Below are positions 1 through 64,000 of a stretch of 64,000 nucleotides of DNA, one piece after another (position 1 is the stretch's first letter; every line of letters starts with the position of its first letter). The position numbers and the translations under genes are program-made. This DNA is from Clostridiales bacterium (GTDB taxonomy: Bacteria > Bacillota > Desulfotomaculia > Desulfotomaculales > VENG01). Location: the NCBI GenBank assembly GCA_016278505.1, contig JADQBQ010000020.1, positions 1-64,000 of the forward strand, written 5' to 3'. The notes under the pieces were generated by a model. The model was not told where the DNA came from. It worked only from the letters and a program-made list of their open reading frames with translations, and ran no database searches.

Positions 1-140
1 TTTTAATTTGCCGGTTTTACGTTGTGCCGGGTAAAAATAGATAGGTGTACTACATGTAATAAGATGAAATTAGTAGTTGACATGGATTCACTGTGCACAT
101 TCAAAAGTTTTTAGATTACACTCAACACACGAATAAATCA

Positions 141-1949
141 TCATATTAATTTATTAACCACAAAACTACGTGGTCCATAAGCATAATTATGAGGGGTAGT
201 TAAATTACTATCCCAAAAATAATCAAAGTATCTTTGCTGCATTTTAGTATAGTCTTCAATTTTATATACCCACAAGGCATTACTGTCTATAGCATCGAGC
301 GAAGATGAAATTGATACCCCCCAGTCTGAGGAAAAGATATATCGATCGTGAAGTGGATGAGAACAAGGCCCTTTTGAACAAGTTACTACCCTAATCTCTA
401 CATTATTAAGCCCTAAATTAGGCAACTCAGAAGCTAATTTTCTCATTCTTTTTTTACCAAATTTATCATCATCCGATACTAATATCTTTACTTCAATTCC
501 ACTAGGGATAGATGACAACCATTTTAGATTATTTGACTTTAGATACCGATCAACTATATATAAATAATCTTTTGCTAGTTCCCACAGTTGCTTTATTGGT
601 TTCGATCGGGTACTATTTCCGAAAAGTTGCTCTGGTTCAATACAATTTTCAATCTCGCATTGTCTATCGTAAATTTGTGCTAGATTTTCAGCATTTGTAT
701 TTGTCAAGCAGATATCACAGCAATTATTTAACTGGCTATCCTTTTGAGCCCTAACTATTGGGTGACCGCAACTATTTAGAGAGAGAAAACCATCATCCTC
801 TAGAGTTTTTTTTGTATTAAAACACCAGGTTCCATAAGGGAGTCTCAACGCCTGTCTAAGCACAATGTTAGATATTTGAGTACCTACCACTGCTAATGGA
901 TTAAATGGTAAGCTATATCGATGGATGAGACTTTGCAAAATGAATTGTTGTTCGTTGTTTATTCTCTTTTTAGTAAAGCACGAAAATAAGGCATCTATGG
1001 CAGGATCAGCTATGGTTTTACTTAAGTCAGCTATAGTGGAGAAATTCCATTTGGGGACAACAACACCATCTCTATATTTCTTAATAGCAAACTCATGAAG
1101 TCTGCTTAATGCCCTCCATTCAGCAGAGATATACCTTACAGCGTCAATTGATCCACCATTTTTTTTATTTTCCTCTTCGCTACCTATACTGCAAGCCTCA
1201 GTAGCTTTATATAACCATAAGCATGTATTAATAAGTTTAGATAAACGCCCGGATAAGACTGCATCAGGACAATATTTTGCGATAAGTTCCTCAGCCCTAA
1301 ACCATGATTGACCTAGCATCTCTGTCCATTTATTACAGGCTGTCAATGTTTCTTCGATACTAGGGAGGGGCAACGGTTCAATACAAATGGCTACTGGCCA
1401 AACATTCAGTCCATAATGCAAATAGTAACCTAAAGCCTCTGTAGATTTATTAAATTGTTCTTTTTCCTCCAATAACTGGTCCGGGCTAATGATTAGAAGA
1501 TGAGGTTCCTTAGCACATAAGGACAAAGGTATATTTTCTGATATTTTCATTTGTGACAGTTCAGGATTGTTACAGACAAAATCTAAAAGCTGTGATGTAA
1601 AATTTAAATCATAATTATCATACATGTGCGGACCAATACTATTTGCGGTATAATTCTCATTTGCAGCAAATAATACACTAACACAAATAAATGGAGGCAA
1701 CACTTTTGCTAAATCGCTCACGATTTCTTCAGGTGAATCAACACGCCTAGTATCTACATCCAATCTAAATCCAGAATAGCCGTTAATAATTGTTTTACCG
1801 TTATATACGAGAAGTTTTGATAGATTTCCAGAGCGGTATGAGTTTTTCCAATCACCTTCATAGCCATCGGGTAACTGTATCATACAGGACGCAATTTGGA
1901 ATCCAACACCTTTAGATTCAGGAGTAGGTTTATAAATTTGTACAGCCAA
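141..1949 (-). CDS. Unknown protein with C-terminal PLD-like domain
   Basis: Function unknown. The last ~140 residues look like a phospholipase-D-like fold: a strand-rich stretch (EVKILVSDDD) followed near residue 535 by HDRYIFSSDWGVSISSSLD. This resembles the HDR...NGW..K.GRGLD signature of the PLD-like domain at the C-terminus of MIT-domain proteins (MIT_C) more than a classical HxK nuclease motif, so catalysis is doubtful. A CGH...CC..C cluster just before it could bind zinc. The N-terminal 400 residues match nothing I recognise. A GTG at 1958 overlaps the ribosome site; TTG at 1949, six bases after AAAGGTG, is the better start and gives 602 residues. The gene is AT-rich compared with genes to its right and follows another orphan gene on the same strand, which suggests horizontally acquired accessory DNA. 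A defence role is inference only. Confidence 0.7.
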   Translation of the reverse strand: MAVQIYKPTPESKGVGFQIASCMIQLPDGYEGDWKNSYRSGNLSKLLVYNGKTIINGYSGFRLDVDTRRVDSPEEIVSDLAKVLPPFICVSVLFAANENYTANSIGPHMYDNYDLNFTSQLLDFVCNNPELSQMKISENIPLSLCAKEPHLLIISPDQLLEEKEQFNKSTEALGYYLHYGLNVWPVAICIEPLPLPSIEETLTACNKWTEMLGQSWFRAEELIAKYCPDAVLSGRLSKLINTCLWLYKATEACSIGSEEENKKNGGSIDAVRYISAEWRALSRLHEFAIKKYRDGVVVPKWNFSTIADLSKTIADPAIDALFSCFTKKRINNEQQFILQSLIHRYSLPFNPLAVVGTQISNIVLRQALRLPYGTWCFNTKKTLEDDGFLSLNSCGHPIVRAQKDSQLNNCCDICLTNTNAENLAQIYDRQCEIENCIEPEQLFGNSTRSKPIKQLWELAKDYLYIVDRYLKSNNLKWLSSIPSGIEVKILVSDDDKFGKKRMRKLASELPNLGLNNVEIRVVTCSKGPCSHPLHDRYIFSSDWGVSISSSLDAIDSNALWVYKIEDYTKMQQRYFDYFWDSNLTTPHNYAYGPRSFVVNKLI

Positions 1950-2255
1950 ATAAATCACCTTTTTGTAATTAGTTGTTTATGACACCCATCTTTACATTAA
2001 TTACTGGTTGCCAGCGCCCAATATCGTAATGCTGCGAAAAAGGATTGAAATCCCATAAGTAGCTGGCCGAAGCAATATTCTCTAAATCCCTCGGTTTCGT
2101 TATGTGATGTCTTAATCATCAAGAGTTTGGCAAGAATATTGGTTGCGATAAAAACCTATTTTTAAAACGATTTCTGGTGCAATAGTGATTGCACCGATCT
2201 TTTTCATGACAAACCTCACAAGTCTTGGAATGATATTTATTTGTTTTATGTGCTG
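1950..2255. other. Intergenic stretch between the two accessory genes
   Basis: About 300 bases without a convincing ORF. It holds the ribosome site of the PLD-like gene (AAAAAGGTGA on the minus strand) and a 9-bp inverted repeat (CAATATTCT / AGAATATTG) with a long loop near 2073-2150. No terminator or clear promoter was seen. Confidence 0.4.
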
Positions 2256-3359
2256 TTATTTAAATCGTTGCATTTCTATATTTTTATGAGAATAATGGTC
2301 AGTATTAGGATTATCCATCCAAAAGCCAAGGTTAGTTTTTTCATAACATGGATTTTCAACTTTATAAATATATTGAGTATTTTCTTCTTCGTAAGGGGCA
2401 CGCAAACCGTCGGTATTAGTACAATCACCAGCTACTATATAGTCAAATTTTTTTACGCGTGAAGAAGTAATTTCATTTTTTTCGTAACCAATACCAATCC
2501 CTGGAGGGGTTACTCCAATTCTATAAATAAAAGGTGAACAAATTTGATACCAAACAGTCCCATTATCATTCGTGTGTCTGAATAGGTGATTGTTCGATAT
2601 CGCAGACGCTTCAATTTGGTACGATAATTGACAATTTAACTTAGAAGTATCTTTTTGGGTAATGTTAATAGTCAATACCCTATTTGAACGATCAGTCTTC
2701 AACATAATTTTTCCTAAACTTGACATAGCAATCTGTTGTAAGTCGCCTTCGCATTTTAATTCCTCTAAGCAAGTGAAATATACATATCCGATATTCTTTA
2801 ACTGCAAGTTACCTGCAAAATTCCAGGCAGAATCTCTCAGCCAATTGTCTCTCTTAATTAGTTCTGCAGATTCAACTGTTGTATAATGATATAGCTTAAT
2901 GAACAAACGATATTCATCTTTGAATATCGCTTCACCAGTATAATAATTCTGTAGATCCTGTGGCCCATAAATTACACATTTATAAATCTCGGATTTATCT
3001 TCGTTATAACATAATCTTTGTCTATCAGTAAACTGAACCCTTATGGTCTGACCACATGAAATATCAATCCCAATTGTACAAGTTGTCTCTTCGTCAGTCT
3101 TGAATATGAGGTTTGGCGAAAAAGCTAAGGGTTGAATGAACTTTAGGGAATTACCTCCTAGTAAGATTAGCTCTGGTACTATAATGGAGCCGCCGAATTT
3201 ATTTAAGTCCGTATGCATTAGTTTGCATTTTATGAAGCCTTCATGCCTAAATTTTTCTAATTTCTCAGTACCAAAACTTTCAATATAATAATGACTTCTA
3301 CCGTCTTCTATTCGATTAAACCTTTTATTTATTATTCTTCCTTGTGTAATTATCAACAT
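2256..3359 (-). CDS. Unknown protein, possible ART-like segment
   Basis: A 367-residue protein that I do not recognise as a whole. The segment around residues 156-205 (LYHYTTVESAELIKRDNWL, then NIGYVYFT) has the H-Y-T plus small-to-large loop pattern seen at the start of several ADP-ribosyltransferase-like folds (DarT/DUF4433, Tpt1-like). The rest of the catalytic triad cannot be assigned by eye, so this is only a hint. No signal peptide or membrane segment is seen. The start ATG has GGGGT six bases upstream. It is AT-rich and lies about 300 bases upstream of the PLD-like gene on the same strand; the two may work as a unit, but the gap argues against tight translational coupling. Confidence 0.65.
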   Translation of the reverse strand: MLIITQGRIINKRFNRIEDGRSHYYIESFGTEKLEKFRHEGFIKCKLMHTDLNKFGGSIIVPELILLGGNSLKFIQPLAFSPNLIFKTDEETTCTIGIDISCGQTIRVQFTDRQRLCYNEDKSEIYKCVIYGPQDLQNYYTGEAIFKDEYRLFIKLYHYTTVESAELIKRDNWLRDSAWNFAGNLQLKNIGYVYFTCLEELKCEGDLQQIAMSSLGKIMLKTDRSNRVLTINITQKDTSKLNCQLSYQIEASAISNNHLFRHTNDNGTVWYQICSPFIYRIGVTPPGIGIGYEKNEITSSRVKKFDYIVAGDCTNTDGLRAPYEEENTQYIYKVENPCYEKTNLGFWMDNPNTDHYSHKNIEMQRFK

Positions 3360-3740
3360 GCATTACCCCAATGCTATTATAAATATTAGATAGCCTTCCT
3401 ATTATATTATTTATAAAATAATATTTTCTTAAATACTTACTTTTCAGTTTTCTACTTCCGATTATAGACATTAGAGCAACCTATTAAAGCTAGCAAAATT
3501 GCTAAAATCTGATTCATACAAACTCCTGCTACAAGTAAATGGCAACTTTGTATTACATCTCCGGTCATATGATAAAATTATGCAAATAAACTAATTATCC
3601 TTTGTAGAAAAACAGGACGATATGTCGAACTGAATATGTTTTCAACTATGACCTTAAAACCCTCATTGGACTACTCGGTCTCTTACTTGGTAACCCCTAA
3701 TAGGATGTTACCGCCTCATTTCTATCACCCGGGCAAACAA
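3360..3740. other. AT-rich intergenic region
   Basis: A stretch between the accessory pair and the hcp terminator. It is AT-rich and has no ORF with a usable ribosome site. It must hold the promoter of the accessory pair (minus strand, within ~150 bases of 3359), but no clean -35/-10 pair stands out. No direct repeats marking an insertion boundary were found. Confidence 0.4.
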
Positions 3741-3773
3741 AGACCGCTCATTCAATTATTGAATGAGCGGTCT
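3741..3773 (-). terminator. hcp terminator
   Basis: Perfect 15-bp stem (AGACCGCTCATTCAA and its complement) with a 3-base loop. On the minus strand it is followed by TTTGTTT. It lies 45 bases past the hcp stop codon. Confidence 0.85.
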
Positions 3774-3818
3774 TATTTCAAACCCGGTTACCGAATTTTT
3801 TATCAATAATCCCGTTGT

Positions 3819-5459
3819 TTAAGCATTTTGAAGAATAGCACTCAAATCTTCGTCTGCGGTTGTGACCGGTTTGATGGCAAAGTTTTGTACCAGGACATCC
3901 AGTACATTAGGTGAAATAAATGCCGGTAGGCTTGGCCCCAGGCGTATGTTTTTGATGCCCAGGTGTAAAAGTGTCAATAGTATGGCCACCGCTTTTTGTT
4001 CGTACCAGGACAGCACCATGGAAAGGGGCAGATCATTGACATCACATTCAAAGGCCTGGGCCAGAGCAAGTGCGATTTGAATGGCCGAATAGGCGTCGTT
4101 GCACTGCCCGATGTCTATGAGGCGCGGGATGCCCTCTATTTCACCCATATCTAAATCAAAAAAGCGGAATTTGCCGCAGGCAAGGGTCAGGACCACTGCA
4201 TCTTTTGGTACTTTCTGCACAAATTCGGTAAAGTAATTGCGCCCTGGTTTGGCACCATCGCAGCCTGCGACCAGGAAGAAGTGCTTAATGGAACCTCGCT
4301 TGACCAGATCTATTATTTTATCCGATACGCCAAAGAGGGCGCTGCGGCCAAACCCTACCATCACTGTCCCGTTATCTTCGTCGGAAGCAAAGCCTGGTTT
4401 TTGCTGGGCTTTTTCAATTACCTGGTCAAACTTGCCGTTTTCTACGTGCGTGACCCCGGGCCACCCTACCAGTCCGGTGCTGAAGGTATTGTCCAGGTAG
4501 GATTCCTGGGGTTTTTGGATGCAATTGGTAGTCATCAGTATGGACCCGGGGAATTCAGGAAATTCTTTCTTTTGGTTCTGCCAGGCGGTGCCGAAATGAC
4601 CGTATAAATGCTTGTGTTTTTTCAGCTTGGGGTACCCATGAGCAGGTAGCATTTCCCCGTGGGTATATATACTAATATCCTTGTTTTTTGTTTGTTCCAA
4701 AAGGTCGTACATATCTTTCAGATCGTGACCCGAAACCAGTATACATTTACCTTTTTTGTGCCCTAACGGTACTTCGGTGGGCACCGGGTGACCGAAGGTG
4801 TCGGTATTGGCTTTGTCCAGTAGTTCCAGGGTAATAAGGTTTACCTCACCGCATTTTAATACCATGTTGACCCATTCCTGCAGGGGAATTTCCTTATTCG
4901 TTAGCGCGGCTAACCCTTCATGAATGAAAGCAAATACCCTGTCATCTTCTTGTCCCAGAACGCGGGCATGGTCGGCGTAGGCGGCCACACCTTTGATGCC
5001 GAAGACCAAGATCAGTTGGAGAGATTGAATATCATCATCGGCCTCGCGGTCGATGATCAGACCCATATCTTGCCCCTGTTTGATCAGTCCGTCCAAATCA
5101 GCGGGAGGGGTAAAAGCTGCCGAGGGGTCAGTAAAATCCGTTTTGCCCCCTGCTTTTTGCACTTTATCTTTTATTTGATTCCTTAGCTTAACGCCTTGCC
5201 TGATCAGCTGCTCGAAACGCTGTGGGTCGAAATCTACGTTGGTGAGGGTAGAAAAGACAGCTTGTACAGTGAATTCGTTCACTTCCGGGTCCCCTACACC
5301 TTTCTTGCGTCCTTCGTGGGCATAGAGAGATATACCTTTGACGGTATGCAGCAGGAGGTCCTGCAGTGCTGATACTTCAGGCGTCTTACCACAAATGCCG
5401 GCAACAGTACAGGCAGTTCCTTTTGCAGTTTGCTCGCATTGATTGCAAAACATATCCAT
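3819..5459 (-). CDS. hcp: Hybrid cluster protein (hydroxylamine reductase)
   Basis: Hcp carries a cubane cluster plus the 4Fe-2S-2O hybrid cluster and is active on hydroxylamine/NO-type nitrosative stress. The 546-residue length and the N-terminal C5-x2-C8-x8-C17-x5-C23 pattern match the class I form of strict anaerobes. Later motifs supply hybrid-cluster ligands: VSGHD, TNCIQKP, VAGCDGAKPGRNYFTEF, LACGKFRFF, GQCNDAYS and SWYEQKA. ATG is preceded by AGAAGGAG. The gene diverges from the desulfoferrodoxin operon across 204 bases, consistent with shared stress control, but no regulator site was identified there. The identification is firm. Confidence 0.98.
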   Translation of the reverse strand: MDMFCNQCEQTAKGTACTVAGICGKTPEVSALQDLLLHTVKGISLYAHEGRKKGVGDPEVNEFTVQAVFSTLTNVDFDPQRFEQLIRQGVKLRNQIKDKVQKAGGKTDFTDPSAAFTPPADLDGLIKQGQDMGLIIDREADDDIQSLQLILVFGIKGVAAYADHARVLGQEDDRVFAFIHEGLAALTNKEIPLQEWVNMVLKCGEVNLITLELLDKANTDTFGHPVPTEVPLGHKKGKCILVSGHDLKDMYDLLEQTKNKDISIYTHGEMLPAHGYPKLKKHKHLYGHFGTAWQNQKKEFPEFPGSILMTTNCIQKPQESYLDNTFSTGLVGWPGVTHVENGKFDQVIEKAQQKPGFASDEDNGTVMVGFGRSALFGVSDKIIDLVKRGSIKHFFLVAGCDGAKPGRNYFTEFVQKVPKDAVVLTLACGKFRFFDLDMGEIEGIPRLIDIGQCNDAYSAIQIALALAQAFECDVNDLPLSMVLSWYEQKAVAILLTLLHLGIKNIRLGPSLPAFISPNVLDVLVQNFAIKPVTTADEDLSAILQNA

Positions 5460-5663
5460 TAGTTTGGGACTCCTTCTCTAATTTTTGTTTAATCATAAAT
5501 TCTCCCTATCTATCTTTAAAATATGTAGTGAAGCAGTAATTTTTAATAAATATTTAAGAATTACGTAAATGCGGCTTAAGGTTTGACTTTTATAGTAAGA
5601 TTCAAGATAGCATATTTTTAACATACTGACGTTAGAATAAAAACCAAGGAGGAGATATTTATA

Positions 5664-6038
5664 ATGACCGAATTAAGGCAGGTATACAAGTGCACAATTT
5701 GCGGTAACATTGTTGAGATATTGCACACGGGTAAAGGACAGTTGGTTTGCTGTGAACAGCCTATGCAGCTGCAAAAGGAAAATACTGTGGATGCGGCTAA
5801 GGAAAAACATGTGCCGGTGGTGGAAGTGGCAGGTGGTAAAGTGACCGTTAAGGTGGGCAGTGTAGCGCACCCCATGGAAGAAAAGCACTATATTGAATGG
5901 ATTGAAATAACGACCGGTGGTAAAACTTATAGACAGTTTTTAAACCCCGGTGACAAACCGGAGGCAGTATTTAATTGTGATGCCCGGGAGGTTTCAGCGA
6001 GGGCTTACTGTAACCTGCACGGCCTTTGGAAAAGTTAA
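5664..6038 (+). CDS. dfx: Desulfoferrodoxin (superoxide reductase)
   Basis: Two-domain superoxide reductase that reduces superoxide to peroxide without making oxygen, using electrons from rubredoxin. The N-terminal desulforedoxin centre is C10-x2-C13...C29-C30. The catalytic centre ligands H49, H69, H75, C116 and H119 are all present, as are the conserved E47-K48. The length of 124-126 residues is typical. The start has AAGGAGGAG upstream. It is the first gene of an operon with rubredoxin (33 bases downstream) and rubrerythrin. TTGACT near 5584 could be a -35 element, but the -10 spacing is not ideal. Confidence 0.98.
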
Positions 6039-6071
6039 AAATGAAAATGTTTGAAAAGGGGCGACTTACGA

Positions 6072-6254
6072 ATGGATAAATGGGTCTGCGAGCTTTGCGA
6101 CTATGTTTACGACCCGGAAAAGGGAGCCGAGGGAGCAGCGCCAGGCACACCCTTTGACGACTTGCCCGATGATTGGGAATGCCCGGAATGTTTTGCGGAA
6201 AAAGAACGTTTTGTGAATATAAATCAACGGCGTAAAGAATTTCCCAGAAGTTAA
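6072..6254 (+). CDS. Rubredoxin
   Basis: Small one-iron electron carrier with two CxxC knuckles (CELC and CPEC), Y-D-P and the P-x-x-W-x-CPEC region. It probably feeds electrons to desulfoferrodoxin and rubrerythrin on either side. An in-frame TTG lies 21 bases upstream, but that longer form would contain the AAAGGGG ribosome site, so ATG 6072 is chosen (60 residues). The C-terminal extension after the fold (roughly [10 protein letters not shown]) is slightly longer than usual and basic. Confidence 0.96.
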
Positions 6255-6287
6255 TAAGAAGGTTGCCATAGAAAGGGGCTATTTGCT

Positions 6288-6860
6288 TTGAGTTTAAAAG
6301 GAACGCGTACTGAAAAGAATATCCTTACCGCCTTTGCGGGAGAATCACAGGCCAGGAACCGCTATAACTACTTTGCCAGTGTCGCCAAGAAAGAGGGTTA
6401 TGAACAGGTGGCGGCAGTATTTGAGGAAACCGCACACCACGAAAAGGAACATGCCAAGCGTTTGTTTAAGTTTCTTGAGGGAGGCGAAGTCGAGATTAAG
6501 GCTTCTTTCCCTGCCGGCGTTATCGGCAGTACCCCTGAAAACCTAAAGGCTTCTGCAGGTGGGGAGAACCATGAGCATACAAGCATGTACCCGGAATTTG
6601 CAAAGGTGGCGGATGAGGAAGGTTTTGCTAAAATAGCAGCTGTATTTAGAGCAATTGCCAGCGCTGAAGAGGGGCATGAAAAACGATATCTTAAACTTTT
6701 AGAAAATATTCAGGCCGGCAAAGTATTCCAGCGCACTGATAAAGTTACATGGAAATGCCGTAATTGTGGATACCTGCATGAAGGTAACACTGCGCCGGAA
6801 AAATGCCCGGCCTGTGACCACCCACAGAGTTTCTACGAACTATGGGTTGAAAACTATTAA
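6288..6860 (+). CDS. rbr: Rubrerythrin
   Basis: Non-haem diiron peroxidase reducing hydrogen peroxide with rubredoxin electrons. Residues 1-~145 form the four-helix diiron domain (GESQARNRYNYFA, EETAHHEKEHAKR, EEGHEKRY). The C-terminus is a rubredoxin-like domain (CRNCGYLH...CPAC). Length 190. The start is TTG, with GAAAGGGG nine bases upstream; no nearer ATG exists. It is the last gene of dfx-rubredoxin-rbr and is closed by a strong terminator. Confidence 0.97.
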   Translation: MSLKGTRTEKNILTAFAGESQARNRYNYFASVAKKEGYEQVAAVFEETAHHEKEHAKRLFKFLEGGEVEIKASFPAGVIGSTPENLKASAGGENHEHTSMYPEFAKVADEEGFAKIAAVFRAIASAEEGHEKRYLKLLENIQAGKVFQRTDKVTWKCRNCGYLHEGNTAPEKCPACDHPQSFYELWVENY

Positions 6861-6883
6861 TCTGTAGTATCAGTCCTTATGAG

Positions 6884-6908
6884 AACCCGGCCCGGTGCCG
6901 GGTTTTTT
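6884..6908 (+). terminator. Terminator of dfx-rubredoxin-rbr
   Basis: 8-bp GC-rich stem AACCCGGC / GCCGGGTT with a 5-base loop, running into TTTTTT. Confidence 0.9.
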
Positions 6909-6986
6909 GCCGCTTAAGGCATGCTGGATGTTTTTTCTGCAGAAAAAATTTTGATTGGGGGAAATACTAGAACTGGAGGGATGTTG

Positions 6987-7553
6987 GTGAAGGATAGTTT
7001 TTTAAACCAGTTTTACACTATTGACCCCGATACAGGAGAATATATTATTGAAATTGCTTTAAAAGATTATGACGATGTCTTTAATAGTTGGGATTCCTCT
7101 GTTTATAACATCAGGGATCTGGATTCCAGTCTTAAATCCTTCCTGGAGGAATGCTCATCAGATATTGATGTGCGAAAAAACATAATTTTAAGGTTCAATA
7201 TGCAGCATCAAGTAAAAAACAATAATATGGAAAATATTATTGAGAAAGGAATTCGTAACTACTTTCGATATTGTCTGTATACGACCAATAATGAATCTTA
7301 CGCCAGACGAAAAAGAACAGCAACTTATGTGCTGCTTTTTTCTGTATTCGCTATATTATCTTTTTATTCCCAAAGTGTAATCGAAAATAATATCTTTCAA
7401 CAGCTTATCTTTCTGAGCCTAACTGTTGGGGGTTGGGTCTTCCTCTGGGAAGCCTTTTCACTTCTTTTCATACAAAGCAGTGACTTATGGAAAAAGCAAA
7501 AGCAGTACAAAAGATTGTTGGAGGCACCCATTATGTTTAAATATAAATTATAA
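6987..7553 (+). CDS. Unknown membrane protein
   Basis: Not recognised. A soluble N-terminal part of ~110 residues contains an acidic stretch (DPDTGEYIIEIALKDYDDVF). It is followed by two hydrophobic helices (TYVLLFSVFAILSFYS and IFLSLTVGGWVFLWEAFSLLF) and a basic tail. GTG 6987 is chosen because GGAGGG ends six bases upstream; ATG 6981 abuts that site and the longer frame from 6921 would contain it. The gene starts about 80 bases after the rbr terminator and converges on the SOD gene with only 6 bases between stops. A role in oxidative stress is suggested only by location. Confidence 0.75.
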   Translation: MKDSFLNQFYTIDPDTGEYIIEIALKDYDDVFNSWDSSVYNIRDLDSSLKSFLEECSSDIDVRKNIILRFNMQHQVKNNNMENIIEKGIRNYFRYCLYTTNNESYARRKRTATYVLLFSVFAILSFYSQSVIENNIFQQLIFLSLTVGGWVFLWEAFSLLFIQSSDLWKKQKQYKRLLEAPIMFKYKL

Positions 7554-7559
7554 CCTCTG

Positions 7560-8201
7560 TCAATTATTTTTGGCCTGCAGGACATTGTACATTTCCTGGG
7601 CCGTTTCCAAGCCGCTGTTAGCAAAACTCCAATCAACGTTATTTAAGAAATCTTTCGTGTAACCCTTTATATCCGAACCGTAGTCCTGTTGGTAAGCATG
7701 TTCAAATACATCCAATGTAATTATTGGATAGATCATCCAATGTCCTTCTGCATGCTCATCACATAGACAATTTATCAGGTTACCTTCTAAAAGGTCGAAC
7801 CCCAGGACAGCCCATCCCCGGGAAGATATGCTTATTACGCGAAATTCTTCTACCCATTCTTCCCAAGATCCAAAATCTCTGACCAACATATTAAAAAGCT
7901 GCGGGGAAGGTTTGTTGTTGCCGTTGCCTAAGGAATTGAAATAGGTACTGTGCAGTATCACAGAGTTCCTTAGCCAAACTTCCTCCCTTTTTAATACCCG
8001 AAACAAACTGAATATAGAATCAGAATAGGAGGTGCCGGCCTTTAAAAGCCGGGCTTTAATTTCACGTAGTTTGTGTTGATGGGATTTATAGTAGGATGTG
8101 AAATGGTGTTCGTATTGTTCACTGCTTATTATGCTGCCCTCGGGGCGGATTTGTTTGCGTTTGCTCAAAATGCCTACCCCCATAGTTGTTTTAACCATCA
8201 T
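7560..8201 (-). CDS. Fe/Mn superoxide dismutase family protein
   Basis: Converts superoxide to oxygen and peroxide. The family's metal ligands can be traced: a His in YEHHFTSYYKSH, a His in ILHSTYFNSLG, and the signature pair in LDVFEHAYQQDYG. GWAVLGFDLLEG corresponds to the usual GWAWL region. Sequence drift is large, so metal choice cannot be read. The ATG at 8201 has no clear ribosome site; TTG 8168 has GGGGGT seven bases upstream and may be the true start (202 residues). It lies 80 bases downstream of the response regulator with no visible terminator between, so cotranscription with the two-component genes is possible. Having both SOD and superoxide reductase suggests repeated oxygen exposure. 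Confidence 0.88.
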   Translation of the reverse strand: MMVKTTMGVGILSKRKQIRPEGSIISSEQYEHHFTSYYKSHQHKLREIKARLLKAGTSYSDSIFSLFRVLKREEVWLRNSVILHSTYFNSLGNGNNKPSPQLFNMLVRDFGSWEEWVEEFRVISISSRGWAVLGFDLLEGNLINCLCDEHAEGHWMIYPIITLDVFEHAYQQDYGSDIKGYTKDFLNNVDWSFANSGLETAQEMYNVLQAKNN

Positions 8202-8281
8202 AATTTAATTTCATTACTGCGTATTTAACTAATCCTTAATTTTTTATTACATTTAAATACGGCTTCAATAAAAGGCAGTTT

Positions 8282-8971
8282 TCAATCAACAAATTTGTAA
8301 CCTGTACCCCAAACTGTTTTAACATACCGGGGCTTAGAAGGAATATCCTCGATTTTTTCTCGCAGTCTTCGTATATGTACATTGACTGTGTTATCATCGC
8401 CCTGGTAAGTTGTCTCCCAAATACGGTCTAAAAGGTGGGCTTTGGTAAATACTTGGTTGGGGTGGGATGCCAGCAACCACAGTAGCTGGAATTCCTTAGG
8501 GGTTATTTCTATGTTTCTGCCCCTGTTCTGAACCAAGCGCTTACTGTGGTCGATTATCAACTGGTCAAATTGGAGTACTTTTTGATCAGGCCCACCGGAT
8601 TTAGTGTTATCGGCACGCCTTAATACTGCTTTGACCCGCAGGGCCAGTTCCACGGGGCTAAAGGGTTTTACCTGGTAATCGTCCACTCCCATGCGAAAGC
8701 CTGCTACTTTGTCCGCTTCATCGTTACGGGCGGATAAAATAATTACTGGAACATTAGAAAACTCCTTCAGTTTTTGCAAAGTATCAAAGCCGTCCATTTC
8801 CGGCATCATCAAATCCAGAAGCACCAGGTCGGGGTAAATTTCCTTGGTTTTAGCTAGTGCTTCTTTACCACTGGACGCCGGTATAACTTCAAAACCTTCC
8901 CGTGTCAAAGAATGCCCTATTATTTTCAGAACCTTGGGATCATCATCAACGGCTAATATTTTACGTCCCAT
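8282..8971 (-). CDS. OmpR/PhoB-family response regulator
   Basis: DNA-binding response regulator. The receiver domain (1-~120) has acidic pocket D9-D10-D11, phosphoacceptor D53 in LLDLMMP, and the conserved Lys in VKPFSP. The C-terminal winged helix (~130-229) ends with VRTVWGTGYKF-like sequence (YVKTVWGTGYKFVD). It overlaps the end of the kinase gene by 11 bases, so the two are translationally coupled and almost certainly partners. Targets are unknown; the SOD gene just downstream is one candidate. Confidence 0.95.
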   Translation of the reverse strand: MGRKILAVDDDPKVLKIIGHSLTREGFEVIPASSGKEALAKTKEIYPDLVLLDLMMPEMDGFDTLQKLKEFSNVPVIILSARNDEADKVAGFRMGVDDYQVKPFSPVELALRVKAVLRRADNTKSGGPDQKVLQFDQLIIDHSKRLVQNRGRNIEITPKEFQLLWLLASHPNQVFTKAHLLDRIWETTYQGDDNTVNVHIRRLREKIEDIPSKPRYVKTVWGTGYKFVD

Positions 8972-10529
8972 AATCCACCTCCGTATAGCCGGTCTTGCCG
9001 TATATTGGCAGGCTAAAAGAAAAAATGCTGCCTTGATTGGGGTGACTTTCCAGGTTTATGGTTCCCCCTTGCAATTCCACCAGGTTTTTTACCAGGGAGA
9101 GTCCCAGACCGGTACCGCCGTAGCTTCTGGAACTTGTCCCGTCAATCTGGTAAAACATATCAAATATGGCTTCATGCTCCAAGGGGTCAATGCCTATGCC
9201 GTTATCTTCTACCGTTATTTTTGCATGGCTTAAGCTATTGTCCAAGTAAGCTGAAACAAGAACTGTACCTCCGGCAGGAGTAAACTTAAGGGCATTGGAA
9301 AGAAGGTTGCTTAAGATTTGACTGACTCTTTCCACATCCCCGGTAACTATAATGCTTTTTGGGGGGGATTCTACTTCTAAAAATATACCCTTGTTATCAT
9401 ACTGTGGTTTGAAGCGCCGTACTATAGTGTCCACAAGCTCTTCCACCATTATTTTTTCTGACCGTAATATCATCTTACCGGCCTTGATCCTAGATAGGTC
9501 CCTTATTTCGTTAACCCGGCTAAGAAGATCGTTGCTGCTGTCGCTGATTTCGTTTACGTAATCACTTTGCAGGGGGGTTAAGGGGCCCGTCTGGGTGTCC
9601 TGTAAAAGCTCAGTAAAGGCAATGATGGCGGTAAGGGGCGACCTTAACTCATGGTTGGTATTGGCCAGAAATTCGTCTTTCATCAGATCCGTCTTTTGCA
9701 ATTGTTCATTAGCTTTTTCCAGTGCGTGGCGCTGGTCATCCAATTCCTTATTGGCCTGGAAAAGTTGCCCGATGGCCTCGTCAAAAAGTCCCTTTAGAAT
9801 TATCCCGAAAGAGATTATTTTAAATATGTGGCCTAAAAGATTGTAAGAGTCATAAACGTAGTTATAAGTAGCAAAGGCCAGTTCACCGAAAACCCCCACT
9901 GCCAGTGCGTAAGTGAGTAATACATCCCGTTTGTCCGTGGACTTGCTCGTTAAGAGCTTACCTGCGGTAAGTACATATAAACCAATGACAATATACTCGC
10001 TCAAAATTTTCGTCATAGTCTGTGTCTGTGCAGCGGGGTCATACATGCCGGGCAGGTAAGGCAGTAGAAAGGCTACGGCACCTATGCCGACCATGGAAAC
10101 AAGGATTACCAGTGTAAAAACTATATTAGCAACGGGTATGCGCAGCTTTCTGTCCTTTAAGTAGATGGCCAGAAAAATACCCAGGCCTTGTACCAGCCGG
10201 GCCATTATCCAATAGGTAGAGGCTTTATTGGCACTGTTCTCCGTAATAAAATACGGCATGCCCAGATAGGAAAGGGAGTGCACAAAATCAAGCATGCCCA
10301 TAATGCAAAAGGTGAAGGCCAATATAAGCATCTTCTGTTGCTGTTGGTAGCGGTATTCATACCAACAGAAAATACTGACCAGTATGGCTACAATAACGCT
10401 GGCAACTTCCAGTGTTAGGTGAGTGGTCAAAAAGAATTCACTGTCCAGGACAATGTAAATGTGTCCCGCCAAAAGGTACAATATAAGCAGAGACATTAAG
10501 GTGACCGTAAAGTTCCGTAGCTTAATCAT
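8961..10529 (-). CDS. Membrane histidine kinase, MASE3-like sensor
   Basis: Sensor kinase partner of the overlapping response regulator. Residues 1-~250 form about seven to eight membrane helices with a MASE3-like pattern. A coiled linker (KELDDQRHALEKANEQLQ) follows. The H-box FLANTNHELRSP carries phosphoacceptor H293, and the ATPase domain shows N, DNGIGID and GGTGLGLS boxes. There is no extracytoplasmic domain, which suggests sensing within or near the membrane; the ligand is unknown. ATG 10529 is preceded by GGGAGGTGAT at a rather long distance (about 16 bases); no better in-frame start lies between. Confidence 0.93.
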   Translation of the reverse strand: MIKLRNFTVTLMSLLILYLLAGHIYIVLDSEFFLTTHLTLEVASVIVAILVSIFCWYEYRYQQQQKMLILAFTFCIMGMLDFVHSLSYLGMPYFITENSANKASTYWIMARLVQGLGIFLAIYLKDRKLRIPVANIVFTLVILVSMVGIGAVAFLLPYLPGMYDPAAQTQTMTKILSEYIVIGLYVLTAGKLLTSKSTDKRDVLLTYALAVGVFGELAFATYNYVYDSYNLLGHIFKIISFGIILKGLFDEAIGQLFQANKELDDQRHALEKANEQLQKTDLMKDEFLANTNHELRSPLTAIIAFTELLQDTQTGPLTPLQSDYVNEISDSSNDLLSRVNEIRDLSRIKAGKMILRSEKIMVEELVDTIVRRFKPQYDNKGIFLEVESPPKSIIVTGDVERVSQILSNLLSNALKFTPAGGTVLVSAYLDNSLSHAKITVEDNGIGIDPLEHEAIFDMFYQIDGTSSRSYGGTGLGLSLVKNLVELQGGTINLESHPNQGSIFSFSLPIYGKTGYTEVDYGT

Positions 10530-10644
10530 GGGTCGCAGTTAATCACCTCCCATAAGGACATTAAGTTGGCTTACCAATAGGTGAAATCCTGCAAAATTTG
10601 CCGAAGTTTTTACTATACAAGCTATAACAACAAACTATAACATT

Positions 10645-10684
10645 AAAAAAGCGCGCTAAATCAGTCCTCTTAGCGCGCTTTTTT
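10645..10684 (-). terminator. Terminator of the 10.75-11.15 kb gene
   Basis: Perfect 15-bp stem AAAAAAGCGCGCTAA / TTAGCGCGCTTTTTT with a 10-base loop. A/T runs on both sides make it bidirectional in principle; on the minus strand it closes the small membrane gene. Confidence 0.88.
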
Positions 10685-10752
10685 ATACTTTAAACCTTAA
10701 TGGCAAAGATATATTTTACAATATTTGTTATACATGTTAAGTGGCTTTGCTG

Positions 10753-11148
10753 CTAGTCACACATTAAATTTGCCTTACGCATAGAAAAATCAACCTTCAT
10801 GCCTAAGACAAAAGCAAATCCTATGGTGATGGTGTTAATAACGTGGAAGGAAAATGGTATGGAATTGTCTTTGATAACAGCAAATAAGGTTGTGTTATCA
10901 CCGTAAATCAAATAATTGATTAAACTTAATATTAAGTAAAGATACGGGAGCCAAAAACTAAAGCTCGTTGAGTTTAACAGGTGGGAAATATAGAAACCTG
11001 ACAATCCCACCCCGATCAGAAAGACAAAAATTCCTTCCGCACTGCTATGCATGGCAATAATTCCTAATACGATTAAGACACTGCTGCTGATTAACCCCCA
11101 GATTTGTCTTAAGTTGTTCCTAACCAGTATTACCCCTCCCCAGTTCAA
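10753..11148 (-). CDS. Unknown four-helix membrane protein
   Basis: Not recognised. About 130 residues with four hydrophobic helices (LISSSVLIVLGIIAM, IFVFLIGVGLSGFYIS, LPYLYLILSLINYLI, INTITIGFAFVLGM). It is a single-gene unit with its own terminator. The start is uncertain: the TTG at 11148 has no upstream ribosome site, whereas a strong GGGGAGGGG lies inside that reading and is followed five bases later by an in-frame CTG (11127). A non-standard CTG start is therefore possible. Confidence 0.6.
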   Translation of the reverse strand: MNWGGVILVRNNLRQIWGLISSSVLIVLGIIAMHSSAEGIFVFLIGVGLSGFYISHLLNSTSFSFWLPYLYLILSLINYLIYGDNTTLFAVIKDNSIPFSFHVINTITIGFAFVLGMKVDFSMRKANLMCD

Positions 11149-11298
11149 TTGCCGGCAGCAAGTGAACAGTTCTGTAGTATTAAGCTTATATACTGGCCAA
11201 TAGAATAGAGGTTTTGCGCTTGCGCTTTAATAATATATGCATAAACACATTGTTTATTGCTTAAAGTTCTCTTCCATTAGTTAGCCGGCTAAACAAAA

Positions 11299-12246
11299 CT
11301 AGCCCTTATAAACAAACCTTTCCAGTCCTCTAATCCATCCTGTCCAATCGCTTTTAGTGTCATAACTTTCCCCGGCAGCTGTGGAAAACATATCCACGGT
11401 GGCATCCATATTGTCCAAATGGTGGATAATAGCAGCTTCTAAAAACTTTGGCCTTTTAGGTGACTGCCATTCATAATTGCCGTGGTGACTGGTTATTATG
11501 TGCAGTAGTTTTAAGCGTAAATTGTCCGGGAAACCCTTTAATTCCTGTAACTTCTCCTCTATCTTCTGCACACCAATAACTATGTGTCCCAGCAGCCGCC
11601 CCTGATCAGTAAAGTCGATGCTTTTTTGGAATTGATACTCTTCTATTTTTCCTATGTCGTGTAATACAGCGCCTGCTATTAACAAATCTTTGTCAACTTG
11701 GGGGTAAACATCGGCCATTTTATTTGCCGCTTCCGTTACCTTTAGGGTATGCTCCATTAACCCACCCAGATAGGCCTGATGATTTTTTTTGGCGGCAGGG
11801 GCCATGGCAAAGGCTTGTAACCAGGCGTTATCTAAGAAAAAGCGGTCAAGGAGTTCCCGTAGGGAAGGGTTTTTAATGCCTGCTAGTATTTGTTTAAGTG
11901 CCTGCAGCATTTCTTCCCGGTTATAAGGCGAAACCGGCAGAAAATCGGCAGGGTCGAAATCTTTATCCTCATAAACAGATATGTGATCCAGGTTAATCTG
12001 AAGTGTCCCGGCATATTCCCGTACTCTGCCGCTAACTAATACCAGGTCACCTTGGGCCAGCAGGGGATATTTTTCTTCGGCCCCTTCCCACAATATGGCC
12101 TGCACTTCACCGGTATTATCGCCTAACAAAAGAGTCATAAAATGACCTTCTCGGTCCCGAAAACTTCCTAAACGTTTACTTTTAACTATGTAAATGGATT
12201 TAATTGTTTTTGTTAATTCCAGGTCAGCAGCACTGATGCGTTCCAT
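11299..12246 (-). CDS. yhaM: YhaM-type 3'-5' exoribonuclease
   Basis: Predicted metal-dependent 3'-5' exonuclease involved in RNA turnover, as in Bacillus YhaM. An N-terminal OB fold (GSFRDREGHFMTLLLGDNTG...LVSGRVREY, residues ~25-95) is followed by an HD domain: GGLMEHTLKV, the HD pair in AVLHDIGKIEEY, HIVIG and SHHGNYEW, ending HHLDNMDA. Length 315 is typical. It stands alone with about 150 bases on one side and 120 on the other. Confidence 0.93.
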   Translation of the reverse strand: MERISAADLELTKTIKSIYIVKSKRLGSFRDREGHFMTLLLGDNTGEVQAILWEGAEEKYPLLAQGDLVLVSGRVREYAGTLQINLDHISVYEDKDFDPADFLPVSPYNREEMLQALKQILAGIKNPSLRELLDRFFLDNAWLQAFAMAPAAKKNHQAYLGGLMEHTLKVTEAANKMADVYPQVDKDLLIAGAVLHDIGKIEEYQFQKSIDFTDQGRLLGHIVIGVQKIEEKLQELKGFPDNLRLKLLHIITSHHGNYEWQSPKRPKFLEAAIIHHLDNMDATVDMFSTAAGESYDTKSDWTGWIRGLERFVYKG

Positions 12247-12369
12247 ATACGGTATCCCCCTTTTTCAATATGCCACGTTTATTACAAAGATCAATTATGA
12301 TAGAAACAATAAAAACCCCCCCTGCAACTTTAGTTTAAACCAGAGAGGTAACCATGGTTTGTCAAACAG

Positions 12370-12729
12370 CTATTTGTTTCCAAGCAGGACAGTTTCGCTG
12401 CTTAAACACTGGCAATAATCTTTTAGTAATTCCGGTTTCTTTACTAATTCCCGCTTTTTGCAGCTTGTTAATGCTTTAATGCATTGTTCAAGTTTTAAAA
12501 TATTGCCCTTTGATGTATTGAACTTCCACCAGGCTGCCAGAGTAACGGGCAACCTGGAACGCACATATCTGCTCCCTTTGCCGGCCATATGGGCTTTTAT
12601 CCTTTCATCCAGGTCATTTGTAATGCCTGTGTAAAGGCTGCCGTCCGTGCATTTCAATATGTATAAGTACCAGTGCTGGCAATTTTTTATAATAACACCA
12701 CCTGTTCCGCAACAGATAACTAAAGGCAT
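12370..12729 (-). CDS. GIY-YIG nuclease-family protein
   Basis: Small single-domain GIY-YIG protein of the YhbQ/UPF0213 type. WYLYILKCTDGSLYTGITND contains the two conserved tyrosines; R in DERIKAHMAGKGSRYVRSR and the catalytic-type Glu in KLEQCIKAL are also present. Members act on nucleic acid ends or repair, but substrates are mostly unknown. The first ~18 residues (MPLVICCGTGG...) precede the domain and may not be translated; the upstream ribosome site for ATG 12729 is weak, so the start is uncertain. Confidence 0.88.
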   Translation of the reverse strand: MPLVICCGTGGVIIKNCQHWYLYILKCTDGSLYTGITNDLDERIKAHMAGKGSRYVRSRLPVTLAAWWKFNTSKGNILKLEQCIKALTSCKKRELVKKPELLKDYCQCLSSETVLLGNK

Positions 12730-12798
12730 TTAAATAAGTTTCTTTAAAAGACTAAGTTCTCCTTCCCAAAAAGAAAACTAATAATCACGGCTATTCAA

Positions 12799-14832
12799 CT
12801 ATTGGCTGTTAAACTCTAGCCTAAAGGTTGTCCCTTCCGGACCGGTTTTTACGTCAACGGTGGCATTATGCCTGGTGGCAATACTATAGCAAACCGATAA
12901 CCCCAGTCCTGTTCCTTCATCCTTGGTGGTTAAAAACGGTGTGCCTAATTTTTCCATTAGATGAGCAGGAATGCCCGTCCCCTGATCCTGTACTGCCAGC
13001 ACAGCTTTGCCCATTTGGGCAAAAGTTCTGATGGTGAGTGTTCCACCCGGGGACATAGCTTCTATCCCGTTGCGTGTAAGGTTGAGAATAAGTTGTCTTA
13101 TTTCTTTTTCGTCTAGGAGTGAATCTGGTATTTCCTGTAATTGTAAATTAAAACCCATGCCGGATTTATATGCATCTGCTTCTATTAGTGGGTATAACAT
13201 TTCTACAATGGAGTTTAGGTTATGGATCTTCTTATCCACTGGCTTGTCTTTAGCCAGGGATAAGAATTGAGTAATTATGGAATTAGCCCTGTCCAACTCG
13301 TCAATCATTAAGTCAAAATGGTTTTTGTATATAGCTAGATGTGGTTTGACCCTGAACATCTGCAGGAAGCCGCGGACAGTAGTCATGGGATTGCGCACTT
13401 CGTGTCCGATACCTGCTGCCATCTGACCAACCAGGTTTAGCCGCTCCAAACGACTCATTTCTTGTTGGAAATGTTTTATTTCTGTAATGTCTAAAAAAGA
13501 TGAAAGGTGCATTAGTGTGCCGGGAATTTGGGCTAGAGTCATCAGTACGTTCCTAACTTCCCCCGCTTTGTTAACAAAACGAAACTCGAATTTGTCAGGT
13601 GCTTTATGTGGGCTCAGCATTCTTAAATGGTGGTAGTTGTTTAATCGTTGCAAATCTGACTTGAGCACAAAACTGGTCCAGCTTTTTATACCTTCTAATT
13701 CCTTTTTTGTATACCCGGACAATTTTTCAAATTCAGTATTAACTAAAGAGAGTATTGTATCTAGCCCGGCAATAGAGGTTGCGGTTCCGGTGTTCTCGAA
13801 AATTGTTCTATACAAGGATTCTGATTTCTTAAGTGCCTCTGCGGCCTGTTTGCGTTCCGAAATATCGCGGCTGCACAAAACGGTACCAGTAATGCTGCCA
13901 TTGGCGTCCAATAATATTTTAATAGTGCTTTCAACCCAAAGATCATGAGTGCTGGATAGCTGAAAACGAAATGCCTTTTTGCTGCCGGAGTTGTTTTTAA
14001 TAGCATGATTGACGGAGTCCAGTACAACCGGCATATCCTCTGGGTGAACCAGTTCAAATATTGACCTGCCGGTCAATTCCGAGGGCTTGATACCTATGCA
14101 ATGTGCACAAGACGGGCTTGCATACTTAATGATAAAATTTTCGTCAATAAGGTAAAGCATGTCTAACATATTGTCGGTAATGATGCGCAGGCGCTCTTCG
14201 TTTTTACGCAATGCTTTTTCTGCGTGTCGTTGATCGTTTTGAATGCTGATTTTTTGTATTGCAATCTCCATCTGGGTGGCAGCAGCATGGATAAAGTTTA
14301 TTTCTTCTTCACGCCACCCGCGACGATAGCTTACCTGATTAAACACTAAACAATAATAAGCCTGGTTGCGAAAAGCAAAAGGGAACCAAAGACCGCTTTT
14401 TATTTCCATTACCCCGTGTAGAAGCTCCCCCGAGCCGTCGTTAGCTGCGTAGGGGCTAATATCATCGACGTGGCTTTCCGTCCATTTTCTTTGTTCCAAC
14501 ATATATGTAGATGCATCAATAAATACATCTAAATTGTAAGTATCCTTTGTAGCCGTTATGCCATCAGTACTTGGGTTTAGCCATTCAGATATGCCTTTAA
14601 CCTGATGCTGCTTAAAATCGATGTCATAAATTAGAGATCTGTCAACGGCAATAGTCTCACCAATAATTGCCGCCATGTCGTCCAGTATTTTATGGGTATC
14701 CTCATTATGAATGATAGTTTCAGCGATCCGGTTAAGCGCGTTGGAGAAATGAAGCTGTTCCTCTAAACGCTTCTTCTGTTGGGATAATGCCGCTTGTAAT
14801 TTCTTATGCTCTGTTATGTCTTGGTCTTTCAT
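12799..14832 (-). CDS. Soluble GAF/PAS histidine kinase
   Basis: Cytoplasmic sensor kinase without membrane helices. Order: a short PAC-like tail at the N-terminus (DITEHKKLQAALSQQ), a GAF-like domain (~35-200), a PAS domain (~215-335, closing with CSRDISERKQ), a second PAS (~340-460), an H-box GHEVRNPMTTVRGF with H477, and an ATPase domain (NLTRNGIEAM, DQGTGIP, EGTGLGLS). The H-box resembles sporulation-type orphan kinases. No response regulator is adjacent. GGGAGGAGG five bases before ATG fixes the start, so the gene truly begins in the remnant of a PAS domain. The neighbouring spo0M makes a phosphorelay link possible. Confidence 0.92.
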   Translation of the reverse strand: MKDQDITEHKKLQAALSQQKKRLEEQLHFSNALNRIAETIIHNEDTHKILDDMAAIIGETIAVDRSLIYDIDFKQHQVKGISEWLNPSTDGITATKDTYNLDVFIDASTYMLEQRKWTESHVDDISPYAANDGSGELLHGVMEIKSGLWFPFAFRNQAYYCLVFNQVSYRRGWREEEINFIHAAATQMEIAIQKISIQNDQRHAEKALRKNEERLRIITDNMLDMLYLIDENFIIKYASPSCAHCIGIKPSELTGRSIFELVHPEDMPVVLDSVNHAIKNNSGSKKAFRFQLSSTHDLWVESTIKILLDANGSITGTVLCSRDISERKQAAEALKKSESLYRTIFENTGTATSIAGLDTILSLVNTEFEKLSGYTKKELEGIKSWTSFVLKSDLQRLNNYHHLRMLSPHKAPDKFEFRFVNKAGEVRNVLMTLAQIPGTLMHLSSFLDITEIKHFQQEMSRLERLNLVGQMAAGIGHEVRNPMTTVRGFLQMFRVKPHLAIYKNHFDLMIDELDRANSIITQFLSLAKDKPVDKKIHNLNSIVEMLYPLIEADAYKSGMGFNLQLQEIPDSLLDEKEIRQLILNLTRNGIEAMSPGGTLTIRTFAQMGKAVLAVQDQGTGIPAHLMEKLGTPFLTTKDEGTGLGLSVCYSIATRHNATVDVKTGPEGTTFRLEFNSQ

Positions 14833-14958
14833 TTTTTCCTCCTCCCAATAGGAAGAATATGGAGATGTTTCTGTAACTATGATATCTTAGACAACCAGCC
14901 TTGAATTACCTTCAGGAAACCTGTCGAAAATAGGCAGGATGCATAGTTTTAACAGAAA

Positions 14959-14990
14959 AGACCTATCCCTTTTGACTAAGGAACAGGTCT
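14959..14990 (-). terminator. Probable spo0M terminator
   Basis: Hairpin AGACCT...AGGTCT with inner pairing CCTT/AAGG, followed on the minus strand by TTTTCTG. It lies just past the spo0M stop codon. Confidence 0.65.
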
Positions 14991-15018
14991 CTTGTCGTAC
15001 GTATTTGCTCTATCTATA

Positions 15019-15780
15019 TTACATAATTTTTTGGTATTCCTGTTGGATAAACCGGGCCAGCAGTTCCGATACTTCTGCAGCAGTGGTAATCTGATGGTTC
15101 TTGAGCAAAAATGCAGCGTTTCGCTCATCCATATCCAAATCATCCAGCAACCCGCCTAACAAGCCTCCGGATTTCTTATCAATTTGCATTATTAAACCTA
15201 TTCCGTCTTCTCGTACCTGGTAAATGACTTCTAATTCGTCAAGTTTTCCTTGCAGGAATTTGCCCGGCCGGTATTCAAATTCCTGGTACTGACCGTTAAA
15301 GGCACCCGTCCCCCGCTTTTTTCTGAAGCCCAGCTCTTTTTCGAGCGCATTCATGACTACTTGCTGGCGCTGTCCGGGTAGTATTTCCACCGGGTCATTA
15401 TCTCTAGGGTCCAAGGCACGGCTAATATCCATGCCGGTAGCCAAGAACGCTTGGGTGGCCCCTGTGGATATGGGGATGTCTTCAGGCAGGATATAGGAAA
15501 CGGGTATCTCCCTCTCCTGCTCATCTGCCGTAACTGTGAACCCCTCGCTCAGTATGGCATGGTCCAATTCTTTACTAACTTCCTTAACGTCATCGCCTTT
15601 TTTAAACTTAGACCGGACAACCAATTGTAGATATATTTTATTAATCTCCTGCTCGACTGCACCACTTTGTACTTTTAAGCTACCTTCAATTGGTTCTCCG
15701 GCCCGGTACTTATTCCCCTGCAAAACCAAATCTACTTTTGCCGCGCCTATACCAATGCTGGACAGAATTTTGTTAAACAA
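15019..15780 (-). CDS. spo0M: Spo0M family sporulation-control protein
   Basis: Arrestin-like Spo0M protein, which in Bacillus influences sporulation and cell division. The N-terminus MFNKILSSIGIGAAKVDLVL, the RAGEPIEGSLKVQSG segment and YILPEDIP are diagnostic. Its DL-rich C-terminal part ends GGLLGGLLDDLDMDE. Length 253 matches the family. It is a single transcription unit upstream of the soluble kinase on the same strand, separated by a terminator. Confidence 0.93.
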   Translation of the reverse strand: MFNKILSSIGIGAAKVDLVLQGNKYRAGEPIEGSLKVQSGAVEQEINKIYLQLVVRSKFKKGDDVKEVSKELDHAILSEGFTVTADEQEREIPVSYILPEDIPISTGATQAFLATGMDISRALDPRDNDPVEILPGQRQQVVMNALEKELGFRKKRGTGAFNGQYQEFEYRPGKFLQGKLDELEVIYQVREDGIGLIMQIDKKSGGLLGGLLDDLDMDERNAAFLLKNHQITTAAEVSELLARFIQQEYQKIM

Positions 15781-15869
15781 TCAAGTACACCCCTTTAATA
15801 GAATAAGTTGCTATCACTTTTAATTAAACATTGATAGGCTTATTCCTTCCTCAAGGGACATAAAGGGTC

Positions 15870-16610
15870 TTACAAAGCCGCTGCTGTCTGCATGCGTTTG
15901 CGGCCCAAGTAAGCTTGCTGCACTTTAGAGTCAGACAAAATATCCTGAGATGTGCCACCAAGTGTAATATGTCCCCTTTCCATGACAAAGCCCCTGTCAG
16001 CTACTTTTAACGCAGCCCCTGTGTTTTGTTCCACCAAAATGATGGTTACCCCACTGTTTTTCAGTTGGGCCAGGGTGGACATTATCTCCTTGACCACCAT
16101 GGGCGCCAGGCCCACTGAAGGTTCATCCAGCAGTAATATCTTAGGCCGCGCCATAAGACCCCTGCCAATGGCCAACATTTGCTGCAGTCCTCCGCTTAAA
16201 GTTCCTGCCGGTTCTCGTTCTCTTCCCTTTAAGGCAGGAAAGATATCAATTATTTCCGCCACGTCATCTGATAACGTTCCTTTATTGCTGCGGTAACGGT
16301 GAAAGGCGCCGAGCAGGAGATTATCAAGGACACTCAGGGAGTTAAAAATTTCCCTTCGTTCGGGTACCAGGCTAATGCCATGCTTAACAATATAATCCGG
16401 AGATTTACCGGTGATAGGTTTTCCTTCCAGCATTACTTCTCCCTGTGCCGGTCTATGCAGCCCGGCCAATGTTTCCAGGAGAGTACTTTTGCCTGCCCCG
16501 TTGGCACCGAGAATGGCGAGCAATTCACCTTTCTTTACATCCAGATCAAGGTTCCTGAGTGCTTGCACATATCCGTGATAGACATTGAGCGATTTGATGC
16601 TAAGCAACAT
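15870..16610 (-). CDS. livF: Branched-chain amino acid ABC ATPase LivF
   Basis: Cytoplasmic ATPase of the high-affinity branched-chain amino-acid importer. Walker A GANGAGKST, signature LSGGLQQM and Walker B LLLDEPSVGLAP are present. Of two nearby ATGs, 16610 is chosen because GGGGAGG is six bases upstream of it but abuts ATG 16616. It overlaps the end of livG by about 11 bases. Last gene of livKHMGF. Confidence 0.95.
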   Translation of the reverse strand: MLLSIKSLNVYHGYVQALRNLDLDVKKGELLAILGANGAGKSTLLETLAGLHRPAQGEVMLEGKPITGKSPDYIVKHGISLVPERREIFNSLSVLDNLLLGAFHRYRSNKGTLSDDVAEIIDIFPALKGREREPAGTLSGGLQQMLAIGRGLMARPKILLLDEPSVGLAPMVVKEIMSTLAQLKNSGVTIILVEQNTGAALKVADRGFVMERGHITLGGTSQDILSDSKVQQAYLGRKRMQTAAAL

Positions 16611-17367
16611 TACCATCCTCCCCGAGATAAGCCTTTATGACCGCGGGATCTCGTTGTATTTCCGCGGGGGTCCCTTCACAAATGGCACAGCCAAAGTTTA
16701 AGACCATTATGCGATCTGCCACTTCCATTACAGTTTCCACGTCGTGCTCAATCAAAAGCATGGTCAATCCTTGGCTTCTTAGTTGCATGAGGTAACCGGC
16801 CAGTTCTTTTGTTTCCATGCTATTTAGCCCGGCGGCAGGTTCATCCAGTAGCAGCAGGCGGGGACCGGAGGCCATGGCCCTGGCTATTTCCAAGAGTCTT
16901 TGCTGTCCGAAAGGTAATGTCGCAGCGGGGATTCCGGCTGCCTTTTCCAGTCCTATATCTTTTAGTAAGGCCCTGGCTTCCTCTTTTATCCTTAAGTCTT
17001 CCCTGCTTTTGCCGGGTAACGGCAGCATGGACTTGATAAAGCCGGTTTTACCTTTCAGGTAGGCCCCGGTGATAACGTTTTCCAATACTGTCATGTCGCC
17101 GAACAGCTGCAAGTTTTGAAACGTTCTAGTGATACCGGCAGCAGCAATTTGGTAGGGTTTTAAACCGATCAGCTCTTTGCCGTCTATGGCTATAGTACCG
17201 CCATCCGGCTTCAGCATGCCGGTGATTAGATTAAAAATTGTGGTTTTACCCGCGCCATTGGGGCCAATTAATGCGAAAATATTTCCCTCGTTTACCTGGC
17301 AACAAATGTCTTTGGCGGCGGTGATGCCACCGAAAATTTTAGTTAAACCTTCTATTTTAAGGAGCAT
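16600..17367 (-). CDS. livG: Branched-chain amino acid ABC ATPase LivG
   Basis: Second ATPase of the Liv importer. Walker A GPNGAGKTT, the LivG-specific long insert after the Q-loop (ITRTFQNLQLFGDMTVLENV), signature LPFGQQRLLEIARAM and Walker B LLLLDEPAAGLN. ATG 17367 is chosen: AAGGGGGAT lies just upstream and it follows the livM stop at once. A longer frame to 17463 would run back into livM. Confidence 0.96.
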   Translation of the reverse strand: MLLKIEGLTKIFGGITAAKDICCQVNEGNIFALIGPNGAGKTTIFNLITGMLKPDGGTIAIDGKELIGLKPYQIAAAGITRTFQNLQLFGDMTVLENVITGAYLKGKTGFIKSMLPLPGKSREDLRIKEEARALLKDIGLEKAAGIPAATLPFGQQRLLEIARAMASGPRLLLLDEPAAGLNSMETKELAGYLMQLRSQGLTMLLIEHDVETVMEVADRIMVLNFGCAICEGTPAEIQRDPAVIKAYLGEDGNVA

Positions 17368-17368
17368 T

Positions 17369-18391
17369 TTATAATCCCCCTTCTTTTTCTGCCTCAATTT
17401 TTGTAGAGTAACCTTCACCCGGCAGCTTTTGCGTGGCTGGTTTAAGTCGTTTGCCCAGGGCACCCAGGCCTTCCGGCTGGAAAATCATTAATACCACTAA
17501 AATAAGGCCAAAAAAGATAATCTGGTATTCCCCGCCGGCATTAGGTATAACCACCGGGATTGCCCAGCGCAGAAATTCTCCCAGGGCTACCACCATTGCA
17601 GCACCCAAAAGCGGCCCCACGAAAGTTCCCAATCCGCCCACAACTGCCATTAGTACAAATTGAACTGAAGCGTGGAAGCTGAATGGTGACGGGCTGATGA
17701 AAGTGATATAATACGCGTAAAGTCCACCGGCCAACCCAGCCAGTAAGGCGCTGAAAATAAAGGCCTGCAGTTTTAGCGCCGCGGTATCAATCCCGGCAGT
17801 TTCCGCGGCATGTTCACTCTCTCTTATGGCACGAAGAGCCCTTCCCACCCTGGATTCAATTAAACCTTTGATACCGGCTGACAGAAGTATTAAAATACCT
17901 GCAACAAGGTAAAAGAACTTAATATCACTGTCAAAAACAAAACTACCAACTGATAAATAAGGAATCCCCGCAATCCCTGACGGCCCTCCTGTTAGTTCCA
18001 TACCTTCGGTGAACCCAATGTGAACCAGTAATCCAAATCCCAGTGTAGCCAGAGCCAGGTACAATTCCTGCAGTTTAAGAGTGGGCCTCCCTATTAATGC
18101 TGCGATGACCCCTGGGAGCAGCGCCGCTCCCAGGAGGGCCAACACGGTGGGAGAGTGAAAGCGGGTGGTTAAGATAGCTACCGTGTATGCCCCGAGGCCG
18201 AAGAAAGCGGCGTGTCCGAATGATATTTGTCCGGCATAACCCATCAATATCCCCAGTCCCTGTACGATTATAGTGTAAAGGCCGATAATGATAAGAATAC
18301 TGAGGAGATAATTACTGTTTGTAATTAAGGGAATGATTAAAAGAAACAATATAATCCCCGGCCAAAAGTGATTTTTATTAATGAACGCCAT
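17369..18391 (-). CDS. livM: Branched-chain amino acid permease LivM
   Basis: Integral membrane permease of the Liv importer. About ten hydrophobic helices, the conserved GYAGQISFGHAAFFGLGAY and the RVGRALRAIRESEHAAETAGI cytoplasmic loop that contacts the ATPases. AGAGGTG precedes the ATG. The stop codon is separated from the livG ATG by a single base. Confidence 0.96.
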   Translation of the reverse strand: MAFINKNHFWPGIILFLLIIPLITNSNYLLSILIIIGLYTIIVQGLGILMGYAGQISFGHAAFFGLGAYTVAILTTRFHSPTVLALLGAALLPGVIAALIGRPTLKLQELYLALATLGFGLLVHIGFTEGMELTGGPSGIAGIPYLSVGSFVFDSDIKFFYLVAGILILLSAGIKGLIESRVGRALRAIRESEHAAETAGIDTAALKLQAFIFSALLAGLAGGLYAYYITFISPSPFSFHASVQFVLMAVVGGLGTFVGPLLGAAMVVALGEFLRWAIPVVIPNAGGEYQIIFFGLILVVLMIFQPEGLGALGKRLKPATQKLPGEGYSTKIEAEKEGGL

Positions 18392-18426
18392 GCCATGACA
18401 CCTCTGCTTTTAAGTTCTTTTTTTAT

Positions 18427-19308
18427 CTAAATCTTACGCTCTTTAAGGGAGCCTATGATACCTTGAGGTCTTACCAATAAAACCCCTATTAAAATAATTA
18501 TGGCAAAGGCGTCCTTAAGACCTGAAGATATCAGCCCGGCACTGAAAGACTCTAAAATGCCCAAAAGAATTCCACCCAGCACGGCGCCGCCGATATTGTT
18601 CAATCCACCGATAACCGCAGCTACAAAGCCTTTAACTCCCAGCATGAACCCCATATCATAAGTGGTCATGGTAACCGGTGCAATGAAGATCCCGGCTGCC
18701 GCGCCCAGGGCACCGCTGGCCAGAAAAGCCAATAAAGACAAGCGGTTGGGGTTAATACCCATTAACCTGGCTGCTGTACGGTTAAGCACAGCAGCTTTTA
18801 CGGCTTTACCCCAGTAGGTGAGCTCAAAGAAAGCGTACAGCCCGGCCAGGGTTAAAGCTGTTAGTCCAAAAATCCAAAAACTCTGCGGGGTTATGGCGGC
18901 CCCTCCTATAAAGAGAGGGCCACCTTCGGAAAAGGCCGGCAGGGAATATGTCTCGGTACCCCAGACCAGAAGTGCCAGACCGCGCAGGAATATGGAAAGA
19001 CCAAGCGTAATAATAATCAGGGTTAGGGCTGAAGCTTGGCGTGCAGTTTGAATAGCACACCGCTCAAGTACCCCTCCCAACGCTGCCACTAAGAGGACCG
19101 CTATGATAAATGCCGCCGCCAACGGCAGCCCGGTAGCGTACAAGCTAATGGCTAAAAGGGCACCGATAGTGACAAACTCTCCCTGGGCCAGATTTAAGAT
19201 ACCGGTAATATTAAATGTTGTGACAAGTGCCAAGCCAATCAAAGCATAGATGCTGCCAAGTGTGAGCCCTGTGAAAAGGAGCTGCAAGAGTTGGGATGGG
19301 GTATCCAT
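18427..19308 (-). CDS. livH: Branched-chain amino acid permease LivH
   Basis: Second membrane permease of the importer. Eight to nine helices; LTLGSIYALIGLALV, GILNLAQGEF and GGLNNIGGAVLGGILLGI are LivH hallmarks. Length 293 is normal. It sits 34 bases after livK and 35 before livM. Confidence 0.96.
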   Translation of the reverse strand: MDTPSQLLQLLFTGLTLGSIYALIGLALVTTFNITGILNLAQGEFVTIGALLAISLYATGLPLAAAFIIAVLLVAALGGVLERCAIQTARQASALTLIIITLGLSIFLRGLALLVWGTETYSLPAFSEGGPLFIGGAAITPQSFWIFGLTALTLAGLYAFFELTYWGKAVKAAVLNRTAARLMGINPNRLSLLAFLASGALGAAAGIFIAPVTMTTYDMGFMLGVKGFVAAVIGGLNNIGGAVLGGILLGILESFSAGLISSGLKDAFAIIILIGVLLVRPQGIIGSLKERKI

Positions 19309-19342
19309 AATAACACTCCCTCTATGGTGTTAATGTCTGTCT

Positions 19343-20536
19343 TTATTCCAAAAGTTGCCACTTGCCGTCTTTAATTTGAACCAAGACCATAGATTCTTCA
19401 TCAAGGCCGTTATGGTCTTGTGCTGATATGTTAAAAACACCGGAAATACCTGTAAATCCTTGTGTCTTTTCAAGTTCATCCCGGATAGCAGCCCGGTCCG
19501 GGCCCGCCTTTTCAATGGCGTTCACCACCAGATTAAAGGCATCCCAAGCATATCCACCGAAAGAATCGGGTGGCGAACCATATTTCTGGGTGTAGTTATT
19601 AATGTAAGTTTGCAGTACTTCCTTTTGGGGGTCAGTGTCAGGAATTTGTTGGGCTACTGTCAGTTTCCCAATGGGTAGAATCACACCCTCGGCTGCCCCT
19701 TGTGCAAGATCTATAAATTTCTGGTTGCCTACCCCGTGGCTGTGGATAAGCGGGATGGTAAGTCCCAGATCTTTAAAGTTCTTAGTTGCTATGGAGGCAG
19801 AAGGCGGAATCGCCCAAATGATCAGAGCTTCAGCCTGGCTCGCTTTTACTCTGGTCAGCTGCGGTGTCATGTCTTTATCACTGGCCTCAAATTTGTCTTC
19901 CACCAGAACTTCTATGTTGTTTTCTTTTGCCGCCTCGGAAAAAGCTTTTCTTCCCCCGTCACCATATGCGTTGTTCATATATAGGAAGGCTACTTTGTTA
20001 ATATTTTGTTCCCGTAGGTAGTTAGTTATTTTGCCGACTGTTACTTTATCACTTTGTGCGGTCTTAAAGACCCACTGGCGCTCAGAAACCGGTTCTACAA
20101 TACTACTTGCCGCTGCCAGAGAAATCATAGGCACCTTTTCGTTTTGAACTGTATTTAGCATAGCCATGGATGGACCACTGGAACTACACCCCAATACAGC
20201 TAAAACATCTTTTTCAATTAATGTTTTTGCTGCCAGTACAGCTTCGGTTTCATCGCTTTTGTTATCCAGAATGGTTAGATCAACCTGGTGCCCGTTGATT
20301 CCACCTTGGGTGTTCAACTGCTTTACCATCATTTGCAAAGTGTCTCTCTCCGGTGTGCCCAGCGATGAAGCTTTTCCGCTGATGTCAAGAACCGCCCCTA
20401 TTTTGTACTGTTCTTCTCCTGTAACGCCTTCACCGTCACTGTCCCCGCTGGACCCACAGCCACTGGCTAAAACACTGGTGGCCAATAATAAAATTAGCAG
20501 ACTGGCCATAACTGATTTTCTTAGTGACCGTTTCAA
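19343..20536 (-). CDS. livK: Branched-chain amino acid binding lipoprotein LivK
   Basis: Extracytoplasmic binding protein of the importer. A basic N-terminus plus hydrophobic stretch ends in lipobox LASGC, so it is membrane-anchored. The mature part (IGAVLDISGKASSLGTPERD...) is a type I periplasmic fold. The start is TTG with AGGAGGG seven bases upstream. It is the first gene of livKHMGF and follows the T-box leader directly, so the operon should respond to uncharged tRNA for an aliphatic amino acid. Confidence 0.95.
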   Translation of the reverse strand: MKRSLRKSVMASLLILLLATSVLASGCGSSGDSDGEGVTGEEQYKIGAVLDISGKASSLGTPERDTLQMMVKQLNTQGGINGHQVDLTILDNKSDETEAVLAAKTLIEKDVLAVLGCSSSGPSMAMLNTVQNEKVPMISLAAASSIVEPVSERQWVFKTAQSDKVTVGKITNYLREQNINKVAFLYMNNAYGDGGRKAFSEAAKENNIEVLVEDKFEASDKDMTPQLTRVKASQAEALIIWAIPPSASIATKNFKDLGLTIPLIHSHGVGNQKFIDLAQGAAEGVILPIGKLTVAQQIPDTDPQKEVLQTYINNYTQKYGSPPDSFGGYAWDAFNLVVNAIEKAGPDRAAIRDELEKTQGFTGISGVFNISAQDHNGLDEESMVLVQIKDGKWQLLE

Positions 20537-20565
20537 ATTTTATCCCTCCTATTAAAGTAGCATAT

Positions 20566-20611
20566 AAAAAAGGCCACAGTTATCGCCCGTGAGGACGAAA
20601 GCTGTGGCCTT
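20566..20611 (-). terminator. Second T-box terminator
   Basis: Stem AAGGCCACAG / CTGTGGCCTT with an inner CGTCC/GGGCG pairing, then TTTTTT on the minus strand, 30 bases before the livK start. Confidence 0.88.
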
Positions 20612-20710
20612 CCGCGGTACCACCTCAATTGGCCATATAAAGATGGCCCTCTTGGTAAGGTACAGGAAATTAACACCATTCCCTACTTAGGTACGGTGGT
20701 GGTAAAAAAT

Positions 20711-20743
20711 AAAAAAACTTCTCGCCCATAAGGGACGAAAAGT
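20711..20743 (-). terminator. First T-box terminator
   Basis: Stem ACTTTTCGTCCC / GGGCGAGAAGT followed by seven T on the minus strand. It competes with the antiterminator formed by the first T-box. Confidence 0.85.
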
Positions 20744-21008
20744 TAACTCTCGCGTTACCACCCTAGTTGATCTAAAAAAATAGACCCACTCTAAGCAGGG
20801 TACGGGAAAATGATCCGATACCCCCTTCCTTTTAACGGTAGAAGACTCCGTCGGGGCCTACTTACATGTGTTTCAGCCCGGCAGCTCATGAGAGAACTTC
20901 AACGAATCATACTTTAGAAGCGTTCACAGTCTACGACGCTTCCTCCCTGAAAAGCAGTATTCCGTTTACTTTTCCCAATCATTGCTTTTACAATATAGAC
21001 TTAAATTT

Positions 21009-21037
21009 ATTTTACCACCAGTTATATTAATGGTCAA
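21009..21037 (-). promoter_or_regulatory. Promoter of the liv T-box leader
   Basis: On the minus strand TTGACC, 17 bases, TAAAAT. This places transcription start near 21002, just upstream of stem I. Confidence 0.8.
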
Positions 21038-21179
21038 GAAAAAATATGCCTGATTACCTAATCTTTTTTTAGCTATGTAAAATAACCCATTACAGAGCTG
21101 TCTAACTATTGCAGGGGAAGCTTGGTTTACTATTGAATATTCTTATAATCAAAAAAAACTAAGTGAAGGTGATATTTCT

Positions 21180-21428
21180 ATGAAGATTTATATTTGGAGG
21201 CATAACCGTAGGTTCCATAGTTATAGCATGATGGACGAACCTTGTATTCACCACGGCATGTATACTGATGCAGTGGCCGTTGTTATGGCGGAATCCGAGG
21301 AGGAGGCCTTGAAATTACTTGCTGAGGAGTCCAGGGAGTGGTGTATTGAAGATATAAGACAATTAACCCCCACTGTCATTGATCTTGACCGACCTCAGGT
21401 TTTATACACCTATATTTGTGGTAATTAA
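21180..21428 (+). CDS. Small conserved-looking hypothetical protein
   Basis: 82 residues, unknown function. The middle (AVVMAESEEEALKLLAEE) looks like a ferredoxin-fold-type beta-alpha segment, ending IDLDRPQVLYTYICGN. No signal peptide, membrane helix or metal motif is obvious, though CIHH and a single later Cys are present. AAGGTGAT precedes the ATG, and a TATAAT lies about 45 bases upstream. It diverges from the liv leader. Confidence 0.75.
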   Translation: MKIYIWRHNRRFHSYSMMDEPCIHHGMYTDAVAVVMAESEEEALKLLAEESREWCIEDIRQLTPTVIDLDRPQVLYTYICGN

Positions 21429-21547
21429 CACTTAATAACTGTGATTGTAGGGTTCTTGTTTGTACTGCATAGTTTGATACGCAGGTGTTGCATTTATTGA
21501 AAATAGGTCATAAAATTAGTTTGTCAATTCAATTTTGAAGGTATAGG

Positions 21548-21553
21548 TATAAT
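21548..21553 (+). promoter_or_regulatory. Possible -10 element at rarD start
   Basis: TATAAT with the ATG four bases after it. A TTGTCA lies 21 bases upstream, longer than the usual 17, so the assignment is tentative. Confidence 0.35.
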
Positions 21554-21557
21554 AGAC

Positions 21558-22514
21558 ATGAAATTTGGTCAATCTAATGAACAATTAACCGGGGTTCTAG
21601 CTGCTGCCGGTGCCTATTTCTCATGGGGTCTTTTACCGGTTTACTGGAAACTTATGCCCAGTGTCCCCGCGCAGGAAGTTTTGGCCCACAGAATTGTGTG
21701 GTCTTTTGTTTTTATGGTGTTTATTCTGTTGGTGTCCAGAAAGGGCAGGGCATTTTGGGTGGAATGCAAGGAAATTATTTCCCAGCGAAATAGACTGTTT
21801 GGTATTGTACTGGCCTCTGCCCTGATTAGTGTCAACTGGTTTACGTATATTTGGGCAGTGAGCAATAACCATATCGTGCAATCAAGCCTGGGTTACTACA
21901 TTAATCCCCTGGTAAGTGTTCTTTTGGGGGTTGTTGTATTAAAGGAAAAGTTATCTCTCTGGCAGATAATATCCTTTCTACTAGCTGCGACCGGTGTATT
22001 AAATATGGTCATCCATTTCGGGGCGGTTCCCTGGGTGTCATTAACATTGGCTGCAAGTTTTGGCTTGTACGGGCTAAGTAAAAAAATGGTTAATGCCGGA
22101 GCGATGACGGGGTTGACATTGGAAACCCTTTTTGTTGTTCCTTTTGCATTAATGTTTATAGGCTCTATACATAATGTTGGAAATGGGGCCTTTGGTTTTG
22201 ATAATCCTGTTATTACATGGCTTTTAGTTGGTGCCGGTGCTATAACGGCAGTGCCACTTTTGTTGTTTGCCACCGGTGCCAAACGGCTCCCGTTAGCGGT
22301 TATTGGATTTTTACAATACATATCCCCCACATTGATGCTAATTTTAGGCGTATTCTTTTACCATGAATCATTTACCAGTGTCCACCTCATGTCTTTTGTT
22401 CTTATCTGGGTGGCTTTAACCATATTTTCATTGTCCAGAACCGGCTTGTTTATCCATTTGGAGTCACAGTTTCTAAAGAGAACACAACTTGATACCAGTG
22501 ATAAAAAGGCATAA
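21558..22514 (+). CDS. rarD: RarD-type EamA-family transporter
   Basis: Ten-helix drug/metabolite-type permease of the RarD branch. YFSWGLLPVYWKLM and VPAQEVLAHRIVWSF are the family signature, and two EamA repeats are visible. The substrate is unknown. The start ATG lacks a ribosome site at normal distance (nearest AAGG is 16 bases away), while a TATAAT ends only four bases before it, so a leaderless mRNA is possible. No other in-frame start gives a better N-terminus. Confidence 0.92.
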   Translation: MKFGQSNEQLTGVLAAAGAYFSWGLLPVYWKLMPSVPAQEVLAHRIVWSFVFMVFILLVSRKGRAFWVECKEIISQRNRLFGIVLASALISVNWFTYIWAVSNNHIVQSSLGYYINPLVSVLLGVVVLKEKLSLWQIISFLLAATGVLNMVIHFGAVPWVSLTLAASFGLYGLSKKMVNAGAMTGLTLETLFVVPFALMFIGSIHNVGNGAFGFDNPVITWLLVGAGAITAVPLLLFATGAKRLPLAVIGFLQYISPTLMLILGVFFYHESFTSVHLMSFVLIWVALTIFSLSRTGLFIHLESQFLKRTQLDTSDKKA

Positions 22515-22629
22515 TCAACTCTCCTAAATCAATCTAAATGCGGGTTATCAAACATATAAATTACTAGAGAGACCGGTAATTTATATGTTTACTTTGGTTT
22601 ATATTTTTAGATTGAAAGAAGGGGATAGG

Positions 22630-23976
22630 TTGAGTTTTACTATGAGCGTGCGAATCATTATAGTATCACTGATAGCAACGGGCATACTTGTGTTTCAAGT
22701 TGGTTGTACCGGCTCACAAACGGTTAATCAAAATGAAGTTACTGGCCGGCACTACATAGACGGATCTACTGCCGGCCCGCCGCAGGTTAATTTTGAAACA
22801 TTTCGTGATCAAGGGAAAATAGCGTTTATCTGGGATGGTAGACTTTATGTTTTAAACGGGGACAGTGGAACTCTTGATAAGTTAAGTGAGCCGGGCGAGG
22901 CAGGTAAACTAAAATGGTCGGCGGATGGGCAGTGGCTGGCATACATTGGTGAGGATAATACTCTTCAAATAGTAAACTCAGATGGCAGCGACTTGTATGA
23001 AGTTGCAGGTTTACATAAGTTACTGTATAATGCCCCGGATTTTGCATGGTCTCCCGCAGCAAATGTGTTAGCGGTAGTCCCTGATGTAAGCAAACGGGAC
23101 ATATATTTAATCCGACCAGGTAAACCTCCACGGCAGCTAACCGATGTTTATACGGGCGCCTCTTCATTCTGCTGGGCCCCGGATGGGAAAACCATAGCTT
23201 ATGTTGATACACTACCTTATGACCCCAATGACCCTGTTAACCGGGTTGATGTCCTGCATAAGATACCGGTGGAAGGTGGTGAACCTGCCCGTCTGTATAC
23301 TGCAGAAGGTGCAGCCATCAGGCTTGCCGGCTGGCAGCCTGATAATAAAGGAGTGCTTTTCTGGTTAAGCCCCGGGCATTCGGCCTCCGCCATGGCCGAT
23401 GGCCTTAAGCTTTATACGTTGCCGCTTAGTGGAGGAAAACCACAGGCCATTATTACAACCTTAATTTACCCTGAATGGCTTACCTGGTCCAACGATGGCA
23501 CAAAGCTTCTGGCTGTTGCAGGAAGCGGGCGGGAGATTTGGAAGAATAAATCGCTGGCCCTTTTCACCGCACAAACAGGCAGCTGTGTTAATCTACCACA
23601 GACTTCGGATAGTGTACGATTGTATCCGGATTGGTCTGCAAAAGGGGATATGTTTTGCTTTTTAGAAGCCCCCGACTTAAGTAATGTTAATGGAGAATAC
23701 AGTATTTCAGACTGGCGGCAAACAAGATCTCTGGGAATTGCCAATGCCGACGGCACCGGTGCCCGGCCTTTGGGCGAGGCAGGCACCGGGCTGGGCCGTC
23801 CCCTTTGGTCACGCGATGGCCAACATATCGTTTATTTAAAGGACAGCATTGTCTGGCTAATAGATATTAGCGGTGGAACCCCGGTCAGAATTATGGGACC
23901 TTTTCCGGGCCAAAACAAATATGGCCAACAGGGCTATATTTCCTGGGGCGATGAAATTGCATATTTTCGTGATTAG
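22630..23976 (+). CDS. PD40 beta-propeller lipoprotein (TolB-like)
   Basis: Secreted lipoprotein with a propeller of WD40-like PD40 repeats: KLKWSADGQWLAYI, DFAWSPAANVLAVV, SFCWAPDGKTIAYV, LTWSNDGTKLLAVA and LWSRDGQHIVYL. A hydrophobic signal ends at VFQVGC, where Cys would be lipidated. It resembles the TolB propeller domain but is no Tol-system member in a Gram-positive; its binding partner is unknown. TTG 22630 is chosen because GAAGGGGAT lies just before it; ATG 22585 would put that site inside the gene. Its stop overlaps that of the convergent RACo gene by four bases. Confidence 0.85.
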   Translation: MSFTMSVRIIIVSLIATGILVFQVGCTGSQTVNQNEVTGRHYIDGSTAGPPQVNFETFRDQGKIAFIWDGRLYVLNGDSGTLDKLSEPGEAGKLKWSADGQWLAYIGEDNTLQIVNSDGSDLYEVAGLHKLLYNAPDFAWSPAANVLAVVPDVSKRDIYLIRPGKPPRQLTDVYTGASSFCWAPDGKTIAYVDTLPYDPNDPVNRVDVLHKIPVEGGEPARLYTAEGAAIRLAGWQPDNKGVLFWLSPGHSASAMADGLKLYTLPLSGGKPQAIITTLIYPEWLTWSNDGTKLLAVAGSGREIWKNKSLALFTAQTGSCVNLPQTSDSVRLYPDWSAKGDMFCFLEAPDLSNVNGEYSISDWRQTRSLGIANADGTGARPLGEAGTGLGRPLWSRDGQHIVYLKDSIVWLIDISGGTPVRIMGPFPGQNKYGQQGYISWGDEIAYFRD

Positions 23977-25847
23977 GGGCAAGCGGGGCAAGCATAGCGG
24001 GGAAATTCCATGGCCTTTACCAGTATGTCCTGGAATTCCTCTGTGCCCGAAAGGGCGATAAATTCTGTTTCTTGTTCAAAACGCTGTGCTTCTTCCCGGA
24101 AATCCCAATTAAACAGTGCCATGCGGGCACCATCTCCGGCAGCGTTACCTACAGCATATATTTTTTCCCTTGGACAATGTGGAACCAGGCCAATGGTGAT
24201 GGCATCATCGATATTAATGTAGCTGCCAAATGCACCGGCCAGTATTATTTCATCGGGCTCTGTAATTCCAGCGTGCTGCATCATTATTTGAGCACCGGCT
24301 AAAAGAGCCGACTTGCCCAGTTGGACTGCCCGCACGTCATCTTGGCATATGGTTATATCCGTATCTAACCCTGATTCCTCAGCGAATACCAGTACAAATT
24401 CATATTTTTTGCTGCCTTTCTCTTGGCGTAAGCGAGAGCGATTTTTAGTTTTGTCAAAGGCACCGTTTTCCTTGATCATACCGGCCTTTAAGAGTTCGGC
24501 CACGGCAGAAAAAATACCGGAGCCGCAAATGCCCATCGGCCTCCTTGTATTTTCTTTTTCCCCGGGGCTTGGGATTACTGTGTATTTCACATCTAGAGTT
24601 TTAGGATCAATGGACAATCTTTCGATAGCACCGGGTGCGGCACGCATGCCAAACTTAATTTGGGCCCCCTCAAATGCAGGACCTGTGGCTACGGATGTAC
24701 AAAAAGAACGGTTGTTGCTGCCCAGCACCAGTTCACCATTGGTGCCTATATCCATAATTAACTTCATGACTTCTTGCTCATGAAACTGCTCTGCTATTCT
24801 GACTCCAATGGTATCTGCTCCCACATAGGCCGAAAAAATGGGGAACATGTATATCTGAGCACCCGGATTTACATTTAGCCCCAGAAGAGAGGACCGGACG
24901 TATTGAGCTGTCTTTATAGTGGGGATAAATGGATATTTACCTAGTGCTTCCGGGTTAAGTCCAAGAAACAGGTGGTGCATGGTAGTATTGCCCACCACGG
25001 TAACATCAACTATGTCATCGGGGTTGGTCCCTACGGATTCGGTCATATTGGCAATTAAACCATTAACTGCTTGCAGAACGCTTTGCTGCAGGGAGGCCAA
25101 CATTTCGGGCCTTTCCTGGACTAGACTGATGCGTGAGAGTACATCCCCGCCGTAGACAACCTGGGGGTTGAGTACTGAATCAGCAGCTAAAATGAGATTA
25201 TTATCCAGGTCCCCAAGGTAGGCTGCCAGGGATGTGGTACCTATATCCACCGCCAGACCCAGCATGGGATGGTCTTTCTTTCTTCTGATACATATAACCT
25301 GCTGGCTTTGACTTACAAAAGCCTCCAGCGGCGGGACATTGCGGCCGGCTAGATTAGAAAGTCGAATCATGGCGGTGGGAGAAATTACTGGTTCCTCCAT
25401 ATTGTATTTATCCCTTAAAATGGCTGCACACTGTTCCCACATTCCGGTGCCGTGGTTTGCCTCAAATGGGGGTAAATCGAGGTAGAAACGGCGGACAAAG
25501 GGCTTTAATTCGATTTCACGGTGTGTATATGACTTGCGAATTACTGCCCCCATGTCTCTGCTTGCTTTCGGTACTGTAACTTTGAGGTCGCAGTCTATCT
25601 CAATTTCACATGCCAATCGCCACCCCTGACGTAGTTCTTCTTCAGTAAAAAATTGGTGGTTTGAAGATTTATGCCCTTTGTCTTTAAATTCATGAATTAG
25701 TACCCGGCACTTACCGCATCTCCCTTTCCCATTACATTCGGATCTAATATTGACCCCCGCCAGCCAGGCAGCCGTTAACAAAGATGTTCCCTTTTCTACC
25801 GGGACTTTGAGTCCTAAATTCTCAAAATGAACCTGGTATTTAGACAT
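23973..25847 (-). CDS. Corrinoid protein reductive activator (RACo-like)
   Basis: ATP-dependent activator that re-reduces inactivated Co(II) corrinoid protein to Co(I). An N-terminal plant-type [2Fe-2S] domain has C38-x5-C44-x2-C47 and a fourth Cys in WRLACEI. A linker region precedes an ASKHA-type ATPase (GLAVDIGTTSLAAYL, VVGNTTMHHLFLG, MDIGTNGELVLG, ICGSGIFSA, LAGAFGSYI). ATG 25847 is used: GGGAGGGAG is upstream and it overlaps the previous stop by 8 bases. The frame continues open to 26009 without support. Last gene of the methyltransferase operon. Confidence 0.94.
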   Translation of the reverse strand: MSKYQVHFENLGLKVPVEKGTSLLTAAWLAGVNIRSECNGKGRCGKCRVLIHEFKDKGHKSSNHQFFTEEELRQGWRLACEIEIDCDLKVTVPKASRDMGAVIRKSYTHREIELKPFVRRFYLDLPPFEANHGTGMWEQCAAILRDKYNMEEPVISPTAMIRLSNLAGRNVPPLEAFVSQSQQVICIRRKKDHPMLGLAVDIGTTSLAAYLGDLDNNLILAADSVLNPQVVYGGDVLSRISLVQERPEMLASLQQSVLQAVNGLIANMTESVGTNPDDIVDVTVVGNTTMHHLFLGLNPEALGKYPFIPTIKTAQYVRSSLLGLNVNPGAQIYMFPIFSAYVGADTIGVRIAEQFHEQEVMKLIMDIGTNGELVLGSNNRSFCTSVATGPAFEGAQIKFGMRAAPGAIERLSIDPKTLDVKYTVIPSPGEKENTRRPMGICGSGIFSAVAELLKAGMIKENGAFDKTKNRSRLRQEKGSKKYEFVLVFAEESGLDTDITICQDDVRAVQLGKSALLAGAQIMMQHAGITEPDEIILAGAFGSYINIDDAITIGLVPHCPREKIYAVGNAAGDGARMALFNWDFREEAQRFEQETEFIALSGTEEFQDILVKAMEFPRYACPACP

Positions 25848-26550
25848 ATCGTGCTCCCTCCCGTGCTCTTCGCATCCAGCATTTTCCGTCTGAAATACAA
25901 TAATCACAGGCCGATGATACTTTGTTGGAAGGATAATCAGGCCCGATGCCGATGATGCTGGAAGCTGATTTATGAGGGACCAAAAGAGAAGCATCATTGA
26001 TGGTGACACCGATTGTGTCTGGATCCAACAGCGTACAAAGCTTTTTTTGCTCCTTTATATCCCAGCCTTTTAAAGACCCCGGGCTTAGGGAGAGCCCTAC
26101 CCCGTATCCGGTTTTGGCGGCGAGGTTTTCCACGTGTGCCCAAACTTCGTTGTCTATTTCATTCAAGGCTAATACTCCGGCACAGTCCAGCCAATATGCT
26201 AACTCAAAATCGCCTTCCAGGCTCAGTTTATTTACTGCAATCTCCAGTTTGTTTCCTATAGTGCTTAAGTAAACCACTGCTTCTGCTGCCTGGTTAAGAA
26301 GATGAGTGGACTCCCCTATCTGTAATGCGGTTTGTTGGACTCGTATTGTATCCCGGTCAATTGTCCGAATGGTGAATTTGTCCAGTAAAAAGGTGGGTTC
26401 TATAAGCTTCATGGCTATATCTAAAGCCTTTTCAGCCTCAGCAATAATTTCCGGCCTAATTTTGCTGGGTTCTTGGAAATTCTGACTCAATAATAATTTA
26501 TCTAAAGGTACTTTTACCGGAACAGCTTCTCTTTTGATAAAGATCTCCAC
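25840..26550 (-). CDS. B12-dependent methionine synthase activation-domain-like protein
   Basis: Resembles the AdoMet-binding reactivation domain of MetH standing alone, a type often found in corrinoid methyltransferase operons. LSLSPGSLKGWDIKEQKKL and LLVPHKSASSIIGIG are the recognisable motifs. The C-terminus has CDYCISDGKCWMR, a possible small metal site. The start is odd: the GTG at 26550 overlaps the AGGAGG ribosome site itself, and no ATG/GTG/TTG follows at normal spacing (an ATC does). It lies 68 bases after the corrinoid protein gene, across a strong hairpin. Confidence 0.88.
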   Translation of the reverse strand: MEIFIKREAVPVKVPLDKLLLSQNFQEPSKIRPEIIAEAEKALDIAMKLIEPTFLLDKFTIRTIDRDTIRVQQTALQIGESTHLLNQAAEAVVYLSTIGNKLEIAVNKLSLEGDFELAYWLDCAGVLALNEIDNEVWAHVENLAAKTGYGVGLSLSPGSLKGWDIKEQKKLCTLLDPDTIGVTINDASLLVPHKSASSIIGIGPDYPSNKVSSACDYCISDGKCWMRRAREGARYV

Positions 26551-26580
26551 CTCCTGTTTGTAAAATTTAGGCAGGGAAAA

Positions 26581-26606
26581 GCGGTCGCTGCTATTTCAGC
26601 GACCGC
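26581..26606 (-). terminator. Intra-operon hairpin / attenuator
   Basis: Perfect 10-bp GC-rich stem GCGGTCGCTG / CAGCGACCGC, loop of 6, followed on the minus strand by TTTTCCC. It sits between the corrinoid protein and the activation genes, and probably lowers downstream expression or protects the upstream mRNA end. Confidence 0.6.
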
Positions 26607-26618
26607 AACCCCAAAAAA

Positions 26619-27260
26619 CTAACTATCCAAAAGGCTTTTTATTTTCTCCACCGCTACCACTGCATCCGCTGCATATCCACGGGCACCTATTTCGTCTGCA
26701 TACTGTTGACTTACAGGTGCCCCACCCACGATAACGTGAATCTTCTCGTATAGGCCTTCGTCTTTGAGTGCTTCCACTGTTTCTTTCATCATGGGCATAG
26801 TTGTAGTTAAAAGGGCCGATATGCCGAGGATTTGCGCGTTTACTTCCTTGGCCTTACTTATGAAATTTTCCGGAGAGTTATCGATCCCTATATCGTGGAC
26901 TTCAAAACCTGCTCCTTCCAACATCATCGCCACCAGATTTTTTCCAATGTCATGTATATCATCCTTAACGGTACCGATGACCACAACACCCTTATTGCTG
27001 GCTACTACATCTTTTTGAAGTTGGGGCTTTATTTTCTCCAGGGCAATTTTCATGGTTTTAGCTGAGGCCAGCATTTCAGGAATAAATACTTCACCCGTCG
27101 AATATTTCTCACCTACAACATCCATTGCCGCGATTAAGCCATTATTGAGGATGCTTTCAGCATCTTTGCCTTCATTAAGGGCCTGATCCACTTTTTCAGC
27201 AATGGCATCCTTTTTATATTCAACAACCATATCATGTATTTCTTTAATAAGATCTGCCAT
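26619..27260 (-). CDS. Methyltransferase corrinoid-binding protein
   Basis: Carries methyl groups on cobalamin between methyltransferases. A helical cap domain (~1-85) is followed by a B12-binding Rossmann domain with the lower-ligand motif D101-I-H103-D-I-G106. GISALLTTTMPMM and VIVGGAPVSQQYADEIGA complete the fold. Length 213 fits MtbC/MttC/MtgC proteins. It lies 50 bases after the methyltransferase gene, its likely partner; GAGGGGGAT precedes the ATG. Confidence 0.96.
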   Translation of the reverse strand: MADLIKEIHDMVVEYKKDAIAEKVDQALNEGKDAESILNNGLIAAMDVVGEKYSTGEVFIPEMLASAKTMKIALEKIKPQLQKDVVASNKGVVVIGTVKDDIHDIGKNLVAMMLEGAGFEVHDIGIDNSPENFISKAKEVNAQILGISALLTTTMPMMKETVEALKDEGLYEKIHVIVGGAPVSQQYADEIGARGYAADAVVAVEKIKSLLDS

Positions 27261-27310
27261 TTTTAATCCCCCTCGGATTTAGAATTATTTATAACGTGCT
27301 GCTTATTTTT

Positions 27311-28750
27311 TTAGAGACCGGCGTCCAGGATTTGGTCAATTTTGGCCAGAACATCATTTGACTTGGGCTCCGGCTGGTAGTTAGAGAGAATTTTATTCAC
27401 TTCCTTGGTGAGTCTATCTTCCATGGTTAGACTACCGCCCTTTTCCCAGGCCGGATAGTTCTGGCGGTCCAGAAGCTTTGGATACCATTGGGCAGTTTTA
27501 AAGTTTTCCAACGTATGATCATCCATTAAGAAGGTTGATTGATCCTTTACTCTGTTGATTACATCAAGTGCCAGCGTGTTATCATTTACTTCGATCCCAT
27601 TCATAAAGAACCGGGCCATATCAATTATCTCATTGGCCATTACCAGCTGCTCCAGGGATGATGTAGTGCCGTATTCAATGTATCCTACGTCATGGACCAG
27701 GTTGGACCTGCAGGCCATGGCGGCAAAGACGGAAAAAGTTGATTCAATGCCGGCCTGCGCATCAACGCGCTTGGAGTCTGTTGACCCTGCATAAGCCCAG
27801 GTCGGTAAATTGTAAAAACGGCCCATATCAGTTACGGCGCCTTGAGTTAATGCCCACTCGGGACACCCGTAAGACACCACGGTGGTGCGTTGATCCATAA
27901 CCGAGACATTGGGGCCAAATACAAAGGGTGCCCCTTTGCGGACCAGCTGCTGTAATACTAAGCCGAAAAAGGATTCTGCTATGCCCATGGCCATTGCCCC
28001 GGCCAGAGTAATGGGAGCGCCGCTGCCTGCGTTAGCCCCCGAGGGGAAACTCATGGGAATATTATGCTTTGCTCCAGTTAAAATCTTTTGGACTGAAGTG
28101 CGGTTAAATTTTAGTGGAGAAACCGGCTCTACATAATGTAATAAGAATGGGTTCTGCTCCAGTTTCTGCTCATCCCCACCGTAAACGGCGGCCGCCATTT
28201 CCCATATCTTTTCTGTGTCCGGCCCGGAATCAGAGCAAAATACTATCGGTAGGTTGCTGTTCTTTACCATTTGGGCGAATTCATACATATAAACAAGCTC
28301 TGACGGAACATCGATAGGATTGCCCATGGACATGATAAAAGAAATATTGGGAAGTGCATCAGAAACTTTGGCAAAGTTTCCGATATCTTTAACTACCACC
28401 CTTCTCCGTTCACCGGTTTCCGGATCAATAATGTAGATTGTATCCGAACCGGTACCAAAGTAAGTTTTTCCCTCTTCCAGGAACAGAGACCTCTCTCCCT
28501 TTTGGTTAGAAAGTACCACCCGGGTGGGCGCACTGTTTAAAGCATCTTGCACAATATATTCGGGTAGTTTCACCCGGTCCTTTTCCACAATTGCACCCGC
28601 GTCGCGGAACATTTGCAGAGCTTCTTCATCCTGAACCTGCATGCCGTATGAGTTCATTATTTCCATAGCTGCACGGTGAATAGCAACTACTTGTTCGTCT
28701 GAAAGGATCCTCATTGAAGGTCGAAGGGTTCCAACAGGGAACTGTAGCAC
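27311..28750 (-). CDS. MttB-superfamily methyltransferase, non-pyrrolysine
   Basis: Trimethylamine:corrinoid methyltransferase family (COG5598), here 479 residues with no in-frame amber codon, so it is of the non-pyrrolysine branch. Characterised members of that branch demethylate quaternary amines such as glycine betaine, proline betaine or carnitine; the substrate here cannot be read. The frame is continuous from the typical N-terminus (LRPSMRILSDEQVVAIHRAA) to the end. GTG start with AGGAGGG six bases upstream. First gene of the four-gene operon; a betaine ABC transporter lies 3 kb away. Confidence 0.94.
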   Translation of the reverse strand: MLQFPVGTLRPSMRILSDEQVVAIHRAAMEIMNSYGMQVQDEEALQMFRDAGAIVEKDRVKLPEYIVQDALNSAPTRVVLSNQKGERSLFLEEGKTYFGTGSDTIYIIDPETGERRRVVVKDIGNFAKVSDALPNISFIMSMGNPIDVPSELVYMYEFAQMVKNSNLPIVFCSDSGPDTEKIWEMAAAVYGGDEQKLEQNPFLLHYVEPVSPLKFNRTSVQKILTGAKHNIPMSFPSGANAGSGAPITLAGAMAMGIAESFFGLVLQQLVRKGAPFVFGPNVSVMDQRTTVVSYGCPEWALTQGAVTDMGRFYNLPTWAYAGSTDSKRVDAQAGIESTFSVFAAMACRSNLVHDVGYIEYGTTSSLEQLVMANEIIDMARFFMNGIEVNDNTLALDVINRVKDQSTFLMDDHTLENFKTAQWYPKLLDRQNYPAWEKGGSLTMEDRLTKEVNKILSNYQPEPKSNDVLAKIDQILDAGL

Positions 28751-29121
28751 ACGTATCCCTCCTAGTAAGAGTAGTAAATTAGGTTTTTAATCTGCCGAAG
28801 TGGTGCAAAATTTTAAAGCCAGTTCTTCCGGTTCATGGCAACCATCCCCTATTAATCCTTATTTGATAACTTATTCTAACAAACATACTTGGCTCTGTTA
28901 ACCCTCGTTCACCAAATAATCCCGCAGTTGCCAAAATTCTCACTAAGGATGAGTAGCAAATATTTATTTGTTGTTTATCTTTACTAACCGGACACCAGAG
29001 GTAATACATCAATTTTTTATTCCGCATGGTTCGGGAAATCTTTGCATTTTTTTGTTAGTATTTTATTTCGGTGTTTAAGTACACTAATAATGGAGGTTAA
29101 TTGAACCAAGAGGAGGAAATT
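28751..29121. promoter_or_regulatory. Divergent promoter region mttB-like / spoVT
   Basis: About 370 bases between divergent genes, AT-rich, no ORF supported. For spoVT, GTATT and CACTAATA near 29072-29093 loosely resemble a forespore (sigma-G/F-type) promoter, which would suit the gene, but the match is weak. No clear promoter was identified for the methyltransferase side. Confidence 0.35.
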
Positions 29122-29655
29122 ATGAAAGCTACCGGGATCGTTAGGAGAATTGATGATTTGGGACGGGTAGTTATACCTAAGGAAATTAGGCGCACGATGA
29201 AAATTCGTAATGGTGACCCTTTGGAGATATATGTTGATAGAGAAGGAAAGGTGTTTTTAAAAAAGTATTCTCCCATCAGTGATTTGGGGGAATTCGCCAA
29301 GGAATATGCTGACTCCTTACATGAAGCATTAGGCTATATTGTTTGCATTGCTGATCGCGATGAAATAATAGCGGTATCCGGTGATGCTAAAAAAGATTTA
29401 ATCAACGGTGCCATTGGTGAGGTGCTTGAAGATATTATTGGTGAACGGCAACACCAAGTTGTTAATGGGGAACATAGTTTAACGGCGGGTGAAGAATTTA
29501 TAGTTAAGAGCAGTGTTGTTTCGCCCATTATCGTGAGCGGAGATCCTATAGGCGCCATTGTTATAACATCAAAGGATGAAGCACAAATGGGAGACCTGGA
29601 AAAAAAGCTGGCCCAGACAGCTGCTTCGTTTTTAGCAAAACAAATGGAGGGATAA
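29122..29655 (+). CDS. spoVT: Stage V sporulation protein T
   Basis: Forespore transcription regulator. The AbrB-type DNA-binding domain is at the N-terminus (MKATGIVRRIDDLGRVVIPK, then IRRTMKIRNGDPLEIYVD). A GAF-like domain follows (~55-177). Length 177 is typical. ATG 29122 is preceded by AGAGGAGG; an upstream TTG at 29101 would put the ribosome site in the coding region. Its presence is strong evidence for an endospore former. Confidence 0.97.
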   Translation: MKATGIVRRIDDLGRVVIPKEIRRTMKIRNGDPLEIYVDREGKVFLKKYSPISDLGEFAKEYADSLHEALGYIVCIADRDEIIAVSGDAKKDLINGAIGEVLEDIIGERQHQVVNGEHSLTAGEEFIVKSSVVSPIIVSGDPIGAIVITSKDEAQMGDLEKKLAQTAASFLAKQMEG

Positions 29656-29687
29656 TTTAAACAAACATATCGTCGTGATAAATAAAC

Positions 29688-29728
29688 ACCCCTCTTTTGG
29701 TGATACTACCTGGAGAGGGGTATTTGTT
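29688..29728 (+). terminator. Probable spoVT terminator
   Basis: 8-bp stem ACCCCTCT / AGAGGGGT with flanking A/T pairing, followed by ATTTGTT. The T run is short. Confidence 0.6.
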
Positions 29729-29778
29729 GCTGCTAAAAATTCTTGATTGACTACACTAAGGATCTGGAGTGATACGGT

Positions 29779-29886
29779 ATGATCAAGGCTTTGTTAAATT
29801 TGATGTTTAAAATTTTAGCCTGGATAGTTGGGATATTTGCATTGATATTTAGATTAATAGGTTTGCGAAGAAAAAACCGTTTATGA
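29779..29886 (+). CDS. 35-residue hydrophobic peptide
   Basis: Small ORF: ATG to TGA encoding 35 residues, with one membrane helix (LAWIVGIFALIFRLIGL) and a basic tail RRKNRL. GGAGTGAT lies nine bases before the ATG. It falls in a gap between spoVT and the flavoprotein gene that otherwise has no product. Possibly a small membrane peptide; function unknown and expression unproven. Confidence 0.5.
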   Translation: MIKALLNLMFKILAWIVGIFALIFRLIGLRRKNRL

Positions 29887-29999
29887 AGTGATCACCCTTT
29901 GCTTGAAAATTATTTCTAAATGCTCTTGAAATATCTTAGCAAATAGTTCATAATAAATCTGTTTGCTAAATTGCACATTCAATGGGAAGTGGTAATACT

Positions 30000-31433
30000 A
30001 TGAAAAAATACGATGTAATTGTCGTAGGTGCCGGCCCAGCGGGTATTTTCACTTGTTACGAGTTGATTCTAAAGGCCCCTGGGCTCAAGGTATTGTTAAT
30101 TGACAAAGGTCGTGACATTTATAAACGGCAATGCCCTATACTGCAAAAGAAAACTGTAAAATGTCCTCCTGCCACAGCTAAAAAAGAATACGCGGGATGT
30201 ATGCCCACGTGCTCAATTACCAGCGGTTTTGGTGGCGCCGGTGCTTATTCGGATGGAAAATTTAACATCACCACTGAGTTTGGAGGTTGGTTAACTGATT
30301 ATTTAAGCCCATCGGAAGTGTTGGATTTAATTAAATATGTCGATTCCATTAACAATAAACATGGTGCGGAATCCACCACATCTGATCCAACCACTGCGGC
30401 CATTAAGTCCATTGAGAAACGCGGGCTGGCTGTAGATCTGAAATTGCTACGGGCACAGGTCAGGCACCTGGGAACAGAACAAAACCTTCAAATATTGGGA
30501 AGCATTTTTGAGTTTTTAAAAGAACATGTGGATATGGTATTTGAAACCGAAGTGGATAATGTATTAACGGAGAATCACGGTTTTAAACGTTTTACCACGG
30601 GTGTGCTTACAAAAACAAACGAGAAATATTATGCACCCAAGGTAGTGGTTGTGCCGGGTAGAGACGGAAATGAATGGCTAACTTCGGTCTTTAATAAACT
30701 AAATGTAGAAATGAGTAACAACCAGGTGGATGTTGGTGTACGAGTGGAAACTCTAGACACAATAATGGAAGAAATCAATGATAATTTATATGAGGGCAAA
30801 TTTATCTTTAGGTCTTCTACCGGGACAACGGTAAGAACCTTCTGCAGTAACCCGTCCGGTCACGTTGTAATTGAAAATCACAGTGGTGTTATGCTGGCTA
30901 ATGGACACGCCTATAAAGATAAAAATTTGGGCAGCATCAATACTAACTTTGCCCTGTTAGTGTCACATAAGTTTTCTTATCCCTTTAATAAGCCTATAGA
31001 TTATGCAAAATCAATTTCCCGGCTGGCTAATGATCTGTCTAACGGCTCAGTATTGGTGCAACGATTTGGTGACATTCTGAACGGCCGCCGGTCAACTGAA
31101 AAGCGTATCAGTGAAGGTTTTATGGACCCCACTTTAAGGGAAGCGGTACCCGGAAACCTAGCTTTAGTGCTACCTTATAATACCATGAAAAGTATTATTG
31201 AAATGATTCACGCACTGGATGCTGTTACACCTGGTATTGCAAGTGAACACACTCTGCTTTATGGGGTGGAGGCAAAGTTCTATTCATCCCGGCCTAAACT
31301 GAAAGGCAACTTTGAGACTGAAATTGAAGGTTTTTATGCCGGTGGCGACGGGGCCGGCATAACACGTGGCCTGGCCCAGGCGGGAGCTTGCGGCATAGCT
31401 ATTGCAAGAGACATTTTAAAAAGAGTTATATAA
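30000..31433 (+). CDS. FAD-dependent dehydrogenase (COG2509-like)
   Basis: Flavoprotein of the uncharacterised FAD-dependent dehydrogenase family. The N-terminal dinucleotide fold VVGAGPAGIFTCYEL with LLIDKGRDIYKR is clear. The segment CPPATAKKEYAGCMPTCSITSGFGGAGAYSDGK is characteristic, and the C-terminal FAD contact FYAGGDGAGITRGLAQAG closes the fold. Several cysteines (RQCPI, CPP, CMPTC) precede the GGAGA motif. ATG 30000 follows GGGAAGTGG; the earlier ATG 29982 would include that site. Substrate unknown; single-gene unit. Confidence 0.87.
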   Translation: MKKYDVIVVGAGPAGIFTCYELILKAPGLKVLLIDKGRDIYKRQCPILQKKTVKCPPATAKKEYAGCMPTCSITSGFGGAGAYSDGKFNITTEFGGWLTDYLSPSEVLDLIKYVDSINNKHGAESTTSDPTTAAIKSIEKRGLAVDLKLLRAQVRHLGTEQNLQILGSIFEFLKEHVDMVFETEVDNVLTENHGFKRFTTGVLTKTNEKYYAPKVVVVPGRDGNEWLTSVFNKLNVEMSNNQVDVGVRVETLDTIMEEINDNLYEGKFIFRSSTGTTVRTFCSNPSGHVVIENHSGVMLANGHAYKDKNLGSINTNFALLVSHKFSYPFNKPIDYAKSISRLANDLSNGSVLVQRFGDILNGRRSTEKRISEGFMDPTLREAVPGNLALVLPYNTMKSIIEMIHALDAVTPGIASEHTLLYGVEAKFYSSRPKLKGNFETEIEGFYAGGDGAGITRGLAQAGACGIAIARDILKRVI

Positions 31434-31586
31434 GATAACTAGTATTGCATATCACCCATCCTTTTTGTGTTTACCCCATATTATGAAAGCAAAATACGTT
31501 AAGTGATATTAGACAAGTTCAATTTATAATTAAAATACGACGTTAATTGATCAACCGGAACAGGAAATATTTTAGTTGTTAAGAAC

Positions 31587-31615
31587 TTGACGTTGGATAA
31601 ATTAAGTGATAATAT
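31587..31615 (+). promoter_or_regulatory. Promoter of the cold-shock gene
   Basis: TTGACG, 17 bases, TAATAT: a near-consensus housekeeping promoter, about 55 bases before the start codon. Confidence 0.85.
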
Positions 31616-31622
31616 GCGCTTA

Positions 31623-31640
31623 TGTAAGCATTTGCTTACA
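31623..31640 (+). promoter_or_regulatory. 5' leader hairpin of the cold-shock gene
   Basis: Perfect 7-bp stem TGTAAGC / GCTTACA with a 4-base loop, at the expected 5' end of the mRNA and 13 bases before the ribosome site. It could stabilise the mRNA or act in temperature response. Confidence 0.5.
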
Positions 31641-31668
31641 GGATTAAATTTTCAGGAGGAATGTGCAC

Positions 31669-31866
31669 GTGAGAGGTAAGGTTAAATGGTTTAGTTCGGA
31701 AAAAGGTTTTGGTTTTATTGAAAGAGAAGACGGTGGCGATGTATTTGTTCATTTTTCCGCCATTGAGGAAGAAGGTTTCAAGGCCTTAGATGAAGGTCAG
31801 GATGTTGAATTTGACATTGTAGAAGGCTCACGCGGGCCACAGGCGGCAAATGTTGTAAAGCTTTAG
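31669..31866 (+). CDS. Cold-shock protein (CspA family)
   Basis: Single OB-fold RNA chaperone of 65 residues. RNP1 KGFGFIE and RNP2 VFVHFSAI are intact. GTG 31669 is chosen because CAGGAGGA lies eight bases upstream; GTG 31663 would be only two bases from it. Preceded by a strong promoter and leader hairpin, followed by a strong terminator, so it is monocistronic. Confidence 0.96.
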
Positions 31867-31881
31867 TAATCGGGATAGTTT

Positions 31882-31905
31882 AGCCCTGGCTTAGCCAGGG
31901 CTTTT
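31882..31905 (+). terminator. Terminator of the cold-shock gene
   Basis: 9-bp stem AGCCCTGGC / GCCAGGGCT with a 3-base loop, then TTT. Confidence 0.85.
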
Positions 31906-31934
31906 CTAATGTTCTTTTTTAGTTGATTAATAAT

Positions 31935-33116
31935 TTATACTAACCCGGATAGAACGGAAACACGGACAATAATTCCCAGCAACTTGTTGTTTTCATCAGT
32001 GACAGCCAGGGGGAATTTAGTGTTGGTTGCCATCGGGAGCAGATCCTGCATGTATGTCTCGGGATCGGCGGTATAATAATCCTGTCGTAAAATATCTGCA
32101 ATCCCTTTGTTTTCCTTGATGGCTATTATTGTATCATCAATGGTAACAATACCCTGCAGCCGTAGTTGCTCATCCACAACGAATACACTGGAAATACCGT
32201 TTGATTCCATAATTTTAACTGCCACTCTTGGCCCATCCTTGACAGATACCAGTGCAGAACATTTAAACATTATATTCTTGGCTTGTAATACTTTAGAGCG
32301 ATCAATATCCTTAATAAATTCTTCAATGTATGTACTTTGTGGCTTTGCAATTATTTCTTCCGGGGTGCCAATTTGTTCCATCATCCCGTCTTTCATTACC
32401 GCCACACGGTCCCCTATCTTAAATGCTTCATTTACATCGTGGGTAATAAATATAATAGTTTTTTTTAGTTTAGATTGAATATCAAGGAGTTCATACTGCA
32501 TCTCCCGTCTAATCAGAGGGTCAAGAGCACTGAAGGGCTCGTCCATCAATAATACATCAGGATCGTTAGCCAGTGCACGGGCTAGACCAACCCTTTGCTG
32601 CATTCCACCGCTTAATTCGCCGATCAATTTATTTTCCCAACCTTCGAGACCGACACTGACCAAAATTTTGTTTGCAATGTTTTGCCTTTCCTCTGTAGGG
32701 ATCCCCCTTATTTCCAGGCCATATTCAACATTTTTAATTACGTTACGGTGGGTTAAAAGACCGAAGTGTTGAAAAACCATGGCCAGTTTTTGCTGCCTTA
32801 GCTGCTTTAGATCTTTTTTTGCAAGCTTTACTATGTTTGTATCATCGATGAAAATATTGCCTTCCGTTGGCTTGTTTAGAAGGTTCAAACACCGTATGAG
32901 AGTAGATTTACCGCTGCCTGACAGTCCCATAATAACAAAGGTTTCCCCTTCTTTTACCTCGAAGGAGACGTCGTATACGCCAACGGTATGTCCGGTCTCT
33001 TCTAAAATCTCATTCTTGGTAAAACCATCTTTAATTTTTTCTAAAACCGGCTGTGGGTTAGGGCCGAAAATCTTGGTCAAACGTTCTACTTTAACTTTTA
33101 CAGTCATTTGCGCCAC
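31935..33116 (-). CDS. opuAA: Glycine betaine/proline ABC ATPase with CBS pair
   Basis: ATPase of an OpuA/ProV-type importer. The long N-terminus preceding Walker A (VKVKVERLTKIFGPNPQP) is typical. Walker A MGLSGSGKST, signature ELSGGMQQRVGLARAL, Walker B VLLMDEPFSALDP. A C-terminal CBS-domain pair (~275-393), known in OpuA as the ionic-strength/nucleotide sensor, is present. It is last in binding protein-permease-ATPase order, 20 bases after the permease, which is unlike the usual ATPase-first order of opuA. Confidence 0.95.
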   Translation of the reverse strand: MAQMTVKVKVERLTKIFGPNPQPVLEKIKDGFTKNEILEETGHTVGVYDVSFEVKEGETFVIMGLSGSGKSTLIRCLNLLNKPTEGNIFIDDTNIVKLAKKDLKQLRQQKLAMVFQHFGLLTHRNVIKNVEYGLEIRGIPTEERQNIANKILVSVGLEGWENKLIGELSGGMQQRVGLARALANDPDVLLMDEPFSALDPLIRREMQYELLDIQSKLKKTIIFITHDVNEAFKIGDRVAVMKDGMMEQIGTPEEIIAKPQSTYIEEFIKDIDRSKVLQAKNIMFKCSALVSVKDGPRVAVKIMESNGISSVFVVDEQLRLQGIVTIDDTIIAIKENKGIADILRQDYYTADPETYMQDLLPMATNTKFPLAVTDENNKLLGIIVRVSVLSGLV

Positions 33117-33136
33117 TCCCGCTTTCTAGCCATGTT

Positions 33137-34003
33137 TTATTTTGATATTTCATATTTGTTTGCAACTCCTTGAGAAATCCTATCAATAATGATTGCCAGG
33201 AACACAATGCTGAGTCCCGCTTCAAATCCACGGGCAATATCAATTCTGTTGATTGCAATTAACACTTCCATCCCTAATCCCTTGGCACCGATCATGGATG
33301 AGATGACTACCATAGCCAGCGCCATCATTGTGGTCTGGTTAATTCCTGCCATAATGGTGGGAAGTGCCTGGGGCAATTGTACTTTAGTAAGAAGCTGCCA
33401 ACGTGAAGAACCAAAGGACTGGGCAGCTTCCACCATTTCTCCGGGGACGGAGCGAATACCTAAGCTTGTTAATCTGATTACCGGTGGTATAGCATATATG
33501 GTAGTGGCAAAAACGGCGGGAACCTTTCCCAGACCAAATAAAATTAAGGCTGGTATTAAATATACAAAACTTGGCATGGTTTGCATTGCATCCAAAATTG
33601 GTCTTATTACCGCATCCAGGCGTGTGCTGTAAGTCATTATTATTCCGACAGGGATTCCTATCAAGAGAGATATGACCACCGATGTCAGGACAATGGCTAA
33701 AGTGGACATCATGTGATCCCACAATCCAAAAGTACCGACAACAAACAATAGGGATGAAAAAACAAAAGCTGAAACCAGGTTTCTTGCACGCCACCCCAAT
33801 ACAAAAATAATAGCTATAACTAACCACCATGGCACCCATTGTAAAAAAGCTTCGATGTTTACCATAAACCACAATATAACTGCAGTAATGGCATCAAAGA
33901 CCTCACCGTAGTTTGTATTTAACCATTTGATGAAATTATCAACATATAGGCCCCAATTAAGCTTTATGGATTCTGGAAAATCATTCATGGTTTTTGGTAG
34001 CAT
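33137..34003 (-). CDS. opuAB: Glycine betaine/proline ABC permease
   Basis: Integral membrane subunit of the betaine importer. An N-terminal extension (MNDFPESIKLNWGLYVDNFIKWLNTNYG) as in ProW/OpuAB is followed by about seven helices. The ATPase-contact loop is EAAQSFGSSRWQLLTKVQLPQALPTIMAG. Length 288 is normal. Confidence 0.95.
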   Translation of the reverse strand: MLPKTMNDFPESIKLNWGLYVDNFIKWLNTNYGEVFDAITAVILWFMVNIEAFLQWVPWWLVIAIIFVLGWRARNLVSAFVFSSLLFVVGTFGLWDHMMSTLAIVLTSVVISLLIGIPVGIIMTYSTRLDAVIRPILDAMQTMPSFVYLIPALILFGLGKVPAVFATTIYAIPPVIRLTSLGIRSVPGEMVEAAQSFGSSRWQLLTKVQLPQALPTIMAGINQTTMMALAMVVISSMIGAKGLGMEVLIAINRIDIARGFEAGLSIVFLAIIIDRISQGVANKYEISK

Positions 34004-34090
34004 TGTCTACTACCTTTTTTCACCCCAATTACTGCCAAATTTTAAGATGTACTTGTTCTCAACTTTACTGCCTTCCACAGGAAAACGAGA

Positions 34091-34119
34091 GAAAGTTGGT
34101 TTGTGAATGACCAACTTTC
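34091..34119 (-). terminator. Intercistronic hairpin opuAC/opuAB
   Basis: Perfect 10-bp stem GAAAGTTGGT / ACCAACTTTC with a 9-base loop in the 162-base gap after the binding-protein gene; on the minus strand TCTCGTTTTCC follows. It probably allows more binding protein than permease. Confidence 0.5.
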
Positions 34120-34165
34120 CCTGTAGTGGTTCAATTATTTATTCAGTTAAGAATGTATCAAAGAC

Positions 34166-35176
34166 TTATAGGGATTCCTTTACTTTTTGAGCTACTTCTT
34201 CCGAAACCCACTTTGTCCAAACATCTTCGCGTTCTTGCAAGAACCATTTTGCTGCATCTTCTGTTCCCGTGTCGTTATCCTGCATAAAGGCGAGAGCTTC
34301 AGCGGTCAGTTTACTGCTGGTTTCGTAATTCTTTAAGAATTCAACAACTTCCGGTGCCTTTTCAGTCATACTGCTGTTTACCATAACAGTCACATCGGTA
34401 CCGGGAAACTCACAAGCCTTTCCATTATTCCATTTTTCGTCTGAGTATTCAGCTTCCTTTAGGAGAGTGATGTCATATTTTCCGGAGATCCATGTGGGTT
34501 CCCAGTAATAACCAACAAAGGGTTTACCTTCCTCACAAGCCGTAGAGATGGCAGCTGCAAGTGCTGTATCTGATCCGGGACGGAAATAATTATATGTTTC
34601 GTCAAGACCATATGTTTCATATTTTTGATGCATAATTTCATCCGCAGCCCAGCCAGGAATGGAGCCCAAAACACGTCCTTTACTCGGTTGTTCCGGGTCT
34701 TTAAACAGCTCCCAGTATTCAGGTAAGTCTTCTACATATTCCAAATCAGGAGCCATGGGTTCGATTCCCCTGGACGGATCTCCCTCAATGACAAATGTAG
34801 GAACGTAAAAGCCCTGGGCATTGTCATCAAAGTTAACAGATAATTCGATAATCTCCCCTTTCTCTATTCCTTCCTGATAAGCGTCAATAATGTTTTGCTT
34901 CCAGGCTTCCATGTAAATGTCAATATCACCGTTCCTTAAACCTGTAAACGTAGCCGGAGTGGAACCGGGAATTACATCAGTCGGGTACCCAAAACCATTT
35001 TCAACGATAAAACCGGCCACATCATTATGAAAACGAATGCTGTCCCAACCCGCATCAGCAAAGACCAGAGTCTCTTTTTGTTGCTCGCCCTCACCAGACG
35101 ATCCGCAGCCAATTACGGTAAGTGAAAGAGCGATCAAGCACACTGCAAATAAAAGCTGCCTAAAACTTTTGTTCAT
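34166..35176 (-). CDS. opuAC: Glycine betaine binding lipoprotein
   Basis: Substrate-binding protein of the OpuAC/ProX fold. The signal ends at lipobox TVIGC, so it is lipid-anchored. FADAGWDSIRFHNDVAGFIVE, GDIDIYMEAWKQN and GKPFVGYYWEPTW contain the aromatic residues that cage quaternary amines in this family. Length 336 is typical. First gene of the transporter unit; specificity among betaines cannot be read. Confidence 0.93.
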   Translation of the reverse strand: MNKSFRQLLFAVCLIALSLTVIGCGSSGEGEQQKETLVFADAGWDSIRFHNDVAGFIVENGFGYPTDVIPGSTPATFTGLRNGDIDIYMEAWKQNIIDAYQEGIEKGEIIELSVNFDDNAQGFYVPTFVIEGDPSRGIEPMAPDLEYVEDLPEYWELFKDPEQPSKGRVLGSIPGWAADEIMHQKYETYGLDETYNYFRPGSDTALAAAISTACEEGKPFVGYYWEPTWISGKYDITLLKEAEYSDEKWNNGKACEFPGTDVTVMVNSSMTEKAPEVVEFLKNYETSSKLTAEALAFMQDNDTGTEDAAKWFLQEREDVWTKWVSEEVAQKVKESL

Positions 35177-35490
35177 TATTATCCTCCCCCTTAAAAAAAG
35201 TGCAAAATTTTTTTAGATAAACCACCAACTTATTATATATCAATGATGTGTCAATTCTGAAACTGTGTTATAAGGGAGAATGTCCCAAAATCACGGATAA
35301 ATATGGTATCAGACAAACTTAGTGTGAAAGTGCGAAATATTTCTATATAATCCTGCAAATTTCAACAATCTATCTAAATGATCCTATGTGATAAAACCGT
35401 TTTTAAAAGTGTGATCTATATCATTTTCTGCTCGTTAATTAAGCATTAAAATTATAACCAGATTGTTTTCTTGAAAAGGAGGTTTGTCCG
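35177..35490. promoter_or_regulatory. Divergent promoter region opuAC / asrA
   Basis: About 310 AT-rich bases between divergent operons. TGTGATCTATATCAT near 35410 is a partial Crp/Fnr-like dyad on the asrA side, about 80 bases before the start; only one half matches well. AAAGGAGG precedes asrA. No ORF is supported. Confidence 0.35.
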
Positions 35491-36516
35491 GTGGGCTATC
35501 AAATGAGTACGGTGGAGTTTAATAATGTAATTTCTAAACTACTGCTTGATTATAGGATTTTAGCCCCTGTGTGCCTGGAAGGCAAGGGAACTTTTTCCGG
35601 CACGGATCTGGTAACGTACGGTGATATTGAAAGAATACAAGATGTTGTTTTTGATCGTAAAACTGTTTATTCAGCTAAAGAAGCAGTCTTTCCACCAAGC
35701 GAAACGATGTTTTACTTTACGGAGGAAGAGTTTAAGCAGCCCTCTGTGGACCAAAAGGGTATACTGGTTTTTGCCAGGCCGTGCGATATTAACGCTTTTA
35801 AGCGGCTAGACGCTATCTATTTAGAAAGCGGCCCATATCCCGATCCATATTACCTGCAACTACGGGAAAAGCTTAAATTTGTACTAATGGAATGTGACCA
35901 CGGGTTTAAAAATTGTTTTTGTGCTTCCATGGGGACAAATGAAACCAGTGATTTTTCTTTACTGGTCAGGTCTGAGGGCGATCAGATTTTTTGCTTGATT
36001 AATGACACTGGATTTGAAGATCTAATTAGTGAGTCCCTGGCCAGTAATTCTATCCGAAAAGTAGATTTGCAGCCGGGATTTGTGCAAAGGAACAAAACAA
36101 GACTTCAGATACCTGATAAATTGGATAACTCATTATTCTCTCATCCCCTGTGGCAGGAATATGCCTCCCGCTGTACCGGATGTGGTCGCTGTAATTTTTC
36201 ATGCCCCACTTGCAGCTGTTTTACAATGCAGGACTTGTTTTACCGGGATAACCCCAGCTGTGGTGAGCGCAGGAGGGTTTGGGCTTCCTGTATGATTGAG
36301 GGATATACTGAAATGGCTGGCGGCCAGGAGGTAAGAAAAACACAGGGCGAGCGCATGCGGTTTAAGGTGATGCATAAGTTCAGTGACTTTAAAAAGCGTT
36401 TCGGATTTCATATGTGTGTGGGCTGCGGCCGTTGTGATGATGTCTGCCCGGAATATATTTCCCTTCCCCGGTGTGTGCAAAAATTGCAAGAAATTAAAAA
36501 CGGGGGTGTACGCTAA
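35491..36516 (+). CDS. asrA: Anaerobic sulfite reductase subunit A
   Basis: Electron-transfer subunit of AsrABC, which reduces sulfite to sulfide. Two ferredoxin-type motifs near the C-terminus, CTGCGRCNFSCPTC and CVGCGRCDDVCPEY, would hold [4Fe-4S] clusters; the N-terminal ~220 residues are the AsrA/hydrogenase-beta-like region. GTG start with AAGGAGG eight bases upstream. Its stop shares one base with the asrB ATG (TAATG), so the two are coupled. Confidence 0.96.
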   Translation: MGYQMSTVEFNNVISKLLLDYRILAPVCLEGKGTFSGTDLVTYGDIERIQDVVFDRKTVYSAKEAVFPPSETMFYFTEEEFKQPSVDQKGILVFARPCDINAFKRLDAIYLESGPYPDPYYLQLREKLKFVLMECDHGFKNCFCASMGTNETSDFSLLVRSEGDQIFCLINDTGFEDLISESLASNSIRKVDLQPGFVQRNKTRLQIPDKLDNSLFSHPLWQEYASRCTGCGRCNFSCPTCSCFTMQDLFYRDNPSCGERRRVWASCMIEGYTEMAGGQEVRKTQGERMRFKVMHKFSDFKKRFGFHMCVGCGRCDDVCPEYISLPRCVQKLQEIKNGGVR

Positions 36517-37310
36517 TGGCTCAAAACCCGTATCTACCACATAAAGTAAAAATTTTGGAGATAAAACGCCAAACAAAAATTGATTATACATTTAAGTTAG
36601 AAAGCAGTATCAAGCCCGATAATGGTCAATTTGTAGAAGTCTCCCTGCCTAAAATCGGAGAATGCCCTATTTCTGTAAGCGACTTTGGTGACGGGTGGAT
36701 TGAAATGACCATTCGGCGGGTAGGAAAGGTTACTAATGTACTGCATGACCTTAAAGAAGGAGACCATATGTTTATTCGTGGCCCTTACGGGAATGGTTTT
36801 CCTCTGCAAAAATACAAAGATAAGCATCTTGTAATTGCCGCCGGAGGCACCGGGCTTGCTCCGGTAAAAAGTGTTGTTAATTACTTTAACGACCGCCTGG
36901 ATTTAGTTAAGCAACTTAATTTATTGACCGGTTTCAAGTCTCCGGAGGATGTTCTTTTCAAGGATGAATTGGAAGCATGGAGCAAAGACTTTAACGTAAC
37001 AGTAACAGTGGATCAAGGAAACAAGGATTGGACCGGAAATGTGGGTCTAATAACCGGGTATGTGAAAGTTATGGATTTTCCCAACCCTGAAGAAGTAGAA
37101 GTGATTGTGGTGGGACCGCCCATGATGATGAAATTTACCGTGCAGGAATTCCTCAAACTAGGGGTGCCGGAGGAGAACATTACGGTATCTTTTGAGCGCA
37201 AGATGTGCTGCGGCCTGGGTAAATGCGGACATTGTAAAATTGATGATACTTATGTCTGCCTGGAAGGGCCTGTCTTTAATTATACCAAGGCCAAGGAACT
37301 AATTGATTAG
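36516..37310 (+). CDS. asrB: Anaerobic sulfite reductase subunit B
   Basis: FAD/NAD(P)H-binding subunit, ferredoxin-reductase fold. The flavin domain (~1-95), then the nucleotide-binding AAGGTGLAPVKSVVNYF, and a C-terminal [2Fe-2S] cluster motif CCGLGKCGHCKIDDTYVC typical of the PyrK/AsrB group. Passes electrons from NADH to AsrA/AsrC. Confidence 0.96.
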   Translation: MAQNPYLPHKVKILEIKRQTKIDYTFKLESSIKPDNGQFVEVSLPKIGECPISVSDFGDGWIEMTIRRVGKVTNVLHDLKEGDHMFIRGPYGNGFPLQKYKDKHLVIAAGGTGLAPVKSVVNYFNDRLDLVKQLNLLTGFKSPEDVLFKDELEAWSKDFNVTVTVDQGNKDWTGNVGLITGYVKVMDFPNPEEVEVIVVGPPMMMKFTVQEFLKLGVPEENITVSFERKMCCGLGKCGHCKIDDTYVCLEGPVFNYTKAKELID

Positions 37311-37328
37311 AAGGGGGCTGTTTAACAC

Positions 37329-38309
37329 ATGTCTGTGCATACCAAAAAACTAATTAAAAATGCTTACCGGATAACCAGGGACCGTGATATAACGGCCCTT
37401 AGAATACGGGTTCCGGGGGGACATTTGCCGGTAGAATACTTTGACATAATTAAAGAGGTAGCCCAAAAATACGGCAACGGCACTGTTCACATTACAACCC
37501 GGCAGGGTTTTGAGGTGCCGGGTATTCCAATGGAAATGGTTGATAAGGTGAATAGGCTAATTGCTCCCATTTTAAAGGGATTAGAAAAAGACATTGGTGT
37601 CCAGGTAAATGATGAAGAAATTGGTTATCCTGCTGCGGGTACCAGGAATGTAAGTGGCTGTATCGGTAACCGGGTATGTCCCTTCGCCAATTATGATACC
37701 ACTGACCTGGCGTTAAAGTTGGAGAGAATCATTTATCCCAATGATTATCATGTAAAGATCGCTGTTTCCGGCTGTCCCAACGACTGCATTAAGGCCCACA
37801 TGCAGGATATTGGAGTGCTGGGCCAGGTGGAACCGTTGTATAACCCCGACAGGTGTATTTCCTGTGGAGCCTGCGTTGATAACTGCCATAAAAGGTCTAC
37901 CGGGGCTCTGACCATGGTCAATTACCGGGTGGAAAGAGACGAAAAAAGGTGCCTGGGCTGCGGTGAATGCGTCCTTACGTGTCCTAACAGTGCCTGGACC
38001 CGGGGCAGTAATTATTACCGGGTGGTGATCATGGGACGCACCGGTAAGAAGAATCCACGCATAGCCCGAACGTTCTTGGAATGGGTTAGCGAGGATACAG
38101 TACTAAAGGTAGTGGCTAATATGTACGATTATATTGAGAAGCACATTGACCGCAGGTTGCCCAAAGAACATGTAGGCTACATTGTTGATCGTACCGGCTT
38201 GAATGTCTTTAAGGACGAGGTATTAAAAGAAGCAGAGTTGGATGCCAAAGCTAAAGTAGCTCAATTTATCGATTTTGGCAGGTACTTTTATGACCGCAAT
38301 CAAATGTAA
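37329..38309 (+). CDS. asrC: Anaerobic sulfite reductase subunit C
   Basis: Catalytic siroheme subunit. The sirohaem/[4Fe-4S] signature is split as CIGNRVCPFANYDT and GCPNDCIKAHMQDIG. An inserted ferredoxin pair, CISCGACVDNCH and CLGCGECVLTCP, follows. Length 326 fits AsrC. It lies 18 bases after asrB and ends at a strong terminator. This is the clostridial/Salmonella Asr type, not DsrAB; no dsr gene is in the window. Confidence 0.96.
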   Translation: MSVHTKKLIKNAYRITRDRDITALRIRVPGGHLPVEYFDIIKEVAQKYGNGTVHITTRQGFEVPGIPMEMVDKVNRLIAPILKGLEKDIGVQVNDEEIGYPAAGTRNVSGCIGNRVCPFANYDTTDLALKLERIIYPNDYHVKIAVSGCPNDCIKAHMQDIGVLGQVEPLYNPDRCISCGACVDNCHKRSTGALTMVNYRVERDEKRCLGCGECVLTCPNSAWTRGSNYYRVVIMGRTGKKNPRIARTFLEWVSEDTVLKVVANMYDYIEKHIDRRLPKEHVGYIVDRTGLNVFKDEVLKEAELDAKAKVAQFIDFGRYFYDRNQM

Positions 38310-38328
38310 GGTTTATGATTCACTTGTT

Positions 38329-38354
38329 AACCCCCAAAGGGGGTTATTTTTTTT
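38329..38354 (+). terminator. asrABC terminator
   Basis: 7-bp stem AACCCCC / GGGGGTT with a 3-base loop, followed by ATTTTTTTT. Confidence 0.92.
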
Positions 38355-38817
38355 ATTCTTCTTCTTCTACCGTCCATTCATCATCCCAATGCATGATTTT
38401 ACGGATTTGGTTGGATCTTTTATTGATAAATTTTGTCGCAAATCTATCTGCATCTCTTTCCGAGACTTCGTCGTCATTATACATAGAATCGTTAACGTAT
38501 TGGTATCTATGCCTTAATTCGTGCACCAAAGCGTGCAGTGAATATAGCTGTTTGCTGTGTATATCGTCACCATCATCCGTCTGTGCATAAATGAAAATAT
38601 ATACAGTATCAGATGAATCGTCAAAACTGCCCTCTAACCTACCGGAGAATTCCTCCCAGGTGAAGTTAAAACATGCGGGGTAGAATTTTAGCATATCAAG
38701 CTTAGATTCATAAATCACCATTTTTCGGGGCTTATAATCCCGTCCTAAAATTTTAACAATGTTTTCGAGCTGTTTATCGGTAATAATATTTTGGTTGTTA
38801 ATTATCTGCATGCTCAC
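38353..38817 (-). CDS. Small putative zinc metalloprotease
   Basis: 154 residues, not assigned to a named family. ALVHELRHRYQ is an HExxH zinc motif, and EVSERDADRFA 18 residues later gives the E-x-x-A-D arrangement of ImmA/IrrE-like and related zincins. No helix-turn-helix or signal peptide is seen, so it is probably a cytoplasmic peptidase domain alone. The C-terminus is very acidic (WTVEEEE). It is convergent with asrABC and overlaps the T run of its terminator. Confidence 0.75.
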   Translation of the reverse strand: MSMQIINNQNIITDKQLENIVKILGRDYKPRKMVIYESKLDMLKFYPACFNFTWEEFSGRLEGSFDDSSDTVYIFIYAQTDDGDDIHSKQLYSLHALVHELRHRYQYVNDSMYNDDEVSERDADRFATKFINKRSNQIRKIMHWDDEWTVEEEE

Positions 38818-38956
38818 GTTTGGGCCCTTCCCTCCTAATTGTATGTTTACCGCTTAGGGTTGATATGCTTAAGTTCAAGTCTCAAAAACGGGAATTCGTC
38901 TGAATTTTCTGTTCAATTATTTTGATTGTTGGTAGAATTCTGTTAATACCTTAAGG

Positions 38957-39187
38957 ATGGTGAGAGTTAAAGTGCTTCCCAAATATGATAATCACACTAA
39001 CTTAGTCATGGAGATTCGCAATTGTTTATGCATTATTGAGGAGCTAACTGACAACATAACCCATGAGGATAAGGACTTAATATTGGAACACTTGAGAATT
39101 GTAAACCTTAAGTTGATGGAATTGAGTCATACCCATAATTCCTTTAAAGATTGTCTACCTCATTTTTCCTCGCCTGCTCGGTTATGA
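38957..39187 (+). CDS. Small hypothetical helical protein
   Basis: 76 residues, mostly helical (MEIRNCLCIIEELTDNIT, EDKDLILEHLRIVNLKLMEL). Not recognised. ATG 38957 has only AAGG directly before it; GTG 38972, behind GGTGAGAG, is an alternative start. A strong terminator 20 bases after the stop supports a real transcript here. Confidence 0.5.
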   Translation: MVRVKVLPKYDNHTNLVMEIRNCLCIIEELTDNITHEDKDLILEHLRIVNLKLMELSHTHNSFKDCLPHFSSPARL

Positions 39188-39205
39188 TGCAATATAAAGG
39201 TTTTT

Positions 39206-39230
39206 CACCCGGATGTTCGCGGGTGTTTTT
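39206..39230 (+). terminator. Terminator after the small helical gene
   Basis: Stem CACCCG / CGGGTG with an 8-base loop, followed by seven T. Confidence 0.85.
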
Positions 39231-39335
39231 TTATTTCTTGCATTTCTAATAATGTACTCCCACCCTTAATCACGCACATAATAAATATTAATTGATAAAG
39301 AATATACTAAATTGGGTCGTGGAGGGTGATAATTT

Positions 39336-40643
39336 GTGCAATTAACTGGGTTTGGAATGATGTATGATACCGATCTCTTAAAACAGGTGACCAATAACCG
39401 CACTTTAAGCTTCAGAAAGGATTTAGACGAGGTTTTTTTGCTGGCTGAAGGTACTCCCTCGCTGGCCAACAGCCTGCCGTTAATCGATGACGTTATAAAC
39501 TGGTTTGATAGGGCTTTTAAAAGCAATGCTAATACTAATGAGATGAATGGGTATTGGTTTGATTTTGTGAACATGGTTCTACAGCGGTATGCAGTGCTGT
39601 TTGAAGTGGAACTATCTGCTGCCGATAAGCTGGTTAAAAACCTTTTTCAACGTTTTTTCAACAGCAGGTCACTTAAAGGCATACGTATGTCGTATCGTTA
39701 TGATGTTGCCCCGGTAGTGTTTCTTGGTCGTGGGGGGACAAGATCATATTATACGCTGCCACCTACTTTACACCGGCCGCTGGCAATTATTCACCTTCCT
39801 CGTGCTGCTTTAAACAATGTGTGGCGATGGAATGTACTTGCTCATGAAACTGGGCATGATGTTTTTTTCTGCGTAGAGAACCTGGCTCGGGAAATGGAAG
39901 CGCTGGCTGCCACTGTGGCTGTTGATGCCCTTCGGGCAGGAAAAGCCGATTATCCGCCAATCTCAACTGTACTTAAAATTAATGGGCGTCTCACGCCAAT
40001 TGAAATGACCCGGGAGCAATTTACTGTCTCTCTTTGGAGTAAATGGACCAATGAGTTGTTTGCCGACCTGTTTGCAATTCTAATGTGCGGGCCGTCCACG
40101 GTGTTTACAATGCAGGAGATGATAGGTTTTGGTTCCGTTGGAAGTTGGCACGGGGTACAAGGGCCGGATCCCCACCCCCTCCCTGTTCTACGCAACCTAA
40201 TTAACATTACGTTTATGCGCCAATTGGGGTTTTCTTATCATGCCCACATAATTGAACGCCGGATGCTACGTCATAATCCCAATATTAGAGATGCTAAGTG
40301 GGTTTTTAATGGAGTTACGGAAGTAACTAGAATTAAGTTGGGCCAGTTGATGCCAATGATAGAATTAATAACAACAGCCATGCTTAATTATCCCTTGCAG
40401 AGCTTGAATAACCATTCGCTTCGAGAAGTGATCAATTTTAATTTCTATGACCAGGCAATGGTGGATGCATTAGTTGATGCCGCCGCCGGCGATACTATTC
40501 CGCCACAGGGGGCAGAGCCACGTCACGTGGTAGCAGCCGCCCAGCTGGCTTTTGTTTTTAATCCTTACCAGGCAGATAAAATTCACAATAACCTGATAAA
40601 TTTTTTAAGTCAATTAAACCACGATGAAGTTTATCAACACTAA
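39336..40643 (+). CDS. Putative zinc metalloprotease, unknown family
   Basis: 435 residues. VLAHETGHDVFF is an HExxH zinc motif, and WTNELFADLFAIL about 65 residues later supplies a Glu and Asp in the arrangement of gluzincin-like third ligands. The N-terminal ~150 residues and C-terminal ~170 residues are unrecognised; no signal peptide is seen, so it is likely cytoplasmic. GTG start with GGAGGGTGAT five bases upstream. It is the second zincin within 1.5 kb but shows no similarity to the first beyond the motif. Confidence 0.75.
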   Translation: MQLTGFGMMYDTDLLKQVTNNRTLSFRKDLDEVFLLAEGTPSLANSLPLIDDVINWFDRAFKSNANTNEMNGYWFDFVNMVLQRYAVLFEVELSAADKLVKNLFQRFFNSRSLKGIRMSYRYDVAPVVFLGRGGTRSYYTLPPTLHRPLAIIHLPRAALNNVWRWNVLAHETGHDVFFCVENLAREMEALAATVAVDALRAGKADYPPISTVLKINGRLTPIEMTREQFTVSLWSKWTNELFADLFAILMCGPSTVFTMQEMIGFGSVGSWHGVQGPDPHPLPVLRNLINITFMRQLGFSYHAHIIERRMLRHNPNIRDAKWVFNGVTEVTRIKLGQLMPMIELITTAMLNYPLQSLNNHSLREVINFNFYDQAMVDALVDAAAGDTIPPQGAEPRHVVAAAQLAFVFNPYQADKIHNNLINFLSQLNHDEVYQH

Positions 40644-40662
40644 CTCAACTGGCTTGAGACGG

Positions 40663-41190
40663 TTAGGGTAAAATGATATAACGCGAAATAATTTGCGGTG
40701 TTATGTATACTTCCACTACGGCGGCAATTATTAAGAGCGGCACTACGGTTTTCATAAAGAACATTAGATCCCGTGTTTTTATCCTCAGCCATGTTTTTTC
40801 TTTGCGCCTCCAGATATGCCAACCTAAAGCCAGAGCAATACAAACGGCAGGAATCTCAAAAATCCCGTGCGGGAGTAGGCCAATGATAAAATTAGGGTGT
40901 TCAGCCAGCAAAGCCCCTATCAAGGCTGTATTAACTAACAAAAAAACAAAAATGGGTAGGCCAAAAAGATAACAGGAAATAAAGGCCACCACCAGGCTGG
41001 ATATTAGATTTTTCTGGAAAATGGCAAGGGCCAGTTGAACGGGATCCAAGCCTACAAACCCGGAAAAACCTTCCTCGGCGGCACTTAAAATCTTTGCGGT
41101 TGTTTGGGGAAAAGAATTCCCAACTATGGTAAAAGTAAAACACAGTGCGATAAAAACCAATATAAAAATCAGAATTATTTTGTTCAACAT
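40663..41190 (-). CDS. SpoIIM-family (DUF95) membrane protein
   Basis: Five-helix membrane protein. LLPHGIFEIPAVCIALALGW is the hallmark of the SpoIIM/DUF95 family; N-terminal anchor helix LIFILVFIALCFTFTIVG. SpoIIM proper takes part in engulfment with SpoIID and SpoIIP, but the family is broader and this one is not in a spoII context, so I do not assign it as spoIIM itself. Convergent with the preceding zincin gene. Confidence 0.88.
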   Translation of the reverse strand: MLNKIILIFILVFIALCFTFTIVGNSFPQTTAKILSAAEEGFSGFVGLDPVQLALAIFQKNLISSLVVAFISCYLFGLPIFVFLLVNTALIGALLAEHPNFIIGLLPHGIFEIPAVCIALALGWHIWRRKEKTWLRIKTRDLMFFMKTVVPLLIIAAVVEVYITPQIISRYIILP

Positions 41191-41379
41191 TTTTCTCCTC
41201 TTATCTACACATATTCAATAGGATTCAGCAGCTTTGTCGTTCACATTTATCACCATTATAACAATAATTAAGAATAAAAAGAATCCACCACATACCCGGC
41301 ATCAAGTTTAAATATTATTTAGTAAATAGCTGTGGGTGTAAATTGGCAATAATATTTACCAGGAAGGAGAGTTATTACG

Positions 41380-42651
41380 ATGGTGATAAAGATTGCAGCG
41401 AGGGAATCGGCAAATGAACTTTTATCAGCAACAATGCGGCAGATTGAATTTGCTGCAGAAAAGATAGGGTTAGAGTCGGGTGTATTAAAGATTTTAAGTA
41501 AGCCCAAACGGACTCTTACTGTTTCCATTCCAGTTCGCATGGATGACGACACCACCGAGGTTTTTGAAGGGTACCGGGTTCAGCACAACCTCTCACTGGG
41601 CCCTGCTAAGGGGGGAATACGTTTTCATCCCTCGGTCAATATGGAAGAAGTTATCGCCCTGGCCATGTTAATGACTTATAAGTGTGCAGTTGTAAATATA
41701 CCTTACGGGGGCGCGAAGGGCGGAGTGATTTGCAATCCTAAAGACTTATCGTTAAGAGAATTGGAGCGTCTCACCCGCCGCTTTACAAGCGAAATAAGTA
41801 TCATTATTGGGCCGGAAAAGGATATTCCAGCACCCGATGTGTATACAAACCCGCAGATAATGGCCTGGATTATGGATACCTTCAGTATGCAGCATGGTTT
41901 TTCCATACCGGCGGTGGTAACGGGTAAGCCCATAGAAATCGGCGGTTCAGAAGGGCGCAACGAGGCCACAGGCCTGGGGGTTGTGTACAGTATAGAAGAG
42001 GCTGCGTCCAAGCTGCAGTTGGATTTATCCGGGGCAACTACAGTGATCCAAGGCTTTGGTAACGTGGGGTCAGTTGCCGCCGCAGCCTTAAGTGAACTGG
42101 GGTGTAAAATAATAGCAGTAAGTGATTCTAAGGGCTGCATCTACAATGAAAAAGGCTTGAATCTTGCAGCATTAAAGGCACACAAAGAACAAACGGGCAG
42201 TGTTATCAACTATCCCGATACCAATATTATTACCAATGATGATCTCTTAGCACTAAAATGCGATATACTTGTTATGGCGGCGCTGGAGAATCAAATAACA
42301 GGGGAAAACGCTTCCAAAGTCAATGCCAGATTGGTGGCTGAAGGTGCTAACGGACCGACTACTTATGAGGGGGACCAAGTTTTAAATCAGAAAGGAATAA
42401 CGGTAATACCGGACATTCTTGCCAACGCGGGAGGTGTGGTTGTATCATATTTTGAATGGGTGCAAGGTATACAGCACTTTTTCTGGACCGAAACCGAAGT
42501 CAAGAAGCAACTACGGCGGCGGATGAATACCAGTTTCAGCCATGTGTATGAGACCAGTTCAAGTTATGGTGTCAGTATGCGTACTGCCGCCTACATGTTG
42601 GCTTTAAACCGGGTTTCTACGGCCATGAATATTCGTGGGCTATACCCTTAA
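41380..42651 (+). CDS. gdhA: Glutamate dehydrogenase
   Basis: Glu/Leu/Phe/Val dehydrogenase family, interconverting glutamate and 2-oxoglutarate with NAD(P). KGGIRFHPSVNMEEV and PYGGAKGGV hold substrate-binding and catalytic lysines; PAPDVYTNPQIMAWIMD has the catalytic Asp; the nucleotide-binding fold shows IQGFGNVGSVAAAAL. Length 423 fits the hexameric enzymes. GGAAGGAG precedes the ATG. The N-terminal ~20 residues are more divergent than the core. Leucine dehydrogenase is an alternative within the family but less likely by length and motif. Confidence 0.93.
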   Translation: MVIKIAARESANELLSATMRQIEFAAEKIGLESGVLKILSKPKRTLTVSIPVRMDDDTTEVFEGYRVQHNLSLGPAKGGIRFHPSVNMEEVIALAMLMTYKCAVVNIPYGGAKGGVICNPKDLSLRELERLTRRFTSEISIIIGPEKDIPAPDVYTNPQIMAWIMDTFSMQHGFSIPAVVTGKPIEIGGSEGRNEATGLGVVYSIEEAASKLQLDLSGATTVIQGFGNVGSVAAAALSELGCKIIAVSDSKGCIYNEKGLNLAALKAHKEQTGSVINYPDTNIITNDDLLALKCDILVMAALENQITGENASKVNARLVAEGANGPTTYEGDQVLNQKGITVIPDILANAGGVVVSYFEWVQGIQHFFWTETEVKKQLRRRMNTSFSHVYETSSSYGVSMRTAAYMLALNRVSTAMNIRGLYP

Positions 42652-42794
42652 CTGTAAAAACAATAGCGTTGGGCGGCAAAAAAATTATATTTTAGCTACC
42701 TTTTTCATTAATCCGGGGAGGATGATGCCACCGGTTTGCCGTATATTGACGTTGGGGGGTAGGACATTATAATTACTATACGTGAGGTGTTATT

Positions 42795-43865
42795 ATGAAA
42801 AGCCTTTTTTTGATGGGTACTCCCGACAGTGGAAAAACGGCGGTGGCACTGGGCCTGGCCTTAAAATTTCAAGAGTTGGGGTATAAAGTGGGATATTTTA
42901 AGCCGGTTGATAACGGCCGCAGATCCATCTCGGGAAAGATCCCCGGAGGGGATGCGGTATTAATGAAAAGTGTGCTGTCCCTGGAAGCCTCTGTGGGGCA
43001 AATGAATCCAATTAAAGCCGGCCCTGACTATTTAAATAGGTTTGACCGTGCGGAAGACAATCTAAAGGAAATTAAACTAACTTTTGAGGAAGTTTCTAAC
43101 GGCTGCGATATAGTGTTGGTAGAGGGTGCGGTCTTCCCCCATGCACTTGCCGCCGTTGGGCTTGATTCTGTAACTCTTGCCCGTGAGCTGGGGTGTCAGG
43201 TGTTAACCACTGTAAAAGCAGAAGACGACAATACTTTGGACTTAGCGGTATTTTATAACCGCTACTTGGCAGGTATGCAGATACCCTGCCTGGGAACTGT
43301 TTTTAGTAATGTACCCAGGCAAATGGTGTCTAAAGTTGAAGGTGTATTTAGTCCTGTACTGGAAGAGGCGGGATTTAAGACTGCCGGTGTAATTCCCAGT
43401 CACCCGGAGATATCCTTCCCTACTGTTAGGGAATACCAGGAGATATTAGGTGGAGAAGTACTGGTAGGCAACGAAAATCAAGCAAACATGGACCAATTTG
43501 TAGAAGATATAGTGATAGGTGCTATGAATATGGAAAGCGCATTATCCTATCTGCGCCGGGCTGCAAATAAGGCTGTAGTCATGGGAGGAGATAGGGCTGA
43601 TCTTGCCCTGGCGGCACTTGAAACCCAGACTTCAGCATTGATACTGACGGGTGGTTTGTATCCTGATGTGAAAATCTTAGCCAGTGCCGAGGAAAAAGGG
43701 GTGCCGGTTATACTCACTCACCAGGATACATTTACAGTTGTAGAATTGCTCGGAAGAGCATTTAGGCATCTTAAGCCCGGCGATAAAACGGGTATAAATA
43801 TTGCCAGGGAAAATGTTGATAAGTATTGCAGCTGGCAGTCACTGGTGGATGTTCTGGAACTTTAG
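42795..43865 (+). CDS. BioD-like ATPase domain with DRTGG domain
   Basis: Two-domain protein like the N-terminal regulatory part of long phosphotransacetylases, standing alone. Residues 1-~215 are a dethiobiotin-synthetase-like P-loop domain (MGTPDSGKTAVALGL, YFKPVDNG, VLVEGAVFPHALAAVGLDS). Residues ~240-345 form a DRTGG domain (VMGGDRADLALAALETQTSALILTGG, GVPVILTHQDTFTVVELLGRA). No phosphotransacetylase domain follows. Function unknown; probably a nucleotide-dependent regulator. Closed by a strong terminator. Confidence 0.88.
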   Translation: MKSLFLMGTPDSGKTAVALGLALKFQELGYKVGYFKPVDNGRRSISGKIPGGDAVLMKSVLSLEASVGQMNPIKAGPDYLNRFDRAEDNLKEIKLTFEEVSNGCDIVLVEGAVFPHALAAVGLDSVTLARELGCQVLTTVKAEDDNTLDLAVFYNRYLAGMQIPCLGTVFSNVPRQMVSKVEGVFSPVLEEAGFKTAGVIPSHPEISFPTVREYQEILGGEVLVGNENQANMDQFVEDIVIGAMNMESALSYLRRAANKAVVMGGDRADLALAALETQTSALILTGGLYPDVKILASAEEKGVPVILTHQDTFTVVELLGRAFRHLKPGDKTGINIARENVDKYCSWQSLVDVLEL

Positions 43866-43881
43866 TTGCTTTCAAGGTTTG

Positions 43882-43916
43882 GATCTGTCAATTCTGTATT
43901 GACAGATCTTTCTTTT
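43882..43916 (+). terminator. Terminator after the BioD-like/DRTGG gene
   Basis: Perfect 11-bp stem GATCTGTCAAT / ATTGACAGATC with a 5-base loop, then TTTCTTTT. Confidence 0.92.
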
Positions 43917-43975
43917 AAGCGTATTGTATATACATAGCATACACAGTATGAGCGGGATATACAGGAGGCTATTCC

Positions 43976-44359
43976 ATGATTATTAACTTGTCGCCGCAAA
44001 ATCCTGCACCGCTTTACCAGCAGATAGTAGAGCAAATTAAAGCTAAAATTATTGCAGGGGAATTAAAGACCCATGAACCGTTACCTTCTATTCGTCAGCT
44101 GGCCAAGGAGGTGACTACTAGCGTGATTACCACCAAACGGGCATATGAAGAACTGGAGCGGGAAGGATTCATCTACACCAGGGCCGGTATGGGTAGTTTT
44201 GTTTCTACCCTGGATAAAGAAGCGCAGAAAAAGGAGGCACTGGATAAACTAACTACTCGCATACACAGTGCTTTGGAAGATGCAATGTCGTTAGGAGTTA
44301 CTCCAAATGAAGCTGCAAAGGCTTTTCAAAAAGTTTTAAAGTTAATGGGAGGCAAATAA
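43976..44359 (+). CDS. GntR-family regulator, YtrA subfamily
   Basis: Short GntR repressor: winged helix (PLYQQIVEQIKAKIIAGEL, LPSIRQLAKEVTTSVITTKRAYEELEREGFIYT) plus a ~50-residue helical dimerisation tail, total 127, which is the YtrA form. Such regulators sit first in ABC-transporter operons and repress them. AGGAGG precedes the ATG. The upstream TATACATAGCATACACAGTAT run may contain the operator. Confidence 0.94.
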   Translation: MIINLSPQNPAPLYQQIVEQIKAKIIAGELKTHEPLPSIRQLAKEVTTSVITTKRAYEELEREGFIYTRAGMGSFVSTLDKEAQKKEALDKLTTRIHSALEDAMSLGVTPNEAAKAFQKVLKLMGGK

Positions 44360-45246
44360 TGGAGATGGAGAAAGCATTGGTATTTAGGAATGTGAGTAAA
44401 AAGTTTCCCGACTTTGAGGTTCAAATAGATTCCTTTGAATTGGTCAGGGGCAGTATCATGGGACTGGTGGGGCCGAACGGTGCCGGTAAAAGTACCATGA
44501 TTAAAATGATAATGAACCTGGTACACCCCGACAGCGGCAACATTTCGGTTTTAGGGCGGGATTACCTGAAACAGGAACAGCAAGTTAAAAATCTGGTAGG
44601 ATATGTGCCAGAGGATGGCCGTATATATGAGGAAGTAACCGCTAACTGGGTGGGACAGTTTGTTTCGCACTATTATAAGACATGGGACCATGATTATTTT
44701 CAGGCACTGCTGCAAAAGTTCGGGCTATCCGGTAATAAAAAAGTAAAACAGCTATCCAAAGGCAACAAAATGAAGCTCTCCCTCTCCCTTGCCCTTGCAC
44801 ACAAACCGGAGTTGCTTTTATTGGATGAACCCACTTCCGGTCTGGACCCCGTGGTGCGGTACGATTTGTTGCAGGAGTTACTGGAGGTGATTCAGGATGA
44901 ATCCCGTACTATTTTGCTCTCTTCACACATAATTGGGGATATCGAAAAGGTTGCAGACTATGTTTGTTTTTTGCGTCAGGGTAAAGTAGTTCTTTATGAC
45001 GACAAAGAAAGTATTTTAGAGAAATATAAGCGGGTTCAATTTAAGTTAGCTGATACCGGGCTTATAAATGGTTTTAAAGATTACTTTGTTCAGTATAACA
45101 GTGAAGGTATCCATTTCCAGGGAGTTACCGGAAAATACAGCAAGGAATTGCTGCCAGAGCTTCAAAGGCGGGGCGTTGAAGATATTAAGGTGTCACCTCT
45201 TACTCTGGAAGAGATTATGATTGTACTTTCCCGGGAGGCTGTTTGA
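44359..45246 (+). CDS. ABC transporter ATPase (YtrB-like)
   Basis: Walker A GPNGAGKST, signature QLSKGNKMKLSLSLAL, Walker B LLLLDEPTSGLDP, then the HIIGDIEKVADYV switch region. The C-terminal ~70 residues form the extra domain typical of this ABC-2 export group. The ATG shares a base with the stop of the GntR gene. It works with the two following permeases; substrate unknown, often cell-envelope antibiotics or peptides in this family. Confidence 0.93.
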   Translation: MEMEKALVFRNVSKKFPDFEVQIDSFELVRGSIMGLVGPNGAGKSTMIKMIMNLVHPDSGNISVLGRDYLKQEQQVKNLVGYVPEDGRIYEEVTANWVGQFVSHYYKTWDHDYFQALLQKFGLSGNKKVKQLSKGNKMKLSLSLALAHKPELLLLDEPTSGLDPVVRYDLLQELLEVIQDESRTILLSSHIIGDIEKVADYVCFLRQGKVVLYDDKESILEKYKRVQFKLADTGLINGFKDYFVQYNSEGIHFQGVTGKYSKELLPELQRRGVEDIKVSPLTLEEIMIVLSREAV

Positions 45247-45247
45247 A

Positions 45248-45919
45248 ATGTGCAAAATAGCATTGACACTGGTATGGCAACTGGCATGGAAGGACCTTTA
45301 TTTACAAAAGAAAAAACTCTTATGGCTAATGGTTACAGCAGGTTTAATAATCAGTATACTTGTTTCTGTTAACAATATAGGTTTTCTACCGGCAATACTT
45401 ATCTTTGTTTTTATTGGAACCTACAGTTTCACCATTCAGACCTGCTTTTACGAGGATAAAAACAATAGTCTATCCTTTGTGCGTGCCCTCCCTGTTTCAA
45501 CGGTGCAAATTGTGGCCGGGAGGTTTCTAGCCCTGGCAGTGGTAACAGTGGGTGCTCTCTTGATCGGTTGCTTAGCTCTATTAGCTTTTCAGCTTATAAA
45601 TCCATCGTCACTTAATTGGTTTAGAATGGGGGCTTATGGTGTGTTTGCCGGTTTAGCGAATTTGTCTTTTAACTGTCTGGTGGTCTTTATTTATTACCGT
45701 TGGGGATATACCAGAATGCAGTATGTATATGCGGTAACTTTCATGACTTTATTCTTTGGCGGCATGACTGTAGGTACTCTTTTACCGGGTTTGCCGGAAG
45801 TAATAGCAGGTATCTCGCCACTACAAATTCTAGCGTCCGCCGTGATAGCTGCCATTGCAGTACTGTTTTTTCTGTGGAATGCTTCAGTGAAAGCATTGAA
45901 CAAATTAGATTTAACATAG
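45248..45919 (+). CDS. ABC-2 type permease subunit
   Basis: About six membrane helices, with the CFYEDKNNSLSFVRALPVS loop typical of ABC-2 permeases in YtrA-type operons. ATG 45248, nine bases after GGGAGG, is used; a frame open to 45221 would overlap the ATPase gene without support. Length 223. Confidence 0.9.
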   Translation: MCKIALTLVWQLAWKDLYLQKKKLLWLMVTAGLIISILVSVNNIGFLPAILIFVFIGTYSFTIQTCFYEDKNNSLSFVRALPVSTVQIVAGRFLALAVVTVGALLIGCLALLAFQLINPSSLNWFRMGAYGVFAGLANLSFNCLVVFIYYRWGYTRMQYVYAVTFMTLFFGGMTVGTLLPGLPEVIAGISPLQILASAVIAAIAVLFFLWNASVKALNKLDLT

Positions 45920-45951
45920 ATAAGTTGCAAGGGCAAAGGGGTGTCAAGAGT

Positions 45952-46620
45952 ATGTGGCCGTTACTGCAAAAAGAGTGGCATTTTATTAAACCGTTAATTG
46001 CCCGTTTGATATTGCTTGGGCTGCCTATATTTTTCACTGTTTTGATTTTTTCTGTTAAATTGAACCCTGAGGGTATAGTGGCAAGCATGACCGGTGGATT
46101 GAGCTTCATGCTGGTTTATAGTTTTATTTTCCAGTCCGGTTACCATGAGGATAAAATTGGCGGGCTTACCTTTTTACGCAGTCTCCCGCTTAGCTGCCAG
46201 AAGATAGTGGGTGTAAAGTTTTTAGTTATATTACTGCTTTGCGTCACCGCTCTTTTAACAACCCTCTTTATACTTCTCGTGTCCGGTTTGATGGGTATTA
46301 TACAGCCGGAAAGTCTTGACCACTTTTGGGCCACTGGGCTTTCCAGCCTAGCTAGTGTTTTGATCGTGGGCAGTGTAATGCAATGGTCATTTTTCCGCTT
46401 TGGATACAGTAAAATGGGTTGGGCCTTGCTGGTAATGTCTTTGGTTTTGCCTCTCTTGATTGGTGTGGTGGGTTTTGTTACTTTGAAGGCTTTCCCCGGT
46501 ATTTATGTTGTTTTTTCAGAAGCGGATTTTGTTTTAATTATGCTGCTTGTGGCAGCCGCGGTCTTATCTGTTTCTATGCTTGATGCAGTGCGAGCACTGC
46601 GAGGCAGGGATTTAACTTAA
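45952..46620 (+). CDS. ABC-2 type permease subunit, second
   Basis: Paralogue of the preceding permease: the SGYHEDKIGGLTFLRSLPLS loop and six helices match it closely, suggesting an intra-operon duplication. AAAGGGGTG precedes ATG 45952; the reading frame is open upstream to 45700 but that part overlaps the first permease and is not coding. The two permeases probably form a heterodimer. Confidence 0.9.
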   Translation: MWPLLQKEWHFIKPLIARLILLGLPIFFTVLIFSVKLNPEGIVASMTGGLSFMLVYSFIFQSGYHEDKIGGLTFLRSLPLSCQKIVGVKFLVILLLCVTALLTTLFILLVSGLMGIIQPESLDHFWATGLSSLASVLIVGSVMQWSFFRFGYSKMGWALLVMSLVLPLLIGVVGFVTLKAFPGIYVVFSEADFVLIMLLVAAAVLSVSMLDAVRALRGRDLT

Positions 46621-46720
46621 AGCGTAGAATAGTTAACAACATTAAGTACTGGAGGTGTTCGCTAAAAGGAAATCTTGCTAGAGGAAAAACAAGTATTAAA
46701 TTTTTTAGGGGGTGCTTGGC

Positions 46721-48013
46721 TTGAAGAGGAGAAATTTTTTAATTGTCTTATTAGCAGTGTCGGTAGCTTTATGTGGGGCATTACCTGCTTTTGCAGGCGG
46801 AAAAGCTGACCTTAGTGTGAACGGCGATCAAGTAAACAATTTTAATATCCTGTTAGAAGAAGGATACAGCATGGTTTCCGTGGATGCCTTTGCCCGGTTT
46901 TCAGGTGCAGGTGTCAATTTGACTGCTGAGAATACTGTGCAGATTACGGAACAAGATAAAGCTTTGGAATTAACTTTGGGTAAACAAAATGCTTTATTGA
47001 ATAATGAACCGGTAACTTTACCTTGCGCACCGGTTAAATTAGAAGGCCAAATTTTTATTCCGCTGCGTTATACCGGCGAAGCATTTGGGTTTAATGTACA
47101 TTGGGATAATGAGCAAAACATGGTAATGTTGAACCGGAGTGAGATTAGGGACGGTATGACACCCTCGGAGCTTTTAATTAAATCCACTCAATTGAGCCAG
47201 GATGTTAATACTTATTCCATGGAAGGCAACATAGATATGCAGATGAAGATCAAGGCAGACGGTAAAGAGGTTAACGAAGTTCCGGAGAATATAAACCTGG
47301 AAATGTCAGGTCAAATCAAAAATGAACCTATGGAGTTTTATTTTAACCAAAAAATAACTCCCATTGGCTCAGATGAAGTTCCCGAAATGACAACAGAAAC
47401 CTACATGACCAGTGAAAAAATGTATATAAAAACACCCGGACAGGATGAATGGATAGTTCAGGATATGCCCTTCCCGGCTGAATTTTGGCAAGAGCAGCAA
47501 GACATTCAGTCCGATCCCATCAAGGCTGCCGCCCAAATGAAAGAAATGGGGATGCTGCTCAATTTCGGCAGTGACGCTCAAGTTGACGGCGAAGATTATT
47601 ATGTGGTTAACGCTACTCTGGATATGAGTAAGTTCCAGGAGGGTTACCAGAAGATGTTAGAGCAAGTGGTGCAGGGTATGAACCTAAAGGATGATCCGCA
47701 GGAAATGAAACAGCAGATGCAGCAGTTAATTAAGAACATGAAGCTTGATTACTATTACCAGGCTTATATCAATAAAGAGTCACTGTTTAATGACATTGTA
47801 AAGTTTGACGTTAAAATGGACCTTAATATAAATAGTGCAAAATTGGGTATGGAAGAAAAGTCTGACACTCCTTCTGACACTCCTAAAGAAATGAATATGC
47901 ACTATGATATGCAGGGTCAGTTTAATATCTTTGGATTGGGAGAGCCCTTTACGGCCCCGGATATAAGTAATGCCAAAGATTTAAAAACAGTAGAAGAGCC
48001 GGTAAGTCAATAA
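46721..48013 (+). CDS. Secreted protein with copper-amine-oxidase-type stalk domain
   Basis: Exported protein. The signal peptide (KRRNFLIVLLAVSVALCGALPAFAGG) is cleaved after AFA. Residues ~30-150 form a copper amine oxidase N-terminal-like (stalk) domain ending FIPLRYTGEAFGFNVHWD; the enzyme domain is absent. The rest (~160-430) resembles lipoprotein-type DUF6612/LppX-like folds with many Met/Gln residues (MQMKIKADGKEV, EMKQQMQQLIKNM). TTG 46721, six bases after AGGGGGTG, is preferred over GTG 46712, which overlaps that site. Probably cell-surface; function unknown. Confidence 0.82.
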   Translation: MKRRNFLIVLLAVSVALCGALPAFAGGKADLSVNGDQVNNFNILLEEGYSMVSVDAFARFSGAGVNLTAENTVQITEQDKALELTLGKQNALLNNEPVTLPCAPVKLEGQIFIPLRYTGEAFGFNVHWDNEQNMVMLNRSEIRDGMTPSELLIKSTQLSQDVNTYSMEGNIDMQMKIKADGKEVNEVPENINLEMSGQIKNEPMEFYFNQKITPIGSDEVPEMTTETYMTSEKMYIKTPGQDEWIVQDMPFPAEFWQEQQDIQSDPIKAAAQMKEMGMLLNFGSDAQVDGEDYYVVNATLDMSKFQEGYQKMLEQVVQGMNLKDDPQEMKQQMQQLIKNMKLDYYYQAYINKESLFNDIVKFDVKMDLNINSAKLGMEEKSDTPSDTPKEMNMHYDMQGQFNIFGLGEPFTAPDISNAKDLKTVEEPVSQ

Positions 48014-48030
48014 CTAATTAGGTCGAATAT

Positions 48031-48075
48031 AAAGAAGCCCCTTTTGGCGATTATGCCAAGAGGGGCTTCTTTTAG
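48031..48075. terminator. Bidirectional terminator
   Basis: Long near-perfect stem AAAGAAGCCCC...GGC / GCC...GGGGCTTCTTT with a loop near 48050, between convergent genes; A and T runs on the two sides serve both strands. Confidence 0.9.
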
Positions 48076-48296
48076 CCTCCCGCTACGGTAGGTCCTCCAA
48101 ACAGCAAACCGGCTATAATCAACAGCCGGAAAGCCTGCCAAAAAGTAATTACTTTTAACCCGAAAACATCGGGCATGGTTATGTTCCACAGCCATTGTAA
48201 TAACCATGTAAAAAGGAATATTAAACCCACAAACAACAAAATCATAAGTGGAATTATTCCTGCCGCCAGTCCAAAAGCCGGTAGTGTTTCAATCAT
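48072..48296 (-). CDS. Small membrane protein
   Basis: 74 residues, two hydrophobic helices (IIPLMILLFVGLIFLFTWLLQWLW and FRLLIIAGLLFGG) joined by NITMPDVFGLKVITFWQ. Not recognised. GGGGGAGG lies four bases before the ATG, and it has a bidirectional terminator at its end, which supports expression. Confidence 0.7.
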   Translation of the reverse strand: MIETLPAFGLAAGIIPLMILLFVGLIFLFTWLLQWLWNITMPDVFGLKVITFWQAFRLLIIAGLLFGGPTVAGG

Positions 48297-48759
48297 TCGG
48301 CCTCCCCCTTTTTAAGTTATGTCGTATATATTGTAAGACATAGCCTCAGAGAAGTATAGGTATAAACTGTATATTTCATTAAAACTCACATCAACCATAT
48401 ACGCATACTAGAATGAAAATTTATATCCAAAAAAAAACATTTAGGGTCGTACTTTGCGGCCAACCAGTTTTTTTACGAAAAGCTTGTTTTCCTTCATTAT
48501 TTCTTTGCATACAATATTTATTAGCATTAATTTGTCTTGGCGGTTTTGTTATATTTTTATAATTCTAACTCTTAGTTAACTCATTAAATTTTAACCTTAT
48601 AACCATGTGGATATATTAATCGCTATCTTTTAATCCCTTATCCTGCGAATCCTGTAATCCTGTCTAATGTGTTTGCCTTTTCCTTTCTCTTTGTTTTTAA
48701 TTTCTATCCCGAGAATCCCGTCAATCCCGTCAAAAATTGCGCTTTCTTTTTAGTGTTTA
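48297..48759. other. AT-rich intergenic region with repeats
   Basis: About 460 bases with no supported ORF. It contains the promoter of the small membrane gene and, near its right end, two copies of a ~25-base degenerate repeat (listed separately). No RNA gene was recognised. Confidence 0.5.
48640..48731. repeat. Pair of degenerate AATCCYG repeats
   Basis: ATCCTGCGAATCCTGTAATC... at 48640-48664 and ATCCCGAGAATCCCGTCAAT... at 48706-48731 are the same ~25-base unit, each built of three 8-9-base AATCCYG steps, 41 bases apart. Similar intergenic repeats occur widely in bacteria. Confidence 0.75.
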
Positions 48760-49581
48760 TTAATCTGACTGCGGCTTAATAGCTCTGATAAAAGCGCTTA
48801 CCGCAGCCCCATTCAGTGACTGTAGATCGTCTTTAGAAAGACTGGGCAGCATTTGCTGCACATCTTGGTCGTTAAAATCATAGACTCGCGTTGTTTCTAC
48901 TTCTACGTTAGTAAAACCCGCCTGGGCCAGCTTTTCCCTATACTCTTGTTCCAGCATCGCACCGGCAATGCACCCTGTCCAGGCTACCAAGTCTTCCTGC
49001 GCTTTTTCCGGCAGTGGCTTTTTTAATACAATATCAGATACGGCAAATCTACCGCCCGGCTTAAGAACCCGGAAAGCTTCCTTCATGACTTGGTCTTTGT
49101 TGCCGGATAAATTAATGACACAGTTGGAAATGATTACATCAACTGTATTTTCCGGTAGCGGTATGTCCTCAATATGCCCTTTCAAAAACTCAACGTTATT
49201 AATACCTGCTTTAGCCTGGTTAGCTCTGGCCTCATCCAACATCTCATCAGTCATATCCAGTCCATACGCCTTTCCGGACGGACCTACTCTGCGGGCGGAA
49301 AGAAGCACATCCAGACCTGCACCGCTACCCAGATCCAGTACGGTTTCGCCATCGCGCAATTCAGCCAAAGCTGTGGGGTTTCCGCAGCCAAAAGATGTGG
49401 CAACCATGTCTCCGGGGAGACCTTCTACTTCATTTTGCCCGTAAAGGTTTCCGGTGATCATATCCATGGCATCTGAGCTGCCTGGAGAACAGCATCCACT
49501 ATTGCCGGAACAGCAGCCCGTTTTCTGGGTTATCGCCTCGGCATATTTAAGTTTGACCACTTCTCTAATATCTTTGTCCAT
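48760..49581 (-). CDS. arsM: Arsenite S-adenosylmethionine methyltransferase
   Basis: Methylates As(III) for detoxification. SAM-binding motif [20 protein letters not shown]; conserved arsenic-binding cysteines in SFGCGNPT and ISNCVINL; an N-terminal Cys cluster ([15 protein letters not shown]) is also typical of ArsM. Length 273. It lies 51 bases after arsR, behind an ArsR-type palindrome. Confidence 0.95.
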
Positions 49582-49597
49582 AGTTAGACCTCCTTAT

Positions 49598-49613
49598 ATC
49601 AAATAAATTTGAT
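49598..49613 (-). promoter_or_regulatory. ArsR-type operator before arsM
   Basis: Perfect palindrome ATCAAAT-AA-ATTTGAT in the 51-base arsR-arsM gap, immediately upstream of the arsM ribosome site (AAGGAGG). ATCAAAT dyads are typical ArsR/SmtB operators. Confidence 0.65.
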
Positions 49614-49632
49614 TTGAACGGTTAAAAAAATT

Positions 49633-49971
49633 TCACTCATCCATTAGAGCAAAATCTAGAGCAAAATCTTTATTTATCTGTGTAATATATTCTTGCAGGG
49701 TTTTTGTGTTAAGAAAATAATATCGCCACTTGCCCCGGGGTTCTTCCACCACCAGGCCTACTTCCACAAGCTCTTTCATATGGTAAGAAATACGAGATTG
49801 AATTAAGCCCAATTCAGCCACCAACTCACAATTACATAAACCGGTCCTCTGTTCATCCTTATCGGACACGGGGCAGCATCCCTCTTCACTGTGGGCCAGC
49901 AGTAGTAGAATTTTATAGCGAATAGGATCGCTTAACGCTCTGGCAATTCTTACACTGTTAATCATAGACAC
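49633..49971 (-). CDS. arsR: ArsR-family arsenic-responsive repressor
   Basis: Winged-helix metalloregulator, 112 residues: LSDPIRYKILLLLAHSEEG, recognition helix LIQSRISYHMKELVEVGLV and wing EEPRGKWRYYFLN. Candidate As(III) ligands: CC at positions ~32-33, and the LCNCELVAEL pair. It starts at GTG 49971 within a dyad CACATCA/TGATGTG (49969-49995) that may be its own operator. It lies just downstream of the ABC permease gene on the same strand. Confidence 0.94.
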   Translation of the reverse strand: MSMINSVRIARALSDPIRYKILLLLAHSEEGCCPVSDKDEQRTGLCNCELVAELGLIQSRISYHMKELVEVGLVVEEPRGKWRYYFLNTKTLQEYITQINKDFALDFALMDE

Positions 49972-50012
49972 ATCATATCAACCTTTTTTGATGTGCGCAA
50001 CAATAAAAAGAC

Positions 50013-50906
50013 TTACAGGTCCCTTTTTTTAAAATTATAAATAGAAAGAAGTATGCATCCTAAAATATAAATGCCTGTATAAACAAGCATGGCATTGCTC
50101 GGCGGGACGGTTGACCCAAACGGGCCCGCTGTTAAAGCGCTGAAAGGGTTATCCTGGTTTCCGTTGATAATACTTACAACCTTTCGAAACAGAGCGTCAC
50201 TTGGTATTACCAGGCTGGTAAAGATACCTATATTTACCAAGCTGGACTTGGAAATCATGCCGCCGATTTGCTCGAAAAAGCCTCCCACCATGCCTAACCC
50301 GTAAAGGGTAAAAGAAATAATACCGGCTGTAAGTGTCCTGGTTAAAGTACTGAAAACCATTGCCACACCCAGGAGTATCAAGGGCTGCAGGGCAAATAAA
50401 AGAGCTCCGTATACAAGGAGAGGTCCTGTCAATAGGGATAGTACATTGGCATTGTACAGGTAATTTATGGCCATCACGCCGGAGAATAGCACCAGTGCGT
50501 ACGAGCTTAGCATCAATCCGTAACCAAAATATTTACCTAAAACGATGTCGCTACGCTTAATGGGTTTGGAAACTATAGCGTGTAATAAACCACTTTCTAT
50601 TTCCGAGGCCACCGAGCCTACACTGGCCATCAGAGACAGCAGTGCCAAAAGCATGGAAGCAAAATAAAGGCCCAAACCTAGTAGCTGGCTTCCTATAACT
50701 TGGTGGATAATCATCTGCTGTCCACCCATATCCTTCATACGGGACATATCTTCAGCTGCGCGCTCTAAGGTAACTCCGTAGAGTAAAAGGAAAATCAATG
50801 AAAGCACTATGGTTACCATAAATATTTTCTTTCTCGATACTTCCATGAATGTTAATCTAGCTATATTAAGCAAAAACGCTACCTTCTTTCCGACAACTTT
50901 GAACAC
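50013..50906 (-). CDS. ABC-2 type permease
   Basis: Six-helix permease of the NosY/ABC-2 type with a large extracytoplasmic loop. VASEIESGLLHAIVSKPIKRSDIVLGKYFG is the family signature. It starts at a GTG directly after the ATPase stop codon. Last gene of the sigma/anti-sigma/ABC unit. Substrate unknown. Confidence 0.9.
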   Translation of the reverse strand: MFKVVGKKVAFLLNIARLTFMEVSRKKIFMVTIVLSLIFLLLYGVTLERAAEDMSRMKDMGGQQMIIHQVIGSQLLGLGLYFASMLLALLSLMASVGSVASEIESGLLHAIVSKPIKRSDIVLGKYFGYGLMLSSYALVLFSGVMAINYLYNANVLSLLTGPLLVYGALLFALQPLILLGVAMVFSTLTRTLTAGIISFTLYGLGMVGGFFEQIGGMISKSSLVNIGIFTSLVIPSDALFRKVVSIINGNQDNPFSALTAGPFGSTVPPSNAMLVYTGIYILGCILLSIYNFKKRDL

Positions 50907-51848
50907 TTACTCGGTGCTGTTTGATATATACTGGAAAAACATAGTTTCCAATGAATCAGTAATGGGTGTTACCTCGTGTATCTGAAAGCCTTTTTGCACT
51001 AAATGCTCCACCAACAGTGGAATACTGTTCCCGGCCGGGCAGGTAAATATTAATTCCTGCAGCTTGGAATTGCTTTCTCCGGTACTGGAAAGGTCACGGT
51101 GAGAAACTAAATTAAATCCACCGCTTGCATTAATTTCCTGCGGTAGTGGTTGTTTGCCGGTAATCACTTTTACACGAGTGCCCTTATTAACGATTTCCCG
51201 CCAATCACCCTGGAAAATTAAGCGACTTTCCTTGATAATGGCAATTTGGTCACAAACTGTCTCCAGCTCACTTAATAAATGGCTGTTGATAAAGACGGTT
51301 TTCCCCTCGGCCTTCAAGGCTACTAAGAGATCCCTAACGTCCTTTCTGCCGATGGGGTCGAGGGCGGAAGTGGGTTCATCCAGAAACAGAACGTCCGGGT
51401 CTGCCACCAGGGCACACCCGAGTCCAATTCTCTGCTGCATACCCTTGCTGTAATCACCTATCTTTTTTCCCCTTTGATCCTTAAGCCCTATTCTCGTTAG
51501 TACCTGTGGAATCCTTTGTATGGCCTCGGACTTGCCAAGGCCGTAAAGCGAGGCATGGAACCGCAGCAGGTCTTTACCTGTCAGCCAGTCATGGTAAGCA
51601 AAGTTTTCCGGGAGAAAACCCACACGTTTTCGGGCAGTTACGTCGCCTATGGGCTTGCCCAGTATTTTCGCCTCTCCCGCAGTGGGATGCAGTAAGCCCA
51701 CCAGCATTTTTACCAGTGTACTTTTGCCTGCACCGTTAGGGCCAAGCAGGCCGAAAATGGAACCTTGGGGAACTGCCAGGGAAATCCCCTGGCAGCCCCC
51801 AATACCTTGATATGTCTTTGTTAATTCGTGCGTTTCAATGGCCAGCAT
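50907..51848 (-). CDS. ABC transporter ATPase
   Basis: Walker A GPNGAGKST, signature DYSKGMQQRIGLGCAL, Walker B VLFLDEPTSALDP, C-terminal ~90-residue extra domain as in the CcmA/BcrA-type exporters. GAGGTAAC precedes the ATG. It lies 15 bases after the anti-sigma gene and abuts the permease gene, so the ECF sigma factor very likely controls this exporter. Confidence 0.93.
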   Translation of the reverse strand: MLAIETHELTKTYQGIGGCQGISLAVPQGSIFGLLGPNGAGKSTLVKMLVGLLHPTAGEAKILGKPIGDVTARKRVGFLPENFAYHDWLTGKDLLRFHASLYGLGKSEAIQRIPQVLTRIGLKDQRGKKIGDYSKGMQQRIGLGCALVADPDVLFLDEPTSALDPIGRKDVRDLLVALKAEGKTVFINSHLLSELETVCDQIAIIKESRLIFQGDWREIVNKGTRVKVITGKQPLPQEINASGGFNLVSHRDLSSTGESNSKLQELIFTCPAGNSIPLLVEHLVQKGFQIHEVTPITDSLETMFFQYISNSTE

Positions 51849-51863
51849 ATTCGTTACCTCTAT

Positions 51864-52988
51864 TTAGTTAGACTGGTATAAAGAATTTGCGATTTGCAGG
51901 ATATTATCCCGGTCAAGATTTCCGCTCATCTGGTAGATAACATCATCGTCAATCCAGATAAGGTTGGTATAGTCGTGTGTACCCTTGGAAATTATTGCCT
52001 TGTTGCCATTGATCTTTATTTCCTCTGACTCCTTGCCAGAGGGAAGAACCATAGTATGCTGCCAATCCTCAATGCTCGCCAGCTGAGTGCGCAAATTGTC
52101 AGGTAAAATGGGAAGATCCAAAAGGGCTGCTCTAAGGGCGTTGGCGTCAACTCCTGACGGTGCGATAATTTCCGGGCTTTCAAATTGGCTATAGCTAAAG
52201 CTTTCTTTGCCGTCTTGATGCACGTATCTTACCCGTGCAATGGCAGGTGTGCTGACGCTGAAGGACTTACCATCAAGGGATGCAGGTAAAAGTGTTGGGG
52301 AACCCAGAGATTTGAGCAGTGAATTCACCTGTTCCACGTTAAATTGGAATTTCGATTTGCCTTCGCTGATCACTGAGGCCAATTGTTCGGGCATAAAACC
52401 ATCCGGAAGGACTGCCGGTTGTTTGAACTCAAAGGGTACTTTAGCTGCTATTTTATCCAGTGGTATGCGTTGCTGATCAGGTTTCTGCTCAATATCAACT
52501 TTGCCAAACTGCTGTAAGTCCACTTCTCCTACTTTGGACTGTATATCATTGGCCATTTGCTGCATATCACCGGGGGTTAATTGGACTACCTCTATCTGCT
52601 GGACCCGAAAAATGGATAGAAAGTTAGCCACTGCTTGCTGTACCGGGGTCATAGTAAGTGCTGCTGTTAACAGGGTTATGGAAGCAGCCACAGCTGCCCA
52701 CCGTTTAAATCCTTTCTTCATCCGAGTTGCTCCTTTCGATTTCACCTTATTTTTATTGTTTCCTGTATTACTTTTTTGCACGGTAGTATGTTCAACCGGC
52801 ATTTTATCTGTAGCGGAGCGATAAGCTGTCAGGCTCGCGGTTGACCAGCTCTCCAGGTTGGATAATTCATCGAGTGTATCAGTGCACTCCGGACAATTTT
52901 GGAAATGCTCCTGAAGTGAAATTTTTTCCTCTTTCGTAAGCTCTCCGTCTAAATATGCCTGCCACGTGCCAGTATCCGGACACTTCAT
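51864..52988 (-). CDS. Anti-sigma factor with zinc-binding domain
   Basis: Membrane-anchored anti-sigma factor. The N-terminal zinc finger is QEHFQNCPECTDTL (HxxxCxxC) preceded by CPDTG. One helix (WAAVAASITLLTAALTM, ~100-117) follows a basic segment. The outer part (~130-374) resembles sensor domains of DUF4367/MucB-like type. GGGAGGTG lies before the ATG. It follows the sigma gene by 13 bases; the outside signal is unknown. Confidence 0.9.
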   Translation of the reverse strand: MKCPDTGTWQAYLDGELTKEEKISLQEHFQNCPECTDTLDELSNLESWSTASLTAYRSATDKMPVEHTTVQKSNTGNNKNKVKSKGATRMKKGFKRWAAVAASITLLTAALTMTPVQQAVANFLSIFRVQQIEVVQLTPGDMQQMANDIQSKVGEVDLQQFGKVDIEQKPDQQRIPLDKIAAKVPFEFKQPAVLPDGFMPEQLASVISEGKSKFQFNVEQVNSLLKSLGSPTLLPASLDGKSFSVSTPAIARVRYVHQDGKESFSYSQFESPEIIAPSGVDANALRAALLDLPILPDNLRTQLASIEDWQHTMVLPSGKESEEIKINGNKAIISKGTHDYTNLIWIDDDVIYQMSGNLDRDNILQIANSLYQSN

Positions 52989-53001
52989 GGTGTCACCTCC
53001 C

Positions 53002-53532
53002 TTAAGTAGTGGGACAAATGAGCTCGTATTCTTGTTTAAATTTTTTACGGGCTCGGGCTAGAATTGTTCCTACCGAGTTTCTGTTTATCTCTACTGTTGC
53101 TGCTATTTCGTCATATTTGTACCCGGAAAACTTCATAAGTAATACCATACGGTCACGAGGTTGCAGTTTTTTAAGAGCTTTGTGAATTAAGCGGAATTCT
53201 TCCCTGTCTAATGCCGCGCTTTCAGCTGAAGCAGCGGCCTGGGAGAAAGTATCCTCCGCTGAGTTTCCTAAAACTGTTTCCTCTCGCCGGCGCCTGCTTC
53301 CTTCACTGCGCATATAACTAAAGCAAAGGTTATTGGTTACCTTGGACAGCCAGGCCGGCGGATTGTCGATGGTCGATAAACCTATTTTATGCAGGCGCAG
53401 GAGAGCTTCCTGGGCCATATCTTCGGCCACTGCCCGGTCGCCTAAAACGAAAGCGGCCTGGCGAACTAATTTGGGGTACATTTTTGAATACAGAATTTGA
53501 AAGTCTTTTTCCATAACTTCCTCGTTTTTCAT
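53002..53532 (-). CDS. ECF RNA polymerase sigma factor
   Basis: Region 2 (FQILYSKMYPKLVRQAAFVLGDRAVAEDMAQEALLRL) and region 4 (LQPRDRMVLLMKFSGYKYDEIAATVEINRNSVGTILARARKKF) are clear; the linker is Ala/Ser-rich. ATG 53532 has a weak ribosome site; ATG 53514, four bases after AGGA, is a good alternative. First gene of the anti-sigma/ABC operon. Confidence 0.94.
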   Translation of the reverse strand: MKNEEVMEKDFQILYSKMYPKLVRQAAFVLGDRAVAEDMAQEALLRLHKIGLSTIDNPPAWLSKVTNNLCFSYMRSEGSRRRREETVLGNSAEDTFSQAAASAESAALDREEFRLIHKALKKLQPRDRMVLLMKFSGYKYDEIAATVEINRNSVGTILARARKKFKQEYELICPTT

Positions 53533-53839
53533 AACGGCTTTTAATGGAACAGCCGGTGAGTTTACGGTGATATTACCACCCCCCTACTCTGTTGCGCAAC
53601 AAGTTTAGTTTTTATTACCTAATATAATGACACCGCGACGCGCAAAAAAGTGACATGAAAAAGTGCAATTATCTAATGTCTCCAACCGGTCAAAAGGCCA
53701 CGGAGGAGCTTTTTGATTTTCAGGGATAATTTCAAGTAGGGGAATTCTAAAATTTTTCTGTTGCGGCATCTAGTTCGGTCGTTTAATGGAAAAAATAAAA
53801 CGGGGGAAACTTATTGTATGTCTTAAAGGAGTTGTCACA
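53533..53839. other. Divergent region between sigma factor and mgtE
   Basis: About 300 bases. A hairpin TCAAAAGGC / GCTTTTTGA (53690-53716) in the mgtE leader is followed by ATTTTC and could be a weak attenuator. The conserved blocks of an M-box magnesium riboswitch are not seen. No ORF is supported. Confidence 0.4.
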
Positions 53840-55198
53840 ATGCCCATGGAAATGACAGAAAACGAAATCACACTCACTCTTATACAATTGCTCCAAGAAG
53901 GTAAAAAGCCACAATTTCAAGAGATAATAGATGAATTACAGCCTTATGATATGGCTCACCAGTACCATCATTTGCCTCCCAAACATAGAAATAAATTTCT
54001 CCTTTATTTATCTATTAAACAGCTTACCAAACTCATGAAAGAATTAGATAAAGGAAACCAGCTAGATGTCCTTCACAAACTTGGCATTGAAAAATCGTCA
54101 AAAGTTCTTGATTTAATGGAAAACGACAATATAGCTTCCTTATTATCTGAGTTAGCTCCAGAAAAGATCGAAGAAATTCTATCAGAAATGAAGCAGGAAG
54201 AATCTGAAGTTGTCCAAAGTTTAATAAGCTATCCACCTGAGACTGCCGGCAGACTTATGACCAATAGATATGTTTGGATACCAAGGCATTATACGATTCG
54301 TGAAGCCATTGATAAGTTAAAACATTTTGCCGATATCGCTGAGTATCTGAATTACCTTTATGTGATAGACGAACAAAAAAAACTTGTTGGTGTGGTTTCT
54401 TATAGGGATTTATTATTGGGAAACCTACAGGATATGATTGAAGATGTTATGTATAGCAAGGTAATACATGCCTATGTTTATACAGACCAGGAAGAAGCCG
54501 CTAGAATGATTAGTCGCTATGATTTTGTGTCATTGCCGGTTATAAAAGCGAATGGCGCTTTGGTTGGTGTTATCACTGTTGACGATGTTATTGATGTTGT
54601 TATGCAAGAGGCAAATGAAGATATTGAAAAACTTTCTGCTTCAGGTAAAGCCATTAGTTTTAACACCAAACCATTAGTTGCTGCATACAGACGGCTTCCC
54701 TGGCTTATCTTACTATTATTTGTTGGACTGGCTTCGGGCGGCATTATTAGTTCATTTGAAGAAACTTTGCAAAGTGTGGTTGCTCTGGCATTTTTTATGC
54801 CATTGATAGCAGGCATGACAGGAAATACTGGTACCCAATCACTGGCAATTGTAGTTAGAGGTTTAGTTTCACAAGATTTAAATTCAAAACAAAGCATCAA
54901 ACTTTTTTTCCGTGAACTTATGGTAGGAATTATAATTGGTGTAACATGTGGCATATTTATAACCATTATTGCTTATATTTGGCAAGGAAATTTAATCTTG
55001 GGATTAGTAGTTGGCAGTTCCTTACTTTTAACCCTAATCATCGGTACTTTAGCTGGGACAATTATCCCTTTGGTTTTATATAAATTTAAGGTTGATCCTG
55101 CTGTCGCTTCCGGTCCATTAATTACCACTATTAATGATATCTTCTCTTTACTCATTTACTTTGGAATTGCTAATATACTTATTTCAAAACTGATATAA
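53840..55198 (+). CDS. mgtE: Magnesium transporter MgtE
   Basis: Mg2+ channel/transporter. The N domain of helical repeats (~1-125), paired CBS domains (~130-255), the plug helix, then five membrane helices (LPWLILLLFVGLASGGIISSFE, MPLIAGMTGNTGTQSLAIVVRG, and onward). The MTGNTGTQS pore motif is intact. AAAGGAG precedes ATG 53840; the frame runs open to 53786 but that would be longer than the family's ~450 residues. Confidence 0.95.
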   Translation: MPMEMTENEITLTLIQLLQEGKKPQFQEIIDELQPYDMAHQYHHLPPKHRNKFLLYLSIKQLTKLMKELDKGNQLDVLHKLGIEKSSKVLDLMENDNIASLLSELAPEKIEEILSEMKQEESEVVQSLISYPPETAGRLMTNRYVWIPRHYTIREAIDKLKHFADIAEYLNYLYVIDEQKKLVGVVSYRDLLLGNLQDMIEDVMYSKVIHAYVYTDQEEAARMISRYDFVSLPVIKANGALVGVITVDDVIDVVMQEANEDIEKLSASGKAISFNTKPLVAAYRRLPWLILLLFVGLASGGIISSFEETLQSVVALAFFMPLIAGMTGNTGTQSLAIVVRGLVSQDLNSKQSIKLFFRELMVGIIIGVTCGIFITIIAYIWQGNLILGLVVGSSLLLTLIIGTLAGTIIPLVLYKFKVDPAVASGPLITTINDIFSLLIYFGIANILISKLI

Positions 55199-55203
55199 AG
55201 CCG

Positions 55204-55243
55204 GGGACAATTCCATCTTATCTTGCGGCGATCGAATTGTCCC
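55204..55243. repeat. Inverted repeat between mgtE and the hydrogenase
   Basis: Perfect 10-bp arms GGGACAATTC / GAATTGTCCC, loop of 20. It lies between convergent genes without a T run; may act as a terminator or be a dispersed palindromic repeat. Confidence 0.55.
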
Positions 55244-55282
55244 TCCCATCTTTCGCTGAATATTTACATAAACCGGAGCTCT

Positions 55283-56695
55283 TTAAATCAGTCTTTCTTT
55301 TTTTACGTTACCACGCATATCAAGCACGTGGGTGGCGCACTGTAGGCAGGGATCAAAGGAACGGATTATTCGTCCTAAAACATTGAATAGCATCTCCTGC
55401 CTGGGCACCACCGTACCAACCAGGGCACCTTCCGTGGGACCCAGCCGGCCGTATTCATCTTTGGGAGAGAAGTTCCATACCGAGGGTGTAATAATGTTAT
55501 AACGAACTACCTGCTCGTCTTCTATCCAAGCGCTGTGTAGAAGTGCACCGCGCATGGCGTCAGTTGTAGCCACTACTTTATTTTTTACCGGCGTCTTTTT
55601 TTGTTCGATGGGGGCAGGGCCCGGTTTTAACCTCTTCAGCCAGTCCTCCATAAGCTGCGTGAAATGTACCGTTTCCAGGGTGCGGGCGTATATTCTGTCC
55701 ATGGTGGAGGCCCCGCCCCGGTGCTTGCCGTTAATGATCATTCTGGCCAGAGGTCCCACCTCATAGTGCTGCCCGCCATACGTTACTGACTTTGACCAAG
55801 TATACGCACCGGGCTTGTATGGATTAGGAATTAGTTCTTTGCCCTTAGAACCCTGTTCAAATGCTGTGCTGAACCAGCTGTTGGTGATATCTTCATTTAT
55901 AAGTCCTATGTCCAGCGGTATCAGTCTGTTCCCCTTTTGTACACCGTTTTTCAGCAAAAGTCTTTCGTTTTTGGGGCCGAATCTGAAGAGCCCAAAGGAT
56001 AAAAATTGCCCCTCAGTCACCCCTATCTGGTAATAATCGCTATAAGCCCGGGCTATTAGCTCGGTGTCCGGGACCAGTTTACCTTTGACAAATTCGCGCA
56101 CGGTTTTGGCCAGGGCAAGGGCGCGATTTATTTTATCAGCTGTTGGTGCCACTGAAACGCCGCCGTGCACAAAACTATGTTGGTGGGGTGCTTTACCGCC
56201 AAAAAGCGCTAATATTTCATGGCTTTTCTGAGAGACTTTGATAGCCTCAAAATAATTTTCTAGTAGGCGCTGGTCATCTTTAGGATTTAACCGGGCATCT
56301 GAAAGGTTTTGCCCGTGAAAGGGTGGGCGCTGAGGCATGCGTACGTAATCCGGCAGGCCAAAGAGGTAGAAATGCCGGATGTGATTTTGTATTATATCCG
56401 AGGCGTACATTATATTCCGCATCAATTGTGCATTTTCCGAAAGGGTATTATCATATAATTCATCCAATAGGTAGCTGGCGACGGCACCGTGGGCTGTAGA
56501 GCATATGCCGCATATCCTCTGAGTCATATATACGGCGTCGGTGACATGACGGTCCCGCATAATCCACTCAAATCCCCTGAAGGTAGTACTACTGGCATTG
56601 GCATTAACTACCCTATCGCCGTCTAGGGTAACTTCCACGGACAAAAGGCCTTCCAGTCGGGTTACCGGGCTAAACATTACTCTCTTTTTCGCCAT
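55283..56695 (-). CDS. [NiFe] hydrogenase large subunit
   Basis: Holds the NiFe active site. L1 motif RICGICSTAH with C62 and C65; L2 motif DPCLQCATH with C450 and C453. The 14 residues after H456 form the C-terminal peptide removed by the maturation protease, encoded divergently next door. FSPVTRLEGLLSVEV and TFRGFEWIM are as expected. Its ATG overlaps the small-subunit gene by 19 bases. The exact hydrogenase group cannot be set by eye. Confidence 0.95.
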   Translation of the reverse strand: MAKKRVMFSPVTRLEGLLSVEVTLDGDRVVNANASSTTFRGFEWIMRDRHVTDAVYMTQRICGICSTAHGAVASYLLDELYDNTLSENAQLMRNIMYASDIIQNHIRHFYLFGLPDYVRMPQRPPFHGQNLSDARLNPKDDQRLLENYFEAIKVSQKSHEILALFGGKAPHQHSFVHGGVSVAPTADKINRALALAKTVREFVKGKLVPDTELIARAYSDYYQIGVTEGQFLSFGLFRFGPKNERLLLKNGVQKGNRLIPLDIGLINEDITNSWFSTAFEQGSKGKELIPNPYKPGAYTWSKSVTYGGQHYEVGPLARMIINGKHRGGASTMDRIYARTLETVHFTQLMEDWLKRLKPGPAPIEQKKTPVKNKVVATTDAMRGALLHSAWIEDEQVVRYNIITPSVWNFSPKDEYGRLGPTEGALVGTVVPRQEMLFNVLGRIIRSFDPCLQCATHVLDMRGNVKKERLI

Positions 56696-57633
56696 TTATT
56701 GGTCTCCTTATCCTTATTTGATCCCTTTTCACTGATGGGTGTAAAAAAGGGTGTTGAGCCATCCGGAAAATCCTCGTTTGTACACCCTATGCATGGGGTG
56801 TTAGCTCTCACCGGCCAATTTACATAGTTAATCCACTGCCGGTAAGGACAGTCCGCCCCGGTGCGAGGCCCCATGCATCCCTGGGAGAACATGCACTCGA
56901 TATCCCCCAAATTTTCCGCGAAATCCCCCTTATCAAAATATGAGCGGCGCTGGCAGTGCCGGTGCACGGTGTAGCCGTAAAACAAGGTGGGGCGCCCAAG
57001 TTCGTCAAGCTCCGGGCGGCCGTACATAAGCAAATGGGCCAATGTACCTACAAACCAGTCCGGGTTGACGGGACACCCGCTGACATTGATGATTTCCCGG
57101 TTCAAGACTTGCCGGACCGCCACGCTGCCGGTAATGTTTGGCTTTGCCGAGGAAACCCCTCCAAAGCTCGCGCAGGTACCCATGGCGACAACATATTTCG
57201 CTAAGTTCCCAAGCCAGTTTACTGCCTCCAGTGCGGTTATATTTCGGTTTTCAGTACGGATAATTATGTTATACAGGCCGTTGTCCTTTAACGGTATGGC
57301 CCCCTCTACTACCAAGGTAAATTGTCCCTTAAGCATAACAGCAGCTTGTTCTAAAATATTTAAGGCATGCTTACCCTGGGCAGTCATGAAGGAGTTACAG
57401 TACAATAGGTCGATCATATCTGTGAAAACCTGCCCGGCGTAAGGGTAAGTGGAATTTAAAAAAGCTATGTTGTTATCACCGCTATCGCTGGTTTCAATCC
57501 ATATTACCGGCAATCTTTTATTCTGTTCACCTGCCTGAAAACTGCTTACCTCCTTTAGTATTGCTTCCGTAAGGGTATGGTCGCTGCGCGGTGCCAGGTC
57601 ATGACAGAGTTCGTTGAACTTTTCCTTGTCCAT
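56677..57633 (-). CDS. [NiFe] hydrogenase small subunit, proximal CxxC replaced
   Basis: Electron-transfer subunit. Distal cluster ligands H224, C227, C247, C253 and medial cluster C262, C281, C284 are spaced as in standard small subunits. Two proximal ligands, C154 (GTCASFGG) and C187 (GCPVNP), are present. The other two are not: after PVIWIE the usual CxGC reads D50-S-G-D53, confirmed in the DNA without frameshift. Aspartate can replace one cysteine in actinobacterial-type hydrogenases; replacement of both is unusual to my knowledge. There is no Tat signal, only a ~40-residue N-terminal extension, so the enzyme is probably cytoplasmic. Confidence 0.92.
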   Translation of the reverse strand: MDKEKFNELCHDLAPRSDHTLTEAILKEVSSFQAGEQNKRLPVIWIETSDSGDNNIAFLNSTYPYAGQVFTDMIDLLYCNSFMTAQGKHALNILEQAAVMLKGQFTLVVEGAIPLKDNGLYNIIIRTENRNITALEAVNWLGNLAKYVVAMGTCASFGGVSSAKPNITGSVAVRQVLNREIINVSGCPVNPDWFVGTLAHLLMYGRPELDELGRPTLFYGYTVHRHCQRRSYFDKGDFAENLGDIECMFSQGCMGPRTGADCPYRQWINYVNWPVRANTPCIGCTNEDFPDGSTPFFTPISEKGSNKDKETNKWRKRE

Positions 57634-57690
57634 AATAAAAACTCCCTACACATTTTGTATTAATGTATGATCACGGGCATAAGGAATTAC

Positions 57691-58185
57691 ATGAATAATT
57701 TAAAATGTAAAGTATTAGTGCTAGGAATAGGTAATCTTTTAATGTCTGATGATGGTCTGGGTGTGTATGTCGCTCAGTGGCTGAAGCAAGAAAATTGGCC
57801 GCAAGAGGTATCCATTCTGGAAGTAGGGACTTCGGTGCTCAACTATATAGATGAAATAAGTTGCAGCTGTTATGTCATAGTGATCGATGCTGTCAGGGGT
57901 GGTGAAAGGCCTGGTAGCATTTACTGCCATAGGGACGACAAAATAATGCAGTATGTCCTTGACAGGCAGGATGCACACAGCTTTTCCGTATTGCAAGCCG
58001 TAGAACTGGCCAGAGAACTAACCGGATATCCGGTTAAACTAATCATTTATGGCATGGAGCCAATGCATATAAATTATGGCCAAGGCCTTTCTCCTTTGGT
58101 TATAAAAGCATTACCCATGTTGGTTAACCAAGTGATTAAAGAGATAAAAAGCTATAACAGCGACAGGACGATTAGAGACTGCTGA
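57691..58185 (+). CDS. Hydrogenase maturation protease
   Basis: HycI/HyaD-type endopeptidase that trims the large-subunit C-terminus after nickel insertion. VLVLGIGNLLMSDDGLGVYV has the Glu/Asp nickel-sensing position, IVIDAVRGG the conserved Asp, and DAHSFSVLQAVELA the His region. ATG 57691 behind AAGGAA is preferred over ATG 57667. It diverges from the hydrogenase genes with under 60 bases between starts. The last few codons and the stop lie in a dispersed repeat, so the native C-terminus may have been replaced. Confidence 0.93.
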   Translation: MNNLKCKVLVLGIGNLLMSDDGLGVYVAQWLKQENWPQEVSILEVGTSVLNYIDEISCSCYVIVIDAVRGGERPGSIYCHRDDKIMQYVLDRQDAHSFSVLQAVELARELTGYPVKLIIYGMEPMHINYGQGLSPLVIKALPMLVNQVIKEIKSYNSDRTIRDC

Positions 58186-58238
58186 AAAAGTCCAGATTCG
58201 TGTCATTCTGAATGAAACGAAGTGAAATGAAGAATCTT
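58177..58238. repeat. Dispersed intergenic repeat
   Basis: Starts GACTGCTGAAAAAGTCCAG and contains GTCATTCTGAATGAAACGAA, then GTGAAATGAAGAATCTT. This is a member of the TCATTCTGA...GAAGAATCT class of repeats common in many bacterial genomes. Its first bases supply the stop of the protease gene. Confidence 0.7.
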
Positions 58239-58297
58239 AAAAACATTCGCAAAGTTACCGCTTAAAACAGGCTCGGTTCACCTGTTAATACAGCAAA

Positions 58298-58323
58298 AAC
58301 ACCCTACCTTTAGGTAGGGTGTT
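58298..58323 (-). terminator. sdpRI terminator
   Basis: Perfect 11-bp stem AACACCCTACC / GGTAGGGTGTT with a 4-base loop; on the minus strand TTTTT follows. It lies 24 bases past the sdpI stop. Confidence 0.88.
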
Positions 58324-58347
58324 AAAAAGAGACATAGGCGTGGGAAT

Positions 58348-58998
58348 CTAACCGAACATTTTCCTGTAAATCAGATATGAATAAACCCCGCTTATGAGGA
58401 ATGGAGTGAGTATCCCTGTCATCACCATAACAAAGCCTATTGTTGGCGGGGCAAAAACTCCTGTCAGGGCAAATATTCCACCTATCACCATTAATTTTCC
58501 GCCCAGCCGGTGGGTTTTGTTCCATACTTCCTCACTTGCCAGTGTCCAGGGTACTTTTATACCAATAAAATAATTGTGTTTTATTTTACCCATATAGTTA
58601 CCCAGGGCTATGAACAATACCGGAATGAAGATACGAATCAATAAATCCACTTTAATAGTGTACCCAAGCGCAGACAGCAGAGGGAGTAGTGTTATTCCAA
58701 CCATGATAATGACAATGAGGTTTCTGATCCTCTCGTAACTGGGCCCAAACTTACTATAGTTTTGCCGTTTGGGATCAATTTTAGGAATAATCGTCATTAA
58801 AATATAGATAGCTAAGGGTAGTAAGGGCATGATTAGAGCTGTTACGGATTTGTGTGAAAAGCCGTCAACCTCACCTTGAATATTCCAGTGCGTTGGTACC
58901 TGGTCAGGCAGAGATGGGTAAAATGATGCGCAAATACCCCAAAACCCTGCTAATAGTAAAATGATAATCCAATTGAATTTAACCTTATAGCTGTTCAT
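58348..58998 (-). CDS. sdpI: SdpI-family immunity membrane protein
   Basis: Six-helix protein with an N-terminal DUF1648 segment (PDQVPTHWNIQGEVDGFSHKS) and the SdpI core (LGNYMGKIKHNYFIGIKVPWTL, EEVWNKTHRLGGKLMV). In Bacillus, SdpI gives immunity to the SdpC killing factor and signals to SdpR. ATG 58998, eight bases after GGGGGAG, is used; it overlaps sdpR by 14 bases. No sdpABC toxin genes are in the window. Confidence 0.92.
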   Translation of the reverse strand: MNSYKVKFNWIIILLLAGFWGICASFYPSLPDQVPTHWNIQGEVDGFSHKSVTALIMPLLPLAIYILMTIIPKIDPKRQNYSKFGPSYERIRNLIVIIMVGITLLPLLSALGYTIKVDLLIRIFIPVLFIALGNYMGKIKHNYFIGIKVPWTLASEEVWNKTHRLGGKLMVIGGIFALTGVFAPPTIGFVMVMTGILTPFLISGVYSYLIYRKMFG

Positions 58999-59275
58999 CA
59001 CTTTTACTCCCCCTTTTTCCATTTACCATGTCTGCAAACCAACTTAAAACTTCGTCCAAAACCGAAGTATTTAAAGAATAATGAATATATTGCCCTTTTC
59101 GCTCATCCAGCACCAAGTCAGCATTTTTTAACACGTTTAAGTGATGAGAAACACTGGGGCGTGAAATATTGAAGTGGTCGGCAATCTCACCTGCCGTTAA
59201 ATCTTTGTCCCTTAGCATTTTTAGTATTTCCCTCCTGGTGGCATCGGACAACGCCTGAAATGTTTTGTTAATCAT
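58985..59275 (-). CDS. sdpR: ArsR-family regulator SdpR
   Basis: Small winged-helix repressor (LSDATRREILKMLRDKDLTAGEIADHFNISRPSVSHHLNVLKNADLV, wing DERKGQYIHYSL). No metal-binding cysteines, as in SdpR. Coupled by overlap to sdpI, it probably autoregulates the pair. A perfect palindrome lies 81 bases upstream. Confidence 0.92.
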   Translation of the reverse strand: MINKTFQALSDATRREILKMLRDKDLTAGEIADHFNISRPSVSHHLNVLKNADLVLDERKGQYIHYSLNTSVLDEVLSWFADMVNGKRGSKSDEQL

Positions 59276-59356
59276 ACCACTCCCCCTTTAGATATTTAGA
59301 TAAGTGTCTAATCATCTAAAGTATACCCTAAACTAGCGACATATTCAAGCTTAAAA

Positions 59357-59405
59357 TACAATAAGTTAACGAATGGTGCCTGGCACCATTCGTTAACTTA
59401 TTGTA
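59357..59405. repeat. Perfect 24+1+24 palindrome
   Basis: 49 bases: arm TACAATAAGTTAACGAATGG...CC at 59357-59380, one central T, and its exact complement at 59382-59405. The centre GGTGCCTGGCACC is a core seen in dispersed repeats of many bacteria. On the minus strand TTTT follows, so it could also end the anti-sigma transcript. Confidence 0.85.
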
Positions 59406-59434
59406 CTGTGTCTCTGCCAGCCGGACCTTTTTGT

Positions 59435-60601
59435 CTATCTCTCTTCCCAGTTCCATAGTCTCACTTCACCCAGGTAAATTCCGGCTACCCAGGACTCTTC
59501 TCTTAATTTCAATATTTCTTTGGAGGGGCCAGTGACCACAATGCCATAAATCTTTACACCATGATTTTTAAGATACTCCAGCCGCTCTGGAATTCTTAAA
59601 CCACCTCCGAAGGCGATGCGGTCAGCTATTTCGGTGTATTTTTGCAATAGTTCAAGGGTTTTTACAAAATTATCATTTCGAATTTCCGCACTTCCATAAT
59701 CCTCAATCCGGGGACTTATAGCCGATTCTGAAACTGTCCTATTAAGCAAGCCTATTTTTTCTTCTTTATGGTTGGTCACGGTCATATCGTCATGATGCCA
59801 AAGAGGCTGATAGGGAAATCCTATAAAAGAAGGCCGAGCGTTGACGTCATCAAAGCCTGTATCTACGGCAAACCATAACGGCCGCATATTCTTCCCTTTG
59901 AATTTCTTTAACGTTTCATCTGTGGAATAAAAATCATTAAAAGAGATACAGGCCTCCGCTACTGTGCCTTCCGGTAACTTGTCAAGTTTGCTCCAATCTC
60001 TGTTCAATGGGTTTGCCGAGGTAGGATGGCGGAAAGGCCAGGAAATATTATCGTCTATTAAACTGGTTCGTTCCGGGAAACTGGCTTTACTTAACAAAAA
60101 CCTCATATTGAGGTTCCCGGTAATAACATGTTCACTCCCAATCCATTTTTGCAGTTCTCCATCTAAATCCATGGTGAAAAAGGGGTTCACTCTGGTTCCC
60201 CCGCTCTGAAATTGAACATTGGGTTCAGTAATTGCTATGGTTGATCGTACAACATCCCGGTAAATTGCCATTTTATTTGGCTTACCGGATGTAAAATAAA
60301 CAGTAGTAGCAATAGAACAAAAAACAGTAACCATAAAAATAATTGCCAAAGCTGTTAAGGCATTATGTGTTCTCGCTTTCCACTTTGCTTTTCTGATTAT
60401 CTTGGATTCCTTTTTATTAATGTTCCCATCTGTACTTCCAGGAATGCTTTCTTTGTTTCGATGGCCTTTATCCAATTGTTGATCCAGAAATGCTTGATAC
60501 GCTTCCATCTTTTCCAGCTCTAGTTCTATTTCTGCATTTTTCTCTTCCGATAACTTCCCTTCTGCGTAATCGCGCAGCCTTTTCTTGAAATCTCCTCCCA
60601 C
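59435..60601 (-). CDS. Anti-sigma factor (Sigma_reg_N/C type)
   Basis: Membrane anti-sigma factor. A cytoplasmic N-terminus (FKKRLRDYAEGKLSEEKNAEIELELEKMEAY), one helix (ALTALAIIFMVTVFCSIATTVYF, ~85-107), and a large outer domain with the Sigma_reg_C pattern ending GIVVTGPSKEILKLREESWVAGIYLGEVRLWNW. GTG start, nine bases after GGGGAGG, one base after the sigma stop. The ligand is unknown. Confidence 0.88.
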   Translation of the reverse strand: MGGDFKKRLRDYAEGKLSEEKNAEIELELEKMEAYQAFLDQQLDKGHRNKESIPGSTDGNINKKESKIIRKAKWKARTHNALTALAIIFMVTVFCSIATTVYFTSGKPNKMAIYRDVVRSTIAITEPNVQFQSGGTRVNPFFTMDLDGELQKWIGSEHVITGNLNMRFLLSKASFPERTSLIDDNISWPFRHPTSANPLNRDWSKLDKLPEGTVAEACISFNDFYSTDETLKKFKGKNMRPLWFAVDTGFDDVNARPSFIGFPYQPLWHHDDMTVTNHKEEKIGLLNRTVSESAISPRIEDYGSAEIRNDNFVKTLELLQKYTEIADRIAFGGGLRIPERLEYLKNHGVKIYGIVVTGPSKEILKLREESWVAGIYLGEVRLWNWEER

Positions 60602-60602
60602 C

Positions 60603-61097
60603 CTACTCAGCCTCCCCTTTTTGAGTGCGTATTGTTTGCCTGGCCCTGAAAAGTAAAACCTTAAAATGCCCGATGCTTACCTGCATAATTTCAGCTGCAT
60701 CTTTATAATGTAATCCATGAAAATCATAGAGCAGAAGTGCTTGTTTTTGGTTTTCTGGTAGATTAGCTATGACTTGATCGATTTCCCTTAGCTGCTCTTT
60801 TCTAATCAATAATTCTTCCGGTGTCTTACCGTTCCAGAGGCGGTCAAAAAATGAGTTTTCTTTAATCAAAACCCTACTGTTCTTCCGTTTGAAATCAACA
60901 TAAGCGTTATAGGCCACCTTAAATAACCAAGGCTTTACTTTCTCCCCTCTAAAATCCTCCAAAAAGAGATATGCTCGATAGAAAGTCTCACTCATCAAAT
61001 CCTCAGCTGAGTGATAGTCACGGCAGAGGGACAAAAGATAACGAAAAATGTCCTGTATGTATGAGCGATAAAGGTCATCAAAATCGTTTCGTTTCAT
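60603..61097 (-). CDS. ECF RNA polymerase sigma factor
   Basis: Region 2 (YIQDIFRYLLSLCRDYHSAEDLMSETFYRAYLFLEDFRG, KPWLFKVAYNAYVDFKRK) and region 4 (LPENQKQALLLYDFHGLHYKDAAEIMQVSIGHFKVLLFRARQ) are intact. Partner of the adjacent anti-sigma factor. Of the SigV/SigM-like low-molecular type; targets unknown. Confidence 0.94.
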   Translation of the reverse strand: MKRNDFDDLYRSYIQDIFRYLLSLCRDYHSAEDLMSETFYRAYLFLEDFRGEKVKPWLFKVAYNAYVDFKRKNSRVLIKENSFFDRLWNGKTPEELLIRKEQLREIDQVIANLPENQKQALLLYDFHGLHYKDAAEIMQVSIGHFKVLLFRARQTIRTQKGEAE

Positions 61098-61132
61098 AGC
61101 TGAAAGATAAAGGACAGGGTAAGTTCCCTGTC

Positions 61133-61930
61133 CTAACTACTCAGTAGCATGCGGTCATTGACTAAAGACTTACCGCTAGCCCGTTCAAACATTTGCAGTA
61201 AATCACTTACCTGCATATCTTTCCTTTCTTCACCGTTTATGTCTAAAATGATGCGTCCCTCGTGCATCATGATGGTGCGGTTACCTACCCGGAGAGCCTG
61301 CTCCATGTTATGCGTTACCATCAATGTGGTAAGCTGTTCCTCGGCAATTATTTGTTCCGACAGCTCCAGTACTGCCTTACCCGTTTTGGGGTCCAGAGCA
61401 GCCGTGTGCTCATCGAGCAACAAGAGCTTAGGGGGGACAATAGTGGCCATGATCACGGTAAGGGCCTGCCTTTGTCCTCCGGATAGAAGCCCCACTTTGG
61501 TTGCTAATCTATTTTCCAGGCCCAGCCCCAAAGGCTCTAATCGCCGGCGAAAAAGTTCACGTCGCTCTTTGCCCGTGCCAGGCCAGAGTCTTAGCTTTTG
61601 TCCTCGCTTAAGGGCTAAAATAAGATTCTCTTCGATGGTCATACTTGCAGCCGTACCAAGGGCAGGATCTTGGAAGACTCGGCCTATATAAGCTGCTCTG
61701 ATATGCTCTGCGTCTTTTTGTACCGGCATTTCCTCCAGAATAATTTCTCCCTTGTCAATTGGAAAAACTCCTGCAGCAATATTCAGCAGAGTCGATTTAC
61801 CGGCACCGTTACTTCCTATCACGGCCACCACATCGCCCGGGGCAAGGTGAAGGGAAAGACTGTTCAATGCTACCTTCTCATTAATATTACCCCGGTTAAA
61901 TACTTTGGTAACATCATTGATGTTCAGCAC
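61133..61930 (-). CDS. ABC transporter ATPase (TrpZ-like)
   Basis: Cytoplasmic ATPase of a putative amino-acid importer. Walker A GSNGAGKST, signature LLSGGQRQALTVIMAT, Walker B LLLLDEHTAALDP, where His replaces the usual Pro, as often in this family. GTG 61930, behind AGAGGTGA, is preferred over GTG 61939. It overlaps the permease stop by 17 bases. Confidence 0.92.
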   Translation of the reverse strand: MLNINDVTKVFNRGNINEKVALNSLSLHLAPGDVVAVIGSNGAGKSTLLNIAAGVFPIDKGEIILEEMPVQKDAEHIRAAYIGRVFQDPALGTAASMTIEENLILALKRGQKLRLWPGTGKERRELFRRRLEPLGLGLENRLATKVGLLSGGQRQALTVIMATIVPPKLLLLDEHTAALDPKTGKAVLELSEQIIAEEQLTTLMVTHNMEQALRVGNRTIMMHEGRIILDINGEERKDMQVSDLLQMFERASGKSLVNDRMLLSS

Positions 61931-62828
61931 GTCCCTCACCTCTTTTCGTAAAGGATGAAATTCCGGTAAAGCGCCCTCTCATTATGGGAAACGCCAGGGC
62001 TAAAGTAACAATGAGGGCAGTTAATATCTTCAGGTCAGTGGAGGGAAGCCCCATTTGAAGAACTGCTGCTATAATTACGCGGTAAATAACAGAGCCCACT
62101 GTGGCGGCAATTAAAGCTTGTAAAAGTCCTCTGCTGCCTATTAAAGTTTCGCCGATAATTACCGAGGCCAGACCGACAATAATCATGCCGATGCCCATGC
62201 CAATATCGGCGTAACTTTGATATTGCGCCACCAGAGCTCCTGATAAAGCACATAAGGCATTACCGAGGGCAAGGCCAATGACTTTGGTTGTATTGGTGTT
62301 GATTCCCAGGCTACGGATCATTTGTTCATTGTCACCGGTGGCACGAACAGCTAATCCCAGCTCTGTTTGCAGGAAAAAGTAAACAAAAGCCAGTATAAAT
62401 AGACATATAACTAATCCCAGGGCTACAGTGGCTAATTCATCTCCAATACCTGTATCTTCTATCCAAGTTATTAGTGTATCTATACGCAGCAAAGATAAGT
62501 TAGCCGCCCCCATAACCCTTAGGTTTATGGAATATAGTCCGATCATGGTCAGAATACCTGCCAGTAGCGGAGCAATTTTTAGTTTGGTATGTAAAAGCCC
62601 CGTAATTAACCCGGCGAGGGCACCTATTACCAGGGCTATCAAGGTGGCCACCAGTGGATTGTAATCCAAAAGTATCAAGCGCGCAGTTGTGGCCGCCCCC
62701 AGCGTAAAACAGCTGTCAACGGTCAGATCCGGAAAATCAAGTACCCTAAAAGTTAAATAAACGCCAAGCACCATGGGCCCCCAGAGCAATCCCTGCTCCA
62801 GGGCCCCAGGTAGAAAAGCTAAAGACAC
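61914..62828 (-). CDS. ABC transporter permease (TrpY-like)
   Basis: Eight-to-nine-helix LivH/BPD_transp_2-type permease. LGVYLTFRVLDFPDLTVDSCFTLGAA and GLALGNALCALSGALVAQYQSYADIGMG are typical of the permease that pairs with ABC_sub_bind proteins. Sits between the binding protein and ATPase genes. Confidence 0.93.
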   Translation of the reverse strand: MSLAFLPGALEQGLLWGPMVLGVYLTFRVLDFPDLTVDSCFTLGAATTARLILLDYNPLVATLIALVIGALAGLITGLLHTKLKIAPLLAGILTMIGLYSINLRVMGAANLSLLRIDTLITWIEDTGIGDELATVALGLVICLFILAFVYFFLQTELGLAVRATGDNEQMIRSLGINTNTTKVIGLALGNALCALSGALVAQYQSYADIGMGIGMIIVGLASVIIGETLIGSRGLLQALIAATVGSVIYRVIIAAVLQMGLPSTDLKILTALIVTLALAFPIMRGRFTGISSFTKRGEGRAEHQ

Positions 62829-62869
62829 GGCAAATCCCCCAAGCTATATTATGCAAAATTTTTAGTCAG

Positions 62870-63859
62870 TTATTGTATTATTTCTGTGTCCTCATCAATT
62901 ATGTTACTTGGAATTTCCACACCCATTCGTTTTGCAGCGGCAGGATTAACTGTAAGCGTAAGATCTTTTTGGCTTTCTATAGCCATTTCCGAAGGGGTAT
63001 CTCCATTTATAATGCGCAGGGCCATTTCTCCTGTTTGTCTGCCCAACTTGTAATAATCAATACCGACGGTTGCGATGGCCCCTTCCTTGACAGTATTTCC
63101 TTCTCCCGAGAAAACGGGCAGCTTATTATCCTCGCCAACTTTGATTACGCTGGCAGAGGCCGAAACCACAGTGTTATCGGTAGGGATGTATATGGCGTCC
63201 ACTTTTCCAACCAGGGACTGAGCCCCTTGCATTACTTCATTGCTGGCTGTAATGGGTGCCTCAATAATTTCCAGACCCAAATCCGGAGCAACTTTTTTAC
63301 ATTGGGCTACCTGAACTTGTGAATTAACCTCGCTGGAGTTATATATTACACCTACCTTCTCTGTACTTGGCACTACATCCTTGATTAACTGAAGCTGCTC
63401 TTTAATTGGATTCATGTCTGTGGTACCGGTTACGTTGGTCCCGGGTTTATTCATACTTTCCACCAATCTTGCCTCAACTGGGTCAGTAACTGCTGTAATT
63501 AAGATGGGTATGTCCTCGGTTTTATCCGCTGCAGCCTGAGCCGAAGGAGTGGCAATGGCCAAAATCAGATCTTTTGGGTCATTGGCAAATTTGTCGGCAA
63601 TGGCTTGAAGGGTAGCCTGTTCCCCCTGAGCGTTACGGAAATCAACGGCCAGGGTTTCACCTTCCGTATATCCATTTTCACCCAAAACTTCCAAGAAGCC
63701 TTCTCGGGCGGCATCCAACGCCGGGTGCTCGACAATTTGGATAATACCAAGTTCGAGTTGGTTTGCTTCAGTCACATCAGGTGCTTCATCCTGGCTCCCG
63801 CCGCACCCGCTTAAGAGTCCCAGCAATACAATGAACATAATGACCGGCAATTTTTTCAT
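62870..63859 (-). CDS. ABC substrate-binding lipoprotein (TrpX family)
   Basis: Binding protein of the ABC_sub_bind family (PF04392 type). Signal with lipobox LLSGC; mature region LGIIQIVEHPALDAAREGFLEVLGENGY, AIATPSAQAA and ITAVTDPVEARLV. In streptococci the TrpXYZ system is linked to tryptophan; here specificity is not shown. ATG 63859, behind GGAGGTGG, is preferred over the frame opening at 63913. First gene of the three-gene unit. Confidence 0.92.
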   Translation of the reverse strand: MKKLPVIMFIVLLGLLSGCGGSQDEAPDVTEANQLELGIIQIVEHPALDAAREGFLEVLGENGYTEGETLAVDFRNAQGEQATLQAIADKFANDPKDLILAIATPSAQAAADKTEDIPILITAVTDPVEARLVESMNKPGTNVTGTTDMNPIKEQLQLIKDVVPSTEKVGVIYNSSEVNSQVQVAQCKKVAPDLGLEIIEAPITASNEVMQGAQSLVGKVDAIYIPTDNTVVSASASVIKVGEDNKLPVFSGEGNTVKEGAIATVGIDYYKLGRQTGEMALRIINGDTPSEMAIESQKDLTLTVNPAAAKRMGVEIPSNIIDEDTEIIQ

Positions 63860-64000
63860 TCTCATCCACCTCCATGGAAAATCTTTTTCTCTAAATAGCC
63901 AGTTAATAAACAAAACATACCACTAACATCAGACCATAGGTCACTATTTACGTTTTGAACCAGTAGAATTTACCAAAAAAAGTAAAAAGCACTCAGAAGA

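Follow-up and report, generated by a model that had tools for sequence, protein, structure and literature searches.

The window, by which we mean the whole 64,000-nucleotide stretch of DNA analyzed, carries the two structural genes of a [NiFe] hydrogenase and a maturation protease gene. The features are listed below, with counts referring to the clade of 44 small subunits described later; the last line lies elsewhere in the same genome.

55283..56695, minus strand: [NiFe] hydrogenase large subunit, 470 aa (PF00374), C-terminal extension present
56677..57633, minus strand: [NiFe] hydrogenase small subunit, 318 aa, intact frame (PF14720, PF01058, TIGR00391)
57469..57486, minus strand: D50-S51-G52-D53-N54-N55 loop replacing the proximal-cluster CxG[C/D/N] motif
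57172..57174, minus strand: Cys154, kept proximal-cluster ligand (44/44)
57073..57075, minus strand: Cys187, kept proximal-cluster ligand (44/44)
56875..56964, minus strand: distal-cluster ligands H224, C227, C247, C253 (each 44/44)
56782..56850, minus strand: medial-cluster ligands C262, C281, C284, three-Cys type (44/44, 43/44, 43/44)
57667..58185, plus strand: hydrogenase maturation protease, HycI/HupD type (PF01750, TIGR00072), divergent from the structural pair
Contig 47, 9907-10704: second small subunit of the same genome (L001)

The small subunit scores above the cut-offs of TIGR00391 (hydA; 224.5 bits against a curated 179.5) and PF14720 (102.1 against 27). It has the distal His plus three Cys and the three medial Cys of group 1 enzymes, and only two (C154 and C187) of their four proximal Cys. 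The loop that stands in for the N-terminal pair is encoded by GAT AGC GGT GAT AAC AAC. The first-pass annotation had assigned the medial, distal, and remaining proximal ligands to these positions and had reported both cysteines of the N-terminal proximal pair as missing; the alignment of the 44 clade members agrees on each point. Two other cysteines were rejected as compensating ligands. Cys10, present in 40 of 44 clade members, also occurs in 19 of the 53 outgroup sequences, where Cys17 is present, and seems to be a remnant of a Tat signal. Cys79 is found in the window copy alone. The second [NiFe] small subunit of this genome (3.92 Mb, 56 contigs) is 382 aa long and has the proximal motif TCAGD.

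Both CxxC nickel-ligand motifs of the large subunit, L1 (RICGIC) and L2 (DPCLQCATH), are intact, and its gene overlaps that of the small subunit by 19 bases. Together with the divergent protease gene, this matches the earlier description of an intact large subunit with its own protease. Across 38 loci, recurrent neighbors are the large subunit (36 loci), the protease (13 loci), and further genes that, named from their sequences, resemble hyp maturation genes; no conserved electron-transfer partner gene was found beside the small subunit among these loci. The C-terminal extension of the large subunit is normally removed by a protease. In loci L047, L050-L054, L056, L057, L059, and L068 (Sporomusaceae/Negativicutes), large subunits stop exactly at DPCxxCATH and there is neither an extension nor an adjacent protease gene; other members have both. 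The large subunit at the Sporomusa ovata locus (L054) is 454 aa long and, by length match only, may be the lone 454-aa [NiFe] hydrogenase listed among the hydrogenases of this species in a review (PMC9253864).

The proton-gate Glu of the RxEGH motif corresponds to residue 15 of the large subunit (window 56651-56653, minus strand). It is replaced by Ser in 39 of the 41 clade members covering the region (TRLSGLL), and the window copy is the sole member with Glu (TRLEGLL); most related Firmicutes enzymes have Ser or Asn here. Of 43 large subunits, 41 retain His171 of the KxPH motif; in known structures, the region presumed to be equivalent touches the proximal cluster. In Huc, a conserved His (His166) makes such a contact (PMC10017518). 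Within residues 171-175 (56171-56185), clade members have Ser174 (42 of 43), a residue that is mostly Gly in relatives; this may be a second-sphere difference close to the proximal cluster.

No Tat signal is seen by eye in the small subunit, whose N-terminus, MDKEKFNELCHDL, has neither twin Arg nor a hydrophobic stretch, and no C-terminal membrane helix is recognizable in the protein. Clostridial relatives likewise lack a Tat signal (PMC9431212). Judged from these features, the enzyme is probably soluble and cytoplasmic. Residues 1-36 (57526-57633) form an extension that resembles a decayed Tat signal (KEKFNELC versus RRxFxKLC) and is predicted by AlphaFold as two helices.

Homologs were gathered from one genome per species in GTDB r220, with searches of relatives, the phylum, and the class. 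Close homologs are numerous (62-78% identity), with such a copy in 10 of 398 genomes sampled evenly across the phylum and in 26 of 113 genomes of the class. The motif is present at 50 distinct loci: 48 read DSGDNN, among them L092 with a Cys at residue 49, one reads GSGDDN (L040), and one CSGDNN (L085/L041). A plasmid search gave 124 records, every one below 60% identity, and served as a source of reference proteins. Maximum-likelihood analysis of 97 small subunits places all 44 clade members on one branch (support 99/99). A clade sharing the motif, which the first-pass annotation had proposed to look for, is thus found. Its consensus is [D/C/G]SGD[N/D]N; S51, D53, and N55 are each conserved in 44 of 44 members and D50 in 42, the exceptions being G in L040 and C in L085. 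Members are anaerobes that belong to Desulfotomaculaceae, Desulfallaceae, Sporomusaceae, Syntrophomonadaceae, and other families of Bacillota, and include the named isolates S. ovata, Pelotomaculum propionicicum, and Desulfotruncus arcticus.

The identity of the residues at the two cysteine positions, 17 and 20 in Desulfovibrio gigas numbering, depends on the alignment register. In the ungapped alignment, position 17 is Cys in all 53 outgroup sequences and Ser51 in all 44 clade members. Position 20 is Asn in 30, Asp in 18, Cys in 4, and Gly in 1 of the outgroup sequences, and Asn54 in 43 of 44 clade members with Asp in L040. S51 is therefore placed over Cys17 and N54 over Cys20, with D50 and D53 each one residue upstream. 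The same ungapped register is returned by phmmer against PDB sequences, by MAFFT, by an HMM built from outgroups only, and by profile-profile alignment. AlphaFold models, built without cofactors and without the large subunit, have a strand at 41-47 and a helix from 53 in the window protein (mean pLDDT 86), and a strand at 25-31 and a helix from 37 in the nearest CSGD relative, L093 (mean pLDDT 81). These boundaries match at a constant offset of 16, but the models are not independent of the alignments because their inputs were ungapped. Ser51 is encoded by AGY in 44 of 44 clade members, a single base away from the TGY codons of Cys17, whereas the outgroup Ser at position 18 is encoded by TCN in 25 of 25; as a test of register, codon families are suggestive only, as the columns of Ser156 and Ser185 differ similarly. 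We suggest that S51 and N54, rather than D50 and D53, probably occupy the canonical Cys positions, and the one-to-one placement of D50 and D53 in the first-pass annotation is not our first choice.

That placement corresponds to a register shifted by one residue, with D50 and D53 exactly at Cys17 and Cys20 and a [4Fe-4S] cluster on two Cys and two Asp, a special case of the explanation we prefer. It would keep the Gly of CxGC in register, and Gly19, invariant in all 53 outgroup sequences, would otherwise be lost. Moreover, CSGD occurs in the nearest outgroups as ACSGDS and, displaced by one residue, in clade member L085/L041 as NCSGDNN. However, the shift requires a compensating deletion and insertion in a loop of constant length and goes against every alignment, D50 is the less conserved Asp, and the N54 to D change in L040 fits the interchange of Asn and Asp seen at position 20. 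We regard the shifted register as rather unlikely, and keep a site of two Cys and two Asp as a tentative candidate because one clade member has CSGD at residues 50-53.

The two cysteines were apparently lost at different times. The motif clade is nested in a Firmicutes group (98/99) whose remaining members carry CxG[D/N], suggesting that the loss of Cys20 preceded that of Cys17. Among the 53 outgroup sequences, 48 already have Asn or Asp in place of Cys20. The double change first reported is therefore correct in that two Cys are gone, but not as a single double event; the event specific to the clade would be the loss of Cys17 with remodeling of its neighbors. We propose that Cys20 would have changed to Asn or Asp in an ancestor of the wider Firmicutes lineage, and that Cys17 would have been lost in the motif clade as the loop turned into D-S-G-D-N-N. 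Firmicutes cytoplasmic-type CxG[N/D] hydrogenases (45-59% identity) resemble clade enzymes in fold, two-subunit architecture, medial and distal ligands, absence of a Tat signal, and Ser or Asn for the proton-gate Glu, but keep Cys17 (53 of 53 versus 0 of 44 in the ungapped alignment). Clostridial acetogen relatives of this type are classed as group 1a by HydDB (PMC9431212). Kinship with these Clostridium enzymes, together with PDB matches and a reference tree that includes HoxK, HofK, HoxB, HybO, D. gigas, and Desulfomicrobium baculatum, suggests that the clade enzyme is group-1-like and related to group 1a.

Known enzymes share parts of this arrangement. The best PDB sequence matches are the Dm. 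baculatum [NiFeSe] (1cc1) and D. gigas (1frv) hydrogenases (37-40% identity), which are also the best fold matches to the small subunit (TM ∼0.87-0.91, normalized to target). Unlike clade members, both have a canonical CTGC and are periplasmic and exported by Tat. Cupriavidus necator HofK (actinobacterial-type, group 1h) reads GCDGDS, with Asp at Cys20, as expected from the first-pass remark that a single Cys-to-Asp change is known from such hydrogenases. HofK, like the clade, is non-Cys at this position but keeps Cys17, and has 35% identity over 211 residues. The window protein has no CxGD and falls on a different branch than HofK, whose long branch makes its placement unsure. The record for HofK (C. 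necator pHG1, L112:19962-21017) labels this small subunit 'hydrogenase expression protein HypE'. Nostoc HupS and Mycobacterium Huc, of the CxGN type, also lack Cys at the second proximal position, but have three proximal cysteines versus two in the clade. In FrhG of methanogens and in a Methanosarcina barkeri protein with Cys to Asp at the first position (PMC4070099), only one of four proximal Cys is replaced by Asp, and FrhG has a ferredoxin domain where the clade enzyme has its medial/distal domain.

Single replacements of a proximal Cys by Asp or Asn occur in nature at both positions, and C78D, C81D, and C81N variants of the Alteromonas macleodii enzyme keep measurable activity (PMC4070099). 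The 4Fe4S clusters of HupS are intact according to work cited in PMC4070099, the proximal cluster of Huc is a [3Fe-4S] (PMC10017518), and Asp60 of FrhG is placed at the proximal cluster (PMC3591093). Natural and active single substitutions, Huc, and FrhG are precedents for the proximal center proposed here; none has both positions changed. Activity was not detectable in the double-substituted A. macleodii constructs (distal plus medial), the only ones with multiple substitutions in that study (PMC4070099), which counts against the explanation that we prefer.

On balance, we favor a soluble, group-1-like, two-subunit [NiFe] hydrogenase with its proximal Fe-S cluster held by C154, C187, and oxygen ligands of the loop. 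The cluster would be retained on the two Cys plus one or two of Ser51, Asp53, or Asp50, and electrons would still pass from NiFe to the proximal, medial, and distal clusters. We infer a redox-active proximal center from the invariant medial and distal ligands and from the KxPH His; a relay lacking this center would leave them without an evident role. The sequences show the change itself, its fixation in the clade, purifying selection, and conservation of every other ligand; presence of the cluster, its ligands and nuclearity, the cytoplasmic location, and the partner are inferences. Whether the clade has a widespread natural relay Fe-S cluster with two Cys and serinate and/or carboxylate beside the [NiFe] site of a functional hydrogenase is, in our estimation, an even question. 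In the open PMC literature we found no description of both N-terminal proximal positions changed together, though subscription journals may differ, nor of a comparable two-Cys relay cluster in nature.

Loss of the proximal cluster, or its replacement by a mononuclear metal or [2Fe-2S] site, would make the enzyme a slow valve, a sensor, or a user of another electron route. Such a change would agree with there being just two cysteines at the proximal site, with the replaced proton-gate Glu, and with the absence of a conserved partner gene alongside. Invariant medial and distal ligands would be odd without a relay, however, and replacement of the Glu is not tied to loss of Cys17 because Ser or Asn is common at this position in outgroups that have Cys17. 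We consider loss of the cluster improbable and return to the retained cluster as the preferred reading.

The small-subunit gene is under strong purifying selection (dN/dS ∼0.04-0.12 in six pairwise comparisons) and the motif is fixed in the clade, in line with the first impression of a gene maintained rather than decayed. Both synonymous codons are in use at D50, D53, and N55 across the clade. Two missing cysteine ligands could in themselves reflect a decaying gene, a sequencing error, or an assembly artifact, but the motif is fixed in 44 sequences spanning many families and several isolates; this fixation, together with intact frames, low dN/dS, and synonymous variation within the motif, excludes these causes for practical purposes. 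Low dN/dS and conserved medial and distal ligands imply that the enzyme is maintained, with an electron relay that seems still to be used.

The proximal cluster sets the rate and potential of electron exit from the [NiFe] site, as well as the response to oxygen. To our knowledge, what is understood of it comes mostly from mutants and a few natural single substitutions. Single substitutions at the proximal site are already published; the double loss with a fixed Asp-Ser-Gly-Asp-Asn-Asn loop is what appears to be new. With two of four proximal Cys gone, the cluster is either held in a way undescribed in the open PMC literature or absent. The clade is a natural case in which half of the proximal cysteines are gone yet the relay is seemingly kept, and it includes cultured species such as S. 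ovata, from which the enzyme could be purified to learn if a functional cluster can be supported by two thiolates together with oxygen ligands. The series from CTGC through CxG[D/N] to DSGDNN in related enzymes represents a natural experiment on ligand exchange.
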